Shown in pieces: positions 1 to 64,000 of a stretch of 64,000 nucleotides of DNA. This DNA comes from Desulfobacca sp. GTDB taxonomy: Bacteria > Desulfobacterota > Desulfobaccia > Desulfobaccales > Desulfobaccaceae. The notes beneath the pieces were generated by a model. It had not been told where the DNA came from. It saw only the letters and a list, made by a program, of their open reading frames with translations, and did not search any database. The stretch's first letter is position 1, and every line of letters begins with the position of its first letter. The stretch lies in the NCBI GenBank assembly GCA_020725545.1, contig DYEV01000003.1, positions 1 to 64,000 on the forward strand. The letters are read 5' to 3'. The position numbers and the translations under genes were made by a program.

Positions 1-66
1 ATCTGGAAGACAAGATCCATCCCGGCACCCAGAATGACCTGGAACCGGCTGTCAAGGTTTTGCAAC
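1..66 (-). repeat. Partial copy of a dispersed element with GTTGCAAAA end
   Basis: Read on the minus strand from 66, this stretch starts GTTGCAAAA and continues through GTCATTCTGGGTG and ATCTTGTCTT. The same blocks, in the same order and at nearly the same spacing, occur at 55720-55838, where both inverted ends are present. This copy is cut by the window edge, so its other end is not visible. No coding capacity is seen. It behaves like a small non-autonomous (MITE-like) element, which is an inference from the paired ends and the second copy. Confidence 0.7.
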
Positions 67-79
67 GGCTTCCCGTAGC

Positions 80-97
80 GCCGATCTCCAGATCGGC
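80..97. repeat. Perfect hairpin next to the partial element
   Basis: GCCGATCT and AGATCGGC form an 8-bp perfect stem with a 2-base spacer. A second small stem (CGGTAG/CTACCG, 101-115) follows. Both lie downstream of the minus-strand hexosaminidase gene. There is no T-run on the minus side, so this is a weak terminator candidate. It resembles the other GC-rich intergenic hairpins in the window. Confidence 0.5.
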
Positions 98-175
98 AGC
101 CGGTAGACCCTACCGCAGAGATGAACCCTCTCTCTACGGTTACTAAATTGAGGTGAAGGGGTCTTTAAATAACTT

Positions 176-1705
176 CTAGGAACCCGCTCCGCCGCAGATG
201 GCTGCCAGCAGGGCCCGCAGCTGGCAGACCCGCCAGCCAAAGGCCGTCAGACAGGTGACCTCGGGCCGGAGAAACGCCGCGTCATAGGGATCCCTTAACA
301 AAACCACGATCAGCTGGCGGGCCGTTGCCTGCACCCGGTCCAATAAGGCCTTATTGGTGGGGAAGAGGTGGGCATCATAACAGCAGAGGATGGTTAGCTC
401 GACCCGAGCGGCCAACTGCTCGGCGGTCTGCAGGTCATCAGCGGTGGGCTCCATGCTCACCAACAGCACCTCCGGGTGGCGCGCCGCTTGGGCGAATTCC
501 TCCTCAAGAAATTCTTTACCGGCCACCATCTCCCGTTCGATCATAATCCGGTCGGCCAGTTCGGCAAAACGGGGGAAGATGACTGCCAGGCTCTGGTGGC
601 GAGTCCCCAGGGGCAGCAGGCTGGCCTGGTCTTGCAGGACCCGCACTGCCTGCCGGGAGATGGTGGCCGCCAGTTCGGCGCCGTCCGCTTCCGGGACGGG
701 TTCACCGGGTGCGAACCTGATTTGGCGTTTGGCCCGCAGGGCCGCGAGGCGGGCGACACTGGCTTCCAGTTCCGCCCAGGACAGTTCCCGCTTTTCATAG
801 GCCGCCAGCAGCGCCTGCTGCACCTCCCTCTGGGCGCTGAGGGTATGGCAGATCAGCAGCAGGTCGTGCCCGGCCCGCGTGGCCAGAACCCCGGCCAGGC
901 CGATGGGACACACGGCCGCAATCGCCCCCATCTCCAGATCGTCGCTGCTAATGACTCCCCCAAAGCCGAGTTCTCGGCGCAGGCACTCATCAATGAGCCG
1001 CCGGGAAAAAGTGGCGATCTGTAGCTGACCGGGATCTAAGTTGGGATAATAGGGGTGGGAGGACATGATCAGATCGACGCCCGCTCGGATGGCTGCCACA
1101 AAGGGCGGTAGGTGCACCGCAGCCATCTCCTGCCAGGTGGAGGTAATAACCGGCAGCCCCAAGTGGGCATCAACCGGCGCATGGCCTTTGCCGGGAAAAT
1201 GTTTGGCACAGGCCGACAGCCCCCCGGCCTGCATGGCGGCGAGGCGGGCCGCACCCATGGCCGCCACCATCTGTGGATCCTGTCCATAAGACCGGATGCC
1301 GATGTTGGGACTATAGGCCTCGGTAAGGACATCCAGGACCGGCCCCAGATTGACGTCCACCCCCAAGCGGCGCAGCTCTTTGGCCTCAATCTCGCCCTGC
1401 CGCCGGGCATACTCCACCTGGCCGGTGGTGCCCACCGCCAGGTTGTCGGGAAAAACTGTGACGCCCTCCCGAAACATGATGACCCGGCCGCCCTCGTGAT
1501 CGACCAGGACCAGCAGACGGCGGCCCAAGGCCTCTTCCAGGTCCGTGATCAAGGCGCGCACCTGGCTGGGAGAGACAAAATTGCGGCGGTAGAGGATTAA
1601 GCCGCCAGCCCGCAGCTCCCGGAAATGCTCGACAATCTCGGGCGTGAGGGTGGTCCCGGGAATTCCGAAGACTAATTTCTGACCGATTAAATCGCTGAGT
1701 TCCAT
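176..1705 (-). CDS. nagZ: Beta-N-acetylhexosaminidase, glycoside hydrolase family 3 (NagZ-like)
   Basis: The 509-residue product has the GH3 N-terminal barrel. A NagZ-type loop KHFPGKG at residues 168-174 is followed by Asp179 and His181, the dyad that serves as acid/base in NagZ enzymes. SDDLEMG at about 254-260 holds the expected catalytic nucleophile Asp. NagZ enzymes release N-acetylglucosamine from muropeptides during peptidoglycan recycling. It is longer than the roughly 340-residue enterobacterial form because of a C-terminal extension of about 170 residues, as in many two-domain GH3 proteins. No signal peptide is visible, fitting a cytoplasmic location. The gene is divergent from the symporter, with only about 45 bases between the starts. 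A broader beta-glucosidase role is possible but the loop favours NagZ. Confidence 0.85.
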   Translation of the reverse strand: MELSDLIGQKLVFGIPGTTLTPEIVEHFRELRAGGLILYRRNFVSPSQVRALITDLEEALGRRLLVLVDHEGGRVIMFREGVTVFPDNLAVGTTGQVEYARRQGEIEAKELRRLGVDVNLGPVLDVLTEAYSPNIGIRSYGQDPQMVAAMGAARLAAMQAGGLSACAKHFPGKGHAPVDAHLGLPVITSTWQEMAAVHLPPFVAAIRAGVDLIMSSHPYYPNLDPGQLQIATFSRRLIDECLRRELGFGGVISSDDLEMGAIAAVCPIGLAGVLATRAGHDLLLICHTLSAQREVQQALLAAYEKRELSWAELEASVARLAALRAKRQIRFAPGEPVPEADGAELAATISRQAVRVLQDQASLLPLGTRHQSLAVIFPRFAELADRIMIEREMVAGKEFLEEEFAQAARHPEVLLVSMEPTADDLQTAEQLAARVELTILCCYDAHLFPTNKALLDRVQATARQLIVVLLRDPYDAAFLRPEVTCLTAFGWRVCQLRALLAAICGGAGS

Positions 1706-1716
1706 AGCCCGCTATT

Positions 1717-1743
1717 GTATCAAAAAGGAGAAAATTGTGATAC
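1717..1743. promoter_or_regulatory. Inverted repeat in a divergent intergenic region
   Basis: GTATCA at 1717-1722 and TGATAC at 1738-1743 are a perfect 6-base inverted repeat with a 15-base spacer. It lies between the divergently transcribed hexosaminidase and symporter genes. It could be an operator shared by both. The arms are short, so chance occurrence is possible. Confidence 0.25.
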
Positions 1744-1748
1744 CTTAA

Positions 1749-3287
1749 TTGGCCATGGAGATCCAAGCCGCTTGGCCAGGCAGCAGCCTGACCTGGCCGG
1801 ACTACGCCGTCGTCCTGATCCTCTTGGCCCTCTTGCTCCTGGTGGGGCTCTGGGCAGGCCGCCGGGAAGAATCCACCGCCGACTTCTTTCTGGGCAACCG
1901 CCGCATTCCCTGGTGGGCGGCCGGGTTGTCCTTTGTGGCCACGGAGATCAGCGCCGTCACCCTGATCTCGGTGCCGGCCATTGCCTTTCTGGAAAACTGG
2001 GAGTATGCCCAGTTTTTCCTGGGCTCCTTCCTGGCCCGCCTTGTGATCGCCCTGCTCTTTATCCCGGCCTTTTACCGTTATCAGTGTACTTCCATCTATG
2101 AATTTCTGGGGCAGCGGTTCGGTCCGGCCACCCAGATCACCGGTTCGCTCCTCTTTTTCATTACCCGCCTGCTGGCCTCCGGGGTCCGCCTCTTGGTGGC
2201 TGCCTTGGCGGTGAGCGTCCTCTTGGGGCTGCCCTTGACTTGGACCATCGCCCTCTTTACCGGCATCAGTATTCTTTATATCGCCTGGGGCGGCATCAAG
2301 GCCATCATCTGGACGAATGTCGTGCAAACGCTGGTCTTTACCGTGGCCGGCCTGGCGGCCGTCGGCTGGCTGCTGGCCGCCATCGACGGCGGCGCCGCGG
2401 CTGTGCTGGCTATAGCCGGCCGCGCCGGCAAGATGACCATCTTTAATTGGGGGCCCAACCCGGCCACAGCCGGACTCGGCCCTTTTCTGGCCAGCCTGGC
2501 CACCGACCCCAACCTTTTTGTCTTGGCCACCCTGAACGGTCTGTTCGGCTCCATGGCGGCCTTCGGCACTGACCAGGAGATCATGCAGCGCCTGCTCACC
2601 GTGGAAACCCGGCAGATCAGCCAGAAGACCATGCTCCTGACGCCTTTGGGCAGCGGTCTGGTCATGTTCATCTTCCTCTTCATCGGCTCCTGCCTCTATA
2701 CCTTTTATGCCCAACATCCCGAGCTGCCCCTGCCGGTCAAAGGGGATACTATCTTCCCTTATTTTATCGGCCAGCAGATGTCCGCCGGCTGGCGGGGACT
2801 GATGTTGGCGGCGGTCATCATGGCCAGCATTGATTCGCCCCTCGGCTCCCTGACCACCTCTTTTGTCACCGATCTGTATCGGCCGGTCCTCTATCCGCAC
2901 GGCAGCGACCGCCATTATCTCCTTATTTCCCGTCTGGGGGTCATCATCTTCGGCCTGCTCCTGGCCGTGATTGCCTACGCCTGCAGCGCCGGCGAAAAAT
3001 TCCTGTGGCTGGCCTTTAAAATCGGCGGCGTCACCTACGGCTCCCTTCTCGGCGTTTTCCTGCTGGGGCTGCTTACCAAGCGGCGGGGCAACCGGATAAA
3101 TGCCGCGGCCATGATCCTGGCCGCCCTCCTCATGTTGGCCCTCCTGATCCTCTCGGAAAAAAAGCTCCTCCCCCTGGGCTGGACCTGGCTGTTGCTGCTG
3201 GGCACCCTGCTGACCTTTAGCGTCGGCTGGCTGGGCGGCGGCCAAGAAGTCCAGCCGACCGCCGACCTACGGCCCCCTTCGGGGTAA
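1749..3287 (+). CDS. Sodium:solute symporter (SSS family)
   Basis: The product of about 510 residues has around 13 hydrophobic segments and the SSS-family opening: a first membrane helix, then ADFFLGNRRIPWW and a SFVATEISAVT helix. Such proteins couple Na+ flow to uptake of a sugar, amino acid, organic acid or similar solute at the inner membrane. The substrate cannot be assigned from sequence alone. The start is uncertain: TTG at 1749 and ATG at 1755 are in frame, and the only good Shine-Dalgarno (GGAG at 1727-1730) is rather far upstream. It is a single gene, divergent from the nagZ-like gene. Confidence 0.85.
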   Translation: MAMEIQAAWPGSSLTWPDYAVVLILLALLLLVGLWAGRREESTADFFLGNRRIPWWAAGLSFVATEISAVTLISVPAIAFLENWEYAQFFLGSFLARLVIALLFIPAFYRYQCTSIYEFLGQRFGPATQITGSLLFFITRLLASGVRLLVAALAVSVLLGLPLTWTIALFTGISILYIAWGGIKAIIWTNVVQTLVFTVAGLAAVGWLLAAIDGGAAAVLAIAGRAGKMTIFNWGPNPATAGLGPFLASLATDPNLFVLATLNGLFGSMAAFGTDQEIMQRLLTVETRQISQKTMLLTPLGSGLVMFIFLFIGSCLYTFYAQHPELPLPVKGDTIFPYFIGQQMSAGWRGLMLAAVIMASIDSPLGSLTTSFVTDLYRPVLYPHGSDRHYLLISRLGVIIFGLLLAVIAYACSAGEKFLWLAFKIGGVTYGSLLGVFLLGLLTKRRGNRINAAAMILAALLMLALLILSEKKLLPLGWTWLLLLGTLLTFSVGWLGGGQEVQPTADLRPPSG

Positions 3288-3468
3288 TATCAGAACTCTA
3301 AAATATTACAGGGATTTTTTCGACTCATGGAAATGTCTCCGGCAGTTGCCTGACCCAAGCAAGGCCACCAGAGAGAGCCGCCGACCCGTCAGGCGCCGGC
3401 AATTGCCGTCGCCGGCCGGTTATGGCTCTCGGGAAGTTCTGGATAAAGGTCTTGCCTTTCTGAGAAAA

Positions 3469-3486
3469 TTGTGATATAGATCACAA
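3469..3486. promoter_or_regulatory. Perfect Crp/Fnr-family palindrome
   Basis: TTGTGA-N6-TCACAA is perfectly symmetrical over 6-base arms and contains the Crp consensus TGTGA-N6-TCACA. It lies about 140 bases upstream of the lytic transglycosylase start, in an otherwise gene-free stretch (3288-3626). In deltaproteobacteria, Crp/Fnr-family factors such as HcpR are reported to use related sites. Which family member acts here is not determinable. No clear -10/-35 pair is seen beside it. Confidence 0.6.
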
Positions 3487-3626
3487 AGCCGCATGACATA
3501 GCCGCACATTCGCAGGCACCTGCTGGGCCACCCTTTGGCATTCTTCCTTTGCCGCTCTCAGCCTCTTTGTTCCAGCCCATAAACCGCCCGAAGCTGCCAC
3601 GCCTGCATCCCCGGAGGTATCTTGGC

Positions 3627-4280
3627 ATGAAAAAATGCTTATTATTCCTATGGTTAACTGTCCCCTGTCTACTTTTGCATTCATGCAGTCCGTCTCATCA
3701 CAATTTTCAGACTGCTGTTGTCAATCCGGACCCCTCATTATTAGCTCAGGAATCGGGGTCATGCCAGGGAGACAAACAGAACAGGAACAGTATTACCCCT
3801 GGTAAGATGGTCGATCCTTGGCCCGCCACCCCGCCGCAAATCGGGAAGCTTGTATTGAAACAGGAATATTGGCATTATATGAAGGAGGCCGCCCGGAAAT
3901 ACCGGGTCTCCCCTTACTTGATCCAGGCGGTGTGCGCCATTGAATCGAGGTATAACCCGCAGGCGACTTCCGGACGGGGACAATGTCTCGGGCTTATGCA
4001 ATTGCATCGGTCAACCGCCAAAAAATATGGGGTTAACCCTTACAACCCCCGGGAGAACATCATGGGGGGAGCCGCGGTCCTGGCCAGGCTGCTCGAAAAG
4101 TATAACGGTAATCTCCTGCAGGTCTTGCGAGTGTATAATGCCGAATCTACCCCGGCCTATGAACGGGAGGTTATTAAGGCATTTCAGCAGGCCATGAAAA
4201 ATGGGGCAACAACAAATCATCTTGCCAATCGCCGCGATTCGCTGCGCCCTGGAGGGAAATCGCTGTTTATTGGCCATTGA
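3627..4280 (+). CDS. Lipoprotein lytic transglycosylase, SLT domain
   Basis: The 217-residue product begins with a lipoprotein signal (hydrophobic MKKCLLFLWL..., lipobox LLHSC). Residues about 90-190 form a soluble-lytic-transglycosylase domain: IQAVCAIESRYNPQA with catalytic Glu at about 106, then GLMQL, then NIMGGAAVLARLL and a late VYNA. These enzymes cleave peptidoglycan to 1,6-anhydro-muropeptides, and the lipobox places this one at a membrane. The ATG at 3627 is chosen because GGAGGT (3613-3618) precedes it by 8 bases and the signal peptide starts there; a longer in-frame start at 3549 lacks both. A perfect Crp/Fnr-type site lies upstream. Muropeptides from such an enzyme are substrates for NagZ, encoded nearby. 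Confidence 0.88.
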   Translation: MKKCLLFLWLTVPCLLLHSCSPSHHNFQTAVVNPDPSLLAQESGSCQGDKQNRNSITPGKMVDPWPATPPQIGKLVLKQEYWHYMKEAARKYRVSPYLIQAVCAIESRYNPQATSGRGQCLGLMQLHRSTAKKYGVNPYNPRENIMGGAAVLARLLEKYNGNLLQVLRVYNAESTPAYEREVIKAFQQAMKNGATTNHLANRRDSLRPGGKSLFIGH

Positions 4281-4497
4281 ACATGGGTGAAAGAGTTTCA
4301 CCGCAACTTGCACAATCAGTCGGATTCGCAGGGAACGGCTCGGCCAGCCCTTATCCTGTCTCAGCCCACCAAGACAGTCCAGTCAAGCCAACTTTGGTAT
4401 TGGCATAGACAAATTCCCCGTTCTACAATATGCTTACCTTGGAGGTTGGCAAAGAGTTTCTAATTTCGGGCAACCGCCGCGAGGGGGGAAGAAAGTT
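4281..4497 (+). promoter_or_regulatory. Leader region with a sigma70-like promoter
   Basis: TTGGCA (4400-4405) and TACAAT (4424-4429) are separated by 18 bases and each matches five of six consensus positions. They are about 70 bases upstream of the P-type ATPase start. The rest of the stretch shows no recognisable gene or riboswitch. A strong purine-rich ribosome-binding stretch (GAGGGGGGAAG) precedes the ATG at 4498. Confidence 0.4.
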
Positions 4498-6927
4498 ATG
4501 GAGAGAGATGTTATCGCGGCGCCGTTAGCCGATAGGTCGCCGGCAGAAGTCATGGCCGCCCTGCAGACCACCGCCACAGGCTTGACGGCCGAGGAAGCGG
4601 TCAGACGCCAAGAGCGTTATGGCTGGAATGAACTGGTAGAGAAGAAAGCTTCGGCTTGGCTCAAATTCCTGGGTTTCTTCTGGGGGCCCATCCCCTGGAT
4701 GATAGAGGTTGCCGCCATCCTCTCGGCGGTCATCCGCCATTGGGAGACCTTCGGGATCATCATGGCCATGCTGCTCCTCAATGCCGGGGTAGGTTTTTGG
4801 CAGCGTCAAAAGGCGGACAACGCCATCGAACTCCTGAAAGAGAAAATGGCCCTCACCGCCCGTGTCCAACGGGAAGGGAGTTGGCAGCAGATTCCGGCCC
4901 GGGAATTAGTGCCGGGCGATATCGTCCGGGTGCGCTTGGGGGACATCGTGCCGGCTGACCTAAAGCTGCTGGCCGGCGATTACCTCCTGGTGGATGAATC
5001 AGCCCTGACGGGCGAATCCCTGCCGGTGAGCAAATCTGTGGGCGCTTTGGCCTACGCCGGCGCCATCGTGCGGCAGGGGGAGATGGATGCGGTGGTGGTG
5101 GCCACGGGGATGAACAGTTATTTCGGCCAGACGAGCCGGTTGGTGGCCACCGCCCGGACAACCAGCCACCTGCAGCAAGCCCTCCTAAAGATGGCCGACT
5201 ACCTGATTCTGGTGGGCCTCTCCCTGGTGATTCTTATCCTCCTGGCAGCTCTGTTCCGCCATGAGAATATCTGGGAGACCTTGGAGTTTGCCCTGGTCTT
5301 GACCGTGGCTGCGGTCCCGGCCACCCTGCCGGCGGTGCTGTCGGTGACCATGGCCATCGGTGCCGGTGTCCTGGCCCAGAAGGGTGCCATTGTCAGCAAG
5401 ATGTTGGCTATCGATGAGTTGGCCGGTATGGATATCCTCTGTTGCGACAAAACCGGCACCATTACCCAGAATAAATTAACGGTGAAAGAGGTCAAATCCT
5501 TGGCCGGTTATACGGCAGACCAGGTCTTGACCCTAGCGGCCCTGGCCTCTCGGGCCGAAGACCAGGATCCTTTGGATCTGGCCGTCCTGCACGCCGCACC
5601 GCCGGACCAATTGACCAACTTCCAGGTGGTGGCCTTTAAACCCTTTGACCCGGTCTCCAAACGGGTGGAAGCAACGGTGACCGATGCCGGCGGCCGCACC
5701 ATCTCCCTGAGCAAAGGGGCACCCCAGGCGGTGTTGGCCCTCCTGCCCGCCGAGACCGATCAAGCCGCTCTGATCGATCAGTCTGTCCAGGAGTTGGCTG
5801 CCAAAGGCTACCGGGCCTTGGGAGTGGCCAAAAGAGAAGAGGCCGGGGATTGGCAGTATGTCGGACTCATCGCCCTATACGACCCGCCTCGGGAGGATTC
5901 CGGGGCCACTATCCAGGCGGCCCAGGCCTTAGGGGTGACCATCAAAATGGTCACCGGCGATCACTTGGCCATTGCCAAAGAAACGGCCCGACAGGTCCAT
6001 TTGGGCACGAATATCAGGACGCCGGGGGACTTCCTGGATAAACCGGATCGGCAGGCCCTGGCCCTGGTGGAAGCGGCCGACGGTTATGCCCAGGTCTTTC
6101 CAGAACACAAATTCCATATCGTCGAACTCCTCCAGATGGGCAGGCATATTGTGGGCATGACCGGCGACGGGGTCAATGACGCCCCGGCCCTGAAAAAGGC
6201 GGATGCCGGCATCGCAGTAGCCGGCGCCACCGATGCCGCCAAATCTGCCGCGGCCATCGTCCTCACCCAACCCGGCCTGGCGGTGATTATTGATGCCATC
6301 CGGGAAAGCCGCAAAATTTTTCAACGGATGCAGAGTTATGCCATTTACCGGATCGGCGGCATCATGCGCATCCTCTTGTTTATTACCCTATCAATCCTGA
6401 TCTTTCAATTCTATCCGGTCACTGCCATCATGATCATCTTGCAGATGCTCCTCAATGACCTGCCGACTCTGGCCATCGCCTATGATAACGCCGAACCCGG
6501 GGAAATGCCGGCCAAATGGGATCTGCGGGAGATTCTCAGTATCAGCAGTTACTTAGGTTTTATGGGGATGGCCCTGTCCTTTGTCCTGCTTTTCCTGGCC
6601 CGGGAGAAATTGTCCCTGCCGGCCGACCAAATTCAAACCCTGATCTTCCTCAAATTGGCCATCGCCGGTTATCTGGATATCTTCATCGGGCGGACGCGCA
6701 GCTTCTTCTGGACTTTAAGGCCGGGGGGTCTCCTGGTGTTCTCTGGCGTTATGACCCGCTTGCTGGCCTCTGTTCTGGCTTTTGCCGGGTGGTTCATGAG
6801 CCCCATCTCTTGGCAATTGATCCTGCTCGTCTGGGGTTGGTCCATTATGGAAATGCTCCTCACCGATCCCCTGAAGGTCTGCATGTATCGTCTCTTGGAC
6901 CACCGCTGCCTGTTGGTGCACCGGTAA
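4498..6927 (+). CDS. P-type ATPase, plasma-membrane H+-ATPase type (P3A)
   Basis: The 809-residue product has the full P-type layout. An N-terminal cation-ATPase domain is followed by the first helix pair and the actuator motif TGES at 171-174. PATLP sits in the ion-binding helix, then the phosphorylation motif CDKTGT with Asp317, and the hinge TGDGVNDAPA from about 555, followed by C-terminal helices. The wording around these motifs (MLAIDELAGMDILCCDKTGT, ATDAAKSAAAIVL) is that of proton-pumping P3A ATPases rather than Ca2+ or K+ pumps. The predicted role is ATP-driven H+ export at the inner membrane. There is no long C-terminal autoinhibitory tail as in fungi and plants. It stands alone, with its own promoter candidate. 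Confidence 0.88.
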   Translation: MERDVIAAPLADRSPAEVMAALQTTATGLTAEEAVRRQERYGWNELVEKKASAWLKFLGFFWGPIPWMIEVAAILSAVIRHWETFGIIMAMLLLNAGVGFWQRQKADNAIELLKEKMALTARVQREGSWQQIPARELVPGDIVRVRLGDIVPADLKLLAGDYLLVDESALTGESLPVSKSVGALAYAGAIVRQGEMDAVVVATGMNSYFGQTSRLVATARTTSHLQQALLKMADYLILVGLSLVILILLAALFRHENIWETLEFALVLTVAAVPATLPAVLSVTMAIGAGVLAQKGAIVSKMLAIDELAGMDILCCDKTGTITQNKLTVKEVKSLAGYTADQVLTLAALASRAEDQDPLDLAVLHAAPPDQLTNFQVVAFKPFDPVSKRVEATVTDAGGRTISLSKGAPQAVLALLPAETDQAALIDQSVQELAAKGYRALGVAKREEAGDWQYVGLIALYDPPREDSGATIQAAQALGVTIKMVTGDHLAIAKETARQVHLGTNIRTPGDFLDKPDRQALALVEAADGYAQVFPEHKFHIVELLQMGRHIVGMTGDGVNDAPALKKADAGIAVAGATDAAKSAAAIVLTQPGLAVIIDAIRESRKIFQRMQSYAIYRIGGIMRILLFITLSILIFQFYPVTAIMIILQMLLNDLPTLAIAYDNAEPGEMPAKWDLREILSISSYLGFMGMALSFVLLFLAREKLSLPADQIQTLIFLKLAIAGYLDIFIGRTRSFFWTLRPGGLLVFSGVMTRLLASVLAFAGWFMSPISWQLILLVWGWSIMEMLLTDPLKVCMYRLLDHRCLLVHR

Positions 6928-7257
6928 TGGCAGCCGGAGTGGTCACTGCCCTGTCCTAGTTTTAGGAATATTGTTATACCAAGTTCAGGATGAGATAAAA
7001 CAAACTGCCCCTGAAACCACGATAAAAGCTCGCGCTTTTAAACCAGAAACTGGAAACCAGAAACCGGAAACAGTATTATACCTGTGCGGCAACAGCAACC
7101 TGATCGTCATCCTCCCCAACCACAATCTGGAGGCGGCCCACCTCTTTTGGCCCAGGCACCGGAAAAAGGGGAATATAAAAAGCCCCGCAGCTTTCCTGGC
7201 TCCGAGGCTTAGGCGCACCTGATCCGCACCTGCAGGTGCGGGGCCTACTCATAAAAA
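6928..7257. other. Gene-free stretch with short tandem repeats and small hairpins
   Basis: No credible gene is seen. Two copies of a 14-base unit AAACCAGAAACYGG occupy 7040-7067, followed by a partial third. AAAAGC/GCTTTT forms a small hairpin at 7024-7039. An 18-base perfect palindrome, CCGCACCTGCAGGTGCGG, lies at 7224-7241 just downstream of tRNA-His. Confidence 0.6.
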
Positions 7258-7333
7258 TGGGGTGAGCGACGGGATTTGAACCCGCGGCCACCGGGGCCAC
7301 AACCCGGTGCTCTGCCACTGAGCTACGCCCACC
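7258..7333 (-). tRNA. tRNA-His (GTG anticodon)
   Basis: The minus strand folds into a standard cloverleaf: acceptor GTGGGCG/CGCTCAC, D-arm with AGCTCAGTGG, anticodon loop carrying GTG, and T-arm with GGGTTCGAATCCC. The extra 5' G (G-1) opposite C73 that marks tRNA-His is present, and the 3' CCA is encoded. No other tRNA gene is adjacent. Confidence 0.95.
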
Positions 7334-7412
7334 ACACAGAAAATTAATATATCAAACCAAGCGTGTCCTGACAAGCTCTGGGACGGAAAAACTCACCCAA
7401 AAGGAAAGTAAG

Positions 7413-8078
7413 CTACAGGCCCAGCTCCTGTTTAAAGGTCTCCAAGCCCACTTCGTCGATGATCTTGCCCAGACGCCGTTTCTTATTAACCTTTATATAC
7501 CATTCAATGATCCGGTCCACTAGTTGCATGGCCTGATAGTCATCCAGGTCAGCGGCGATGACATCACCGAGCCTGGGTTTGATGCCCGAAAGGAAGCCGC
7601 CGGCCGAGACCTGCCAGCCGTTTTTGAACCCTACCAGGCCGATGTCCTTGCCGGCGCTTTCGGAGCAGGAATTGGGGCAGCCGGAAACCCCGATCTTTAA
7701 TTTATAGGGCAGTTCAAAGCCGTGATATTTACTATCCAGGGCCAGACCGACCTTGACGGCATCCTGAAGCCCGATCCGACAGAAATCGGTGCCTGGACAG
7801 ATCTTCACCGAGCGCACGCAGAGGCCGATGGCCGCGCCCGGCATCATCCCCAGTTCATGCCAGACCTGGTCCAGATCGGCCTCCTGTAAACCTACTAAAG
7901 CCATCCTTTGCGCCGATGTCAGTTTAATGGCCTTCACCTGATATTTTTCGGCCACATCTGCCAAACGGCGCAGCATATCAAAATCCGTGATAATGCCGCC
8001 AGGGATGTGCGGGGCGATGGCAAAAGTCGCCTTATCCCGCTGTAAAATTGCCCCTTTTTCCAGAATATCTTCCGCCAC
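7413..8078 (-). CDS. Small assimilatory-type sulfite reductase (siroheme/4Fe-4S)
   Basis: The 221-residue protein has an N-terminal ferredoxin-like half-domain (PHIPGGIIT, TSAQRMALVG) and one siroheme/4Fe-4S domain. The four cluster cysteines are at 94 and 100 (CPGTDFC) and at 134 and 138 (CPNSC). The length and wording match the low-molecular-weight assimilatory-type sulfite reductase (P590) of Desulfovibrio, which reduces sulfite to sulfide in the cytoplasm. It is far smaller than dissimilatory DsrA/B. The start is GTG at 8078, with AGGAGG about 6 bases upstream. No electron-donor subunit is adjacent. Other siroheme enzymes are possible, but the compact single-domain form argues for this family. 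Confidence 0.85.
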   Translation of the reverse strand: MAEDILEKGAILQRDKATFAIAPHIPGGIITDFDMLRRLADVAEKYQVKAIKLTSAQRMALVGLQEADLDQVWHELGMMPGAAIGLCVRSVKICPGTDFCRIGLQDAVKVGLALDSKYHGFELPYKLKIGVSGCPNSCSESAGKDIGLVGFKNGWQVSAGGFLSGIKPRLGDVIAADLDDYQAMQLVDRIIEWYIKVNKKRRLGKIIDEVGLETFKQELGL

Positions 8079-8233
8079 GTGTTTTCCTCCTGAATAGCGT
8101 CCATAGTTGCGTTACGTCGTTTCGGACTCAAGTGTGCACCGAGTTTGCCCCCGCGGTGCAGCGACGGCGACAGCTTCTTACGAGGCTGCTGCCAAAAACT
8201 TATGGGAGAGATCCGGGGGCCGTCGCCCGATAA

Positions 8234-8767
8234 TCAGTCCAGGGCCCGGACCCAGGTTGCCTGGGGGCCTTTGAGACCCTCTTCACAGGCCAGTTTCACT
8301 TTTTGGCCCACCTGGAGATGTTCAAATTTGCCCTTCTTGACGGCATTGGCATGAAAATAAACTTCCGTGCCGTCACCGGTCTCGATAAAACCGAAATCCT
8401 CATCCGGGAAAAGGCGCACGATTTTGCCCGTCAGTGATGTTTCCACATGATTCTTGACCTTTTGTTGCCTGGTATCGGAGACCTCCTGCAGCCGGCGATC
8501 CAACACATCAAAAGCCTCGATAATGAGCGGGTGGACCAACTCCCCCTGGCGGGTGACGGTGAGGACATGCCCTGGAACAGTGGCCACCAGACGGATCTCA
8601 AACTGGCCCTGGCGATGGTGGCCGGAACCGATGATTTCCACCCGGGCATTGACGATGGGATCGAAATAGCGTTTCTGCAACCGGGCCATCTCGGTTTCAA
8701 TCTTGTCTCGCCATTCCGGCAAAATTTCCAGGTTTCGACCTTCGATGAAAATATTTAAGGGCATCAT
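8234..8767 (-). CDS. Ribosome hibernation factor (HPF/RaiA) fused to a cold-shock domain
   Basis: Residues 1 to about 105 form an S30AE/HPF domain (IEGRNLEI, YFDPIVNARVEI, EAFDVLDRRLQEV), the fold that binds in the ribosomal decoding centre during dormancy. Residues about 111-177 form a cold-shock domain: TGKIVRLFPDEDFGFIE with an RNP1-like FGFIE at 125-129 and a VYFHA RNP2-like strand at 136-140. The protein is therefore likely to bind both ribosomes and single-stranded nucleic acid. It is shorter than long-form HPF and has a cold-shock domain in place of the usual dimerisation tail. The start has a good upstream AGGAGG-like site. The 155 bases between this gene and the downstream sulfite reductase hold nothing recognisable. 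Confidence 0.85.
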   Translation of the reverse strand: MMPLNIFIEGRNLEILPEWRDKIETEMARLQKRYFDPIVNARVEIIGSGHHRQGQFEIRLVATVPGHVLTVTRQGELVHPLIIEAFDVLDRRLQEVSDTRQQKVKNHVETSLTGKIVRLFPDEDFGFIETGDGTEVYFHANAVKKGKFEHLQVGQKVKLACEEGLKGPQATWVRALD

Positions 8768-9061
8768 AAGCCAAACCTCCTGTTTGGATCAGGATAACGG
8801 TTTTATAACAAATTAAGACCTGAGTAAAGGCCGTGTCCAGTTTTTTCCGAAAAAAAACGGCCTGCGCTCCATGGCCCCCTCCCGAGGTGAGCCGTCTGCA
8901 AGCCATCTTGGTGTGATTGTTCAGGAGTGCGGCCTCTCCCCCTTACGGCAGCCCGCCCCCTCCCCTGCTGCCAACTTCGGCAGGCGCGGCTTCGCCTCAC
9001 CCCGGGAAATCCACTCTTTTCTCTCCTCCGCAGGCCGGAGAGGCAGTTTTATCAGGGGTTC

Positions 9062-9520
9062 TCAAGTTGATCCGGACAGGATGGTAGTCTGCAGGGAACT
9101 ATCCCGGCCATGTTCCTGCAACAGCAGCCGGGCCCAACGGCGATATATTGGATCGGCTGCCGCGGCCCGGGCCTCCTCCTCCAAGGGATGGTCCGTATAG
9201 CCATAGCGCCAGAAGTCCAGGCAATAGCGCCAGACAAAGACTACCGGGCCCAGCCGCCGCCATTGGTCCACGTGGGCCAGTTCATGGGCCAGCAGGGCCT
9301 CGGTGAGCGGCACTCCCCGGCGGATGAGAATAAGACGCGGCCAAGCCTGGGCCTGGGCCCAGGTGGGAAGGAGCCAGGGCACCCGCTTCAGGCGGACGCG
9401 CGGTCGGGTCAAGGTGGCTGAGTCGGCAACGCCGGCCAGGTGGACTTTTGCGAGCTCAGGCAACCCTGATGGCTTTTCCCGCTCCGAGAAGATCGCTACC
9501 TTTCTGCCACGCTTACTCAT
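9062..9520 (-). CDS. Predicted zinc-metallopeptidase-like protein (HELAH motif)
   Basis: This 152-residue protein has HELAHVDQW at about residues 79-87, an HExxH zinc motif. A possible third ligand lies in the downstream HPLEEEARAAA segment. No signal peptide or membrane helix is evident. The pattern resembles the DUF4157-like group, whose cellular roles are poorly defined. Its 5' end overlaps the 3' end of the upstream secreted beta-propeller-like gene by 8 bases, so the two are probably translated together. The intergenic region between it and the hibernation gene (8768-9061) shows no gene. Confidence 0.6.
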   Translation of the reverse strand: MSKRGRKVAIFSEREKPSGLPELAKVHLAGVADSATLTRPRVRLKRVPWLLPTWAQAQAWPRLILIRRGVPLTEALLAHELAHVDQWRRLGPVVFVWRYCLDFWRYGYTDHPLEEEARAAAADPIYRRWARLLLQEHGRDSSLQTTILSGST

Positions 9521-10553
9521 AACGGCAGAGCTGCATACCCTTTTTGGTAAAATTCATCAGATACAACTCCCCTTGGGGGGTGATCCGGGCCGACACATTC
9601 ATGTCCAACGGCAACTGCTCTGGCCGGACCATGGTCTTCCGGGAAATTTCCCGGAGATTTGCATCGAACCGCAACCAGGTCAGGGTTTCGGAAGTGGCTG
9701 GCGGCTTTTGGCCTTCCGGGAAGCTGGCATAGACAAGATGGAGATGGTTCTGCCGGTCAGCACTCAGGGCCAACAAATAAGCATAATCTTTTACGTGCCA
9801 GGACACGGTCTCGACGGTTTGCTGCGTCTGCCCGTCCTTGATACTGAGAGTGAGGCGATCAGCCTTTTTTTGCTGATCGAACTCAAAATGGGTAAGGATA
9901 AACTGCTGCCGCTGCTTGTACGGCAATCCCGGAAACCTGTCATTGTGAACGGGTTGACCTGCCCGGTCGAAGACCCGCCGATAGCCCCCCTCCCTGAGGT
10001 CCTCGATATACAGTTCATCATCCACCAACGCCATATGACCCACGGCCTGCTCCCCCCGCCGCACGGGGATACCGAAAGCGGCCAGATCATAGCGGTGGCG
10101 CAGGGTGCCGGCTTGATCAAGGATGATGAAGTAATGATCTACCAGGTTATCGAGTAAGACAATCCTGCCGTCCGCACCCACGGCGATATCCATAAAGGCG
10201 GCACCCTCCTGGCATTCTGGTTTAGACACCGGCACCGGCAGATGATTCAACACCGAGCCGTTGGCGGCCAGGTGAATGATCCGGGAGTTGAGCTGATCCA
10301 GGAGAAATACCTCGCCGTTGGCAGCCACGGCAAAGCTCTGCGGTCCTTCGGGTGCGCCCTCCTGCCGGATCAGCTTACCGGCCTGCCCCGGCCCCTGCCC
10401 CCAGGGCAGGAACGCGACCTGGTGCGGATGGGGTTGCGGGGCTGTCTTTTTGGCCGGCGGGTTGGCTGCCCAGCCCCCCGACGCCACTCCTAAAACGAGG
10501 ACAATGAGGACAGGCAGGCAGACACCTGGATGGACTTTGGCTGTTGAGCACAT
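9513..10553 (-). CDS. Secreted NHL/beta-propeller-like protein of unknown function
   Basis: The 346-residue product starts with a signal peptide (hydrophobic VLIVLVLGVASGGWA, cleavage likely near residue 29). Repeated units follow of the form xGxVFLLDQLNSRIIHL, DGRIVLLDNL, NHLHLVYA and QGELYLMNF, spaced as the strands of NHL-type propeller blades. Such domains usually bind proteins or ligands rather than catalyse. No catalytic motif is visible. It overlaps the metallopeptidase-like gene by 8 bases, suggesting a joint envelope function. The assignment beyond exported beta-propeller is an inference. Confidence 0.6.
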   Translation of the reverse strand: MCSTAKVHPGVCLPVLIVLVLGVASGGWAANPPAKKTAPQPHPHQVAFLPWGQGPGQAGKLIRQEGAPEGPQSFAVAANGEVFLLDQLNSRIIHLAANGSVLNHLPVPVSKPECQEGAAFMDIAVGADGRIVLLDNLVDHYFIILDQAGTLRHRYDLAAFGIPVRRGEQAVGHMALVDDELYIEDLREGGYRRVFDRAGQPVHNDRFPGLPYKQRQQFILTHFEFDQQKKADRLTLSIKDGQTQQTVETVSWHVKDYAYLLALSADRQNHLHLVYASFPEGQKPPATSETLTWLRFDANLREISRKTMVRPEQLPLDMNVSARITPQGELYLMNFTKKGMQLCRYE

Positions 10554-10610
10554 GGCTTGACTCCTCTCTTCTCACCGGCGCCGTCCGTTGGCAAAAATGC
10601 CAAGCTCAGG

Positions 10611-10811
10611 CTAGACCTTCCTGCTGCCAACCGGCGCCGCCGGGCGCTGTCGTTTCATCCATTGGTCGATTTCGTCCCGGTCGAAACGCCATTGATGGCC
10701 AATCTTGGAAGCAGGCAGCTCCCCTTCTTGGGCCAGGCGGTATAACTTGGTCCGCCCCATTTTCAGGTATTCGGCCAGTTCCTCTATGGTTAACCATTTG
10801 GTATAATCCAT
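10611..10811 (-). CDS. Small excisionase/MerR-type helix-turn-helix protein
   Basis: The 66-residue protein is one winged helix-turn-helix: WLTIEELAEYLKMGRTKLYRLAQEGELPASKIGHQWRF, then DEIDQWM. This is the DNA-binding-domain, excisionase-family (HTH_17) pattern found both in phage excisionases and in chromosomal regulators. The ATG at 10811 is chosen over a longer in-frame extension because the domain begins there and an AGAGG site lies just upstream. It is divergent from radC. No integrase is nearby, so a local regulator is more likely than an excisionase. Confidence 0.75.
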   Translation of the reverse strand: MDYTKWLTIEELAEYLKMGRTKLYRLAQEGELPASKIGHQWRFDRDEIDQWMKRQRPAAPVGSRKV

Positions 10812-10932
10812 GGCAAGCCTCTTCTCGGTGTGGCACTTCGTTAGAGAATGATAAGAAATAATAGCATCCGGCACTGTTTGTGTCAATGTGAATAATGTTG
10901 ACAATAAACTCGGAAAAAGATTATATACCGAT

Positions 10933-11625
10933 ATGAAAGCGGAAAAACCGGCACCGCCGCATTATCATGGCCACCGTCAGCGTCTGCGCGCCCGCTTCCT
11001 CACGGGCGGTTTGGACAGTCTGCAGGATTACGAGCTCTTGGAGCTGTTGCTCACCTTTGCCATCCCCTTCTCGGACGTCAAGCCGTTGGCCAAACGGCTC
11101 ATTTCCCATTTCGGCTCCTTTGCCGGGGTCCTGGACGCCTCTTTCGAGGAGCTGGTCAAGGTCATGGGCTTGGGGGAGTATTCGGCCACCCTCATCCGGC
11201 TGGTGAAAGGCTGTGCCGAATATTACCTGAAGGAGCAGGCCATCCAGCGGCGCAGCATTCCCTCCCTGCCGGTTCTGGTGGACTATTGCCGCACTTCCTT
11301 GGGGGGTCTGAAAGATGAACAGTTTCGGGTCATCTTTCTCAACTCCCAGAATGAGATCATCGCCGAGGAGACCATCCAGGAAGGCACGGTGGATCAGACG
11401 GTGGTCTATCCCCGCAAGGTCCTGGAAGCGGCCTTGAAACACAAGGCCACGGGCCTGATCTTGGTTCACAACCACCCCAGCGGCAAACTCACGCCCTCGG
11501 CCGCCGACCGGGAATTGACCCGGGCCATCATCCAGGCGGCCCAACCCCTGGCCATCGTTGTCCACGACCACCTGATCATCGCCAAACAAGGGTATTACAG
11601 TATGGCGGAGCATCATCTGCTTTAA
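10933..11625 (+). CDS. radC: RadC family JAB/MPN-domain protein
   Basis: The product of about 230 residues has an N-terminal helix-hairpin-helix region (YELLELLLTFAIP, LGEYSATLIRL) and the C-terminal RadC/JAMM metal motif VHNHPSG with a downstream Asp. RadC was once linked to DNA repair, but its role is unresolved. The start at 10933 (MKAEKPAPPHYHGHRQRLR) matches the usual family N-terminus. A longer in-frame GTG start at 10888 is possible. A zinc-ribbon gene follows after 16 bases. Confidence 0.85.
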   Translation: MKAEKPAPPHYHGHRQRLRARFLTGGLDSLQDYELLELLLTFAIPFSDVKPLAKRLISHFGSFAGVLDASFEELVKVMGLGEYSATLIRLVKGCAEYYLKEQAIQRRSIPSLPVLVDYCRTSLGGLKDEQFRVIFLNSQNEIIAEETIQEGTVDQTVVYPRKVLEAALKHKATGLILVHNHPSGKLTPSAADRELTRAIIQAAQPLAIVVHDHLIIAKQGYYSMAEHHLL

Positions 11626-11641
11626 TGAGCATTAAGAAGAA

Positions 11642-11836
11642 ATGGCTGGCAAAGAACAAGAAGAATTCATGCTCTGCCCCTGTTGCCAAGAGGAGGCTTT
11701 TGTATCTGTGAGGCCAGGATTTAATCTAATCAACTGCCCTTTTTGTGAATACTTTTTTGTCGTTTATGTGGATGAGCAAGGGCGGCGCTGGACCCGGGAA
11801 GTGGGGGTTTTAGCTCCCGGCCAAGAGGGCGGTTGA
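11642..11836 (+). CDS. Small zinc-ribbon protein, function unknown
   Basis: This 64-residue product has two cysteine pairs, CPCC at about 12-15 and CPFC at about 32-35, spaced as in a zinc ribbon, and a short charged tail. It starts 16 bases after the radC stop and is likely co-transcribed. No closer family is recognised. Confidence 0.65.
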   Translation: MAGKEQEEFMLCPCCQEEAFVSVRPGFNLINCPFCEYFFVVYVDEQGRRWTREVGVLAPGQEGG

Positions 11837-12136
11837 CAGAGGGTAATGGCAGGCCGGACAGGCAGGGGAAAAAGAAATATTGGCTTTCTGACATTTATGA
11901 TAAAATAATCTTTTAATTTGTGCCCATCCGAAAAGTCCTTAACTCCTTCTCCCCGCAGCGCCAGGAGAGGGGCAAAGTGAGGGGATAACTTACTTTATCC
12001 TTGAGCGATTATTGCAGAAATCGCTTGGTAGCCCCAGGCTTTAGTCGGCGCTCAGAACTAATGTGAGTTGAAAATACGCCCTTTCCGGATGGACCCTAAT
12101 TTTTTAAGATATGGCTGTTAAGGGAGTTGTGGACTC
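11837..12136 (+). promoter_or_regulatory. Leader region of the aspartate kinase operon
   Basis: Three hundred bases without a gene precede lysC. A 7-bp hairpin (AGCGATT/AATCGCT) lies at 12004-12025, followed by a pyrimidine-poor stretch. The lysine riboswitch core was looked for and is not evident. There is no leader peptide rich in lysine, threonine or isoleucine codons that I could see. Confidence 0.35.
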
Positions 12137-13375
12137 ATGGCTTTAATCGTCCAGAAGTATGGCGGCACCTCGGTGGCCAATCCCGACCGCATCGCCAACG
12201 TGGCCAATCGGGTGGTCAAGGGCTGGCGCCAGGGCAATAAAATGGTGGTGGTACTGTCGGCCATGGCCGGGGAGACCGACCGGTTGATCAAATTGGGCAG
12301 GGAACTGGCCGACTATCCCGATCCCCGGGAATTGGACGTGCTCATGGCCACCGGGGAGCAGGTGACGGTGGCGTTGTTTTCCATTTACCTTAAGGCCCAG
12401 GGGATTCCGGCTACCTCACTGTTATCGCATCAGGCCCGCATCTATACGGACCGGGCTTACGGCAAGGCCCGCATCGTTGGTATTGACACCGCCCGTATAC
12501 GGGAAGAATTGAAAAAAGGCCGCATCGTCACGGTGGCCGGATTTCAAGGCGTCGACGAAGTGGGCGATATCACCACGTTGGGCCGGGGCGGTTCCGACAC
12601 CACCGCCGTGGCCATAGCTGCGGCCCTGAAAGCCGACCTGTGCGAGATCTATACGGATGTGGAAGGGGTCTACACCACCGACCCCCGCATCTGTCCCAAA
12701 GCCCGCAAACTAGACAAGATCTCCTATGATGAAATGCTGGAAATGGCGTCTCTCGGGGCCAAGGTTTTGGAAATCCGCTCAGTGGGCTTCGCCAAACGCT
12801 ATGGCGTGCCGCTCTGTGTCCGGACCAGTTTCAATGATCATCCCGGCACCCTGGTGATGCAGGAGGATAAAGATATGGAAGATATTCTGGTATCAGGGGT
12901 TACCTACAGCAAGAACGACGCCCGGGTGACCATCAGCCAACTGCCCGACAGGCCTGGCATTGCCTCCCGGATTTTCAATAAGATAGCCGAAGGCAACATC
13001 GTGGTGGATATGATTATCCAGAATACCAGTCAGGATGGCCGGGCCGATATTACCTTTACCGTGCCCAAGGCCGATCTGAAGAATACTTTGGACATCGTCC
13101 AGCCGCTGGTGGCCGAACTGGGTGGTGGGCAGATCACCAGTGACGAACATATTGCCAAGGTCTCCATCGTCGGGGTTGGTATGCGCAATAACGCCGGCGT
13201 CGCAGCCCGCATGTTTTCGTCCTTGGCAGCGGAAAATATCAATATCATGATGATCAGCACTTCCGAGATCAAGGTCTCCTGCATTATCGACGAAAAGTAC
13301 ACTGAACTGGCGGTGCGGACCCTGCACGACGCCTTCCATCTGGAACAGGCCCGCCCCCGGAAAGAGTTAACCTAA
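12137..13375 (+). CDS. lysC: Aspartate kinase
   Basis: The 412-residue product starts with the kinase motif KYGGTSVAN and carries the family's [24 protein letters not shown] segment, then two C-terminal ACT domains (about 265-400). It phosphorylates L-aspartate, the first step toward lysine, threonine, methionine and isoleucine. The ACT domains are the usual site of feedback inhibition by lysine and/or threonine. The length is normal for the monofunctional enzyme. Citramalate synthase follows within 20 bases, linking two branches that feed isoleucine synthesis. Confidence 0.95.
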
Positions 13376-13394
13376 CCATGCCTTGGCAGGCAGA

Positions 13395-15077
13395 ATGAGA
13401 GCAGGTATGCGGCTGGTCAAAATCTATGATACCACCTTGCGGGATGGCACCCAGGCGGAATATTTCAGCCTGACCTTGGCGGATAAGATCCGCATTGCCG
13501 AAAAGCTGTCCCAGGTCGGCATTCATTATATTGAAGGCGGCTGGCCGGGGGCCAACCCCCGGGACCGGGATTTTTTCGCGGAAATTCGCAATTATAATCT
13601 GGGCGACAGCCGTATTGCGGCCTTCGGCAGCACCCATCACAAGGACCGGCCGCCGGAGTCCGACCCCGTTTTCCAGGAATTGCTCATCAGCAAGGCGCCG
13701 GTGGTGACCATCTTCGGCAAGTCCTGGGATCTGCATGTCAAAGAGGTGCTGCGCACGTCGCTGGCCCGCAACCTGGAACTGATCACCCATTCCCTGCGGT
13801 ATCTCAAGCCTCACGTCCAGGAATTGTTCTACGATGCAGAGCATTTCTTTGATGGCTTTCAGGCGGATCCGGAGTATGCCCTGCAGACCCTGGCTGCGGC
13901 CCTGGAGGGCGGCGCCGATTGCCTGGTGCTCTGCGAAACCAACGGCGGCACCATCACCTCCAAAGTGACGGAGATCTTCCAGGCTGTGCGGGAGCGCTTC
14001 CCCGAGGCCTCTTTGGGTATCCATGCCCACAACGACGCAGAAATGGCCGTGGCCAACAGCATGATCGCGGTGGAGTTGGGCGCGGACCAGGTCCAGGGGA
14101 CGATCAACGGTTTCGGTGAACGCTGCGGCAACGCCAACCTCTGCTCCATCATTCCTGGTATCAAACTGAAGTTGGGCCTGGATTGCATCAGTGATGACAA
14201 CCTGCGCCGCCTCACCGAGCTGGCCCGCTTCGTCTATGAAACGGCCAATATCAATCCCAATCGCTACCAGCCCTATGTGGGCCGCAGCGCCTTCGCCCAC
14301 AAAGGCGGCGTCCATGCCGCCGCAGTGAAGCTCAACCCTCGGGCCTATGAACACATTCAGCCGGAGCTGGTGGGGAATTTCCGCAATATCCCAGTCTCTG
14401 ACCTGTCCGGGAAAAGCAACATCTTCCTCCTGGCCCAGGCCCTGGGCCTCAAACCCACGGAACACGAAGCGGCGGTCCGCCAGGCGGCGGAAAAGATTCA
14501 GGAAATGCTCCACGGCCCCCACCACCTGAAAGACACCGATGTCCTGCAGCTCATCCTCGGCCGGGTGAAGGACTTGGAGGCCCAGGGCTACAGTTTTGAG
14601 GAAGCGGATGGCTCGTTGAAGCTCCTGATGTATGCCACTTTGGGCAAGGGGACGGATTTCTTCCGCCTGCTCAGCTATCGGGTGGTGGATCAGAAGGTGG
14701 GCGATCTGGATACGCCGGTGCCCGAGGCGACCCTGCGGGTGCGGGTGGGGGCCCATGAAGTGCATACTGCGGCGCTGGGTAACGGTCCGGTGGACGCCCT
14801 CTACAACGCCTTGCTCAAGGCCCTGATCCGATTCTATCCCCGGCTGGTGGAAATGCGTCTGGACGACTACAAGGTCCGGGTCCTGCCCGGGACCACCGGC
14901 AGCACCGCGGCCAAAGTCAGAGTCCTCATCGAATCCCGGGACGCCCACGACCGCTGGGGGGCCATCGGCGTCTCCCACGATATCATTGAAGCTTCTTGGC
15001 AGGCCTTGGTGGACAGCATCAACTATAAACTCTACAAAGACGAGCAGTCCACCCGGGAAGGGGCTGCCAGAAAATAG
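13395..15077 (+). CDS. cimA: (R)-citramalate synthase
   Basis: The product of about 560 residues has a HMGL/isopropylmalate-synthase barrel (VKIYDTTLRDGTQAE, GIHAHNDAEMAVANS, INGFGERCGNANL) and a C-terminal LeuA-type allosteric domain. The long GGWPGANPRD insertion is typical of the CimA group rather than LeuA. It condenses pyruvate and acetyl-CoA to citramalate, the threonine-independent entry to isoleucine. ATG at 13395 is taken as start; ATG at 13407 (MRLVKIYDTT) is equally consistent with the family N-terminus. It sits 19 bases behind lysC in one operon. Confidence 0.9.
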   Translation: MRAGMRLVKIYDTTLRDGTQAEYFSLTLADKIRIAEKLSQVGIHYIEGGWPGANPRDRDFFAEIRNYNLGDSRIAAFGSTHHKDRPPESDPVFQELLISKAPVVTIFGKSWDLHVKEVLRTSLARNLELITHSLRYLKPHVQELFYDAEHFFDGFQADPEYALQTLAAALEGGADCLVLCETNGGTITSKVTEIFQAVRERFPEASLGIHAHNDAEMAVANSMIAVELGADQVQGTINGFGERCGNANLCSIIPGIKLKLGLDCISDDNLRRLTELARFVYETANINPNRYQPYVGRSAFAHKGGVHAAAVKLNPRAYEHIQPELVGNFRNIPVSDLSGKSNIFLLAQALGLKPTEHEAAVRQAAEKIQEMLHGPHHLKDTDVLQLILGRVKDLEAQGYSFEEADGSLKLLMYATLGKGTDFFRLLSYRVVDQKVGDLDTPVPEATLRVRVGAHEVHTAALGNGPVDALYNALLKALIRFYPRLVEMRLDDYKVRVLPGTTGSTAAKVRVLIESRDAHDRWGAIGVSHDIIEASWQALVDSINYKLYKDEQSTREGAARK

Positions 15078-15144
15078 CGCCGGTTTAGTCCGGCAATACC
15101 TCCCGGGGCTATGCTGAACTTGCCGGCAGTCGTATGGGGGCGAT

Positions 15145-15735
15145 ATGTTACCCCGGACGCAACAGCTCATCATCCTGATCCTGGGCCTCTGCCTGACCGG
15201 CTTCCTGGCCTGGCGGGCAGGTTGGCCCGGTTCATCGGCTCCAACAACCCTTCCCACCCTACCCTATTCTTTCGTTGCCATCCAAGGAGCCGTCCCCCAA
15301 CCGGGCGTGCGGGTGTTCCCCGCCCCGCCCACCGTGGCGACGGTCTGGCAGGCCGCCGGAGGCCAGGGCGAGATCTCGGATGGCAGCCACCCCCTCAGAA
15401 GCGGCTCCAAGCTCACGGTTGCCTCCGATGGGGGCGTGACCATTGAGGCTATGCCCGGCCCCGACCTGATTACCCTCAGCGTGGCTCTGGACCTGAACCG
15501 GGCCAGCACTGCCGACTTAGAAGCCGTTCCAGGTCTGGGGCCGGTTCTGGCGACGCGCATCGTCGAGTTCCGCAAAGCACACGGCCCTTTCTTGGCAAGC
15601 AGCGATCTGCTCCAGATCAAAGGGATCGGACCGAAACTGCTTGAAAAAATTAGGCCGTATGTGGTTATAATAGCAGAGACGGCTCCCATGGACTCAGAGC
15701 AGCAAACAGACCCTGAGTCAGACCCATCGAATTGA
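15145..15735 (+). CDS. ComEA-like helix-hairpin-helix protein
   Basis: The 196-residue product has one N-terminal membrane anchor (residues about 7-25), a middle beta region like the SLBB/soluble-ligand domain of ComEA, and two helix-hairpin-helix motifs at about 112-172 ([39 protein letters not shown]). ComEA proteins bind incoming DNA at the cell surface or in the periplasm during uptake. No other competence gene is adjacent, so a role in transformation is only inferred. Confidence 0.8.
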
Positions 15736-15748
15736 GTCGGTAACATCA

Positions 15749-17014
15749 ATGGTGCCAGGTAATTTCATGACAAGTCATGCTGCTGCCAACGGCACGAGCG
15801 TGCCCCGGATAGAATACCTGCGGGTCAGGAAGTATCGCGCCCTCTATGATCTCGAACTCGCTGACCTGACACCTCTAACCGTCTTTCTGGGCCCCAACGG
15901 CAGCGGCAAATCCACCATTTTTGATGTCTTTGCCTTTCTCTCCGAGTCATTTACCATGGGCTTGCGTCGGGCTTGGGATAAAAGAAATCGCTTTAAAGAA
16001 CTGCGTACTCGGGGCGCCACCGGACCCATCGAATTTGAGCTCAAGTATCGGGAACGCCCGGCTACGCCTCTGATCACCTATCATCTTGCCATCGAGGAAA
16101 GCCGCCTCGGCCCCTATGTCAAAGAAGAACGGCTTAAGTGGCGACGGGCGCAACGGGGACAGCCCTTTTATTTTCTCAACTTCCGGGAGGGCAAGGGCCA
16201 GGTCATCACCGGAGATATGCCGGAGCATGATGATGCCCGCATAGATGAAACCCTCGATTCACCAGAGATGCTGGCGGTCAATACTCTGGGACAGTTCGCC
16301 AAACATCCCCGAGTCAGTGCCCTGCGGCGTTTTATCACCGGCTGGTATCTTTCCTATCTCTCGGCCGATGCCACCCGGGGCCTGCCCGAGGCCGGACCGC
16401 AGGAACGTCTCTCCGCCACCGGCGACAATCTGCCCAATGTCATTCAGTATCTTAAGGAACAACATCCGGAGCGCTTAGAACATATCCTCACAGTTCTTGC
16501 CAGCCGCGTCCCCTGCCTGGAGAGGGTCGACGCTGAGATGTTGGTAGACGGCCGTTTATTGCTGCAGATCCAAGACGCCCCTTTTGAAAGGCCCATTCTG
16601 GCCAAGTTTGCTTCTGACGGTACTTTGAAGATGCTGGCCTATCTGACCCTCCTCTACGATCCCAACATTCCACCTTTAGTAGGCCTTGAGGAACCGGAAA
16701 ACTATTTGCATCCCAGGCTCCTGCCCGATATTGTGGAAGAATGCCGCAAAGCCACGCGTCGCACCCAGATCATGGTCACCACCCACTCCCCCTATTTTGT
16801 CAACGGCCTCAAACCCGAGGAGGCATGGGTTCTGTATCGTGACGAGCACGGCTATAGCAAAGCCGTACGTACCAATAATATGCCTGGCATTGACGACCAT
16901 ATCAAAGCAGGCGCGTCGTTGGGGGAACTATGGCTGGAGGGTTATTTCTCGGTGGGGGACCCTTTTGCTGACGGAGGTACCCCCAAGCATTTGAAACTTG
17001 TATCGAAAAAATGA
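15749..17014 (+). CDS. RecF/OLD-like AAA ATPase paired with DUF4276 protein
   Basis: The product of about 421 residues is an ABC-type AAA ATPase (AAA_21/COG4637 style). A Walker [10 protein letters not shown] lies at 48-56 and a long middle region follows. Near 311-317 is the Walker B/signature-helix stretch [16 protein letters not shown], then a switch histidine in [11 protein letters not shown] near 345. No nuclease domain is fused. Its stop overlaps the start of a DUF4276 gene (ATGA). ATPase/TOPRIM-type pairs of this layout include OLD-family nucleases and PARIS (AriA/AriB) defence systems, so an anti-phage or DNA-processing role is inferred. ATG at 15767 is an alternative start with a better ribosome-binding site. 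Base composition is like the neighbours (34 of 60 G/C at 16021-16080). Confidence 0.75.
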
Positions 17015-17631
17015 CCGCAGCAAAGGCCCATCTGGAATTCTTATTGGAAGGAGAGTCAGACGAAGTCGTGTTGGCGGCTCTTTTACCGAAAATAGTTCCA
17101 GAAGGAGTGACGTATACCCTTCATGCCTTTCAAGGCAAGCGCAATCTTATGAAAAAATTATGGGCAAGATTACGCGGCTATCGTGTCTGGCTGCCGCCAG
17201 ATTGGAAGATCGTGATCTTGTGTGATGATGATTTACAGGATTGCAGTGAATTAAAAGAAAATATTCGTACTATTGTTGCTCGGGAAAAATTATCGATCTT
17301 TAGCAATACTGATATACATAAAGAAGGCGCTATTGTTATTCGATTGGCCATTCAAGAAATAGAAGCTTGGTTTTTTGGCGATGATGAAGCATTGTGGCAG
17401 GCTTATCCTCGCCTGTCAAGAAAACCGGACCAAAAGAAGAAATATCGCCAGCCCGACGCCATTGCCTCTCCATGGAAAAAGCTGGAGAAAATCTTGCAAA
17501 ATGCCGGTTATGACATCGGCGGCAAAAGAGAGGTAGCCAGGACTATCTCGCCCTTTTTGGAACCGTCCCGGAATCGTTCCCGGAGTTTTCAGGTCTTCTG
17601 GCAGACCCTGATGACCATCTGTGAGCAATAA
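17011..17631 (+). CDS. DUF4276 (TOPRIM-like) protein, partner of the ATPase
   Basis: The 206-residue product carries the DUF4276 signature: FLLEGESDE near residues 10-18, CDDDLQDC at 71-78 and [15 protein letters not shown] at about 111-125. The Glu of the first motif and the Asp cluster of the second are placed like the acidic metal-binding residues of TOPRIM nucleases or primases. It overlaps the ATPase gene by 4 bases (ATGA), implying coupled translation and a shared complex. The middle of the gene is unusually A/T-rich: 37 of 120 bases are G/C at 17221-17340. This suggests a different history from its neighbours. Nuclease activity is an inference. Confidence 0.75.
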
Positions 17632-17693
17632 GAGGCAGTTGCACACACGTTCATATCCGCCCGGTTTCACGCCAAGCAGAAGGAGTCCCCGCT

Positions 17694-19418
17694 ATGGTTG
17701 CAGAATCACCCGTTGCCCAAGACCCACAAGCCATCATTAACGATCTGCTGCAGGACGACAGTCCCATACGCTTGGAACGGCTGGCCTATCAGCCGCCCTT
17801 GATCCCGGTTTTTCGGGAGGGGGTCGGGGCGCTGCGGCCCCTGGAGGGGTTCAATCTGGAAGTCCTGAAAGCCGCCCGCGACCAATTGCCTTACGTCAGT
17901 GACAATAAGCTGGTCCAGATTGTTCCCGGCGACGTCCTCCAGGAGCACCCCCGCCGCCTTGGTATTGTTCTGTCCGGCGGGCCGGCCCCGGGGGGCCACA
18001 ATGTCATTGCCGGCGTCTTTGAGGCGGCCAAACGGGCCCATCCCGATAATGTCCTCATCGGTTTTCTGGCCGGGCCCAAAGGTATTATTACGAATAAGTA
18101 CAAAGAGGTTACTGCTGAGTTGATCGGCACCTACAAAAACTCCGGCGGTTTTCACATGCTGGGCACCGGCCGGGATAAGATCGACACCGCAACGAAGATG
18201 GAGCAATGCCGGGAGACCTGCCGACACCTGGAATTGGACGGGCTCGTCGTTGTGGGCGGCGACGACTCCAACACCAACGCCGCCTTCTTGGCCGAAAATA
18301 TGCGGGATATCGGCGTCCAGGTCATCGGCATCCCCAAAACCATCGACGGCGACCTGCAGGTGCCCGGCCTGCTCCAGATACCTTTTGGCTACCACTCGGC
18401 CTGCCTGAGTTTTGCCACCGAAGTGGGCAATCTCAACTCTGATTGCAAATCCGACCTGAAATATTGGCACTTCAACCGCCTCATGGGCCGCAGCGCCAGC
18501 CATATCGTTCTGGAAGTGGCCCTCCAGACCCATCCCAACGTGGTCCTCATCGGCGAAGAGATTGAGGAAAAGGAACTGACCATCCACAACGTGGTCCGCC
18601 TCATCGCCGACGTCATTGTGGAACGCGCCAAGCGGGGCATGAATTACGGGACCGTCCTGATTCCTGAGGGCATTTTAGAATTTATCCATGAAATCAATAT
18701 GTTGATCATAAAGATCAGCTATATTATCGCCAATTATGATAAAGAGGCGGCCAACAGCGAAACCTTCCACGCCCTGCCCATCGAGGATCAGGTCCAGCTC
18801 ATCGACAACCATGATATCTGGCGGGACTATGATAGCCGGGTCTATATGGGCTTGCCCACGGAACTGCAGCGGGGTCTGCTCCTGCCCCGGGACAGCCACG
18901 GCAACTTCCAATTTGCCCAGGTGCGTACCGATCGCATCCTCCTGGATATGGTGGCCACCTATTTGCGCAAACAGCGGGGCCGGGGCATCTATAAAGGGAC
19001 TTTTCGGTCCCAGAACCACTACTACGGCTATGACGGCCGGGGCACCTTCCCCACCAAATTCGACTGCGATTACGGCTATAACTTGGGGGTGACAGCCTAC
19101 AGCCTGCTGGCCAACGGCTGCACCGGCTACATGGCGGCCATTCGGCATCTGCACCTTCCCGTGGAGTGCTGGGAACCCATCGGCATTCCGCTGGCGCCGC
19201 TCATGCACCTGGAGGAACGCAAAGGCCGGCTGGAATTGGTCATTGCCAAACAGAAAGTGGACCTGGAGAGCCCGGCCTTTAAAATCCTGGCTCGGGAACG
19301 GCAGCGCTGGGCCCTGGAGGATCACTATCGCTTCCCCGGTCCCATTCAGTTTTCCGGCCCCAGTGCTGATGCCAAGCCCATTTCGCTGCAGTTGAACGCC
19401 CTGGCATTGGCAGGCTAG
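17694..19418 (+). CDS. pfp: Diphosphate--fructose-6-phosphate 1-phosphotransferase (PPi-PFK, long form)
   Basis: The 574-residue product belongs to the long PPi-dependent phosphofructokinases. It has GGPAPGGHN near residue 95, GGDDSNTN at 188-195 and PKTIDGDL from about 214. The Asp in GGDDS, where ATP enzymes have Gly, is the known determinant of PPi use. It interconverts fructose 6-phosphate and fructose 1,6-bisphosphate reversibly, so it can serve both glycolysis and gluconeogenesis. With ppsA in the same window this fits growth on small organic acids. It is a single gene with a strong AGGAG site ahead of ATG 17694. Confidence 0.93.
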   Translation: MVAESPVAQDPQAIINDLLQDDSPIRLERLAYQPPLIPVFREGVGALRPLEGFNLEVLKAARDQLPYVSDNKLVQIVPGDVLQEHPRRLGIVLSGGPAPGGHNVIAGVFEAAKRAHPDNVLIGFLAGPKGIITNKYKEVTAELIGTYKNSGGFHMLGTGRDKIDTATKMEQCRETCRHLELDGLVVVGGDDSNTNAAFLAENMRDIGVQVIGIPKTIDGDLQVPGLLQIPFGYHSACLSFATEVGNLNSDCKSDLKYWHFNRLMGRSASHIVLEVALQTHPNVVLIGEEIEEKELTIHNVVRLIADVIVERAKRGMNYGTVLIPEGILEFIHEINMLIIKISYIIANYDKEAANSETFHALPIEDQVQLIDNHDIWRDYDSRVYMGLPTELQRGLLLPRDSHGNFQFAQVRTDRILLDMVATYLRKQRGRGIYKGTFRSQNHYYGYDGRGTFPTKFDCDYGYNLGVTAYSLLANGCTGYMAAIRHLHLPVECWEPIGIPLAPLMHLEERKGRLELVIAKQKVDLESPAFKILARERQRWALEDHYRFPGPIQFSGPSADAKPISLQLNALALAG

Positions 19419-19740
19419 TCTTTTCCGGGCGCGCCTCAGACCAAGGATATAATAGGCAGTGGCCAGTGGGCAGTTGTCGGCCTTACCTAACGGGCCGTGC
19501 CCGCCATTGACTCCTTAATTTCACTGGGGCGGGCCTCCGTGCCCGCCGAAGTTAGCCAAATCCAACAACCTCGATTTTCCTGGGCCGTGGACGAATTATA
19601 TAACTAATGGCAATTACAAGAAAATATAGTGGCCGTGGTCAGAAATTCTAATGGTGGGAGAGGCCGCTGGCCTACCCAAGCTCCACGCCAACGGCGTGCT
19701 TTAATGGACATTCATCTTGTGCCTAGAAGGGGGTGCCATC
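19419..19740. other. Gene-free stretch with a GGCCAGTGG-type tract and a GC-rich hairpin
   Basis: No gene is seen. At 19455-19476 there is a short imperfect tandem tract of the unit (G)GCAGTGG/CCAGTGG. At 19528-19547 GGCGGGC/GCCCGCC forms a 7-bp hairpin, one of several similar GC hairpins in the window. A ribosome-binding stretch AGAAGGGGG precedes the next gene. Confidence 0.5.
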
Positions 19741-20568
19741 ATGGAAGTCTTCCTGAACGGCCAATTTCGGCCGGCCTCCCAAGCCGTCGTGTCAGTCCAG
19801 GACCGGGGTTTGCTCTATGGCGACGGCCTCTTTGAAACCCTGCGGGCCGCAGCTGGGCAGCCATTCTGGCTGCGGCAGCATCTGGCCAGATTGACCCGGT
19901 CGGCCGCGGCCCTGAATCTGACCCTACCGGATAACTTCCCCTGGGCCGCGGTTATTCAGGAGTTATTACAGCGCAATGGCATGGCCACGGGGATAGCCGC
20001 GGTTAAGATTCTGGTCACCCGGGGCGAAGCTGCGGCGTTGGGGTTGCCGGCCACTGACCAGCCGACCATTATTATTTCGGCACGCGAATATACCCCACCC
20101 CCGCCGGCAGACTATCGCCAGGGGTGGCCGGTGGTCTGTTTTCCGGAGCGCCGGCACTGCTTTTTAGGCTCTCACAAAAGCCTAAACTATCTTTTTTCCC
20201 TGGCGGCCCGACAATATGCCCTGGACCACGGCGGCCGGGAGGCGCTCATCCTGGAGCCCGACGGCACGGTGGTCGAAGGCGCGGCGGCCGGCGTCCTGTG
20301 GCAAGAAGGAGGAGGCTACTTTACTCCCCGGGCGGCCAGCGCCCTCCCCAGCGTTACTCTGACGGTCCTTGAAGATATCTTGAGGCGCCAGGGTCTGGCG
20401 ATTCAACGGGCAACAGGGCCGGTCGCCCGCTTGCTCCAGGCTGAAGGGCTTTGGTTGGCCAACTCCCTCATGGGCCTAATGCCCGTGGCCGCGCTCGATG
20501 GCCAACCCCTGGCCCTATCCCCGGCCACGTCCTGGCTCAATGACCTGCTCTGGTCAGAGGTCGGCTAA
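19741..20568 (+). CDS. Class IV aminotransferase / aminodeoxychorismate lyase-like
   Basis: The 275-residue PLP enzyme has fold-type IV features: NGQFRPASQAVVSVQDRGLLYGDGLFETLR at the start (quoted motif core DRGLLYGDGLFET), the Schiff-base lysine in SHKSLNYL (Lys146), and EPDGTVVEGAAAGVLW near 178. The family contains branched-chain aminotransferase, D-alanine aminotransferase and aminodeoxychorismate lyase (PabC). The short length and lone context favour PabC-like activity (p-aminobenzoate formation), but specificity cannot be fixed by eye. The ATG at 19741 follows a clear AGAAGGGGG. Its last 15 bases overlap the convergent HIT gene. Confidence 0.75.
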   Translation: MEVFLNGQFRPASQAVVSVQDRGLLYGDGLFETLRAAAGQPFWLRQHLARLTRSAAALNLTLPDNFPWAAVIQELLQRNGMATGIAAVKILVTRGEAAALGLPATDQPTIIISAREYTPPPPADYRQGWPVVCFPERRHCFLGSHKSLNYLFSLAARQYALDHGGREALILEPDGTVVEGAAAGVLWQEGGGYFTPRAASALPSVTLTVLEDILRRQGLAIQRATGPVARLLQAEGLWLANSLMGLMPVAALDGQPLALSPATSWLNDLLWSEVG

Positions 20569-20970
20569 GACCTCCCGCAGCTGCCGGCCGACGCTGGCCA
20601 GATCCTGCCCCTGATAAGACCCCTGGGGAAAAAGGTGCAGGCCGTCATCATTATACCGGGGAATAACATGCAGATGGGCATGAAAGACTACCTGCCCGGC
20701 CGCCGGGAAATTGTTCATGCCCAGATTAATGCCCTGGGCATATAACTTCCGGCGCAGAGCCAGGCCAATTTTGCGGCTCACTTGACCCATCTCCAGCCAG
20801 AGGTCATCGGGCAGGTCAAAAAAAGTTTCAAAATGCTGTTTGGGAATGACCAAAGTATGGCCGTAGTGCACCGGGGCGATATCCAGAAAGGCCAGGACCC
20901 GCTCGGTTTCCAGGAGCCATTCCGCCTTGGCCTGGCCGGCGGCGATCTGACAGAATATACAAGAGGACAT
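20554..20970 (-). CDS. HIT-family nucleotide hydrolase
   Basis: The 138-residue protein has the histidine-triad motif HAHLHVIPR at 97-105 and the N-terminal zinc pair CIFC at 4-7 typical of HinT-type proteins. Such proteins hydrolyse nucleoside phosphoramidates or dinucleotides in the cytoplasm. ATG at 20970 is chosen because AAAGG lies about 7 bases upstream; an ATG two codons earlier is too close to that site. It is convergent with the aminotransferase and overlaps it by 15 bases. Confidence 0.88.
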   Translation of the reverse strand: MSSCIFCQIAAGQAKAEWLLETERVLAFLDIAPVHYGHTLVIPKQHFETFFDLPDDLWLEMGQVSRKIGLALRRKLYAQGINLGMNNFPAAGQVVFHAHLHVIPRYNDDGLHLFPQGSYQGQDLASVGRQLREVLADL

Positions 20971-21345
20971 AAGCATACCTTTCTATGAGTGTTTTCTGGT
21001 GCAGTCAAAACCTAACCGAGCCGGGCGCGCGCGACCGTCTGCCAAGCTCTCTGATAGGCAGCCCCATCAGAAAATTAGTATTATAGCAAAGAAAAACCGC
21101 TCTCGCCCCTCGAAACCACAGACGCCGACTCTTTCTTGGCAGGGGTTGGCGCCCGAGGCCAGAGAAAATTTTTGCAGGCTTGAATGGGCACTGCAGGGCC
21201 ATCCCATGAGAGCAGATAGTTGAAAAAGTGCTTTTAGGGGAGGAGGCCAAGAGACACAGCCCCCCTGCCCTAAAACCCTTCCGCCAACCCCAACTCGGCC
21301 TCTTGGCGGCGCCAAAAGGCTAGAATCTGCGGATAGCAATTCATT
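20971..21345 (+). promoter_or_regulatory. Intergenic leader with interleaved inverted repeats before tldD
   Basis: No gene is supported here. Two perfect 8-base inverted repeats interleave: TTTTAGGG (21232-21239) with CCCTAAAA (21268-21275), and GCCAAGAG (21246-21253) with CTCTTGGC (21300-21307). The order A-B-A'-B' is that of an H-type pseudoknot. TTGGC/GCCAA (21303-21315) offers a competing local hairpin that uses part of B'. The element ends about 30 bases before the tldD start. Confidence 0.35.
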
Positions 21346-22749
21346 ATGGCATCCATCGAAATTCTTACCCCCCTGCTGCAACATCTCGTCCAGGAAATGG
21401 AAAAAACCGTCCCCTATGCCGCGGCCTGGGCCCAGGACACCTTTGGGGAGCGTCTGTGGATGGACAGCCGGGAGGCTCGGGCCGAAGCCCTCGAGCGGCA
21501 GCGGGGCGTGGTGCTGACGGTCTTTACCGGGCGCACTTTTTTGGAATATGCCATCAATGGCATCGACGCCACTGACTTTTGCCCACGCCTGCAGGCTGGC
21601 GCCGAAGCCTTGATCAAAGCGGCCCTGGCCGAAGGCATCGTAGACCAGGGGCTGACCATCGATCCGGGAACGCCCTTGACGCAGTCTTTTGCGGTGGCAG
21701 TGCAAGTCTCCCCCTGGCAGGTGCCCCTCGCCGGCAAAATGGCCCGGCTGCAAGAGGTCCGGGACGACCTGCAGGGCCGGGAACCCCGTTTGGTGAATGC
21801 CCTGGTTGCCTATGGCCATGTGCAGGTCTGCGAGTTGTTTGTCAATCGCCAGCGCTGCCTGTATCAGGAGCTGCCCCGCACCCAGATGGTGGCTCAGGTG
21901 GTCTTGCGCGAGGGTGAGAAGACGGCGCGGCTGCACGGCGGCCACTGTTATCAGGGCGGTTTTGAGCATGCGGTATTCTCCGCCGAGGCACGGGAGCGTC
22001 TTCTGCTGGATGCCGGCCGCATCTTGGGCGCTCCCCGCTTAACCCCGGGCACCTATGACTGTATCTTCTCGCCAGATTTCGCCGGTATCTTTGCCCACGA
22101 GGCCTTTGGCCACGGCACCGAGGCCGACCTCTTTCTGCAGCGCCGCTCCCGGGGTCAACACTATCTCGGCAAACCGGTGGCTTCCCCGCTGGTCGATCTC
22201 TACGATTCGCCGGCATGGCCCGGCCAGGCGGCCAGCTATTTTTTCGATCACGAAGGCCAATTGGCCACCGAGACCAAGATCATCGACCGGGGCATCTTGA
22301 CGCGTCCCCTGACCAATCTGCACGCTGCCCTGTGCTGCGGCCTGCCCCGCAGCGCCAACGGCCGGCGGGAGTCTTATACCCGTAAGATCTACACCCGCAT
22401 GAGCAATACTTATTTCGGTCCCGGGCAGTACAGCTTCGCAGACATGTTGGCGGATATTGAGCACGGTTACTTCCTGGACCACCCCGCCAACGGCATGGAA
22501 GACCCCAAAGGCTGGGGCATTCAGTTAGAAGGCCTCTATGCCGAAGAGATCCGGGAAGGCCGACTTACGGGCAACGTTTGTTCGCCGGTCATTGTTACCG
22601 GCTATGTGCCTGACCTACTCCACTCCATCACCATGGTGGGATCGGAGGTCAAAATTTCCGGACTGGGCATGTGCGGCAAAGGCCATAAAGAATGGGTCAA
22701 AGTCTCGGACGGCGGCCCGCACCTGCGCCTCCGGGCCCGTCTGGGGTAG
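21346..22749 (+). CDS. tldD: TldD-type metalloprotease (PmbA/TldD family)
   Basis: The 467-residue product carries the TldD zinc motif HEAFGHGTEAD, with His251, Glu252 and His256, and the C-terminal GMCGKGHKEWVKVSDGGP segment that closes the active site. TldD/TldE heterodimers degrade unfolded peptides and mature some modified peptides. The catalytic motif identifies this as the TldD rather than TldE (PmbA) subunit. No tldE gene is next to it. It is followed by a phosphoesterase on the same strand. Confidence 0.85.
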   Translation: MASIEILTPLLQHLVQEMEKTVPYAAAWAQDTFGERLWMDSREARAEALERQRGVVLTVFTGRTFLEYAINGIDATDFCPRLQAGAEALIKAALAEGIVDQGLTIDPGTPLTQSFAVAVQVSPWQVPLAGKMARLQEVRDDLQGREPRLVNALVAYGHVQVCELFVNRQRCLYQELPRTQMVAQVVLREGEKTARLHGGHCYQGGFEHAVFSAEARERLLLDAGRILGAPRLTPGTYDCIFSPDFAGIFAHEAFGHGTEADLFLQRRSRGQHYLGKPVASPLVDLYDSPAWPGQAASYFFDHEGQLATETKIIDRGILTRPLTNLHAALCCGLPRSANGRRESYTRKIYTRMSNTYFGPGQYSFADMLADIEHGYFLDHPANGMEDPKGWGIQLEGLYAEEIREGRLTGNVCSPVIVTGYVPDLLHSITMVGSEVKISGLGMCGKGHKEWVKVSDGGPHLRLRARLG

Positions 22750-22878
22750 TGAGCCGGAAAGCAGGAAAGGGATGAGCAGTTCGAGAGAGCCCCCCGCCTC
22801 GGTCGGCTCACTGCTCGAAGTTCACGGCGAATGGCCGTGGGCTTGTTTGATAACGATGCCAAGAAGGATACCACTCCC

Positions 22879-23424
22879 ATGCTCCTCGGTCTCATCAGTG
22901 ATAGCCACGGCGATGGGGCGGCCATCCAGGCGGTGGCAGCCATCTTCCGCCGGGAACAGGTGGACAAAATCTTCCATCTGGGAGATGATTACGAAGATAT
23001 TCTCTTTCTCCAGGACGAGCCAATGGAGGTGGTGGCCGTCCCTGGCCTGTATTGCCCGGCGTATCGGGACCCGGCCATCCCTAACCGGCGTCGGGCAGAG
23101 ATCGCCGGTCTCCGACTGCTCCTGACTCATAGCCCCAAGTGCAGTCCTTATGATCAGCCCGGCGACGGTGACCCTCAGGAACTGGCCCGGGAGGTGGATA
23201 TGGTGCTATATGGCCACACCCACATCCCCAAAATCCATCGGCACCATGGCGCCTGGTGGATCAATCCCGGCCACCTGAAAGCCTCTGACAATCGGGGCTG
23301 GCCGCAGTCCTATGGGCTCTTGCGTTTGACCCCTCCAGCCATCGGGGTCCAGATTCTGGCTCTCAAGACGGGGGAGGTCCTGCTGGACTACACGTTAACC
23401 GTGGGCCATGATAAAAATAAGTAA
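22879..23424 (+). CDS. YfcE/MJ0936-type metallophosphoesterase
   Basis: The product of about 181 residues has the phosphoesterase metal motifs DSHGD (Asp8, His10), GDDYED (about 36-40), THS (about 83-85) and GHTHIP (His113, His115). The usual GNxD/H motif is replaced by VPGLYCPAY near 54-62, so one metal-binding Asn is missing and the site is atypical. YfcE-like enzymes act on phosphodiesters in vitro; physiological substrates are mostly unknown. ATG 22879 is preferred because the family starts with a LGLISDSH-type strand; an in-frame ATG at 22831 adds 16 residues. Confidence 0.78.
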   Translation: MLLGLISDSHGDGAAIQAVAAIFRREQVDKIFHLGDDYEDILFLQDEPMEVVAVPGLYCPAYRDPAIPNRRRAEIAGLRLLLTHSPKCSPYDQPGDGDPQELAREVDMVLYGHTHIPKIHRHHGAWWINPGHLKASDNRGWPQSYGLLRLTPPAIGVQILALKTGEVLLDYTLTVGHDKNK

Positions 23425-23573
23425 TTAATATTTTTTATTTCTTATCTAAAGTCATCTGCGCCCCATGAAAATTCTCCCTTGCCGCGTTTGGCGGGCCTGG
23501 GTTGGCAAGATTGCCAGCCCTACTAATATTTTGCTGACACCTGACAACTTTTAGCCATAACCGCTTGCCGACC

Positions 23574-25790
23574 ATGACAAATAACGACCGCGCCGCCTCG
23601 CCGAATCAATCCATGAACCGACCGGTGGAACTCCAGGGGCAGATCGAACGCATTACCTTCTGCAACGAAGAGAACGGCTTTACGGTAGCCCAACTTAAGG
23701 TGCGGGGCCAACGCCAGCTCGTGACCATCGTCGGCCACCTGGTCTCGCCCAAACCCGGTGAACGGCTGCGCTTGCGGGGGGAATGGAGCCTGCATCCCAG
23801 ATACGGCGAGCAGTTTAAATTCACCGATTCCGAAACCCTTTTCCCCGCCACGATCTCCGGCATTGAAAAATATCTGGCCTCGGGCTTCATCAAAGGCATC
23901 GGTCCGGTCATGGCCCAACGCATCGTCCAGAAATTCGCCGGCGAGACCTTTGAGATCATTGATAAACAGCTGGAGCGGCTGACGGAAGTGGAGGGCGTCG
24001 GCCCCAAGCGCCTGGAGATGATCGGCCGGGCCTGGAAGGAGCAGAAGCAGATCCGCGCAGTGATGCTCTTTTTACAGTCCCACGACATCAGCACGGCCTT
24101 TGCCCCCAAGATTTTCAAGACCTACGGCAATCAGGCCATTCAGGTAATGCGGGAAAATCCGTACCAGTTGGCCAGCGACATTTACGGCATCGGCTTTGTC
24201 AGCGCCGACCGCATCGCCGCCAAGCTGGGGTTTGATCAGGACCACCCGGCCCGGTTGGAGGCCGGTCTGCTTTATACCCTTCAACAGCTCAGCAACGAGG
24301 GGCATGTCTATTATCCCTATGGACCGCTTTTGGAAAAATCCCAGGAGTTGCTGCAAGTTGAGCAGGAGAAGCTGGCAGCTGCCTTAGGCAGGCTGTCATT
24401 TCGCCAGGAGGTCATTGTCGAAGAGCCCTGGGAGGGGGACGCCGGCCCGGAGGCGCGGGCCGTTTATCTTACCGCCTTTTATCTGGCCGAAACCCATGCG
24501 GCTAAACGCCTGCAAGCCCTCTTGCAGGCCCAACAGAATCTCCCCTTCGTGGACCCGGCCAAGGCTCTGGCCTGGGTGCAGGAGCGTTTGGGCCTGACCC
24601 TGGCGCCGCAACAGGCCGAAGCCGTGCTCATGTCCCTGCGCCAGAAAGTGCTCATTATCACCGGCGGGCCTGGCACCGGCAAGACTACCATCATCAATGC
24701 CATCATCAAGATTTGGGAGCGCCTCGGGGGCAATATCCTCATGGCGGCGCCCACCGGCCGAGCCGCCAAACGGATGAGCGAGGTGACCGGTCAGGAGGCC
24801 AAGACCATCCACCGGCTGCTGGAGTATAGTCAGCAGAAGGGCGGCTTCCAGGTCAGTGAAAACCGCACCCTGCCCTGTGATCTGCTCATTATCGACGAGG
24901 CCTCCATGGTCGATACCCTGCTGCTGCATCACCTGCTCAAAGGGGTGGCCCGGGGTACCACCCTGATTTTCGTGGGGGATGCCAACCAATTGCCGTCGGT
25001 GGGGCCGGGCAATGTCTTCCGAGATCTTATTGTCTCTGAAGTGATCCCAGTGGTGGAACTCACCGAAATCTTTCGCCAGGCCCAGGAGAGCCTCATTGTC
25101 GTCAACGCCCACCGTATTAATCGCGGGGAGATGCCGTTGTGGAAACCCGGACCGGAAAATCTGGCGGATTTCTACTTCCTGGAACAGGATGACCCCCAGG
25201 AAGTCCTGCGGATCATCCTGGAACTAGTGAAAGAGCGCATCCCCAAACGCTTCGGCTTTGATCCCGTCAACCAGATTCAGGTCCTGACGCCCATGCACCG
25301 GGGCGTGGTGGGCGCGGCCAGCCTCAATCAGACGCTGCAACAGGAGCTCAACCCCATTGCCGTCGGCCTCAATCGGGGCGGCCGCCTCTATAAGGTCAAT
25401 GATAAAGTGATGCAGATCAAGAATAATTACGACAAGGAGGTCTTTAACGGCGACATCGGCCGCATTGTCAGGATTGATGAAGAACTCCAAGAGTTGAGCG
25501 TCGCCTTTGACAACCGGGAGGTCCTCTATGATTTCAGTGAACTGGACGAAATCGTCCTGGCCTACGCCATTTCGGTCCACAAATCCCAAGGGTCGGAATA
25601 CCCGGCGGTGGTCCTCCCTTTGGTAACCCAACATTTCCTCCTCTTGCAGCGCAACCTCATCTATACCGCAGTGACCCGGGGCAAACAACTGGTGGTAGTG
25701 GTGGGCAGCAAAAAAGCCCTGGCCATCGGCATCAAGAATGACCGCACCAAAAAACGCTTTACCCAACTGTGGCGGCGCCTCTCCCTGTAA
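23574..25790 (+). CDS. recD2: RecD2-type ATP-dependent DNA helicase
   Basis: The product of about 738 residues follows the RecD2 plan. An N-terminal OB-like domain (ELQGQIERITFCNEENGFTV) is followed by helix-hairpin-helix repeats (GIGPVMAQRIV, VEGVGPKRLEMI). Walker A GGPGTGKT lies at 364-371, Walker B LLIIDEASMVD follows, and the C-terminal 2B-type motif is AYAISVHKSQGSEYPAVV. RecD2 proteins are 5'-3' superfamily 1B helicases that act without RecBC. No recB or recC is nearby. The start is uncertain between ATG 23574 and ATG 23613, as neither has a clear ribosome-binding site. Confidence 0.9.
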   Translation: MTNNDRAASPNQSMNRPVELQGQIERITFCNEENGFTVAQLKVRGQRQLVTIVGHLVSPKPGERLRLRGEWSLHPRYGEQFKFTDSETLFPATISGIEKYLASGFIKGIGPVMAQRIVQKFAGETFEIIDKQLERLTEVEGVGPKRLEMIGRAWKEQKQIRAVMLFLQSHDISTAFAPKIFKTYGNQAIQVMRENPYQLASDIYGIGFVSADRIAAKLGFDQDHPARLEAGLLYTLQQLSNEGHVYYPYGPLLEKSQELLQVEQEKLAAALGRLSFRQEVIVEEPWEGDAGPEARAVYLTAFYLAETHAAKRLQALLQAQQNLPFVDPAKALAWVQERLGLTLAPQQAEAVLMSLRQKVLIITGGPGTGKTTIINAIIKIWERLGGNILMAAPTGRAAKRMSEVTGQEAKTIHRLLEYSQQKGGFQVSENRTLPCDLLIIDEASMVDTLLLHHLLKGVARGTTLIFVGDANQLPSVGPGNVFRDLIVSEVIPVVELTEIFRQAQESLIVVNAHRINRGEMPLWKPGPENLADFYFLEQDDPQEVLRIILELVKERIPKRFGFDPVNQIQVLTPMHRGVVGAASLNQTLQQELNPIAVGLNRGGRLYKVNDKVMQIKNNYDKEVFNGDIGRIVRIDEELQELSVAFDNREVLYDFSELDEIVLAYAISVHKSQGSEYPAVVLPLVTQHFLLLQRNLIYTAVTRGKQLVVVVGSKKALAIGIKNDRTKKRFTQLWRRLSL

Positions 25791-26000
25791 GCCATTTCTG
25801 ATCTTGGGCAGAAAACCACACGTTCAGTTCTGCAGCATGCCACGCCGATAAACTGTTGCCAATGGTCAGCGGCCAGTTGTTGGCTGTCAATTTTCGGCCA
25901 ACTAGTGGAAATATCATGAATTCTTAAACCGAAGGGCAACCAGACCGGAAAGGCACTGTCCGGTCAGGCCAGGCTGGCCGGGTAGGAATGGGGGGTGTGG
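25791..26000. other. Gene-free stretch with a GGCCAGTTG-type tract
   Basis: This convergent intergenic region holds a short degenerate tract (AATGGTCAGCGGCCAGTTGT at 25861-25880) similar to tracts at 19455, 52318 and 53030. No terminator with a clear T-run is visible. Confidence 0.4.
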
Positions 26001-26426
26001 TTAACAGTCGGCCGGGGGTTTCTTGCGGCGGCGTTCGGGTTTTATGGTCTTTTTGCTGAGCAGATGTTTGACCATGGTAAGGATTTCCCACTCATCATAG
26101 GGGGCCAGGACACAGCCGTAGACCCCCAATTGCATGACCTCTTGGATGAGATTGCGGTGCTCCCGATCATAGAGGAAAATGATCCCCCCCTCCTTGAGGG
26201 CCGCCTTGATATTCATGATAATGGCCGGACCGTATTGAGTCTCGGCTTCCCAGTCAATGAAGATGACGGGGGATGGGTGTTCTTTCAGTTCTGCGGCCAA
26301 CTCCCCGGGATTGGAAATCACCACCGGGGTGAAATGATTGCGCTCTAATATACTCAGCACATGTTGGCGAATGCCCTCATTGAGCACCAGGAGGCTGATC
26401 GGCGTCGATTTGGCAGGAGTCGTCAT
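26001..26426 (-). CDS. Receiver-domain-like protein lacking the usual Lys
   Basis: The 141-residue product has the alternating pattern of a CheY-like receiver: a first strand ISLLVLNE, a possible phosphoacceptor Asp in VIFIDWEAE at about 59, and the later strand/loop GVYGCVLAPYDEWEIL. The conserved Lys that normally follows strand 5 appears to be absent, and the early acidic pair is weak. It may therefore be a degenerate receiver that does not signal by phosphorylation. No kinase is adjacent. The C-terminus is basic (KPERRRKKPP). Confidence 0.5.
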   Translation of the reverse strand: MTTPAKSTPISLLVLNEGIRQHVLSILERNHFTPVVISNPGELAAELKEHPSPVIFIDWEAETQYGPAIIMNIKAALKEGGIIFLYDREHRNLIQEVMQLGVYGCVLAPYDEWEILTMVKHLLSKKTIKPERRRKKPPADC

Positions 26427-26911
26427 AGTATTACTGCCACGCTGGGCCGCGGGAAACCATAATAAAGCATAGGCCTAGGCTTCCGGTCCACCCCCTTGCC
26501 CGACGGGCTTTGTGGATCCGAGCCAGGGGCCCATAATCACTCCGGTCTCGTCTGAAAAACCGGCAAGGCAGGGAAAAAACCTAATTTTATAATCAGCAAA
26601 CTATATGCCAATCTGCAGGAGTGCGAGGCAATGACTCTGGCTTCTCGGCCTTTAGGATTGTTTCCATGGTAAACACACTTAGTAATGTAGAGATTTACGC
26701 TAGTTAGACCTCAATGGTATATGTCCAAAAATCGACTCTTTTACGGAAGTTTCGGCAATATCACTTGGAAATTAAGAAAGAAAACAGAAATGTATGATAA
26801 TTGACCCCATATTCCTTTTTTCACACAATTTGACTGTTCCTGGCGGCTGTTAAGCATCTTTGCCAGGAGAACAAACGCCGGCAAGCGGCCATATGCCATT
26901 GCCAACGCGAT
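26427..26911. other. A/T-rich gene-free stretch
   Basis: Nearly 490 bases lie between the receiver-like gene and the end of the efflux operon. The part from about 26640 to 26830 is clearly more A/T-rich than the surroundings. No ORF, tRNA or strong hairpin was recognised. Confidence 0.5.
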
Positions 26912-28042
26912 TTAGGCCAGTCTTTTGTGGAAACGCAGGACAGACAGGGTTAGGAGGGTGAGGCCCAAAACTGCCATAGCCAAAAAATCCGGCCAGAGGA
27001 CATCCAGGCCGACGCCTTTCAGAAAGACGTCCTGGGCTACGACGATGAAATAGCTCAAAGGGTTGATGTAGGTGACCAGTTGGGCCAACCAGGGCATGTT
27101 GTGGATGGGAAAGACCAGCCCGGAGAGGAGAATGGCCGGCATGAAGATAAAAACGCTGATCATCATGGCCTGCTGTTGCGTAGTGCTGACCGTGGAAATC
27201 AGTAGACCGCCGCCCACGGTGCAGAAGAGAAACAGCAGGGTCGCCAGGAGCAGGACCAAAGGATTGCCTCGAAAGGGCACATCGAACCAGAATATGGCGA
27301 TGATAGTAACCAAAAATACATCAAAAAGCGAAATGAGGACAAAGGGAATGGTTTTGCCCAACAGCAGCTCCAGGGGACGGATAGGCGACACCAGGAGCTG
27401 TTCCAGGGTGCCGATCTCTTTCTCCCGGACCACCGCCAGGGCGGTCAACTGCAGGCTGACCAGCATAACCACCATGGCCACCACCCCAGGCACAAAGGAC
27501 GTGGAGCTGATGCGGTTGGGGTTGAACCAGGTGCGGTCCTTAATATAGAGAGGCCCGCTGCTTTGGCCTCCGATGCCCAGGCTGTTGAGACGATGCCTTA
27601 ACACCTCTACGGCATAGTCAAAGATAATGGTGTTGGCATAACGGCTGGTGATCAGGGCGGCATTGGAGTCGGTGCCGTCCAGGATCAGCTGCACCGCGGC
27701 CTTCTTGCCTTTGGCCAGATTGGTGCTGAAATCATAAGGAATATGCAAAGCCATGGTAACCTTATTGCGGTCGAGGAGGTCAGCCAATTCCTGTTGGCTC
27801 TGGATAAGATACTCCAGCCGGAAATACTCATTCTGGCTGAAGCGGCGGATAAATTCCCGGCTTTGCAGGGTGTTGGCCTCATCCCAGACCGCGATGGGAA
27901 TCTGCCGATAATCAAAGTTGATGGCATAGCCATAGGTGAGCAACTGGATGATGGGGGGCAGGAGGATGAAGATCCGTAGGCGCGGATCCCGCATCGCCTG
28001 GATGAATTCCTTCATGATGATATAACGCAGACGCTGCCACAT
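26912..28042 (-). CDS. ybhR: ABC-2 type permease, YbhR-like
   Basis: The product of about 376 residues has an N-terminal helix, a large extracytoplasmic loop, then five C-terminal membrane segments, the topology of ABC2_membrane_3 permeases. The sequence ends of the MKEFIQAMRDPRLRIFILLPP type are usual for YbhR/YhhJ. It is the last gene of a five-gene operon (fusion protein, two ATPases, two permeases) and starts 4 bases after the preceding permease stop. ATG 28042 is chosen for that spacing and the MWQRLRYIIMKEF start; an extension to 28102 would overlap its neighbour. It is predicted to export drugs or other small molecules together with its partner. Confidence 0.85.
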   Translation of the reverse strand: MWQRLRYIIMKEFIQAMRDPRLRIFILLPPIIQLLTYGYAINFDYRQIPIAVWDEANTLQSREFIRRFSQNEYFRLEYLIQSQQELADLLDRNKVTMALHIPYDFSTNLAKGKKAAVQLILDGTDSNAALITSRYANTIIFDYAVEVLRHRLNSLGIGGQSSGPLYIKDRTWFNPNRISSTSFVPGVVAMVVMLVSLQLTALAVVREKEIGTLEQLLVSPIRPLELLLGKTIPFVLISLFDVFLVTIIAIFWFDVPFRGNPLVLLLATLLFLFCTVGGGLLISTVSTTQQQAMMISVFIFMPAILLSGLVFPIHNMPWLAQLVTYINPLSYFIVVAQDVFLKGVGLDVLWPDFLAMAVLGLTLLTLSVLRFHKRLA

Positions 28043-28046
28043 ACGC

Positions 28047-29180
28047 TTAGACGATCTTTTTGACGAATTTGCGGCCGGCCGCAGTGAGAAAAAAGAGGGC
28101 AAACAGGGCCAGGATGAGGGCGTCTGGCCAGAGGCGCTGCCAACCCAGGCCTTTTAAATATATACCCTGACTGATCGTGACCAAATACCTGGCCGGTACC
28201 AGGTACGACAGCCACTGCAGCAGTTCGGGCATCTGCCGTATGGGAAAGATGGCCCCCGACAGCAGAAACGATGGCAAAAAGGTGGTCAGGATAGCCATCT
28301 GGTACGCCTCCAACTGGCTGTGAGCGCTCACCGAAATGAGCAGCCCCTGGCCCAGGACGACGATGAGAAACAACGCGGACAGGGCGATAAACAGCGGCAG
28401 ATTGCCCCGAAAGGGCACCTCAAAAAGGATCTGTCCCATGGCCATGGCGATGAACATATCCACCATGCCGATGACAAAATAGGGGCAGAGTTTGCCCAAA
28501 ATAAGTTCCGATTTTTTCAGGGGCGTCCCCATGAGCCCTTCCATACTGCCCCTTTCTTTCTCCCGGATGATGCAGAGGGCGGTCAGCAAGGCCCCCACCA
28601 TGGTCATAATGATGGCGATGAGGCCGGGCACAATAAAGTTGCGGCTCTCCATTGCCTCATTAAACCAGAGGCGGGGTTCGCTGGCCACCGGCGCAATGAG
28701 ATGGGTCCAACCATGCTCCTGGAGACGCTCGACCAGCAGGTTGCGGTTAAAAGCCGCAGCAATCCCCTGCGTGTAGGTTATAATGAGATTGGCGGTATTG
28801 GCATTGGTGCCGTCCACCAGTAATTGCAGGTATACCGGTTGCCCGGCTTTCAATTTCCGGGAAAAGTCATAGGGTATGACGATGGCCGCCATAATCCGAC
28901 GCCGATCCATTAACCAGGCGATTTCGCTATACTCGGCCACATGTCGGCTAACGTGGAAATACCGACTGGCCTGGAACCGGCGCACCAGATCCTGGCTGCT
29001 GCGGCTGCCGTCCTGATCATAGACCGCCAGGGGGATCTCTTTCAGATCGAGGGTCAGGGCATAACCGTTAATAAGGAGCAGGACCACCGGGATCAGGATG
29101 ACCTGGATAAGACTCACCGGATCCCGTCGGATATGAATCAGCTCTTTGCGACAGATGGCCCAGGTGCGGATGAAGTCCAT
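28047..29180 (-). CDS. ybhS: ABC-2 type permease, YbhS-like
   Basis: The 377-residue product has the same topology as its downstream partner: one N-terminal membrane helix (LIQVILIPVVLLLINGYAL), a periplasmic domain, and a C-terminal cluster of five helices with REKERGSMEGLMGTPLKKSELILGK (core EKERGSMEGL) before it. The pair forms the heterodimeric membrane channel of a YbhGFSR-like exporter. A 168-base gap separates it from the upstream ATPase gene and contains a tandem microrepeat. Confidence 0.85.
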   Translation of the reverse strand: MDFIRTWAICRKELIHIRRDPVSLIQVILIPVVLLLINGYALTLDLKEIPLAVYDQDGSRSSQDLVRRFQASRYFHVSRHVAEYSEIAWLMDRRRIMAAIVIPYDFSRKLKAGQPVYLQLLVDGTNANTANLIITYTQGIAAAFNRNLLVERLQEHGWTHLIAPVASEPRLWFNEAMESRNFIVPGLIAIIMTMVGALLTALCIIREKERGSMEGLMGTPLKKSELILGKLCPYFVIGMVDMFIAMAMGQILFEVPFRGNLPLFIALSALFLIVVLGQGLLISVSAHSQLEAYQMAILTTFLPSFLLSGAIFPIRQMPELLQWLSYLVPARYLVTISQGIYLKGLGWQRLWPDALILALFALFFLTAAGRKFVKKIV

Positions 29181-29189
29181 GGGAATTGT

Positions 29190-29232
29190 CAGTTTCGAGT
29201 TCCGAGTTCCGAATTTCGAGTTCCGAGTTTCA
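29190..29232. repeat. Tandem GAGTTTCGAGTTCC-type microrepeat
   Basis: About 43 bases are built from imperfect 7-base units of TTCGAGT/TTCCGAGT. The tract lies in the gap between the ATPase stop and the permease start, inside the efflux operon. Comparable short-unit tracts with other unit sequences occur elsewhere between genes in this window. Confidence 0.7.
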
Positions 29233-29348
29233 CTGAGGAATACTATGGCTCAGAGAGCGGCTGCATATGGTGGGACTGCCTGCTGGTTGGCCCCGCAGTC
29301 CGGTCAAATCCACGATATTTCTACTGCCCAGATCCCCTCCCCCTTCCC

Positions 29349-30344
29349 TCACCCTTTCTCCCTGTTGTTATTGCTGGCCCGTTCAATGAGAAAGATAAAG
29401 GCATCTTCCAGAGTCGGCTGCATGCGTTCGATGGCCCGGACGGCAATGCCGTGGGCTGTTAGGAGAGACCGAACATCGGCTATGGCGGTCTCCGGCGACC
29501 GGGCGTTGAGATGGAGACCATCGCCGAAGACGGCCACCTCGGAGAATTGGGGCTGTTGTTTCAGGAGGTCCAGACTGTCGCCCAGGCGGTCTGGATAAAC
29601 GGCCAGGATAGTGTCAGGCATGGTTTTCTTCAGATCCCGGGGGGCCCCCTGGGCGATGATGCGCCCCTGGTAGATCAGCACTAACTGATCGCAAAATTCC
29701 GCCTCCTCCATGTAGTGCGTCGTCACGAGGATGGTCACACCCTGGGCCGCCAGACCGTAAATCATGTCCCAAAAGTTCCGGCGGGAAATGGGATCAACGC
29801 CGCTGGTGGGCTCGTCCAGGAAGAGGATGGGCGGCTCGTGAAGCAGGGCCGAGGCCAGAGCCAGGCGCTGCCGCAACCCCAGGGACAGGGTCCCCGTTAT
29901 CTGTTGCCGGCGCTCCCAGAGGCCCACCTGTTGCAAGGTCTCCTGGGCCCGGGATGCCAACCGCTCAGGGCTCAATCCATAGATACCCCCGAAAAAAGTC
30001 AGATTTTCCAGGGCGGTGAGGTCCTCATAGAGTGAGAAGCGTTGGGACATGTAGCCGATGTGCTGTTTGACCTCTTCGGTCTGGTGGACAATATCCCAGC
30101 CGGCCACCATCCCCTGACCGGCGGTGGGCTTAATCAGACCACAGAGCATGCGGATAGTGGTGGATTTGCCGGCGCCGTTGGGTCCCAGGAAGCCGAAAAT
30201 CTCGCCCCGCCGTACCGTGAAACTGACGCCGTCCACAGCCCGGAAACTGCCGAAGACTTTGGTTAACTCCCGGACTTCAATGGCGACCGCGGCGGGCGCC
30301 GCCTTAGTGGCTGGCAAGGTGGAGGTTGTCTGGACCATCACCAT
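29349..30344 (-). CDS. ABC exporter ATPase (second YbhF half)
   Basis: The 331-residue ATPase has Walker A GPNGAGKST, the signature LSLGLRQ (a variant of LSGGQ), Walker B ILFLDEPTSGVD and a switch His in TTHYMEEAE. The C-terminal extension of about 80 residues is that of DrrA/CcmA-type drug exporters. In E. coli the two nucleotide-binding halves are fused in YbhF; here they are two genes. Its start overlaps the previous ATPase stop (TGATG), so translation is coupled. Confidence 0.88.
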   Translation of the reverse strand: MVMVQTTSTLPATKAAPAAVAIEVRELTKVFGSFRAVDGVSFTVRRGEIFGFLGPNGAGKSTTIRMLCGLIKPTAGQGMVAGWDIVHQTEEVKQHIGYMSQRFSLYEDLTALENLTFFGGIYGLSPERLASRAQETLQQVGLWERRQQITGTLSLGLRQRLALASALLHEPPILFLDEPTSGVDPISRRNFWDMIYGLAAQGVTILVTTHYMEEAEFCDQLVLIYQGRIIAQGAPRDLKKTMPDTILAVYPDRLGDSLDLLKQQPQFSEVAVFGDGLHLNARSPETAIADVRSLLTAHGIAVRAIERMQPTLEDAFIFLIERASNNNREKG

Positions 30345-31324
30345 CAGTCTGACCCGGAGGTCGCGGCCCCGGTATCGGGACCCATGGCCAGACCTTCCTG
30401 GCGCTGGATAACCTGGACAAAGACATCTTCCAAACCAGGGGAGGCCTCCTTTAAAGAGACGTCGGTCAACCCAGCCGCGGTCAGAGCTTGGGCCAGCGGC
30501 GCCAAGGCCGTCCGGCTGGAGGCTACCGTAATCATCAGGCGGTCGCCCATGAGCAGAGTCTGGTGCACGAGGGGATGGCCGTGCAGAATCTTCCTGGCCG
30601 CAGGTAAATCGCCTTGGCGGGCCTCCAGCACTTCGCCCTGGAAGTTTTCCCTGATCCCCCGGGGGGTATCCACCAACAATAACCGGCCCCGGTGCAGCAG
30701 GCCCACCCGATGGGCCCTTTCCGCCTCATCCATATAAGACGTGGAAAGAAAAATGGTAATCCCGGACACCAGTAATTGATAGAGAATCTGCCAAAACTCC
30801 CGCCGCGAGACCGGGTCGACGCCGAAGGTGGGTTCATCCAGGAAGATGATCTGCGGCCGGTGCACCAGGGTGCAGATCAGGCCTAATTTCTGACGCATGC
30901 CCCCGGAAAGGTTGGCCGCCAAGCGGTCTTGAAACCGGGCGAGATCGGCGAAATGCAGCAACTCCGGCATGCGCTGCTGGCGCTCGGCCTTGGGCACCCG
31001 ATGGACATCGGCATAGAAAGCCAGGTTTTCCGCTACGGTCAGGTCGTCGTAGAGCCCGAACCGCTGCGGCATGTAGCCGATGTGGTCCTTGATCTGTTCT
31101 GCTGCATGCACCGTATCATAGTCCAACACCGTGGCCTGACCCTGATCCGGGTCCATGATGCCACAGAGGAGGCGGATGGTGGTGGTCTTGCCGGCCCCGT
31201 CTGGCCCCACCAGGGCAAAGGACTCACCCGCGGCCACGGCCAGGCTCATGTCCTGCACCGCAGTGAGCTGGCCGAAGCGCTTGACCAAGCCCTCAGCGCG
31301 GATGGCGATCGCGGCTGGTTTCAT
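30344..31324 (-). CDS. ABC exporter ATPase (first YbhF half)
   Basis: The 326-residue product has Walker A GPDGAGKTT, signature LSGGMRQ, Walker B IIFLDEPTFGVD and the switch region STSYMDEAE, where the usual switch His is replaced by Ser/Tyr. In fused YbhF proteins one half is often degenerate too, so this may be the less active site. It overlaps the upstream membrane-fusion gene by 32 bases and the downstream ATPase gene by 1 base, indicating a tight operon. Confidence 0.88.
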   Translation of the reverse strand: MKPAAIAIRAEGLVKRFGQLTAVQDMSLAVAAGESFALVGPDGAGKTTTIRLLCGIMDPDQGQATVLDYDTVHAAEQIKDHIGYMPQRFGLYDDLTVAENLAFYADVHRVPKAERQQRMPELLHFADLARFQDRLAANLSGGMRQKLGLICTLVHRPQIIFLDEPTFGVDPVSRREFWQILYQLLVSGITIFLSTSYMDEAERAHRVGLLHRGRLLLVDTPRGIRENFQGEVLEARQGDLPAARKILHGHPLVHQTLLMGDRLMITVASSRTALAPLAQALTAAGLTDVSLKEASPGLEDVFVQVIQRQEGLAMGPDTGAATSGSD

Positions 31325-32312
31325 CCGTCAGATTAATGACCACCTCGGCCGGCATGCCGGGCTTGAGTTCATAGCGGGGGTTAACCACCCGGACTTTGGT
31401 GCGATAGACCAAGGCCACCCGCTCTTTATAGGTCTCCACGGTCTTCGGGGTGAATTCCGCTTTGGAGTTGATAAAAGAAACCCACCCGGGAAACTTTTTA
31501 TCGGGGTAGGCATCGATGCTGACGGTGGCCGTTTGACCAAGGCGGACGCGCCCCAACTCGCTTTCCGGCACATACACCTCTGCATAGACGTTGTCCAGGT
31601 CTGCCGTGGTCAGAACGATGGAACCGACCGCCGCCACTTCCCCGGGTTCGGCCGGCCGGGTGAGGACGACGCCATTCACCGGGGCTCGGAGGGTGGCGTA
31701 GTCCAGTCTGGTCCGGGCCAGCTCCAGGCTGGCCTTGGTCTGCTTCAGTTCGGCCCGGGCTTGGTCGATGTCCTCCCGGCGGGGGCCTTCTTTTACCAGG
31801 CTGTATTGTTCCTGGGTCCGGCGCAGCATTTCCTGGGCCATGAGATAGGCAGCCCGGGCATTGTCCCGGCGGGAGACCGCCACCGCCCGTCGAGCCAAAA
31901 GACTTTCCATGCGCTCATAATCCAGTCGCTTGTTCTCCAGATCGGCCTGAGCCTGCAGGACCGCGGCCCGAGCTTCGGCGATCTCCTGGGGCCGGGAACC
32001 GGCCAGGAGCCTGGCCAGCACCGCCTCCGCGGCCTTGACCCGGGCCTGGGCTGCGGCCACCTCATCCCGCAAGTCCTGGGCGTCCAATTCGGCCACCACC
32101 TCGCCGGCCTTGATGGAGTCCCCTTCCTGAAAATTAATCTTGGTAATGATACCGGGGACTTTAAAGGCCAGATCGGTCTCCGTCGCCTCAATATGCCCCA
32201 TCAGGCGGAGATGATCTTTATTGTTATGGGCCGGCCACCAGAACCACCAGGAGGCGCCGGCCAAAGCCGCCAGGAAGAGGACCAGCAGTATGACTCCGAC
32301 TTTCTTATTCAT
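31293..32312 (-). CDS. ybhG: HlyD-type membrane-fusion protein, YbhG-like
   Basis: The 339-residue product has one N-terminal membrane anchor (residues about 5-27), a lipoyl/barrel-sandwich half (VPGIITKINFQEGDSIKAGEVVAELD), a long coiled-coil hairpin rich in Ala, Glu and Arg (about 85-190), the matching second half (APVNGVVLTRPAEPGEVA), and a C-terminal beta-barrel. This adaptor links the inner-membrane exporter to an outer-membrane channel, which implies a Gram-negative envelope. It is the first gene of the operon. No TolC homologue is nearby. Confidence 0.9.
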   Translation of the reverse strand: MNKKVGVILLVLFLAALAGASWWFWWPAHNNKDHLRLMGHIEATETDLAFKVPGIITKINFQEGDSIKAGEVVAELDAQDLRDEVAAAQARVKAAEAVLARLLAGSRPQEIAEARAAVLQAQADLENKRLDYERMESLLARRAVAVSRRDNARAAYLMAQEMLRRTQEQYSLVKEGPRREDIDQARAELKQTKASLELARTRLDYATLRAPVNGVVLTRPAEPGEVAAVGSIVLTTADLDNVYAEVYVPESELGRVRLGQTATVSIDAYPDKKFPGWVSFINSKAEFTPKTVETYKERVALVYRTKVRVVNPRYELKPGMPAEVVINLTDETSRDRHPR

Positions 32313-32409
32313 ATCCTACCAAGAAAACCCCGGGTCAGGGTTGCGAAATGCAAGAATGCTCAGCTCGGTTGACGATTCAGGCTGCAGACGAAGTCCCAAC
32401 TTTCTCATG

Positions 32410-33261
32410 TCATGGCGAAGCCTTTGCTCCTGGTTGAAGCCCATCACGGCCAGCCAAACTGTGTAAGAAATCTTGCATTACCAGGCTGAAGGCCGCCGGC
32501 TGCTCCAAGGGCGGAGAATGGCCACAGGCCTCGAGCACTGCCAGCGTCGCTTGGGGCAACAAGGTTTGAAATTCAACCCCCACCTCTGGCGGCGTGATGC
32601 GATCCTGACGGCCCCACACCAATAAAATTGGCAGATGCAAGCCGGGCAGATGGGCCCGCAGGTCAAAGCGGCTGGAGGCCTTGGCCAGCCGCACCAGAAA
32701 CAGGCGCTGGCGCCGGTCAGTCAGAAGCGCTACGACCTCATCGAGATAAGCATCGTCCAGAACAGCAGTATTATACAGGATAAATTGCGCCTGTTGGTCC
32801 ACAAACTGCCGATCGACCCGGATAAACTTGCCGTTGGCCAGACTGCGTTCAAACAAGCCAGCGCTGCCCGTCAAAATCAGGGCTTGCACCCGCTCCGGAT
32901 AACGGCCGGCAAACGTCACCGCCACCTGTCCACCCAAAGAATTGCCGCACAACACCACCCGGTCCAGGCCGTAGACTGCTAGGAATTTTTCCACATAGGC
33001 GATCAGTCCCTCCAGATCGGGAGCTTCCGGATTAAGCCAGCCCTGACGATAATCCAGAGGCAGCCCCAAACAGATCATAGAAAACTCGGCCGCCAGACGC
33101 GTCAATACCGGCCGCCACTGCTCCGGCCGGCCAAACATGCCAGGCAGGCAGAGAACCACTCTCTCCCCTTCTCCTTCTTTGATGTATGGGAAGTCTTCTG
33201 GCACGGTAAACTTTGGCTGAATGAAAGAATTTTTAAGGAATTTTATCCACCTTATAAGCAC
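32410..33261 (-). CDS. Alpha/beta-fold hydrolase
   Basis: The 283-residue product has the nucleophile elbow GNSLGG (Ser108), Asp220 in WGRQDRITPP and His248 in ACGHSPPLEQP, a complete Ser-Asp-His triad. The fold includes the oxyanion segment LPGMFG near 39-44. The closest overall look is the MhpC/BphD group of C-C hydrolases and esterases, but the substrate is unknown. It is on the minus strand, upstream of the efflux operon, and divergent from nrdJ. Confidence 0.75.
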   Translation of the reverse strand: MLIRWIKFLKNSFIQPKFTVPEDFPYIKEGEGERVVLCLPGMFGRPEQWRPVLTRLAAEFSMICLGLPLDYRQGWLNPEAPDLEGLIAYVEKFLAVYGLDRVVLCGNSLGGQVAVTFAGRYPERVQALILTGSAGLFERSLANGKFIRVDRQFVDQQAQFILYNTAVLDDAYLDEVVALLTDRRQRLFLVRLAKASSRFDLRAHLPGLHLPILLVWGRQDRITPPEVGVEFQTLLPQATLAVLEACGHSPPLEQPAAFSLVMQDFLHSLAGRDGLQPGAKASP

Positions 33262-33296
33262 TGAGAAGTTTTGTCAAGTATGGGGAGAAAAAAAGC

Positions 33297-33326
33297 TTGA
33301 CATTAGAATATATAGTATATTAAGAT
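33297..33326 (+). promoter_or_regulatory. Sigma70-type promoter of nrdJ
   Basis: A perfect -35 TTGACA at 33297-33302 is followed after 18 bases by TAAGAT (33321-33326), a fair -10. The first NrdR box begins directly after the -35, so a bound repressor would block polymerase. Confidence 0.5.
33303..33318 (+). promoter_or_regulatory. NrdR box 1
   Basis: TTAGAATATATAGTAT matches the NrdR consensus ACACWATATATWGTGT at 12 of 16 positions. It lies between the -35 and -10 of the nrdJ promoter candidate. Its start is 31 bases from that of box 2, about three helical turns, the spacing known for paired NrdR boxes. Confidence 0.65.
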
Positions 33327-33333
33327 ATATTTA

Positions 33334-33349
33334 ATACTACATATTGTGT
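33334..33349 (+). promoter_or_regulatory. NrdR box 2
   Basis: ATACTACATATTGTGT matches the NrdR consensus at 14 of 16 positions. With box 1 it forms the tandem operator bound by the ATP-cone repressor NrdR when dNTPs are plentiful. It lies in the untranslated leader, 48 bases before the nrdJ start. Confidence 0.75.
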
Positions 33350-33396
33350 CCAATTCATTGTATTCCCACAAGCTAATCATTGCCAAGGAGGAAGCC

Positions 33397-35613
33397 ATGG
33401 AGGCAGAGATGGCCGTCAGGCCGGAGTCCGAAACAATACCATTGACTCCCAACGCCCTGACTGTTCTGGAAAAGCGCTACTTAAAGAAAGATGATCGGGG
33501 GGAGGTCTGCGAAACGCCCGCGGATATGTTTCTGCGGGTGGCCCGGACCATCGCCGAAGTGGAGCGGCGCTACGACCCGGATGCTGATCTAGACGCCCTC
33601 ATCCGCCGGTTTTACGACCTGATGGCTTCTTTAGAGTTCATGCCGAACTCTCCCACCCTGATGAATGCCGGCCGGGAGTTGGGCCAGTTGTCCGCCTGTT
33701 TCGTCCTGCCGGTGGACGATGATATCAGCAGCATCTTCGAGGCCATCAAACATACCGCCCTGATTCATAAGAGCGGCGGCGGCACCGGCTTTTCCTTCTC
33801 CCGCATCCGGCCGGAGAATGACCGGGTCCTGTCCACCAAAGGCGTGGCCTCGGGCCCCATCTCCTTTATGACCATCTTCGATGTGGCCACCGAGACCATC
33901 AAACAGGGCGGCACCCGTCGGGGGGCTAATATGGCCATCCTGCGGGTGGATCACCCGGACATCGAAAAATTTATCACCTGCAAGAATCAGACGGACAAGT
34001 TGACCAATTTTAATATTTCCGTGGCCGTCACCGACGCCTTCATGGAGGCGGTCCGTCAGGGCAAAGAATTCGCCCTGATCAACCCCCGCACCCAACAGCC
34101 GGTGCGCCAGGTGAATGCCTCGGCCCTCTTTGATCTCATCGTCAAGAGCGCCTGGGCCACCGGCGAGCCGGGCCTCATTTTCATAGACGTCATCAACCGG
34201 GCTAACCCCATTCCCCACGTCGGCGCCATCGAATCCACCAACCCCTGTGGCGAACAACCCTTGTTGCCCTATGAATCCTGCAACCTGGGCTCCATCAATC
34301 TGGCCAAAGTAGTGAAAAATAAGGCCATTGATTTCACCAAGTTAAAAGACCTGGTCTGGACTGCGGTCCATTTCTTGGATAATGTCATCGACGCCAACCG
34401 CTTCCCTCTGCCCCAGATTGAGGAGGCGACCCTGAAAAATCGCAAGATCGGCTTGGGCGTCATGGGCTTTGCCGATATGCTGCTGTACTTGGGCATCCCT
34501 TACAACTCCCCGGAAGCGGAACAGACCGCCGAAGAGGTCATGGCCTTTATTCAACGGGAGTCCAAAGCGGCGTCTGCCGCCTTGGCGGAGAAACGGGGCA
34601 ATTTCCCCAACTTCCCCGGGAGTATCTATGATACCGGCAACGGCAAAGGGCACATGCGTAATGCCACCACCACTACCATCGCCCCCACCGGCACCATCAG
34701 TATCATTGCCGGCTGCTCCAGCGGCATCGAACCGCTCTTTGCCATTTCCTTTGTCCGCCGGGTCTTGGACGGCACGGAAATGGTCGAGGTCCACCCCTAT
34801 TTTGAAGAAGTAGCCAGACAACGGGGGTTTTACAGCAATGAACTGATGAAGCGCATCGCCCAAGCTGGCTCCATCCGGGACCTGAAAGAAATCCCCAAGG
34901 ATATCCGCCGGCTCTTTGTGACGGCCCACGACATCACCCCCCAGTGGCATGTGCGCATTCAGGCGGCTTTTCAGAAGCATACAGATAACGCCGTCTCCAA
35001 GACGGTGAATTTCCCGGCTTCGGCCACCACTGCCGATGTCCGTCAGGTCTTCCTCATGGCCTATGAATTGGGACTAAAAGGCATTACCATCTACCGGGAT
35101 CGCAGCCGGGATCAGCAGGTCTTGAGCTTTGGCCCGGAGAAACCCAAAGAAACCCATCCCATCGCCCCCCGCCCGCGACCGACCCGGACCCTCGGCGTCA
35201 CCGAATTGATCCATACCGGCTGCGGCAAGCTCTACGTCACGGTCAATAAAGACGAAATCGGTTTCTGCGAGGTCTTTGCCCAGATGGGCAAGACCGGTGG
35301 TTGCGCCTCCTCTCAGATTGAGTCCACGGGACGGCTCATCTCTCTGGCCCTGCGGGCCGGCGTCGAATTGGACGCCATTATCAAGCAGATCAGCGGCATC
35401 CGCTGTCCCAATCCCCATTGGAGCAACGGCGGCCAGGTCCTCTCCTGCCCGGACGCCATCTCCAAGGTCTTGGCATCGGTAGCCCAGGTCCAGGTGTCCC
35501 AGGAGAAGGAAGAAGGGGTGGCCATGGGCTCCTGTCCTGACTGCGGCGGCGCCGTGGAACACGAAGGCGGCTGCGTGGTCTGCCGGGCCTGCGGTTTCTC
35601 CCGCTGCAGTTAA
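33397..35613 (+). CDS. nrdJ: Adenosylcobalamin-dependent (class II) ribonucleotide reductase
   Basis: The product of about 738 residues has the class II landmarks: LGQLSACFVLPVDDD, SGGGTGFSFSRIRP, NPCGEQPLLPYESCNLGSINL with the radical-site Cys284, and TIAPTGTISIIAGCSSGIEP. A C-terminal cysteine-rich region (CPDCGGAVEHEGGC, CRACGFSRCS) acts as redox shuttle or zinc ribbon. It reduces ribonucleotides to deoxyribonucleotides without oxygen, using B12. ATG 33397 is chosen because AAGGAGG at 33385-33391 precedes it. An in-frame GTG at 33346 lies inside an NrdR box and is rejected. Regulation by NrdR is well supported by two boxes over the promoter. Confidence 0.95.
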   Translation: MEAEMAVRPESETIPLTPNALTVLEKRYLKKDDRGEVCETPADMFLRVARTIAEVERRYDPDADLDALIRRFYDLMASLEFMPNSPTLMNAGRELGQLSACFVLPVDDDISSIFEAIKHTALIHKSGGGTGFSFSRIRPENDRVLSTKGVASGPISFMTIFDVATETIKQGGTRRGANMAILRVDHPDIEKFITCKNQTDKLTNFNISVAVTDAFMEAVRQGKEFALINPRTQQPVRQVNASALFDLIVKSAWATGEPGLIFIDVINRANPIPHVGAIESTNPCGEQPLLPYESCNLGSINLAKVVKNKAIDFTKLKDLVWTAVHFLDNVIDANRFPLPQIEEATLKNRKIGLGVMGFADMLLYLGIPYNSPEAEQTAEEVMAFIQRESKAASAALAEKRGNFPNFPGSIYDTGNGKGHMRNATTTTIAPTGTISIIAGCSSGIEPLFAISFVRRVLDGTEMVEVHPYFEEVARQRGFYSNELMKRIAQAGSIRDLKEIPKDIRRLFVTAHDITPQWHVRIQAAFQKHTDNAVSKTVNFPASATTADVRQVFLMAYELGLKGITIYRDRSRDQQVLSFGPEKPKETHPIAPRPRPTRTLGVTELIHTGCGKLYVTVNKDEIGFCEVFAQMGKTGGCASSQIESTGRLISLALRAGVELDAIIKQISGIRCPNPHWSNGGQVLSCPDAISKVLASVAQVQVSQEKEEGVAMGSCPDCGGAVEHEGGCVVCRACGFSRCS

Positions 35614-35619
35614 CGGCTG

Positions 35620-36062
35620 GCACCGCTCCGGTGCAAGGCGCAGCATGATCGGGCGGACAGGGGGTCCGCCCCTCCACAAAGCGGGAACCCTTATTTTCCT
35701 GGCAAAAGCAAAAGCAGGAGGAGCGGCCTGGAGGCTGTGCCGCTTCAATCCCCTGGATTTCCCCTCATCTTCGCAGGCTAAAGCCCACAACTACATAGGT
35801 ATACTTCTTTGCTAATTTTCATTAAATAATTCACACGCAAGGCCTGAAAATTAATGCTTGTCGCCCAGGGCTGGCGTGGGGGGCATGGAGGCCCGCCCCA
35901 CTGCTGAAATTTTCCAGCCCCTGACCCCAGACCTCCGGCCACTGACAAGGGTCACCATCTTGGCATTCACACGAAACTCGACAGGTGGAACTCGACACGA
36001 ACTGGGCCCTTAGGAGGTCCAACCTGCATCTGCCCCGGTCTTTGCCTTCCGATAAAAATATC
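35620..36062. other. Gene-free stretch with two hairpins after nrdJ
   Basis: Just past the nrdJ stop GCACCG/CGGTGC (35620-35634) and GGGCGGAC/GTCCGCCC (35651-35671) form perfect stems. Neither has a T-run, so they are weak terminator candidates; the second belongs to the window's GC-hairpin family. The remaining 400 bases show no credible gene. Confidence 0.45.
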
Positions 36063-36100
36063 TTGACAATAAGTATATAGGAATATAGTTATATATATAG
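36063..36100 (+). promoter_or_regulatory. Promoter-like and A/T-rich operator-like region
   Basis: A perfect TTGACA (36063-36068) is followed by an A/T tract of repeated TATATAG/AATATAG units up to 36100. TAGTTA sits 17 bases after the -35 and TATAGT 15 bases after it. The tract resembles the ATATAC-N8-GTATAT operator before the permease gene (37595-37614). It would drive the disrupted genes that follow. Control by the ArsR-family protein encoded at 37136 is an inference. Confidence 0.4.
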
Positions 36101-36222
36101 AGGGGCGAGAAAGCGCCCGCAAAGGGCCTGGCCAGGTAACTTGTCGCCGGGCGCTGGCTTGTTGGCTATTTTCCGAGCTTACCGGCTCTGGCCGCTGGCC
36201 GCCTCACTTTGAGGATAGAAAG

Positions 36223-36550
36223 CTGTTCCAAAAGATTGCCTTAGCTACGGATCTCTCCCCGGCCTGGGATGAAATTGTCGCCTGGGGGGCCGAATTCCTG
36301 GCCTTGGCCTGCTTCCAGGTCATCCTGGCGCATATCATTACCGATCAATTTTCCCTGGGACTGGAGGCGGTCTGGCGCCAGGAGGCCGAGTCGAAGTTAG
36401 AGGTTGGGAAGCGCCTCCTTGAGGGCCAAGGTCTTGAGGTCATCGTGGAGATGCCCTGGGGCTGCCGGGTTATTCCCTGAACGATGTGGCGGCCCGCCAC
36501 TGTGCGTCGCTCATCGTCGTAGGCTCCCAATTTCCTGACCGCCGGGTTTA
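36223..36550 (+). pseudogene. Universal stress protein (UspA-like) remnant, frameshifted
   Basis: From 36226 the frame reads FQKIALATDLSPAWDEIV and continues as a UspA-type alpha/beta domain until a stop at 36480. Shifting frame near 36452 (one base missing in ATGCCCTGGGG) restores GYSLNDVAARHCASLIVVGS, the family's C-terminal half, which then stops at about 36550 without the last strand. A GAGGA site lies 7 bases before CTG 36223, where an ATG would be expected. Both the start codon and the frame are thus lost. Sequencing error in the C run is an alternative for the shift but not for the missing ATG and short end. Confidence 0.6.
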
Positions 36551-36564
36551 AGGATAAATCACGT

Positions 36565-37058
36565 ATGTCAACGGCAGAAATTTCGCAGATAGCAATTGCT
36601 GGTCTGAAGGTCGGCATCATGGGCTGGCAACCGGCCCTTGCGGCGGCTCAGGCCCTGGCGAACGCTTCGGAAGAGGATACTGCCCAGTTTCTGTTCGCTA
36701 CCCTGAAAAACAAGAATTATTTCCCCAGCTCGGCCGCGGCGGAATACCGCCAGGCCTTTTTCCGGGAAGATAAAAAGGCCCGGGGCGAGCAGGTGGTGGA
36801 GGACGCCGGGGCCTGTCCATCAAGGTCCTGGGGCCGGGCTGTGCCTCCTGCCGTCAACTGGAGCAGCATATCATGACCGTGGTGGCGGCATTGGGCCTGC
36901 CGGTCGATATCGAGCCCGTCAACCATATCAACGAGATCGCCCGCTTGGGGGGTGGTCACCACGCCGGCTTTGCCGATCAAAGACGAGCTCAAGGCCGTGG
37001 GGCGCGCCCCCAATCGGCTGAAGCTGAAACAATTATGGCTGACGGCCGTGCCTAAAAA
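36565..37058 (+). pseudogene. Redox-active disulfide (thioredoxin-like) protein with N-terminal extension, two frameshifts
   Basis: The first frame gives about 80 sensible residues (MSTAEISQIAIAGLKVGIMG, then a KNYFPSSAAAEYRQAF segment). One base appears missing in the G run at about 36808-36811. Restoring it leads into LSIKVLGPGCASCRQLEQHI, a thioredoxin-like fold with CASC. One extra G at about 36945-36950 (six G in a row) must be removed to reach VVTTPALPIKDELKAVG and the end LTAVPKK at 37058. An intact protein of about 165 residues would combine an N-terminal helical domain and the MTH895-type disulfide domain also encoded at 38905. Both changes are in G homopolymers, so recent decay or an assembly error are both possible. 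Confidence 0.65.
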
Positions 37059-37135
37059 ATAGTGCAGGCCCAGGCTCAAACCTGTGACTATAGAGTTGTT
37101 TTGTCGATCATCTCAACCAGTAACTGGAAACTATT

Positions 37136-37525
37136 ATGAAACTCTTACTCAAGGTCATGAAGGCTTTGGCCGATGGCAACCGGCTGCGTATCCTGCGGTT
37201 GCTGCTAGACCGGCCCCGCTGTGTCTGTGAACTCCAACAAGCCCTGGGCATCAGCCAACCCAGCGTTTCCAAACATCTACGCATCCTGGAAGAGGCCGGT
37301 CTGGTAGACAAAGAACGCAGCGGCCAGTTTATCGACTATCGCCTGGTCCCCGCACCCCATCCCTCCGACGCCCGGGCTGCCCTCATGACCCACCTGATCC
37401 CCTGGCTGCAGGACGATCCAGAGCTTAAGGCCTTCAGCCTCCGGGCCGCCCAGATCGACCGCCGCAGCCTCTGCACGCGCGCCAGCACGGCCGAACCTGC
37501 GGTCGGCCTGACCTTGGAGGGTTAA
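37136..37525 (+). CDS. ArsR-family winged-helix regulator
   Basis: The 129-residue product is an ArsR/SmtB-type repressor: KALADGNRLRILRLL, then RCVCELQQALGISQPSVSKHLRIL with Cys29 and Cys31 at the start of the recognition region, then EEAGLVDKERSGQFIDYRL. Paired cysteines at this place sense arsenite/antimonite or other thiol-reactive ligands in ArsR proteins. It sits between the disrupted redox gene and a permease gene, and inverted repeats lie before both flanking units, consistent with local autoregulation. The ligand is unknown. Confidence 0.85.
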   Translation: MKLLLKVMKALADGNRLRILRLLLDRPRCVCELQQALGISQPSVSKHLRILEEAGLVDKERSGQFIDYRLVPAPHPSDARAALMTHLIPWLQDDPELKAFSLRAAQIDRRSLCTRASTAEPAVGLTLEG

Positions 37526-37594
37526 CCGGGGCTTCTGAGGCGATCATTCTTGGTGGTCTCAGCTAAAAATTCGACGCCATGCAAATAAATTGTT

Positions 37595-37614
37595 ATATAC
37601 CCATAACTGTATAT
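37595..37614. promoter_or_regulatory. Inverted repeat ATATAC-N8-GTATAT before the permease
   Basis: A perfect 6-base inverted repeat is placed 17 bases before the permease TTG start. Size and A/T content fit an ArsR-family operator. The adjacent ArsR-type gene is the natural candidate to bind it. Confidence 0.45.
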
Positions 37615-37631
37615 CATAGAGAGGAACGGTC

Positions 37632-38798
37632 TTGCCAGAACGCTATAAACTTCTCCTTCTCGCAGTAGTCTTTGTCATCATCTACTATATGCCTGTGGAT
37701 TCAGCCCGCTTGCCGCAGGCCGTCGTGGAATCGCTCTACCTGCTGCAGGAATATGCCCGGGAACACGTGCTCACCTGTCTGCTTCCGGCCTTTTTCATCG
37801 CCGGGGCCATCGGCGTCTTCATCAGTCAGCAGTCGGTCATCAAGTATCTGGGGGCCGGGGCCAATAAGGTCCTGGCTTATGGCGTGGCTTCGATCTCCGG
37901 CACCATCTTGGCGGTCTGCTCCTGCACGGTGCTGCCCATGTTCGCCGGCATCTATAGCCGGGGCGCCGGGTTGGGACCGGCCACGACCTTTCTTTATTCC
38001 GGGCCGGCCATCAACGTCCTGGCCATCATCCTGTCGGCCCGGGTTCTGGGCATGCCCTTCGGCATTGCCCGGGCCATCGGCGCCGTAGTCTTTGCGGTGG
38101 TCAGCGGCCTACTCATGGCGGTGATCTTCCGCCAGTCGGAACAGGAGCGGCATGAGGGCGGTCTGGCCCTGGTAGCCGAGGAACCGGCCAAGACCTTGGG
38201 CCAGCAGGCGGCCTTTTTCTTTAACCTGGTGGCCATTCTGGTCTTTGCCGCCTGGGCCAAGCCCAGTCTGCCAGTGGGGTTTTATCAGGCGGTGTTTGAC
38301 ATTAAATGGTATCTTACCATTGCTTTTCTCATTTCTTTGGCCATCCTGCTCAAAATCTGGTTCACTAAGGAAGAGATAACCGAATGGTTGGAAGCCAGCT
38401 GGACATTTGTCAAGCTGATCTTTCCCCTGCTCTTGGGCGGGGTCGTAGTCAGCGGCCTGCTCTTGGGGCGGCCGGGCAGTGATGCCGGCCTCATCCCCGA
38501 CCGTTATGTCACCGCCCTGGTGGGCGGCAATAGCCTGGGCGCCAACTTCTTTGCCGCCCTCTCCGGCGCCCTGTTCTATTTTGCCACTCTCACCGAAGTC
38601 CCCATTGTCCAGGGTCTGTTGGGCTCGGGCATGGGGCACGGCCCGGCTTTAGCCCTGCTCCTGGCCGGCCCGGCCTTGAGTCTGCCCAGCATGATTGTCA
38701 TTAACAGCATCATGGGCTTTAAAAGGACCGCCGTCTTCATCAGCCTGGTAGTCCTCCAGTCCACCCTGGTGGGCTGGGTATTCGGTATGGTATATTAA
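37632..38798 (+). CDS. Permease of the YraQ/ArsP type
   Basis: The 388-residue membrane protein has about ten helices and the family signatures CSCTVLPMFAGIY (Cys96, Cys98) and a second-half TLTEVPIVQGLL motif that mirrors the first. Related permeases include ArsP, which exports trivalent organoarsenicals, and SO_0444-type exporters; the CSC motif suggests thiol-reactive cargo. The start is TTG 37632 with AGAGGA upstream. It lies between an ArsR regulator and a small redox-disulfide protein, a set that recurs in anaerobes. Substrate is inferred only as a soft metalloid or thiol-binding compound. Confidence 0.82.
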   Translation: MPERYKLLLLAVVFVIIYYMPVDSARLPQAVVESLYLLQEYAREHVLTCLLPAFFIAGAIGVFISQQSVIKYLGAGANKVLAYGVASISGTILAVCSCTVLPMFAGIYSRGAGLGPATTFLYSGPAINVLAIILSARVLGMPFGIARAIGAVVFAVVSGLLMAVIFRQSEQERHEGGLALVAEEPAKTLGQQAAFFFNLVAILVFAAWAKPSLPVGFYQAVFDIKWYLTIAFLISLAILLKIWFTKEEITEWLEASWTFVKLIFPLLLGGVVVSGLLLGRPGSDAGLIPDRYVTALVGGNSLGANFFAALSGALFYFATLTEVPIVQGLLGSGMGHGPALALLLAGPALSLPSMIVINSIMGFKRTAVFISLVVLQSTLVGWVFGMVY

Positions 38799-38904
38799 AA
38801 AGTTAGCCCCGGGCGCCGGGGCCGGCTGCAATTCATTCTAACTTTGCGATGAGAAACTCTAAATCGGCAAACAAGCCGTGCCAGTCATTAAAGGAGGATA
38901 TATT

Positions 38905-39132
38905 ATGCATATCAAAGTCTTGGGGACCGGCTGCCCCAAGTGCGAAAAGTTAACCGAGAATGTCAAAGAGGCCTTGCAAAAAGCCGGCCTTGAGGCGGAA
39001 GTGGAAAAGGTCACTGACATCAAGACGATTTCTTCCTATGGGGTGATGCTGACGCCGGCCCTGGTCATCGACGGCCAGGTGAAGGCGGTGGGAAAGCTCC
39101 TAAAACCTGAAGAAATCGCTAAATTTATTTAA
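38905..39132 (+). CDS. Small redox-active disulfide protein (thioredoxin-like)
   Basis: The 75-residue product (MHIKVLGTGCPKCEKL..., then YGVMLTPALVIDGQVKAVG) is a minimal thioredoxin fold of the MTH895/TM0996 type with a CPKC active site at 10-13 and the cis-Pro in TPAL. Such proteins accompany ArsR/permease genes and probably pass electrons to, or bind, the permease substrate. Start 38905 has AAAGGAGG at ideal spacing. It carries the same domain as the disrupted gene at 36565 but without the N-terminal extension. Confidence 0.88.
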   Translation: MHIKVLGTGCPKCEKLTENVKEALQKAGLEAEVEKVTDIKTISSYGVMLTPALVIDGQVKAVGKLLKPEEIAKFI

Positions 39133-39163
39133 CAGGGCTTCCTAGCCCTCCCCAAAGAGAGCC

Positions 39164-39874
39164 ATGCATCTACCAACCAAACTCCTTCGGCTGCTGGGGC
39201 TGGCCGTGTTCTGCCTCTGGATCCCGTTGGCCGCAGTTGCCAGCGCCGGACCCCGGGCCGAGGTCAGCCACACCGTTCATGATTTCGGTGAGGTCTTTGA
39301 AGATCAGGCTTTGACCCACACCTTTGAACTCAAAAACAGCGGCGACGCGCCATTGATTATCAAACATATTGATTCGGACTGCGCCTGCACCACCAGTGAA
39401 GCGGACCGGCGCATCCCCCCGGGGGGGGTAGGACGGATTCAGCTCACCATTGAACCTTACTCGGTGCTTCGCCAATTCGCCAAGAAAACCACCCTGTTCC
39501 TCAATGATCCGGCCAACCCGGCCATTGTCCTGACCATGCAGGGGTATGGCAAACCCTTTATCGAGATCCTGCCCAATCATATTGTCCGGTTGGAGGGCAA
39601 ACCTGGTGAGGAGATCCGCAAACAGGTGCGCTTTGTCTCGCATCTGCAAGAACCCTGGGAAATCAGAGAAGTGCGGACCAATATCCCGCAAGAGATCAAC
39701 ATTAAGGTAATTCCGGAAGTGCCGGGGCGCATTTATGTGGTGGAGGTCAGCAACAAGATGCGGGAGGCCGGGAATTTTTCCGGCAATATCGAGCTGTTCA
39801 CCACCTCGACAAAACGGCCCCGGATGATCATGCGGGTTTTTGGGGAGTTCTTTTTCACAACCCCGGGGGGGTAA
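39164..39874 (+). CDS. Exported DUF1573 protein
   Basis: The 236-residue product has a signal peptide (residues 1 to about 27) and a DUF1573/ASPM-SPD-2-Hydin-like Ig domain (HDFGEVFEDQALTHTFELKNSGDAPL, core FELKNSGDAPL; then DSDCACTTSE and PPGGVGRIQL). The CACT pair in this family is often near bound metal or a disulfide. A second Ig-like half follows. Function is unknown; related proteins occur in anaerobe envelopes. It follows the redox-disulfide gene by 31 bases and may share its transcript. Confidence 0.78.
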   Translation: MHLPTKLLRLLGLAVFCLWIPLAAVASAGPRAEVSHTVHDFGEVFEDQALTHTFELKNSGDAPLIIKHIDSDCACTTSEADRRIPPGGVGRIQLTIEPYSVLRQFAKKTTLFLNDPANPAIVLTMQGYGKPFIEILPNHIVRLEGKPGEEIRKQVRFVSHLQEPWEIREVRTNIPQEINIKVIPEVPGRIYVVEVSNKMREAGNFSGNIELFTTSTKRPRMIMRVFGEFFFTTPGG

Positions 39875-39884
39875 GGCGACCACC

Positions 39885-40200
39885 GTTGAGTTAAACAGAT
39901 CGCACCGTTAGAGCTCAGGGTGAGCAAGGCGTTCCGGACCCGGTGGCAGCCCTGGCAGGCCGCGGTGAGTTTTGGCACCTCCTCCGGAGCGAAATACGGG
40001 ACCGGCGCCGCGACGAGAGCTTTCTGTACCCTGTCCACCCGGTCGTTCCTCTTGATCAGGTGGGCAGTTGAACGTTCTTGGAGGAGGGGGCCAGGGAGCG
40101 CCGCCTCCTGCCCCCCTCCCCCCACCCAGACCTGGGCCGGGGCGTTGCCCCCGACCAGGTGGCTCCCCTTGCCACAACAAACTTGATCTGAACCATTATC
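39885..40200 (-). pseudogene. Possible remnant with a CxxCH motif
   Basis: One minus-strand frame reads coherently: RSTAHLIKRNDRVDRVQKAL, then PEEVPKLTAACQGCHRVRNALLTL with a CxxCH heme-type motif. The frame stays open upstream into a very Gly-rich stretch but shows no start with a ribosome-binding site. It may be the end of a decayed c-type cytochrome-like gene, or chance. The remaining bases to 40541 show nothing else. Confidence 0.25.
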
Positions 40201-40541
40201 CCCTCTGCCGAGAGAGGGTAACCCATGTCCCCGAACGCTGGTAACCCAGTGCTTCGGTCTTGCCGGGGCCGAGGCCCTGTCTCCCCCTTGTGCCTATGTG
40301 TGGTTTTGACGATATAGTTAACGAATACTTTAAGATACATTATCATAGGTGCCTGAGCTGCCTGGACAAGGCAAGGAAGGGGGGCGGTGCCCATCATAAA
40401 CCGCCTGAATGTTGATCTTTTTGGCCGACTTGCTGATGTCGGCCAGATGTGGAGTTGTGGCACGCTCATAGCCAAGCCACTCCTCCTGGCAATCGCGCAA
40501 ATCAACGCCTTTCGCCTTGCTGCTTTTTTATTGTTTAAAAA

Positions 40542-41323
40542 CTACGCAGCTTTTTTCTTAATCACGAATTGGTAGTGCCAAGTATTGATGCTGATGCGTC
40601 CCCCCGCGGCGTATGGATCGAGCAGAGAGAGACTCTTTTTTTGTTCCATCCGCGCCAGATGTTCTCCCAATAAAAATCTGAGCAGCTTGAGGCGGTTCTC
40701 TTTCAGGTCCGGAAACGTCACTTGATAGTACAGCTCCTGCTTCTTGTAATCCTGGGATAAGGTTTTTAAGGCCCATTCGAGATCGGCTGCGTAGTAATAA
40801 GGTACGGCCTCCTGTAACGAGTCAAAGCCGCGGGCAATGATCTGAGCCAGGAGATTGTCCCTGTCCGCCATGGAGATGAGCAAGCAGCCGTCAATGGCGA
40901 GAGTACGCAATAATTGCTCCAGGGTCCCGCGGATATCTTTAACGTAATAGAAGACGTGATTGGACAGGATGAGGTCGAAGGCCAGGTGCTGGGCCGTCGG
41001 CAGGACCCGCCAGGCTGAAACGGGATGCCGGGAAAAAACTTTGATCCGACTGCTTGCTTGGGCAAGGTAAACGGCATCCGGTTCCACCAACGAGAGAATT
41101 AGCCGCTGGGGCTCAAACCCGGCCCGAGAGAGCAATCCGGCCAGAAAACTGCCATCCCCGCAACCAAAATCCAGCAGGTGTATGGATCTGCTGGTTCCAG
41201 CCAGCGGCGCCAGGTAGGACAGGTAGCTTTCCAGATCGGCGGCAGCTTCAGAAGCGTGCTCCAAAAAAAAGCATAATCATCATGTATTGAGGTAAAATCT
41301 TTGGTAGTTTCCAGGGATGCCAT
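40542..41323 (-). pseudogene. SAM-dependent methyltransferase, frameshifted at a T8 tract
   Basis: The frame opens at ATG 41323, preceded by GGAGAGGGG at good spacing, and reads MASLETTKDFTSIHDDYAFF. On the sense strand a run of eight T (41263-41270) then shifts the reading. With nine T the text continues as LEHASEAAADLESYLSYLAP and runs in one frame to 40542. That part contains the class I methyltransferase motif I LLDFGCGDGSFLAGLL, motif II-like LSLVEPD and LILSNHVFYYVKD. The intact length would be 260 residues. Decay, transcriptional slippage on T8, or sequencing error are all possible. A product from the internal TTG 41264 alone (240 aa) would keep the SAM-binding fold. Confidence 0.7.
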
Positions 41324-41379
41324 AAATCCCCTCTCCGGTATTAGTCTGGATCGTTGCTGAATGCCCCTAGGCGGCGGAC

Positions 41380-41409
41380 TTGACAAGAAAGACCCCCTAA
41401 GCCTATACT
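41380..41409 (+). promoter_or_regulatory. Strong sigma70-like promoter without an adjacent gene
   Basis: TTGACA (41380-41385), 18 bases, TATACT (41404-41409) is a strong match. The next plus-strand gene starts 450 bases downstream. The transcript could be a long leader of that gene or a non-coding RNA. Confidence 0.45.
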
Positions 41410-41516
41410 CGTTGGAAATGTAGAAAACTTAAAGGGATCGTCTTTTTAGACACATTCTCTGGTAACTACCCCATCTCCCTGTCCTGCCCGGCCAGGCGGC
41501 CACCGGCTTTCAGTGG

Positions 41517-41665
41517 GCCTTGATGACCAAGGGGTTGAGCCTCAGCGGCTGGCCGCATTGGGGGCAGGGCAGTGCCGTATCCCGGGCGGCCCTGGTTCCA
41601 TATTCTCCAAATGCAGGAAGTGGACCCGGCATCGTTGGCCATGACAGTGCGGCTAAAAGTGACTA
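41517..41665 (-). pseudogene. Possible zinc-ribbon protein remnant
   Basis: On the minus strand one frame gives HCHGQRCRVHFLHLEN and another gives ALPCPQCGQPLRLNPLVIKAH followed by a stop. Joined by one frameshift they make a small two-pair zinc ribbon. A stop directly precedes the first part, so no start survives. This is an interpretation of about 150 bases. Confidence 0.35.
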
Positions 41666-41862
41666 AAGAGCTTTTAGCAATATCATAATTTGTTGATCAC
41701 CCGCGCCCCATGAGAACAGCGGCGCAACCCCAGAGGGAACCCGACTCGGGCAATGAAGACCCGCTCCGAAACGGCTTTGGAGGGTTATACTGAAGCTGGT
41801 CTGGAGGGCCGCCCTAGCCGATGCGGCCTACAGAATAGGAAGGCGTTAGGGGGGATGATGCA

Positions 41863-42069
41863 ATGCTAGATGTGGAGGAGTTTCGCCTGGGCCGCAGCGG
41901 TGTGCCCTTTTCCTGTGTGGACGAGATTCCCGAATGCTGCGGGCGCTGCCACTATCTGGTTTATCAGGAAGCGGCCTGTGCCCTGCCCTATTATTTCTGC
42001 GGCTACAATCTGCCGGATCGGATTAATGAGGCAATACCGGCTTGTCAGCCCCATGACGGCGAATCATAA
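41863..42069 (+). CDS. Small cysteine-rich protein, function unknown
   Basis: The 68-residue product has cysteines at 18, 25, 26, 29, 39, 46 and 60, including CCGRC, and a conserved-looking CGYNLP segment. It suggests metal or Fe-S binding. AGGGGGG lies about 10 bases before ATG 41863. I do not recognise the family. The strong promoter at 41380 may serve it. Confidence 0.55.
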   Translation: MLDVEEFRLGRSGVPFSCVDEIPECCGRCHYLVYQEAACALPYYFCGYNLPDRINEAIPACQPHDGES

Positions 42070-42096
42070 CGGCTGGGCGGCTGCAAGGGCAGGTTC

Positions 42097-42558
42097 TTAA
42101 GGGAGATGGCCCTTCGCCCAGGAGATCAGGTCGGCAAAGGTCTGGGCCCAGGTTGGCGTGTGATCCTGGCGGGTGAAGAGGTGGGCCAGCTCGTGGCAGA
42201 GCGTGGTAAGCCGCTGCCCCGGTGGATAGAGAAGAATGGCCCGCTGGTTATGGTAGGCTTCGGCCAGGAGGCAGATATCGCCCTGCCAATAGAGGCGCCA
42301 GTCAGACCGGGCGGCAGGATTTTCCAGAACCGTCACCGGTTCCTGGCCAAAGGCGGTGCATAACCGGACCGCCCAGTCCTGAAGTTCCGTCAGGTCACGG
42401 GTGGCCTCAAGCTCAGAACCATAACGCCGACAGGAACAGCACCAAACCAAGCCGTCGCAGACCAAGTCGGCGTGCTTCTCCAGGTCCAGGAGACGGCCGC
42501 ACCCGGGACAAGACAACTGCTGCTTATCACCGGGTGCTAACGAAGATATTGCCGGCAT
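42097..42558 (-). CDS. Zinc-ribbon plus HELAH metallopeptidase-like protein
   Basis: The 153-residue product has an N-terminal zinc ribbon (CPGC at about 17-20, CSC at about 41-43). Its C-terminal half has LTTLCHELAHLFTRQDH at about 117-133, an HExxH zinc motif. The second half resembles small SprT/ImmA-like peptidases, though the third ligand is not obvious. It has no signal peptide. It is convergent with the Cys-rich gene and its start is near the end of the GYD gene on the same strand. Confidence 0.55.
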   Translation of the reverse strand: MPAISSLAPGDKQQLSCPGCGRLLDLEKHADLVCDGLVWCCSCRRYGSELEATRDLTELQDWAVRLCTAFGQEPVTVLENPAARSDWRLYWQGDICLLAEAYHNQRAILLYPPGQRLTTLCHELAHLFTRQDHTPTWAQTFADLISWAKGHLP

Positions 42559-42591
42559 CGCCGCTGCCGATTGCCTTTATTCTGAACCGCT

Positions 42592-42876
42592 TTAGATGCC
42601 GGCCATGATCTGGTCGAATTCCGCCGCAGTGACCGCCGGCGCCGTGGCGAAGGCGATACCGGTCATTTTGTTTAAAGCAACCGAAACCTGCATGGCCTGT
42701 TCGATCCCCGGCAGGTTGAGGATGAAGACCAGATCCTGATCCCCTAACGTAGCATACATCCCCTGCACGTCGCCGCCGAATTTCTTGATGGTGTCCACAA
42801 TCTGCCCGGTGCGGGCGGGGCTCATGCCCTTCAGGGCTTCTGCCGAATACTTGCCAAAAAGAATAAAGGTTGCCAT
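42592..42876 (-). CDS. GYD-domain protein
   Basis: The 94-residue product is one GYD domain (MATFILFGKYSAEALKGMS at the start, GGDVQGMYATLGDQDLVFIL in the middle), a ferredoxin-like dimer fold of unknown function. A typical AGGAGG lies about 6 bases before the start. The superoxide dismutase gene lies upstream on the same strand, about 120 bases away. Confidence 0.8.
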   Translation of the reverse strand: MATFILFGKYSAEALKGMSPARTGQIVDTIKKFGGDVQGMYATLGDQDLVFILNLPGIEQAMQVSVALNKMTGIAFATAPAVTAAEFDQIMAGI

Positions 42877-43000
42877 AGATTTTCCTCCTGGGGAGGCACG
42901 CCGCCAGCCCCGTGCTCAGGTGAGCCGTTCGTTGTCCGCAGATGAGAGGCAGGAGGTAAAAAAGATTTTCCTGCTCACCACTCCTTCTTCCCTTTTTCCT

Positions 43001-43654
43001 TTACTGCCCCAATCTGGACTCCACCGCCTTCCAGTCAATGTTCTTGAAAAAGGCCTCGATATATTCCGCCCGCTTCAGGCCATAATCCGGGATAAAGGCG
43101 TGTTCAAAGACGTCCATGATAAGAAGGGGCCGCCCGCCGGCCAAGTGGCTTACATCGTGTTCGTTAATCCAGGTATTGATGAGGCGACCGTTGCTGGGGT
43201 CTTCATACAAGACTACCCAGCCGATGCCCCGGATGGCGCCGCTGGCTTTGAAATCAGCCTGCCAGTTTTCCAGACTGCCGAACTGCTCACTCAGGCGCTT
43301 GGCGATTTTGCTGTTGGGATCCAGTTTGCCATCGCCGCCCAGGTTGCCGAAATAGAGCTCATGGAGGCGCATGCCGTTAAACTCCCAGCCCAGACGCCGT
43401 TTAATTTCGGCATAGGCCGGAGTATTGGCGGCAATCTTACTTAAAGTTTCCAGCAGTTCGTTGGTGTTTTTGACGTAGCCCTGGTAGAGGGTGAAGTGCA
43501 GGTCCAAGGCCTTGTCGCTGAATCCGGGCATGCCTTTGAGTTTGCTGAAATCCTTGGCCGCATAGGGCGCGGTGCTGGCCGAGACCGGTGCGGCCGTGGT
43601 AATCAAAAGAATGGCTAACATCATAAGCAAGGCTGATTTCGTCGTCAAGGTCAT
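43001..43654 (-). CDS. Exported Fe/Mn-type superoxide dismutase
   Basis: The 217-residue product begins with a clear signal peptide (cleavage near VSA, residue 26), then an Fe/Mn-SOD. The expected metal ligands are His53 (LDLHFTLY), His98 (RLHELYF), Asp181 and His185 (DVFEHAF). The usual HH pair that follows the first ligand is replaced by LY, and that helix looks one residue shorter, so the second-shell site is atypical. It would dismutate superoxide outside the cytoplasm of an anaerobe. The start has AGGAGG upstream. Confidence 0.85.
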   Translation of the reverse strand: MTLTTKSALLMMLAILLITTAAPVSASTAPYAAKDFSKLKGMPGFSDKALDLHFTLYQGYVKNTNELLETLSKIAANTPAYAEIKRRLGWEFNGMRLHELYFGNLGGDGKLDPNSKIAKRLSEQFGSLENWQADFKASGAIRGIGWVVLYEDPSNGRLINTWINEHDVSHLAGGRPLLIMDVFEHAFIPDYGLKRAEYIEAFFKNIDWKAVESRLGQ

Positions 43655-43871
43655 CAGGGTCCTCCTTTGGTAAATGATATGGCATGGCTACCCGAAAACG
43701 GCCCGCACGGCCGCGTTGTGGCTCCGGGACAGGCAAGCTGCTGGTCTCGCCCGCACAGCTGCTTCCAACCCTATGATATCATGACGGCCACATCCTGGGA
43801 AAGAAAAAAGCCGGGGCTCTGCGGAGGCATACAAAAAGGGCGGATTTTTCCTTAAGACGCGGCGCAAAAAC

Positions 43872-43900
43872 TTGACAAGCTTGGAGGAAGCCGTTATATA
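43872..43900 (+). promoter_or_regulatory. Promoter of the tRNA-Lys/tRNA-Glu unit
   Basis: TTGACA (43872-43877), a 17-base spacer and TATATA (43895-43900) form a near-consensus sigma70 promoter that ends 17 bases before tRNA-Lys. Confidence 0.8.
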
Positions 43901-43917
43901 TAGATGATTATTGCGGT

Positions 43918-43993
43918 GGGCCGTTAACTCAGTCGGTAGAGTATCTGCCTTTTAAGCAGAGAGTCGTTGGTTCGAGTCCAACACGGCCCACCA
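43918..43993 (+). tRNA. tRNA-Lys (TTT anticodon)
   Basis: The cloverleaf has acceptor GGGCCGT/ACGGCCC, loop CTTTTAA with anticodon TTT, T-arm GGTTCGAGTCC and encoded CCA. It is the first of two tRNA genes on one transcript. Confidence 0.96.
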
Positions 43994-44003
43994 GATGACA
44001 AGC

Positions 44004-44081
44004 GTCCCCATCGTCTAGCCTGGTCCAGGACACCGGCCTTTCACGCCGGCAACCGGGGTTCAAATCCCCGTGGGGACGCCA
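44004..44081 (+). tRNA. tRNA-Glu (TTC anticodon)
   Basis: Acceptor GTCCCCA/TGGGGAC, the typical tRNA-Glu opening with TCGTCTAG, anticodon loop CTTTCAC with TTC, T-arm GGGGTTCAAATCCCC, discriminator G and encoded CCA are all present. It starts 10 bases after tRNA-Lys. Confidence 0.96.
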
Positions 44082-44516
44082 TTTTTCTTGTTAGCCTTTG
44101 CAGATCCTGCCATTTGGGCGCCGCCGCCCTTTCCATTAGCACCACCGCTTTACCAACTGCCAGAAGGCTTGCCGCCCAGCCTGTGGAGGAATACGCCGCC
44201 GGCTCTGCCGTTAAAGAAAAATCCTTATTCTTATTTTGGCACCGCCCAGAGGCAATATTGGGATCGGAGGAAGAGCTTGCGAGAAGGGTGGAGGGGACTT
44301 TGCCAACCTGGTGATACGCTGCAATACCCGAAGGTATCGTATAAGATAGGGCAGAGCCCCTTTGACCCGCCGATGGGGGTTGGAGGCAGCAGCTGGAATG
44401 AAAAGACGGCACGGGGCGCTGGGGCCGTGCCCTCTTCTTGAACTAGTGGTTTGGTCTACGATGCTTTTGGATCCTGAATAAGGTAAAATAAAAAATCCCA
44501 AGGAGTCGAGGAGCCT
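44082..44516. other. Gene-free stretch behind the tRNAs
   Basis: About 435 bases contain open frames but none with a start site or family likeness. GGCACGG/CCGTGCC (44408-44431) forms a 7-bp hairpin followed by CTCTTCTT, a possible weak terminator. No integrase or attachment-site duplication of the tRNA-Glu 3' end was seen. Confidence 0.45.
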
Positions 44517-45296
44517 ATGCCGTTGGTGCTTTATGAAGTCCAGGATCAGATCGGCACGATCACCTTTAATAACTATGAGAAACGCAATGCCCTGAGCCGT
44601 GCCTTTATTGCCGAGCTCATGGTGGCTGTGAATACCCTCTTGCTGGAAAAGATCCGGGTCCTGGTCATCCGAGCCCATCCCGGCGCCAAAGTCTGGTCGG
44701 CGGGGCACGATGTCACCGAGCTGGAGCGGCCTGGGCGGGACCCATTGAGTTACTATGACCCCTTGGAGCAGGCCATCCGGGCCATCCAGACCTGTCCGGT
44801 GCCGGTCCTGGCTCTGATTGAAGGAGGCGTCTGGGGCGGCGCCTGTGAATTGGCCTTTGTCTGTGATATCCTTATCGGCGCCCCCACCGCCTCCTTTACC
44901 ATTACTCCGGCCAGAATCGGCATTCCCTATAATCCCACGGGGATTTTGCATCTCATTAACCTCTGTGGACTGGGAGCCGCCAAAGAGATGTTCTTTACGG
45001 CGCGTCCAGTTCCGGCTGAGAGGGCCCTGCGTTTAGGTATCCTCAATCACCTGGTGCCCAGCGACGAGATCGACGCCTTCACCTATGAGATGGCCCAGGC
45101 CATCACGCAAAACTCACCACTGAGCATTGCCGTTATCAAGGAACAGATCCATGTCCTCTCCAATGCCCTGCCGGTGAGCGCGGAAACCTTTGAGCGCATT
45201 CAGGGATTGCGGCGCCTGGTTTGGGACAGTGAGGATTACATCGAAGGCAAGCAGGCTTTCCTGGAAAAGCGGCCACCGGTGTTTCAAGGAAAGTAG
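44517..45296 (+). CDS. scpB: Methylmalonyl-CoA decarboxylase (crotonase family)
   Basis: The 259-residue product matches E. coli ScpB in its distinctive stretches: KVWSAGHDVTEL, GRDPLSYYDPLEQAIR, EGGVWGGACELAF, IPYNPTGI and the end IQGLRRLVWDSEDYIEGKQAFLEKR (core DSEDYIEG). It converts methylmalonyl-CoA to propionyl-CoA and CO2 in the cytoplasm. In E. coli it works with methylmalonyl-CoA mutase (ScpA), but no mutase is in this window. Several AAGGAG-like bases precede the start. A generic enoyl-CoA hydratase is less likely given the matches. Confidence 0.85.
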   Translation: MPLVLYEVQDQIGTITFNNYEKRNALSRAFIAELMVAVNTLLLEKIRVLVIRAHPGAKVWSAGHDVTELERPGRDPLSYYDPLEQAIRAIQTCPVPVLALIEGGVWGGACELAFVCDILIGAPTASFTITPARIGIPYNPTGILHLINLCGLGAAKEMFFTARPVPAERALRLGILNHLVPSDEIDAFTYEMAQAITQNSPLSIAVIKEQIHVLSNALPVSAETFERIQGLRRLVWDSEDYIEGKQAFLEKRPPVFQGK

Positions 45297-45408
45297 GAAG
45301 GGGGAGAGCAATGAATATGCCTGGCTGGTTAAAGAGTGCGGCCGCAAGGGAGAAGCCTTTCTGTGGGCAAATCATTATTATTGCAGTCAATTTCTTATTA
45401 AACAATAC

Positions 45409-46716
45409 TCAGAAATAATAATCCAACGGTTGCCGGCGACGACGCACACTCCAGGCAAAGTAGAGGTTGAAGGGCAGCATGTGCCAGGAATAGAGGTGCG
45501 TGGTCTGCCGCCGCAAAATTGACAAGGGCGCATAGAACCGGCGGTTGGCCTGCCAGTAGCCCTCGGCCAGCTCCTGGGCGGTCATGTGTTTGGGGTGGTA
45601 GACCACCTTGAAACCACAGTAGTTGGTCCAATCATGGTCAAAGATCCGGCCCTCCGCCAGGAGCTGCTCCCTGATCTTGGTGCCGGGGCGGGGGGCCAGA
45701 ATAAACATGAAAGATACCGGCGCCTTGACCCGGATGAGAAAATCCACCGTCGTCTGGAAGATATCAGGCCGGTCCCCGTCCAGGCCGAACATGACGTTCA
45801 CCGAGAAGCCAATACCCCGATCCCGGAAAGCCTTGAACTGCCGCTCATAATCCTTGATTTTATTCTGCTTTTTATTGATGGCCCGGAGACTTTCCTGACT
45901 GATGCTCTCCATGCCGATATTGACATGCAGGCAGCCGCTCCGGGCCATAAGGTCCAGCACCTCCGGGTCGTCCCCCACATTGGCCGTGGCCAGACAGCCA
46001 TAAATAAGTTTCAAGGGGATGAGGCGTTCCATGATGGCCATGGCATGCCGGCGGTTGGCCACAAAATTATCATCCACAAAATAGATGAAATCGCTGCCGG
46101 TGAGCTGGCGGATGGCCTTGATTTCCTCAATGACCTCCTCCACCGGCCGGTGCCGGAACTTGCCGCCATAGACCTGGGTCACCTCACAATAATTGCAATT
46201 GTAGGGACAGCCCCGGGTCGTCTGGGAGGGGATGTTGAGAAGCTTATATTTTTTCAGATTGAGGAGGTCATAGCGGGGGACCGGCAGGTTGACCAACGGT
46301 GAAAGTTCCTGGGCTTGATAGCGGGGCTGCAGGCGGCCGGCCTGGACATCCCGCAGGAGTTGCGGCCAGGCGGTCTCGGCCTCCCCCAAAACCAGGGCGT
46401 CGGCGTGCTGCTGACACTCCTCTGGGGCCAGGGTCGCATGGAAACCCCCCATGACCACCGGAATACCCCGGCCCCGGAAACCTGCGGCGATTTCATAGGC
46501 CCGAGGCGCCTGATGGGACATGCAGGTCAGGGCCACCAGATCGGCCCGTTCCTGAAAGGTGATCTCTTCCAGGAGATCGTCTTTCAGCTCTACGGCAATA
46601 TCCCGGGGCACTAAAGCTGCCAGATAAGGCAGGGTCATCCCCAGCAGCCAACGCTGGCGCCGTTTTTCCAGGAGACCGTGCCGATAACGCGACGGTTGGA
46701 TAATGAGGACACGCAT
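45409..46716 (-). CDS. B12-binding-domain radical SAM protein
   Basis: The product of about 435 residues has an N-terminal cobalamin-binding-like Rossmann domain (VLIIQPSRYR, DLVALTCMSHQAPRAYEIA, VVMGGFHATLAPEE) and a radical SAM core with CPYNCNYC (Cys170, Cys174, Cys177) and YFVDDNFV. A C-terminal extension lies around 360-435. The type is common in anaerobes, modifying lipids, hopanoids, cofactors or peptides, often by methylation. ATG 46716 starts at the Rossmann strand; the frame stays open upstream without such content. It is convergent with scpB and divergent from gmhA. The substrate is unknown. Confidence 0.82.
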   Translation of the reverse strand: MRVLIIQPSRYRHGLLEKRRQRWLLGMTLPYLAALVPRDIAVELKDDLLEEITFQERADLVALTCMSHQAPRAYEIAAGFRGRGIPVVMGGFHATLAPEECQQHADALVLGEAETAWPQLLRDVQAGRLQPRYQAQELSPLVNLPVPRYDLLNLKKYKLLNIPSQTTRGCPYNCNYCEVTQVYGGKFRHRPVEEVIEEIKAIRQLTGSDFIYFVDDNFVANRRHAMAIMERLIPLKLIYGCLATANVGDDPEVLDLMARSGCLHVNIGMESISQESLRAINKKQNKIKDYERQFKAFRDRGIGFSVNVMFGLDGDRPDIFQTTVDFLIRVKAPVSFMFILAPRPGTKIREQLLAEGRIFDHDWTNYCGFKVVYHPKHMTAQELAEGYWQANRRFYAPLSILRRQTTHLYSWHMLPFNLYFAWSVRRRRQPLDYYF

Positions 46717-46933
46717 AAGATCAAGACCAATCCTAAGGGAAATTTTTTCAGGCACTGCAGGTCGTGCGGGCGCTAATAAAGAACTATACCATAAGAGGTC
46801 CTTGCCAAAACCTTTTTTGGGACCTCGGCCAGGTCGCACCTGGTCAGCCGGCCACGCGCCTCTGCCGGGAAAACCTCTTGACCCTTGCAGGTTTTCGCGA
46901 TAGAGTGGTACCATTTTGACCTGGGGAAAGAGT

Positions 46934-47527
46934 ATGTTGCTGCAACACCGGGCCCGCGCCGCCTTTACTACCACCATGCAGCTCATGGCCGAGATCGTCG
47001 AAAAGCATCTGGAGCCTCTGACTGCGGCGGCCCGCCTGTTGGCCAAGGCCTTGCAGGCTGGCCAGAAGGTCCTCATCTTTGGCAACGGCGGCAGCGCTGC
47101 GGATGCCCAGCATCTGGCCGCGGAATTCGTCAACCGTTTTCAGATCGAGCGGCCGCCGCTGGCTGCCGTGGCTCTGACCACTGATACCTCCATCCTCACC
47201 GCGGTCGGCAATGACTACGATTTCAGCGATATTTTTGTGAAACAGATCCAGGCTCTGGGACGGCCGGGCGACGTGGCCTGGGGGATCAGCACCAGCGGCA
47301 ATTCTCCCAATGTCATCAAAGCTCTGCAAACGGCCCGCCATCTGAAAATGCACACCCTGGCGGTCACCGGCCAGGATGGAGGGAAAATGGCACCGTTGGC
47401 GGATATTGCCCTCATTGTCCCCTCGACGCAGACGCCCCGCATTCAAGAGGTGCAGCTCACCATGGGCCATATCCTCGTCGATCTGGTGGACTTCCTCCTG
47501 TTTCCGGAACGCTTCGACTTGTCATGA
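46934..47527 (+). CDS. gmhA: Phosphoheptose isomerase
   Basis: The product of about 197 residues is a SIS-domain isomerase: LIFGNGGSAADAQHLAAEFVNRF (core GNGGSAADAQH), TTDTSILTAVGNDY, STSGNSPNVIKAL. It turns sedoheptulose 7-phosphate into D-glycero-D-manno-heptose 7-phosphate, the first step of LPS inner-core heptose synthesis, which supports a Gram-negative outer membrane. It overlaps the next gene by 4 bases (ATGA). Other heptose genes (hldE, gmhB) are not in the window. Confidence 0.92.
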   Translation: MLLQHRARAAFTTTMQLMAEIVEKHLEPLTAAARLLAKALQAGQKVLIFGNGGSAADAQHLAAEFVNRFQIERPPLAAVALTTDTSILTAVGNDYDFSDIFVKQIQALGRPGDVAWGISTSGNSPNVIKALQTARHLKMHTLAVTGQDGGKMAPLADIALIVPSTQTPRIQEVQLTMGHILVDLVDFLLFPERFDLS

Positions 47528-48498
47528 CCAAGCCCCCCAAACTCACCCCCCTGTCTCTGGCCGGGGTTAAGACCTACAGCCTCAAAGGCCGGTGCAGCAA
47601 GGTAAACTTTCGGGATTTCGGCAGCCCCTGGCAAACCGGGGGGTCGGTAGCGGACTTCGTCGCCGGCCTGCCCAAGATCCTGGCCGCAGCTGATCTGCGG
47701 CGGATAGCCGCGGCCTGGGTGGCGGCTCGCCGCCAGGGCCATCTAGTCCTGCTGGGATTCGGTGCCCACGCCCTGAAAGTGGGACTGAGTCCCGTTATCA
47801 TCGCGCTGCTGCGCCAAGGGCTGCTCTCCGGCGTGGCCCTGAACGGCGCCGGCATCATCCACGACGCCGAGATCGCCATGGTGGGCCAGACCTCCGAAGA
47901 AGTGGAGGCGGTCCTGGGCGCGGGTCAGTTCGGCATGGCCGAGGAGACCGCCTCTTTCTTGAACAACGCCATTGCCTGGGGAGCCCAACATGACCTGGGC
48001 TTGGGGGAGGCAGTAGGCCGGCAGCTCCTGGCCGCCGACTTTCCCCATAACGATCTCAGTGTTCTGGCCCAGGCCGCGGCCCTCCAGGTCCCGGCCACGG
48101 TGCATGTGGCCATCGGCACCGATATCATCCACATGCATCCCTCCGTGGACCCGGCGGCCTTGGGGCAGACGACCCACCTGGATTTCCGCCTCTTTGCCGC
48201 CCTGGTCAGCCGCTTGGCCGGGGGAATGTATATTAATCTGGGGTCAGCGGTGCTCCTCCCCGAAGTCTTTCTCAAAGCCCTGTCCTTGGCCCGGAATTTA
48301 GGCCATACCGTTGACCCCCTGACCACCGTCAATATGGACTTCATTCAACATTACCGGCCGTTGACCAATGTGGTGCGCCGTCCCACCCTGGGAACGGGCC
48401 AGGGCTATGCCCTCACCGGCCACCACGAGATCATGTTCCCCCTCCTGGCCGCCCTGGTCACGGAGCTGTGGAACAGCGGACAGACAACATGGGAGTGA
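47524..48498 (+). CDS. Deoxyhypusine-synthase-like protein
   Basis: The 324-residue product resembles bacterial deoxyhypusine-synthase-family proteins (GFGAHALKVGLSPVII, NGAGIIHDAEIAMVGQTSEEV, AIGTDIIHMHP). Eukaryotic and archaeal enzymes transfer a butylamine group from spermidine to a lysine of IF5A; bacteria lack that target, so the role here is unknown. I cannot identify the catalytic lysine by eye. It is joined to gmhA by a 4-base ATGA overlap and to a cyclophilin-like gene by a 10-base overlap. The coupling hints at sugar-nucleotide or envelope metabolism. Confidence 0.65.
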   Translation: MTKPPKLTPLSLAGVKTYSLKGRCSKVNFRDFGSPWQTGGSVADFVAGLPKILAAADLRRIAAAWVAARRQGHLVLLGFGAHALKVGLSPVIIALLRQGLLSGVALNGAGIIHDAEIAMVGQTSEEVEAVLGAGQFGMAEETASFLNNAIAWGAQHDLGLGEAVGRQLLAADFPHNDLSVLAQAAALQVPATVHVAIGTDIIHMHPSVDPAALGQTTHLDFRLFAALVSRLAGGMYINLGSAVLLPEVFLKALSLARNLGHTVDPLTTVNMDFIQHYRPLTNVVRRPTLGTGQGYALTGHHEIMFPLLAALVTELWNSGQTTWE

Positions 48499-48869
48499 CG
48501 ATACGAATTCAGGCCGGGGCTGTGGAAGTCTTGGGTGAGCTCCACGATACCGCGACGGCTCAGGCCATTGCTGCGGCGTTGCCGCTGGAGGCCACGGTGC
48601 ACACCTGGGGCGAGGAAATTTATTTTCCTATCCCAGTCCGCCAGCCTCTGGATCAGACCGCCACTGAGGTGGTAGAAGTCGGGGATATTGGCTACTGGCC
48701 CAGGGGCCCGGCCCTCTGCCTCTTCTTCGGCCCCACCCCCATCAGTGGTCCGGGCGAGATCCGGCCGGCCAGCGCCGTCAATATCGTCGGCAGATTGTCC
48801 GGCGATATCCGGCGCTTGCACGAGGTCCCAGACGGTATTATAATAAAGGTTGAAATCTTGCCGGCTTAA
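48489..48869 (+). CDS. Cyclophilin-like (TM1367-type) protein
   Basis: The 126-residue product has the pattern of the small cyclophilin-like family: an early IQAGAVEVLGELHDTATAQAI segment (core LHDTATAQAI), TWGEEIYFPIP, VEVGDIGYWPRGPALCLFFGPTP. These share the cyclophilin barrel but no proven isomerase activity. It overlaps the preceding gene by 10 bases and closes the gmhA operon. Confidence 0.75.
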   Translation: MGVTIRIQAGAVEVLGELHDTATAQAIAAALPLEATVHTWGEEIYFPIPVRQPLDQTATEVVEVGDIGYWPRGPALCLFFGPTPISGPGEIRPASAVNIVGRLSGDIRRLHEVPDGIIIKVEILPA

Positions 48870-48923
48870 TGCCAGTCCTGCTGTTTCGGCAGATCTTTTG
48901 AATTCTAAGGAGAACCTTCGCCC

Positions 48924-49148
48924 ATGCCCATTTTTGAGTTCCATTGCAATGACTGCGGCACTGATTTTGAAAAGCTGGTCTTCGGCAGCGATCCCGCCGT
49001 GGAATGTCCCGAATGCCATAAAACCAACTGCGCTCGCCTCATGAGTGCCTGTAATGCCAAGGTCGGCACCAAATTAACGGCCACCTCTGGTGGCGGCGGC
49101 GCCTCCTGCACCGGCTGTGCCGCCACCAGTTGCAGTACGTGCCATTAA
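48924..49148 (+). CDS. FmdB-type zinc-ribbon regulatory protein
   Basis: The 74-residue product (MPIFEFHCNDCGTDFEKL..., CPECHKTNCARLMSA) has the FmdB-family zinc ribbon with CNDC at 8-11 and CPEC at 28-31, then a Gly/Ser linker and a Cys-rich tail (CTGCAATSCSTCH). FmdB proteins are putative regulators of unclear function. A strong AAGGAGA site precedes the start. Confidence 0.85.
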   Translation: MPIFEFHCNDCGTDFEKLVFGSDPAVECPECHKTNCARLMSACNAKVGTKLTATSGGGGASCTGCAATSCSTCH

Positions 49149-49263
49149 ACCCGCTTCCCAACCACGGGAGAGGAGGTTGTCACCTCTTCTCCCCCGACCA
49201 GCCCAGCTCCCCTCTTGCCGCGGTTGCCGATGCTTCGCCGCCACCGCTCAGAAGGCCCATCCC

Positions 49264-49839
49264 ATGCTCCCCATTGCGCCGCTCCTGATTGAACACCGTT
49301 TGATCGAGAGAATGATCCGTTTAATGGCCCAGGAAAAAGAACGGCTGCAGGCCAACATCGCCGTCAGTCCGGAATTTGCCTTCGTAGAACCGCGCTTTCT
49401 CCGGGCGGCAGTGATTTTGCTCCGGGATTATGTCGGGGCCTGGCACCATGGCAAGGAAGAAGATATCCTCTTTGCGGCCCTGCAGGAGAAACCGCTCACT
49501 TCAGAGCACCGCCGGATTCTAGAGCAGCTGCAGGCGGAGCACCGCTGGGGCCGGGAGGCCACCAAAAAATTTGCGGCCGCCACCCAGCGCTTCAATCAGG
49601 GCCACGAAGCCGCCCTGACCGACATCCTGGCCAGTCTGGAGGCCCTGGTGAGCTTTTACCCGGCCCATATCGCCACCGAAGACCAGGATTTTTTCCTGCC
49701 GGTCATGGCCTATTTTTCTCCGGCGGAACAAGAGGCCCTCGTGAAGCAGATGCAAACCTTTGATCAGGACCATGACCTGGCCGCGGCCGAACAACTGGTG
49801 GCGGCTTGGGAGGCCCAGGGGTGCAAGTGCCATTTGTAG
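49264..49839 (+). CDS. Hemerythrin-domain protein
   Basis: The 191-residue four-helix protein has the di-iron histidine/acid pattern: IEHRLIERM (His near 11), AWHHGKEEDILF (about 60-71), HRRI and EHRWGRE, and YPAHIATEDQDFFLP (about 138-152). Hemerythrin domains bind O2 or NO or sense iron; a role in oxygen stress suits this organism. The C-terminal CKCH is unusual. The start is taken as ATG 49264, after AGAAGG. The frame stays open upstream without domain content. Confidence 0.78.
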   Translation: MLPIAPLLIEHRLIERMIRLMAQEKERLQANIAVSPEFAFVEPRFLRAAVILLRDYVGAWHHGKEEDILFAALQEKPLTSEHRRILEQLQAEHRWGREATKKFAAATQRFNQGHEAALTDILASLEALVSFYPAHIATEDQDFFLPVMAYFSPAEQEALVKQMQTFDQDHDLAAAEQLVAAWEAQGCKCHL

Positions 49840-49926
49840 TTTGCAGTTCTGGGATCCATGTCTTGGCCCACAGGAGCCCAGGAAGAGTGCGGCACTGACT
49901 CACCTCCGGTCTCACACCTCAGAACT

Positions 49927-50370
49927 ATGAGCCTTTGGTTTTTTTTACTTATCTGGCTTTCTTTTCCAGACCTGGGGCAGACCTTGGCCCCGTCGCCCTG
50001 TCTCGCGGCCGACAATCCCATGGTCAGGCTGCGTCTCGGGGAAACCGTGGTGCAGGCCGAAGTGGTGTCAACGCCGGAGAAACTCTACCTGGGGTTGGGG
50101 GGACGCCAGCACCTGCCCTGGGGCACCGGCATGCTCTTCCTGCTGCCCACCCGGGAGGTGCAGACCTTCTGCATGCGGGGCATGCTCATCCCCATCGACA
50201 TCATCTGGATCGACCAGAACCGGGTCATCGGTTTCCACGAAAATCTGCAGCCCCAAGACCCGGGTTCTTTTACCTCGCCAGGGCCGGTGAACCTGGTCCT
50301 GGAAGTGCCGGCCGGCTTCGTGGCCGCCACTAATCTGCGCCTGGGCGCTAAACTGGTTGTGGAAAAATAA
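49927..50370 (+). CDS. Exported DUF192 protein
   Basis: The 147-residue product has a signal peptide (MSLWFFLLIWLSF..., cleavage near the CLAAD region) and a complete DUF192 domain: VVSTPEKLYLGLGGRQHLP, GTGMLFLLPTREVQTFCMRGMLIPIDIIWID (core FCMRGMLIPIDIIWI). This small exported barrel is conserved and has no proven function. ATG 49927 is preferred because the signal peptide begins there. Confidence 0.82.
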   Translation: MSLWFFLLIWLSFPDLGQTLAPSPCLAADNPMVRLRLGETVVQAEVVSTPEKLYLGLGGRQHLPWGTGMLFLLPTREVQTFCMRGMLIPIDIIWIDQNRVIGFHENLQPQDPGSFTSPGPVNLVLEVPAGFVAATNLRLGAKLVVEK

Positions 50371-50404
50371 CCGCCAGTCCCCTTCTCCCTTTTTCCTTTT
50401 CCCT

Positions 50405-50440
50405 GCATTAAAAAAGGGCGCCCCCCACTGGAACGCCCTT
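50405..50440 (-). terminator. Rho-independent terminator of folD
   Basis: On the minus strand AAGGGCG ... CGCCCTT makes a 7-bp stem (50414-50440) and is followed directly by a T-run. It lies 23 bases after the folD stop. Confidence 0.8.
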
Positions 50441-50462
50441 GTCAGTATCTTAACGTCAGCCG

Positions 50463-51365
50463 TTAAATTTTGATCAGGCCGGCGGCCAATTTGGCGGCCA
50501 TAACGGTATTCTTCATGAGCATGGTAATGGTCATGGGGCCGACGCCGCCGGGCACCGGGGTGATGAAGGCGGCCTTTTCTTTGACCGCGTCAAAATCCAC
50601 GTCGCCGGCCAGGATGGCCTTGCCGGTCTTTTCGCTGATGCCGATGCGGTTGACGCCCACGTCGATGACACAGGCACCTTCTTTGACCCAGTCAGCCTGA
50701 ACGTATTTGGGCACGCCGGCAGCCACGATGAGGATGTCGGCCCGACGGCAGTGCTCGATCATCCTGTCTTTGGGAGTGCCGGTATGCACGCAGGTCACCG
50801 TGGCGTTGGCGCCAGGGAGCTTCTGCAGCATGATGGCCACCATGGGTTTGCCCACGATGTTGGACCGGCCGACGACCACTACTTCCTTACCTTTGGGGTC
50901 GCCGAAGCTGCGCACGATCAGTTCCTGGCAGCCAGCCGGGGTGCAGGGCAGGAAGGCGTACTGGCCGATGAGGATGCGGCCGACGTTGACCGGGTGGAAG
51001 GCATCCACGTCTTTGTTGGGGTCGATGGCATAAAGGACTTTATTGGTGTCGATGGTCTTGGGCAGGGGCAGCTGCACCAGGATGCCGTGGATCTTGGGAT
51101 CCTTGTTGTATTTTTCGATCAGACCCAGGAGTTCGGCCTCGGCAATGGTGGGCGGTTGATTGTCCTGCACCGAATAGAAGCCCAACTCATGGGCGGTCTT
51201 CTGTTTGGCGGTGACGTAGCTCACCGAACCCGGATCCTCACCCACCAGAATGGTGACCAGGCCAGGAGTAATATTGTGTTTGGCCTTCAGTTCGTCCACT
51301 TCCTTTTTTAACTCGTCCCGGATCTGAGCCGCAACCTCGGCTCCTTTGATTAATTTGGCAGACAT
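50463..51365 (-). CDS. folD: Methylenetetrahydrofolate dehydrogenase/cyclohydrolase
   Basis: The 300-residue product has the FolD landmarks: VGEDPGSVSYVTAKQKTA with the catalytic Lys, QLPLPKTIDTNKVLYAIDPNKDVDAFHP (core IDPNKDVDAFHP), VVVGRSNIVGKPM for NADP, and the end PGGVGPMTITML. It interconverts 5,10-methylene- and 10-formyl-tetrahydrofolate, part of one-carbon metabolism and, in acetate-metabolising anaerobes, of the Wood-Ljungdahl methyl branch. ATG 51365 has AAAGGAGAGG upstream. A terminator follows. Confidence 0.95.
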   Translation of the reverse strand: MSAKLIKGAEVAAQIRDELKKEVDELKAKHNITPGLVTILVGEDPGSVSYVTAKQKTAHELGFYSVQDNQPPTIAEAELLGLIEKYNKDPKIHGILVQLPLPKTIDTNKVLYAIDPNKDVDAFHPVNVGRILIGQYAFLPCTPAGCQELIVRSFGDPKGKEVVVVGRSNIVGKPMVAIMLQKLPGANATVTCVHTGTPKDRMIEHCRRADILIVAAGVPKYVQADWVKEGACVIDVGVNRIGISEKTGKAILAGDVDFDAVKEKAAFITPVPGGVGPMTITMLMKNTVMAAKLAAGLIKI

Positions 51366-51553
51366 ATACCTCTCCTTTGGAATTGTGATGTAAACCTTTG
51401 TGCATTTTTTCATTAATTAGCAATAAACCGGGCAAGAGTCAATGAAAAAAAAGCCGCCGCTGCGAAGTTGCTCTTTTCCTGGCTACTCTGCCGGCGGCCG
51501 GTCCACCTCAGGGACTCTTGACAAAAAGGCCGGGGCGCCCCACAATGTGCGGT

Positions 51554-52276
51554 ATGGCCAAGCATAACCCTTCACTGGCAACCGCGGACCGCATCGAACA
51601 GATGTTCTCTGGCATCGTTCCCTGGTACGATTTCCTGAACCGCTGCCTCAGCCTCCGGCGGGACGTCTATTGGCGTCGGGCTCTGGTCCAGGGTTTGCGC
51701 CTGCCGCGGCGGCCCCTGGTCCTGGATCTGGCGGCCGGCACCCTGGACGTCTCTTTGGAGATCGTCCGGCAACACCCCCAAGCCCGGGTCCTGGCTGTGG
51801 ACTTCAGCCTGCCCATGCTGCAGCAGGGCCGGGAAAAATTGCTGGCCCGGCAGCAGGGCGGCATTGTGCCGGTGGCGGGGGATGCCTATGCCCTGCCCTT
51901 CCCGGACCGGACCTTTGACGCCCTGACCATGGCCTTTGGCATCCGCAATTTACCAGACCACTTATTAGCCCTCCAGGAAATATCTCGCCTTTTAAAGCCG
52001 GGGGGCATGGTGGCCATCTTGGAGTTCGTACCGCCCAGCGGCGGCCTGCCGGCCCGACTCTATGAGAACTATCTTACCCGGTTGCTGCCGTTGGTGGGCC
52101 GGTTGTTCTCCCGCCACTCTTTTGCCTATAGTTATCTGGCCGAGTCCATTCTGCACTTTCCGACGGCCCCGGTCTTTGCCCAATTAATAGAAGAGGCAGG
52201 CTTTCAAGAAGTGCGTTGGCAGACCTTAACGATGGGGATCGTCAGTCTCTTTTACGGGGTACGAGGTGAAGAGTAA
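51554..52276 (+). CDS. menG: Demethylmenaquinone methyltransferase
   Basis: The product of about 240 residues is a UbiE/MenG-type class I methyltransferase: MFSGIVPWYDFLNRCLSLRRDVYWRR (core WYDFLNRCLSLRRD), motif I VLDLAAGTLDVSL, VDFSLPMLQQGR, then AFGIRNLPD and LKPGGMVAILEF. It methylates demethylmenaquinone, or demethoxyubiquinol where that exists. In a strict anaerobe menaquinone is the expected product, hence menG. ATG 51545 is an alternative start three codons upstream. Confidence 0.88.
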   Translation: MAKHNPSLATADRIEQMFSGIVPWYDFLNRCLSLRRDVYWRRALVQGLRLPRRPLVLDLAAGTLDVSLEIVRQHPQARVLAVDFSLPMLQQGREKLLARQQGGIVPVAGDAYALPFPDRTFDALTMAFGIRNLPDHLLALQEISRLLKPGGMVAILEFVPPSGGLPARLYENYLTRLLPLVGRLFSRHSFAYSYLAESILHFPTAPVFAQLIEEAGFQEVRWQTLTMGIVSLFYGVRGEE

Positions 52277-52317
52277 AAGGTGAGATGTGAAAGGTGATGT
52301 GCCCCCAAAAACAGCTT

Positions 52318-52350
52318 TTCACTAACCACCGGCCACTGACCACTTGCCCC
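52318..52350. repeat. GGCCACTGACCACT-type intergenic tract
   Basis: The tract reads CTAACCACCGGCCACTGACC and continues CACTT, an imperfect repetition of a 7-base CCACTGA/GGCCACT unit between the convergent menG and acyltransferase genes. The same kind of tract occurs at 53030-53062 and, inverted, at 19455-19476. Confidence 0.55.
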
Positions 52351-52959
52351 TTACCTTTGCAGACGCTCAATGGCCGCCATAATCTCCCCGGTCAGGGCCG
52401 CGGCCTCTTCTGGCCGGGCGGCCTGGCAGGGTGGGCCCAGACGCACCCGGACCTGGTAGCCCGGCGGTTCCGGGAGGTAGGAAATACCGAGCGGTAAAAA
52501 CGGCAGCTTTTTCTCGGGCAGATGTTTTTGCAGGCGGAGCAGCAGTTGAATGAACCGGTGTTTGCCCGGCCCCACTTCCCCGGGGACATAGGTCCCTTCG
52601 GGGAAGAGCACGAGCTGTTCCCGGCGGTGTAAGAGGGTGAGCAAGGTGCGAAAAGTGGACAAAGTCGCCTGGGGGCAGCGCCGGTCCAGGGGGATGCCGC
52701 CCAAAGCTTCGCAGAGCTTGCGGCTGGCCAAAGAGTGAAATAACTCCACCTTGGCCACATAGTAGAGCGGCCGGGGAAAGGTCAGACCGACGATGGGCAC
52801 GTCTTCCCAACGCTGGTGCTTGGGGCAGATGATGGCCGCGCCCTGCTGTGGCCAGTGCTCCAGGCCCTCCACCTGCAGGCGGAAATAGCGCTGGAAAGTC
52901 TGGCCGGTGAGCCAGCGCATGCTCAGATAGAACCACCTGATCAGCCGATCCCGTTGCAC
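52351..52959 (-). CDS. 1-acyl-sn-glycerol-3-phosphate acyltransferase-like protein (PlsC)
   Basis: The 202-residue product has the acyltransferase blocks HQRWED (HX4D, His48-Asp53), a hydrophobic GLTFPRPLYYVAK stretch, block GGIPLDR near 87, and LFPEGTY (about 118-124). These are the PlsC catalytic and phosphate-binding motifs for acylating lysophosphatidate in phospholipid synthesis. Length is at the short end. A related acyltransferase specificity is possible. Confidence 0.82.
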   Translation of the reverse strand: MQRDRLIRWFYLSMRWLTGQTFQRYFRLQVEGLEHWPQQGAAIICPKHQRWEDVPIVGLTFPRPLYYVAKVELFHSLASRKLCEALGGIPLDRRCPQATLSTFRTLLTLLHRREQLVLFPEGTYVPGEVGPGKHRFIQLLLRLQKHLPEKKLPFLPLGISYLPEPPGYQVRVRLGPPCQAARPEEAAALTGEIMAAIERLQR

Positions 52960-52974
52960 CCGAACCCCTCTATG

Positions 52975-53066
52975 GTAAACCGTGAGCGGGGAGCAGTGAG
53001 CCGAAAAAAGAATAACCTTTTCTTTTTACTGGCCACTGGCCACTGCCCACTAACCACTATCCCGCT
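52975..53066. repeat. Intergenic CCACTGGCCACTGCCCACT tract
   Basis: Between the acyltransferase and PEP synthase genes, 53030-53062 is built of repeated CCACTG/CCCACT/ACCACT units. An earlier part (52980-53000) has GAGCGGGGAGCAGTGAGCC. No gene or terminator was recognised. Confidence 0.55.
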
Positions 53067-53071
53067 TTTCC

Positions 53072-55534
53072 CTATGTTATACCGAGCTCCTGCTCCTTTT
53101 TGGCAATGGCCAGCATGGTTTTGATGACGGTATCCGGGGTCAGGCTGATGGAGTCAATGCCACACTCCACCAAAAAGGCGGCGAATTCCGGATAATCGCT
53201 GGGGGCCTGACCGCAGATGCCGATCTTGCGACCGTGTTTCTTGGCCAAATCAATGATGTTCTTGATCATGCCCAATATGGCGGGATGGCGCTCGTCAAAG
53301 AGGTGGAAGACCAGCTCGGAATCCCGGTCCAGTCCCAGGGTAAGCTGGGTAAGGTCGTTGGAGCCGATGGAGAAGCCATCGAAAATCTTGGCAAATTCCT
53401 CGCCCAACAGAACATTGCTGGGGACTTCCACCATGACGTAGACTTCCAGGCCGTCCTGGCCCCGCACCAGGTTCATGGTCTCCAATAATTCCAGCACCCG
53501 CACGCCCTCTTCCGGCGTCCGGCAGAAGGGCACCAGAATTTTCACGTTGGTCAGGCCCATATCATTCCGGACCCGCCGCAAGGCCCGGCACTCCAAAGCG
53601 AAGGCCGGTTGGAACTTGGGATCGTAATAGCGGGAGGCGCCCCGCCAGCCCAACATGGGATTGGACTCCGCAGGTTCAAAAAGAAAGCCGCCGATGAGGT
53701 TGGCATATTCATTGGATTTGAAATCGGAGAGCCGCACAATGACGTCTTTGGGATAAAAGGCCGCGGCGACGCGGGCAATCCCTTGGGCCAGATGGTCTAC
53801 GAAGTATTCTTTTTTATCGCTGTACAGCCGGGTGCGAGCGTCAATCTGACTCAGGGCTTCGGCTACCCGAGGATTAGTGGCTGCCGCCTCCTGAAGTTGG
53901 TCGTAGTGAATCAGGGCGAGAGGGTGGATGCCGATATGGGAGTTGATAATAAACTCCTGACGGGCCAACCCTACCCCCTGGTTGGGGATCTGGCAATCCA
54001 GGAAGGCCTTTTCCGGCATGCCCACATTCATCATAATCTGGGTCCGGGTAGTCGGCAGGCTCTTCAGGTCGACCCGGTCCACCTCATAGGCCAGCAGACC
54101 GTCGTAGATGAGGCCGGCCTCGCTTTCCGCACAGCTCACCGTAATCTTCTGGCCGGGTTGGATAAGACTGGTGGCCTTGTCCGTGCCAATGACGCAGGGG
54201 ATGCCCAGTTCCCGGGAGACGATGGCAGCATGGCAGGTGCGGCCCCCCCGGTTGGTGACAATGGCCGCAGCCGTGCGCATCATGGGTTCCCAATCAGGAT
54301 CGGTCATATCGGTAACCAGGACCTCGCCCGGCTGGAATTGGGCCAGGGCCGCGGAACTCTCGATGATACGGGCCGGCCCTTGGCCGATCTTGGCCCCCAC
54401 CGCCTGCCCCTGAATGATGACCCGACCCTTTTCTTTTAAGCGGTAGGTCTCAATCACACTGACATCCCGGCGGGCATGGACCGTTTCGGGCTGCGCCTGG
54501 ACAATGTACATCTGGCCGGTGCCCACCTGCACGCCGTCGCCGTCTTTGGCCCATTCAATGGCCATGGGCCGGAATACGCCGGTGGCCTGGCTATAGTAAT
54601 CCTCAATGTAGCAGGCCCAGCGGGCCAGGGTGATGATCTCAGCGTCGGTCAGGACAAAGCGGCGCTGCTCCTCTTCGGAAGTGGCTAAGACCCGCACCGG
54701 CCGGGTCTCGTCATCGGTATAGATCATCTTGACCTTATGGTCGCCCATCTTTTTGCTGATGATGGGATATTTGTCCATCTTCAGGGTGGGTTTAAAGACA
54801 TGATATTCATCGGGGGTCACCTGGCCTTGGACGATGGTCTCGCCCAAACCATAGGTGCCGGTAATATCCACCACTTCGGTAAAGCCTGTGGCTGCGTCGA
54901 CGGTGGCCAGGACGCCGGAACAGGCGGCATCGGAACGGACCATCTTCTGGACGCCCACGGAGAGGGCCACGGCAAACTGATCGATACCCTTTTCATACCG
55001 GTAGCTGATGGCCCGGTTGGTAAACAATGAAGCAAAACAGCGCTTGACTGCTTGGATCAGGGAGATTTTGCCCCGGATATTTAAAAAGGTCTCCTGCTGA
55101 CCGCCGAAGATGGCCTCCGGCTGTTCTTCGGCCACGGCCGAGGAGCGCACCGCCACATCCAGATCGGTGCCGGAGACGCCGTACAAATCCTCCAGGTCTT
55201 CATAGGCCTTGCCGATCTCGGCCACCAGCGCCGAAGGCAGCGGCGCGTCCAGAATCAAGTCGCGGATGCGGCGGCCTTTGCGGACCAAATCATGCAGATC
55301 AGCGGGATTCAGGCCATTCAGGACCTGACGGATGCTCTTTTCAATCCCGGCCGTCTTCAAAAAATATCTGTAGGCGGTTGCCGTGATGGCAAAACCGTTG
55401 GGTACCAGGATACTTTTGGCAGCCAGGTTGCGGATCATATCGCCGAGAGAAGCATTCTTCGCCCCGACCAGGTGGACATCCGCCATGCCGATTTCATCAT
55501 ACCAAAGGATAAGTTTTTCTTCTCTCGTACCCAT
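53072..55534 (-). CDS. ppsA: Phosphoenolpyruvate synthase
   Basis: The product of about 820 residues has the N-terminal ATP-binding domain (GAKNASLGDMI, SSAVAEEQPEAIFGGQQET), the central phospho-His domain with GGRTCHAAIVSRELGIPCVIG (core GGRTCHAAIVSREL), and the C-terminal PEP-binding barrel (VEVPSNVLLGEEFA, GSNDLTQLTLGLDRDS, GICGQAPSD). It makes PEP from pyruvate, ATP and water, the gluconeogenic entry used when growing on acetate or similar acids. ATG 55534 is chosen because AGGAGGT precedes it. It pairs functionally with the reversible PPi-PFK at 17694. Confidence 0.93.
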   Translation of the reverse strand: MGTREEKLILWYDEIGMADVHLVGAKNASLGDMIRNLAAKSILVPNGFAITATAYRYFLKTAGIEKSIRQVLNGLNPADLHDLVRKGRRIRDLILDAPLPSALVAEIGKAYEDLEDLYGVSGTDLDVAVRSSAVAEEQPEAIFGGQQETFLNIRGKISLIQAVKRCFASLFTNRAISYRYEKGIDQFAVALSVGVQKMVRSDAACSGVLATVDAATGFTEVVDITGTYGLGETIVQGQVTPDEYHVFKPTLKMDKYPIISKKMGDHKVKMIYTDDETRPVRVLATSEEEQRRFVLTDAEIITLARWACYIEDYYSQATGVFRPMAIEWAKDGDGVQVGTGQMYIVQAQPETVHARRDVSVIETYRLKEKGRVIIQGQAVGAKIGQGPARIIESSAALAQFQPGEVLVTDMTDPDWEPMMRTAAAIVTNRGGRTCHAAIVSRELGIPCVIGTDKATSLIQPGQKITVSCAESEAGLIYDGLLAYEVDRVDLKSLPTTRTQIMMNVGMPEKAFLDCQIPNQGVGLARQEFIINSHIGIHPLALIHYDQLQEAAATNPRVAEALSQIDARTRLYSDKKEYFVDHLAQGIARVAAAFYPKDVIVRLSDFKSNEYANLIGGFLFEPAESNPMLGWRGASRYYDPKFQPAFALECRALRRVRNDMGLTNVKILVPFCRTPEEGVRVLELLETMNLVRGQDGLEVYVMVEVPSNVLLGEEFAKIFDGFSIGSNDLTQLTLGLDRDSELVFHLFDERHPAILGMIKNIIDLAKKHGRKIGICGQAPSDYPEFAAFLVECGIDSISLTPDTVIKTMLAIAKKEQELGIT

Positions 55535-55719
55535 GGCTACCTCCTTGCCGAATCTGCCTTGCAGCAAGATCTTTTAAATTAAGAAAGTTATACTTTTAGC
55601 ATAGGTTTAATATCTTGTCAATGATGAGGCGGCCTCACGCGGTCAACCCCTCCTGCCTTTGCCATCCGGCCGCGGTCCCCTCGGCGGTCGGCCTGGTCAC
55701 AACAAACTCCCGAGAAGCT

Positions 55720-55838
55720 GTTGCAAAATTCTGAAAATCGATTTCATGTCATTCTGGGTGCAGCGAAGAATCTTGTCTTTCCAGGTAGATAACGATCCTT
55801 CACTCCGTTCCGGCCGACAAGCAACGAGGTTTTGCAAC
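55720..55838. mobile_element. MITE-like element with GTTGCAAAA inverted ends
   Basis: The 119-base element is bounded by perfect 9-base inverted repeats GTTGCAAAA (55720-55728) and TTTTGCAAC (55830-55838). Inside are GTCATTCTGGGTG and AATCTTGTCTT, both shared with the partial copy at 1-66. It has no coding capacity. It lies between ppsA and folC. A clear target-site duplication was not seen by eye. Confidence 0.65.
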
Positions 55839-55992
55839 TACCTGTAGCAAAGGCGGCGTTTTTGAGTATAATAGGATGCTGTGGTAAGAAACAGCGGCGC
55901 CTCACGGCCAGCCAGTCAGCTCTGCTGGCCGCGCCCGGAATCCCTGCCTGCGGAGGCCGGACAGCCGCTTCTGTCCGGAAGATGAAGAGCTT

Positions 55993-57321
55993 ATGAAGAC
56001 AAAACAAGAAAAATCCCCGCCCCTGGCCGGGGAATTCCAGACCCTGGCGGCAGCCCTTGATTGGGTCTATGATCTGCAGAAATTCGGCATTAAGTTCGGC
56101 CTGTCCTCCACGGCCAGGCTCATGGCCAGACTGGACAACCCGCAGGAGCGCTGTCGTTTCATCCATGTGGCCGGCACCAACGGCAAGGGTTCGGTAGCCG
56201 CCATGCTGTCCAAAATCCTCACTCTGGCCGGTTACCCGGTAGGTCTGTATAGCTCCCCTCATCTGGTACATTTTCACGAGCGCTTCCGCCTCAGGGATGA
56301 AGATATTGACGATGCCACTGTCCTGGCGCTCATCAATCAGGTGAGGGCGGTGGTCGATCCTGACGAACTGCCCACGTTTTTTGAGTTTGTCACGGCCATG
56401 GCCTTTCTCTACTATGCCCAACAGCAGGCCGATCCGGTGATCCTTGAGACCGGCATGGGAGGCCGCCTGGACGCCACCAACATCGTTCACCCCCTTTTGT
56501 CCGTTATTACCAACATCGCTTTGGACCATCGGGAGTATCTGGGCAATTCCCTGGCCGCCATCGCCGCGGAAAAAGCCGGCATCATCAAACCCGGGGTGCC
56601 GGTTGTAACGGCCGTCCGTCAGCACACGGCCTTCATCCCCATCCGGGCTGCTGCTGAAGCCTTGCACAGCCCTCTCTATCTCTATAATCGGGATTTTCAG
56701 GTGCGCGGCCAAGGCCGGGGCCGATTCCGTTACGAAGGCCTGCACGCCAGGCTTTCTGGCTTGCGCACCAACCTCCTGGGGCGCCATCAGTACCAGAACG
56801 CCGCTGTAGCCCTGGCCACCATTGAACTCTTGCAGCAGCAGGGTTTGGAGATTTCTGAGGCGGACCTGCGCCAGGGTCTGGAGCAGGTCCGCTGGCCCGG
56901 CCGTCTGGAACTGGTTGCCACCGAGCCCCGTGTCATCCTGGACGGCGCTCACAATCCCGCGGCGGCCGCCACCCTGGCCCAGGCCCTGCGCCAGGTTCTG
57001 ACCTATCACCGCCTTATCCTGGTGTTGGGGATTATGGCCGATAAAGACATCCGGGGCATCCTCCGCCGGCTCCTCCCTTTGGCGGATGTGGTGATTTTTT
57101 CCCGGCCACGCTATGATCGGGCCGCGCCCCCGGAGCACCTGCAATCCCTGGCCGAAGACCTCCCCCCCCAGACCTTGGTCATCGACGATTTAGAGGCGGC
57201 CATCCAGACGGCCAAAACCCTGGCCCAGCAAGACGACCTAATCGTGGTCACCGGCTCCCTTTTTACCATCGGCGAAGCCCGGGACTATCTCACTTCCAGC
57301 CGCCAACCTTGCCAGCGCTAG
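55993..57321 (+). CDS. folC: Folylpolyglutamate synthase / dihydrofolate synthase
   Basis: The 442-residue Mur-ligase-type enzyme has FIHVAGTNGKGSVAAM (P-loop about 61-67), the YSSPHLVHFHERF stretch, ILETGMGGRLDATN and LDGAHNPAAAATL. It adds glutamate to folates. It is placed three genes from folD, though on the other strand. The start has a modest AGAGC site; the first about 20 residues look variable. Confidence 0.92.
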   Translation: MKTKQEKSPPLAGEFQTLAAALDWVYDLQKFGIKFGLSSTARLMARLDNPQERCRFIHVAGTNGKGSVAAMLSKILTLAGYPVGLYSSPHLVHFHERFRLRDEDIDDATVLALINQVRAVVDPDELPTFFEFVTAMAFLYYAQQQADPVILETGMGGRLDATNIVHPLLSVITNIALDHREYLGNSLAAIAAEKAGIIKPGVPVVTAVRQHTAFIPIRAAAEALHSPLYLYNRDFQVRGQGRGRFRYEGLHARLSGLRTNLLGRHQYQNAAVALATIELLQQQGLEISEADLRQGLEQVRWPGRLELVATEPRVILDGAHNPAAAATLAQALRQVLTYHRLILVLGIMADKDIRGILRRLLPLADVVIFSRPRYDRAAPPEHLQSLAEDLPPQTLVIDDLEAAIQTAKTLAQQDDLIVVTGSLFTIGEARDYLTSSRQPCQR

Positions 57322-57415
57322 GCAGATTTGAACTTGACAGGGGACCGCGTTGATGGTAACTTTTCCGAATATTTAGTTTTTTAGCCTTCTCAGCGCTCAC
57401 AAAGGAGAAGCGGGC

Positions 57416-58294
57416 ATGCATTTCCAAGATGTGCTCATGACCTTGGAACGATTCTGGGCTGATCGGGGCTGCGTCATCCAACAACCCTACGATCTGGAAG
57501 TCGGCGCCGGCACCTTTAACCCGGCCACCATGCTCCGGGTTTTGGGTCCCGAACCCTGGAACGTGGCCTATGTGGAGCCGTCCCGCCGGCCCACAGACGG
57601 CCGTTATGGCGAAAATCCCAACCGGCTGCAACATTATTATCAATATCAGGTGATCCTCAAACCGTCACCACTGGAAGTCCAGGAGCTTTATTTGGACAGC
57701 CTCAAAGCCCTGGGCATCGATCCCCTGGCCCATGATATCCGTTTTGTGGAAGACGATTGGGAATCCCCGACCTTGGGCGCCTGGGGACTGGGTTGGGAAG
57801 TCTGGCTGGACGGCATGGAGATCACCCAATTCACCTATTTTCAACAGGCTGGCGGCATCGATCTGCATCCCATCAGCGTGGAATTGACCTATGGCCCCGA
57901 GCGGATCGCCATGTACCTCCAGGGCATTAACAACGTCTATGACCTGATCTGGACCGACGGCATTACCTACGGCGACATTCATCATCGGGGCGAAGTGGAA
58001 TTTTCCACCTATAATTTTGAACAAGCCGACGTCGCCATGCTCTTTGATCTATTTGAGAAATATGAAAAAGAATCACACCGGCTCATCGGCGTCGGTCTGG
58101 TCCTGCCGGCATATGACTATTGTCTGAAATGCTCCCATACCTTCAACCTTCTGGATGCCCGGGGGGCCATCAGCGTCGCGGAACGCAGCCGGATCATCGG
58201 CCGGGTCCGCCAGATGGCCCGCCTCTGCGCCGAAGGCTACCTGAAACAACGGGAGGCTATGGGGTTTCCCTTGTTAAAGAAGAATGCTGCGTGA
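57416..58294 (+). CDS. glyQ: Glycyl-tRNA synthetase alpha subunit
   Basis: The 292-residue product ([60 protein letters not shown]) is the class II catalytic alpha chain of the alpha2beta2 bacterial enzyme, of normal length. A CAAAGGAGAAGC site precedes ATG 57416. The beta subunit gene follows after 155 bases. No T-box leader was found. Confidence 0.96.
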
Positions 58295-58449
58295 TTTTTA
58301 AAGAAGAGGAGTGGAAAAGGAGTGATTCCAGCTAGAAGTGCGGGCAGGGCGGTGCGGGCCCGTATGCTGGCGTGAGATAAGCAACGGGGAACCGGCAATC
58401 AGAAATTCCTAACCGATGCCACCAAGGCAGTCTTTGCATTGAGGATACC

Positions 58450-60522
58450 ATGGCACCTGATCTGCTCATAGAAATCGGGACCGAAGAAATCCCGGCCAGA
58501 TTTATTCCGCCTGTTTTGGAAGAGATGAAGGTAACGTTCCAGAAGCGTCTGGAGCAAGAACGTATCGCCGTGGGGGACATCAAGACCATGGGCACACCCC
58601 GCCGGTTGACCCTCCTGGCCGCTGACCTGGCACCCCGCCAGGCCGAGAGCACCGCGGAGATCATCGGTCCGCCCAAGGCCGTGGCCTATGACGCCTCTGG
58701 GAAACCCACGCCGGCAGCCCTGGGTTTTGCCCGGGCCCAGGGAGTTGCAGTAGAAGATCTGGTGGTGCTGGAAACAGAAAAAGGCCCCTACCTGGCGGTC
58801 AAAAAGCATGCTGCGGGTCTGCCGACCTTGGAGCGTCTCCCGGAAATCCTGCCGGAGTGGATCTTGGGATTATCCTTTCCCAAATCCATGCGTTGGGGGT
58901 CTTTGAGCATCACGTTTGCCCGCCCCATCCATTGGCTGGTGGCCCTCTACGGGGAGGACGTCATTCCTTTCACCATCGGGGATATTGCCTCAGGCGCGGT
59001 CACCTACGGCCACCGCTTTCAGGCCCCTCGAGCTATTCCCCTGCGCTCGGCCGCAGGGGCGGATTATGTCGAGGCCCTGCGTCAAGCCCATGTCCTGGTG
59101 GACCCGGAGGAACGCCGGGACCGGCTCGTGGCGGAATTAGAGGAAGCGGCCCGGTCGGTCCAGGGCCAGATCGTGCCCAACCCCGAGCTGCTTCAGGAAA
59201 ATACTTTTTTGGTGGAACATCCCAACGTCACCCTGGGCACCTTCGACGACCGTTTCCTGCAATTGCCTGACGAGGTCCTCATCACCTCCATGCGGGAACA
59301 CCAACGCTATTTCTCCCTGCGGAATGCCCAAGGGAAGCTTTTGCCCCATTTTATCGCGGTGAACAATACCATGGCTCGCGACCCGGCAGTGGTCCGGGAA
59401 GGCCATGAACGGGTCTTGCGGGCCCGGCTGAGCGATGCCATGTTCTTCTTCCAGGAAGATCGCAAAGTACCGTTGGACAACTGGGTAGAGGAATTAAAGG
59501 GCGTGGTCTATCACTCCCTGTTGGGTACTTCCTATGAGAAAATGGCCCGGTTCCGGGCTCTGGCCACTTATCTGGCCGAACGGCTCCTCCCCGGGAAAGT
59601 GGACAAAGTCCAACGGGCCGCCACCCTGTGCAAAGCCGATCTGGTGAGCGGTCTAGTGGGCGAGTTCCCCAGCCTCCAGGGGATCATGGGCCGGGAATAC
59701 GCCCGCCTGGCCGGCGAAGATCCGGAAGTGGCCGAAGCCATCTGGGAACATTATCTCCCCCGGCATGCCGGCGATCAACTCCCCGATAACCTGGTGGGTG
59801 CCATGGTGGGTATGGCCGACCGGCTGGACAGCATCTGCGGCTGTTTCGGCGTCGGGCTCATCCCCTCCGGCGCTGCCGATCCTTACGGTCTGCGGCGCCA
59901 GGCCCTGGCCATCATCAATATTCTCTGGGACAAGAAGTTCTATCTGGACCTGAGCGCCGCCGTGCAGCACAGTCTGTCTCTCTTGCAAGAGAAATTATCG
60001 GAACCGCTGGACAAGACACACAACGAGGTAATGGAGTTCTTCCGCACCCGCTTACATCACCTCCTGGTCGGCGAGGGATTGAGCGCGGAAGTGGTGGAAG
60101 CAGTTTTGAGCACGTCTTTCACCGACATCGTTGAGGCCATGCAACGAGCCCACGCCCTGGACGAGGTCCGTCGCGGTCTGGATTTCCCGGCCCTGGCCGT
60201 GGCCTTCAAACGGGTTATCAATATTTCCCGGGGAACCCCGGCCGCGCCGGTGCAGCCGGAGCTGTTCGAACAACCGGAAGAACACCATCTCCTGGCGGCC
60301 ACCGTGGCTATGGAAGAGGCCGTCGCCAAGGCCCTGCCGGTGCGCAACTATCCCGAAGTCTTTAAAGCCTTGGCGTCCCTCAAAACCCCGGTGGACAACT
60401 TTTTTGATGCCGTGCTGGTCATGACCGACAACCTGCCGGTGCGGGCCAACCGCTTGGCCCTGCTGGTCCGCATCAGCCAGACGTTTTTGCAGCTGGCGGA
60501 TTTTTCAAGGATATCTATCTGA
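58450..60522 (+). CDS. glyS: Glycyl-tRNA synthetase beta subunit
   Basis: The 690-residue beta chain has LLIEIGTEEIPARFIPP at the start, the MRWGSLSITFARPIHW and MREHQRYFSLRNAQGKLLPHF (core REHQRYFSLRN) segments, and a C-terminal anticodon-binding region. Together with glyQ it charges tRNA-Gly. Length is typical. A GC hairpin follows its stop. Confidence 0.96.
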   Translation: MAPDLLIEIGTEEIPARFIPPVLEEMKVTFQKRLEQERIAVGDIKTMGTPRRLTLLAADLAPRQAESTAEIIGPPKAVAYDASGKPTPAALGFARAQGVAVEDLVVLETEKGPYLAVKKHAAGLPTLERLPEILPEWILGLSFPKSMRWGSLSITFARPIHWLVALYGEDVIPFTIGDIASGAVTYGHRFQAPRAIPLRSAAGADYVEALRQAHVLVDPEERRDRLVAELEEAARSVQGQIVPNPELLQENTFLVEHPNVTLGTFDDRFLQLPDEVLITSMREHQRYFSLRNAQGKLLPHFIAVNNTMARDPAVVREGHERVLRARLSDAMFFFQEDRKVPLDNWVEELKGVVYHSLLGTSYEKMARFRALATYLAERLLPGKVDKVQRAATLCKADLVSGLVGEFPSLQGIMGREYARLAGEDPEVAEAIWEHYLPRHAGDQLPDNLVGAMVGMADRLDSICGCFGVGLIPSGAADPYGLRRQALAIINILWDKKFYLDLSAAVQHSLSLLQEKLSEPLDKTHNEVMEFFRTRLHHLLVGEGLSAEVVEAVLSTSFTDIVEAMQRAHALDEVRRGLDFPALAVAFKRVINISRGTPAAPVQPELFEQPEEHHLLAATVAMEEAVAKALPVRNYPEVFKALASLKTPVDNFFDAVLVMTDNLPVRANRLALLVRISQTFLQLADFSRISI

Positions 60523-60571
60523 TAGCCTCTGGCCGCCAAGGCAGCCGCTTGCCACTCCCAAAGACTCTTCT

Positions 60572-60599
60572 CTTGGGCGGGCCAGGAAGCCCGCCCAAG
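60572..60599. repeat. 11-bp GC-rich hairpin after glyS
   Basis: CTTGGGCGGGC and GCCCGCCCAAG form a perfect 11-bp stem with a CAGGAA loop, 50 bases after the glyS stop. A T-run does not follow directly, so termination is only possible. It belongs to the same GC-hairpin type found at 19528 and 35651. Confidence 0.6.
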
Positions 60600-60806
60600 G
60601 TTAATGAAAAAATTTCTTCTTGCTTCCCAACCTCGCCAACAGACGTCCGCATTCCTCCTTTCCTGGCATAACCCGCGGTTCAGCCTGCAGGCGAAAAAAA
60701 GCAGCAGCTGGCGCCGATTCCTGTTATATTATGAGTTATTATTGTGCAGAGGAACGTATGGCTCTATTGGCGCCGCGCTTTTCCGGCGGCAGCCCCCTGA
60801 GAAACG

Positions 60807-62003
60807 ATGATAAAGTGGTTTAAAAGGAAAAAAAAGCTTCCGGACCTGCCAGACGAGCCGGAGCAGGAGCAGCTCGAAACCTCGGCTGCAGAAATGATCG
60901 AAATCGAGGCCGACCAAGAGACGGCAGCCTGGCCGCCTCAGGCTCTCGCAGAGCAGCTGCAGCCTGAACCGGCACCCGAAGAGCCGGATTACCAGATACC
61001 GGTGGATGTCGCCGTCGAGGCTCCATCCACCGCAGGAACCCCTCCCACAGAATCTGCCGCCACGTCGGAGGACCTCCCAGACGACTCCAGGCCCCGGTTC
61101 TTCCGGCGTTTGCGGGAACGTCTCAGCAAGACCCGTCAGGTCCTCGGTTCCAACCTGGACCGCCTCTTCCTGGGGCACAAGACCATCGATCTGGACCTCC
61201 TGGATCAACTGGAAGAACTGCTCATCACCGCTGATTTGGGAGTAGAAACCAGCATCGAGCTCATCGACCGCACCCGGGAAAAGGTGAAGCGCCGGGAACT
61301 GACCGATCCGGCCCGGCTCAAGGCCCATCTCAAGGAAGAGATGTTGGCGCTGCTGACCGGCGTGGCCCCGGCGGCTGCACCGGCCACGGCCAAACCATGG
61401 GTCGTCATGGTTATCGGCGTCAACGGCGTCGGCAAGACCACCACTATTGCCAAACTGGCCCACTATGATAAGCAGCAGGGACAGAAAGTCTTGTTGGTGG
61501 CGGCGGATACCTTTCGGGCCGCAGCCGTCGAACAGCTGGAGATCTGGGGCCAACGGGTGGGGGTGCCGGTCATTAAACAGAAAACCGGGGCCGATCCGGC
61601 TGCGGTGGTCTTTGACGGCCTGCAGGCCGCCCTGGCCCGGGGGATTGATAAGGTCTACATCGATACCGCCGGCCGCCTGCACACCAAAGTTAATCTCATG
61701 GAAGAATTAAAGAAAGTTAGACGGACGGCCGAAAAAAAGATCATGGGCGCCCCCCATGAAGTCCTCCTCGTCCTGGATGCCACCACCGGTCAGAATGCCG
61801 TCAGTCAAGCCCGTCTCTTTCACGAGGCCATCGGCGTCAGCGGCATCGTCATGACCAAACTGGACGGCACCGCCAAAGGCGGCGTGGCTCTGGGCGTCGT
61901 GAAGGAAACCGGTCTGCCCATAACCTTCATCGGCGTCGGCGAACAGATGGACGATCTGCGCCCCTTCGATCCCGAAGCGTATCTCGAGGCCATCATCGGC
62001 TAG
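60807..62003 (+). CDS. ftsY: Signal recognition particle receptor
   Basis: The 398-residue product has a basic start ([13 protein letters not shown]), an acidic Glu/Pro-rich A domain to about residue 95, and the N/G domain of SRP GTPases: [16 protein letters not shown] (G1 from about 204), [30 protein letters not shown]. It receives SRP-ribosome complexes at the inner membrane. The start is supported by the basic amphipathic N-terminus, though the ribosome-binding site is weak. Confidence 0.95.
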
Positions 62004-62040
62004 GACGGTTAGGGTCCGATCTTAATAGCACAACCTTAAT

Positions 62041-62571
62041 ATGAAATCCATAAAACCTTCTGGATGCCTTGCTTTGGCCAAAGAGCCCACTGCCGCCCGC
62101 GGCTGGTTCCTGCCCTTTTTATGGTATTGGCTCCCCCCCTGCCTCCTTACCATCGGCATCCTGGTCATGGCCGGAGATTGGGGGTCGATCTCACAATTCC
62201 GACTGCCTATAAAAATTTTGGAATTCCTTTTGCCTTCCCTGTCTGCCAAGGAAATTTATCAATTGTATGCAGAACTGCGCAAGGTCCTGCATTTTTTGGT
62301 ATATGCCGCCCTTTTTGCCGTCTATGCTCGGGCCTGGCGCTGGCATGTGGGGTTGGGGCGATGGAAAGCAATATTTCTGGCTTTGCTTGTCTGTCTCCTG
62401 GTCTCCTCTGCCGACGAAGGCCGGCAGACCTTGTTTTTATCCCGTACCGGCAGCCCCCGAGATGTCCTGCTCGACATGAGCGGCGCTTTAACGGCAGCCA
62501 TCGCCCTCTTCCCCTTTCTCCGACAAGAATCCGCAGCAACCGTCGGCCCAAGCAAACGCAGGGACATTTAA
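62041..62571 (+). CDS. VanZ-like membrane protein
   Basis: The 176-residue product has four hydrophobic segments and a VanZ-like core (KVLHFLVYAALFAVYARA, LLVSSADEGRQTLFLSRTGSPRDVLLDMSGA; core SADEGRQTLF and DVLLDMSG). VanZ-family proteins are membrane proteins with little-known roles. The gene begins 37 bases after ftsY and ends about 50 bases before the M16 peptidase. Confidence 0.78.
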   Translation: MKSIKPSGCLALAKEPTAARGWFLPFLWYWLPPCLLTIGILVMAGDWGSISQFRLPIKILEFLLPSLSAKEIYQLYAELRKVLHFLVYAALFAVYARAWRWHVGLGRWKAIFLALLVCLLVSSADEGRQTLFLSRTGSPRDVLLDMSGALTAAIALFPFLRQESAATVGPSKRRDI

Positions 62572-62622
62572 ACCATTGACAACCGCTTGCAAAAAAAAGC
62601 CGCTGACTTATACTTAAAGAAT

Positions 62623-64000
62623 ATGAAAAAACTCACTGTTTTCCTGAGCATCATCTGCCTGCTGGCGCTGGCCTTGACGGTCCCCGGCGCTGCTGACCAG
62701 GGCAATTTATTTTCTCGGGTGCAGGAGCATCAGTTGGACAACGGTCTGACCGTGCTGCTGCTGCCCGAGGATCGGGCTCCCATCGTCAGCGTCCAGGTCT
62801 GGTATCGGGTCGGGTCCCGCAACGAGGTCCTGGGAAAAACCGGTCTTTCCCATCTTTTGGAACACCTCATGTTCCGGGGGACGGAAAAATACGGCCCCAA
62901 AGCCTTCTCTCGGTTGCTCCAGCAGGCCGGGGCCAATAACAATGCCTTTACTTCCAAAGATTACACCGCCTATTTTGAGACCGGGCCGACCGCCAGTTTG
63001 CGCCTCTTCCTGGAATTGGAAGCCGACCGCATGCGCAACCTGAAGTTGAGCGAAGACCTGTTCCGGACGGAGCAAAAAGTCGTGGTGGAAGAGCGGCGCC
63101 TGCGCACCGAAGACGACCCGGTTAACTCGCTCTATGAGGAGCTGGTGGCCACCGCCTTCAAGGCCCATCCTTATCAATGGCCCGTCATCGGCTGGATGCA
63201 CGACGTCGCCTCCCTCACCCTGGCAGACCTGCGGCAACACTATGACCGTTATTACCAGCCCAATAATGCCACTTTGGTGGTGGTGGGCGACATCGACCCG
63301 GCTGCGACCTTACAAGCCATCCGGGAGACTTTCGGGCAGATCCCTCGCGGTCCTGACCCTCCGCCGTTTCGGGCTTTGGAACCGCCTCAGCAAGGGGAAC
63401 GGCGCACCGAGATTACCCGGGAAGCGCAACTCCCGGCCATTTTCATGGCTTATCATACCCCCAATCTGACGGCGGCAGACGCCTTCCCGCTGGAGGTCCT
63501 CTCCCTTATTCTGGCTCAGGGCCGCAGCTCCCGGCTGCACCGCCGTCTGGTCTATGAGGCCAAAGTGGCTCTGGATGCCGGCGCGGAATACGAATTTGCC
63601 ACCGCCAGCCCTGCCCTCTTTATTTTTTACGCCCAGCCCCTGCCAGGCCGCTCCATAGCCCAAGTGGAACAGTTGCTGGAGGCCGAAATCGACAAGATTA
63701 AAAATCAGCCGGTGAGCGAGCAGGAACTGCTCAAGGCCAAAAATCAGACGGAAGCCGCCTTTATCATGGGGCAGGATTCCCTCTTTTATCGCGGCATGCT
63801 GCTGGGGCGGTATCAAACCATCGGCTCTTGGCAGAAATTAAATGACATCGTCCCGGGGATCCGGGCGGTTACCGCCGCAGATGTCCAGCGGGTGGCTCAG
63901 AAATATTTAGTAAAGACCAACCGCACCGTTGGTATCCTCAATCCCCTGAAACCCAGCCGTCCCACCACCGAAAGGTTTGTCCCCCATGAACAAATCAGGT
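62623..64000 (+). CDS. M16 zinc protease, 3' end beyond the window
   Basis: At least 459 residues are visible. After a signal peptide (MKKLTVFLSIICLLALALTV, cleavage near 24) comes the M16 domain with the inverted zinc motif HLLEH (His77, Glu80, His81) and a third Glu near 156 in KVVVEERRL. The inactive C-terminal M16 half follows from about 190. It is likely a periplasmic processing or degrading peptidase of the PqqL/YmxG type. Such genes often come as pairs with a second, inactive subunit. An ATG just before the window end (63986) could be the start of that partner. The stop codon is not in view. Confidence 0.85.
   Translation, partial: MKKLTVFLSIICLLALALTVPGAADQGNLFSRVQEHQLDNGLTVLLLPEDRAPIVSVQVWYRVGSRNEVLGKTGLSHLLEHLMFRGTEKYGPKAFSRLLQQAGANNNAFTSKDYTAYFETGPTASLRLFLELEADRMRNLKLSEDLFRTEQKVVVEERRLRTEDDPVNSLYEELVATAFKAHPYQWPVIGWMHDVASLTLADLRQHYDRYYQPNNATLVVVGDIDPAATLQAIRETFGQIPRGPDPPPFRALEPPQQGERRTEITREAQLPAIFMAYHTPNLTAADAFPLEVLSLILAQGRSSRLHRRLVYEAKVALDAGAEYEFATASPALFIFYAQPLPGRSIAQVEQLLEAEIDKIKNQPVSEQELLKAKNQTEAAFIMGQDSLFYRGMLLGRYQTIGSWQKLNDIVPGIRAVTAADVQRVAQKYLVKTNRTVGILNPLKPSRPTTERFVPHEQIR

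Follow-up and report, generated by a model that had tools for sequence, protein, structure and literature searches.

A HEC-01 pair of an ABC-type ATPase and a predicted Toprim nuclease, a candidate anti-phage system, at a variable chromosomal site in Desulfobacca

The window analysed here, a stretch of 64,000 nucleotides from Desulfobacca sp. (contig DYEV01000003.1, positions 1-64,000), carries a pair of co-directional genes on the plus strand (15749-17631). The first gene (15749..17014, +) encodes a 421-aa ABC-type ATPase (AAA_21), denoted A or HEC-01A, and the second (17011..17631, +) encodes a 206-aa DUF4276 protein with a predicted Toprim fold, denoted B or HEC-01B, both assignments drawing on Pfam, PADLOC and AF2 models searched with Foldseek. 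The two genes overlap by 4 bases (ATGA), and the pair is the sole occupant of the interval between the flanks of a variable spot, namely, a ComEA-like HHH gene on the left (15145..15735, +; Pfam HHH_3, E 3.6e-20) and pfp on the right (17694..19418, +), a phosphofructokinase-like gene encoding 574 aa that is identified by synteny and by its identity in relatives. These neighbours are housekeeping genes, and no defence island surrounds the pair in the window. An earlier reading of this DNA from its letters (hereafter, the sequence-only reading) had described the two ORFs, how they overlap, which families they belong to and their lone position between these flanks, all of which the ORF list and Pfam bear out. 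The ATPase might truly begin at the ATG at 15767 and not at 15749, because the homologues begin at about that point and residues 1-15 of the model have pLDDT below 50.

A search against defence-system models, suggested in the sequence-only reading and run with PADLOC, gives HEC-01A and HEC-01B as by far the best models for the two proteins. A matches the HEC-01A model PDLC04182 at E 2.5e-163 (residues 19-404 over model positions 2-404 of 406), and B matches the HEC-01B model PDLC04202 at E 1.5e-69 (residues 7-204 over model positions 2-201 of 204). By these model matches, the pair is a member of HEC-01, a little-studied candidate defence system catalogued in PADLOC. The name stands for Hma-embedded candidate, according to PMC12988326, which cites the discovery preprint of the HEC systems (10.1101/2024.01.29.577857). 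The window shares with HEC-01 the two adjacent co-directional genes and the DUF4276-type B, but in the window the copy is flanked by housekeeping genes, without a Hma cluster, and relatives occur in type I restriction-modification (R-M) operons. The Hma cluster is where the name comes from and not a sequence criterion, so that its absence leaves the membership in HEC-01 intact. In the searchable literature, a scope that does not include the discovery preprint, we found neither an experiment on HEC-01 itself nor a mechanism, and DUF4276 is named nowhere in it. The proposal of a two-gene immunity module of a type not well described accordingly survives in part: the pair is real and a good accessory defence candidate with an undescribed mechanism, yet the type is already catalogued.

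A is a member of the AAA_21 family (Pfam, E 3.2e-29), is related to RecF/SMC-type ATPases in the Pfam search and retains its ATPase motifs throughout 55 homologues. These are the Walker A motif GPNGSGKS (residues 48-55; 15890..15913, +), in which G48, N50, G51, S52, G53 and K54 are invariant, the Walker B region LVGLEE (residues 310-315; 16676..16693, +), with E314 and E315 invariant, and the invariant H346 within VTTHSP (16784..16786, +), which, by analogy with ABC ATPases, would be the switch (H-loop) histidine. The top Foldseek matches of the AF2 model of A (pLDDT 83) are to PtuA from Septu and from PtuA-bearing retrons (E 2.7e-14), and the sequence profile of A is likewise nearest to PtuA (E 3e-12).

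B matches DUF4276 in Pfam (E 4.9e-20), and E13, K43, D72, D74, E116, W120, D124 and F193 are invariant among its 56 homologues. The predicted catalytic glutamate E13 (17047..17049, +) lies at the end of strand 1, the predicted DxD metal site D72-D73-D74 (17224..17232, +) at the end of strand 3, and a family motif, E116-I-E118-A-W120-F-F-G-D124 (17356..17382, +; E118 in 55/56), further downstream. The sequence-only reading had singled out the acidic motifs LLEGESDE and CDDDLQDC; E13, D72 and D74 in these motifs are indeed invariant but E15 and D17 are not, and the E116-x-E118-A-W120...D124 motif had been left out. In the AF2 model of B, built from the alignment of 56 homologues (mean pLDDT 86.8, pTM 0.84), the predicted order of strands and helices is Toprim-like, E13 following strand 1, D72 and D74 closing strand 3 and E116 following a later strand; this placement of acidic residues at strand ends is consistent with a predicted Toprim metal site. 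The first Foldseek match of the model in the PDB is the uncharacterised protein PH0156 (2p62, E 8e-4), two OLD proteins, through their C-terminal Toprim regions, come second and third (6nk8 and 6njx, probability 0.99), and the later matches are noise. The TM-scores of about 0.47-0.48 and the best E value of 8e-4 are modest, and at TM about 0.47 the likeness of B to the OLD Toprim region is a fold-level match only. The sequence profile of B yields no significant match in the PDB, so that the assignment of the Toprim fold derives solely from the predicted structure. At this level, B displays the combination by which OLD nucleases are recognized, a Toprim fold (predicted for B) with a glutamate and a DxD motif, and the Toprim-like site postulated in the sequence-only reading is found in the match of the predicted structure to OLD Toprim domains. 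The structural comparison with OLD and PARIS proposed there gives a split answer: B resembles the OLD Toprim region, but AriB is absent from the top 50 Foldseek matches of the B model.

The likening of the pair to OLD and PARIS holds for the layout and fails for the membership. PARIS (AriA/AriB, 'class 4 OLD'), which responds to a trigger such as Ocr, resembles the window in having separate genes for an ABC ATPase and a Toprim protein, with the ATPase gene first, and in the occurrence of single-chain fusions now and then. By model scores, however, A and B in the window are not AriA-family and AriB-family proteins, and PARIS membership is rejected: the best AriA model matches A at E 3.4e-29, some 134 orders of magnitude short of the HEC-01A match, and no AriB model is among the PADLOC matches of B at E <= 1. 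OLD nucleases (P2 OLD, class 1/2) and HEC-04/IbfA also combine an ABC ATPase with Toprim, but class 1/2 OLD is one chain whereas the window has two ORFs, with a fusion solely in one relative (L070, described below). Septu and the retron PtuA-PtuB resemble the pair in that the solved structures nearest to A are those of PtuA and in that the ATPase is accompanied by a separate small nuclease (a predicted one in the window); the Septu partner PtuB, however, is an HNH protein, and the window partner is Toprim/DUF4276. Related ATPases are present in MADS (MAD3 model against A, E 8e-33) and AbiL (AbiLi model against A, E 1e-22), but the MAD3 match reaches 114 bits against a curated cut-off of 420, and no MAD or AbiLii model matches B. 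With HEC-01, DUF4276 would join the group of ATPase-gated Toprim proteins that includes OLD, PARIS, Gabija and HEC-04.

The 120-base stretch of about 31% G+C that the sequence-only reading had pointed out in the B gene does exist (at 17206, 120 bases with 30.8% G+C, below 99.9% of the 120-mers in the window) but is partly a family trait: of 61 homologous pairs, 92% have a B gene lower in G+C than the A gene, a regularity that weakens the low G+C content as a proof of separate origin. The difference of -9.7 points between B and A in the window is the largest among the 61 pairs. The G+C content of the window is lowest at 33220-33350, where it falls to 25% in 120 bases; this is an AT-rich intergenic segment flanked by an alpha/beta-hydrolase-like gene and a gene resembling adenosylcobalamin-dependent ribonucleotide reductase.

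The gene order aspartokinase-cimA-comEA-[gap]-pfp is retained in the family of the window, including a congener and the sister genus, and pfp in these relatives is 77-85% identical in the same gene order. In one member of the same genus (G002), the end of a B gene adjoins pfp at the contig edge. In another (G003), where the region lies on a single contig, the gap (L112, 2175-2316) retains only 48 bases that match the 3' end of B and read SKSFQVFRDTLRKICP. This remnant is identical to the G002 B gene at 42/48 positions (the alignment scores 71, and shuffled sequences reach at most 27) and is, as judged from this match, a deletion scar of HEC-01 B. In the sister genus, the comEA-pfp gap is without an insert in G004 and G006, and in G005 (L115, 2188-3785) it contains two other genes, which match PDC-M41A (E 4e-77) and PDC-M41B (E 1e-118), so that PDC-M41, another candidate defence pair in PADLOC, occupies the place of HEC-01. 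B in the window and B in G002 are 51% identical over 75 residues, compared to 85% for pfp, which could reflect either fast evolution of B or its swap for another allele. The presence-absence comparison recommended in the sequence-only reading, with HEC-01, a B scar, an empty gap or PDC-M41 in the different relatives, indicates gain and loss of modules at this site; that reading was also right that the pair was inserted as a unit. The intact site and the deletion scar occur within one genus and show a defence module turning over without any island around it.

Among 84,980 scanned species genomes, 322 relatives of the ATPase were identified, in bacteria and archaea. The loci studied are the best 80 of the 322 as ranked by A score (66-75% identical to A in the window), and these come from Cyanobacteria, Chloroflexota, Planctomycetota, Bacteroidota, the archaea Methanothrix and Methanolinea, and others. 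Among 395 genomes from the phylum of the window, the distribution is patchy (B in 35, A in 32), far from the universal conservation in place that the sequence-only reading had regarded as incompatible with its proposal, and all 12 close-subtype ATPases have an adjacent B. In the tree of A, the window is joined to two further members of its order (99/88), this group falls within a set to which Planctomycetes also belong, and phyla are intermixed elsewhere, a pattern that is compatible with horizontal spread, with bins and paralogues precluding a firm count. Mobile or viral carriage was considered and rejected, with no HEC-01 relative found in IMG/VR, only distant relatives (<= 34% identity) among phage records, and a Meiothermus plasmid as the carrier of one close relative.

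A host function of the pair, in DNA repair or nucleoid maintenance and not in immunity, would fit the housekeeping neighbours in the window and the relationship of A to RecF/SMC-type ATPases, and has a precedent in Cran1, one class of OLD-family ATPases with a reported cell-cycle role rather than a role in defence (PMC12796447). We nevertheless regard such a function as highly improbable in view of the sporadic distribution within the genus and the phylum, the deletion in G003, the presence in many phyla and in archaea, the repeated placement in R-M operons, and the alternation with PDC-M41, another defence candidate, at the same comEA-pfp address.

The pairing of A with B is near-obligate. 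In 70 of the 71 testable loci (those with an intact A and a sufficiently long downstream sequence), B or a remnant of B directly follows A, across several phyla and in archaea. B is full-length in 62 of the 71 loci, damaged or shortened in 8 (L015, L026, L032, L040, L063, L071, L073 and L084) and absent after an intact A in one (L086). In L026, L032, L063, L071 and L073, an intact A is accompanied by a single stop or frameshift in B, where sequence errors are possible; in L026, L063 and L071, the stop lies inside or adjoins the E116-D124 motif. The losses of B could also be explained if the pair were a toxin-antitoxin addiction system, in which A would be a conserved, antitoxin-like ATPase keeping the toxic nuclease B in check, the pair would persist through addiction, and phage defence would be a side effect: truncation, frameshift, stop or absence of B in 8-9 of 71 loci with intact A is expected if B is costly, and in PARIS, AriA sequesters AriB before infection (PMC12409363). 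This explanation appears unlikely, however, because the 80 loci were picked by A score and conserved A motifs, a selection that under-samples broken A, because sequence errors in MAGs could imitate some of the stops in B, and because the congener G003 lost A together with nearly all of B, neither part being visibly retained by necessity.

The absence of a fused nuclease from the ATPase, emphasized in the sequence-only reading, is true of the window and is the normal state of the family, with the exception of L070, a natural 615-aa single-chain A-B fusion (HEC-01A, E 1.6e-168; HEC-01B, E 2.6e-79) that implies a physical partnership between A and B. The evolutionary distances of A and B are correlated (Mantel r 0.71, 0/2000 permutations). 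A is more conserved than B in 99.9% of 1485 pairs, with mean identities of 72% and 53%, respectively, a gap that is inflated to an unquantified extent because the loci were gathered through conserved A motifs.

In our assessment, the pair is probably an ATPase-gated Toprim nuclease system that halts the infected cell, a candidate anti-phage HEC-01 copy on the chromosome. Under this scenario, A, a PtuA-like ABC ATPase, would oligomerise, hold or position B, and sense infection, whereas B would be a metal-dependent Toprim nuclease with an active site formed by E13, D72, D74 and, probably, E116. A phage-associated trigger would then bring about an ATP-dependent change in A that activates or releases B, and the activated B would cleave nucleic acid and shut the infected cell down, an abortive outcome. 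Triggered release or activation of B followed by cell shutdown is favoured by the precedents of PARIS, Septu, P2 OLD and HEC-04. In PARIS, an AriA hexamer holds AriB prior to infection and lets it go on a phage trigger, and AriB is a Toprim tRNase that cuts tRNA-Lys with a two-metal site and is gated by the ABC ATPase AriA (PMC12409363). Septu cuts tRNA-Tyr, and P2 OLD is a reported tRNA cleaver (PMC13096335); HEC-04, a relative in which ATPase and Toprim are fused, restricts both T4 and T5 (PMC12111858). By analogy with PARIS, P2 OLD and Septu, tRNA would be the likeliest substrate of B within this scenario, a tentative choice to which we assign slightly less than an even chance. The Cran1 precedent, the modest fold scores of B, the ordinary neighbours and the lack of an island in the window all count against an ATPase-gated nuclease that halts the infected cell. 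HEC-01 now becomes testable, with four residues to mutate and the natural L070 fusion available for structural work. The new elements are the deletion scar in a congener, the slot common to HEC-01 and PDC-M41, the embedding in R-M operons, the fusion, and a conserved ATPase set against a variable nuclease.

Across the 80 loci, the neighbours are mostly ordinary genes. At 7 loci (a raw count: L019, L026, L035, L036, L037, L038 and L043), A-B lies inside type I R-M operons, the Hsd subunits at these loci being assigned from family counts, clustering and sequence starts; in L036, the gene order is hsdM-hsdS-A-B-hsdR. The Meiothermus plasmid (NZ_CP021131.1; L180, 49824-61002), as annotated, contains hsdM-DUF262-hsdS-DUF4433-macro-A-B-hsdR in one run, in which the DUF4433/macro pair resembles DarTG. 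Placement of homologous pairs among defence genes, a question raised in the sequence-only reading, is seen at these 7 loci and on one plasmid. A PDC-M41B-like protein (L014, 83-865; start IEWTxxTWNPVTGCTK), identified by eye, is located about 7 kb from a HEC-01 pair.

Embedding in type I R-M operons agrees with DNA-acting neighbours and, along with the OLD Toprim regions 6nk8 and 6njx among the named top matches of B and the DNA cleavage reported for the OLD family (PMC10568477), would fit a DNA-directed system. Similarly to Gabija or class 2 OLD, B would nick phage or replicating DNA, with the ATPase activity of A gating access, and the invader DNA, not host tRNA, would be degraded. P2 OLD, AriB and Septu, however, are now reported tRNA cleavers, and B, like the Toprim protein of PARIS, is a small subunit in its own right, so that we deem DNA as the target possible but rather less probable. 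The residence in R-M operons suggests a link between HEC-01 and anti-restriction. We also entertain, as quite unlikely, the possibility that HEC-01 guards host anti-viral or DNA-handling machinery, such as type I restriction. The unusual conservation of A (mean 72%, across phyla and archaea) would then reflect the monitoring of a constant host-side event, for example, anti-restriction; the diversification of B (53%) would come from viruses that counter the effector step, decoy tRNAs being one example; and two-gene modules of this kind would be exchanged at the comEA-pfp gap, a slot in the chromosome.
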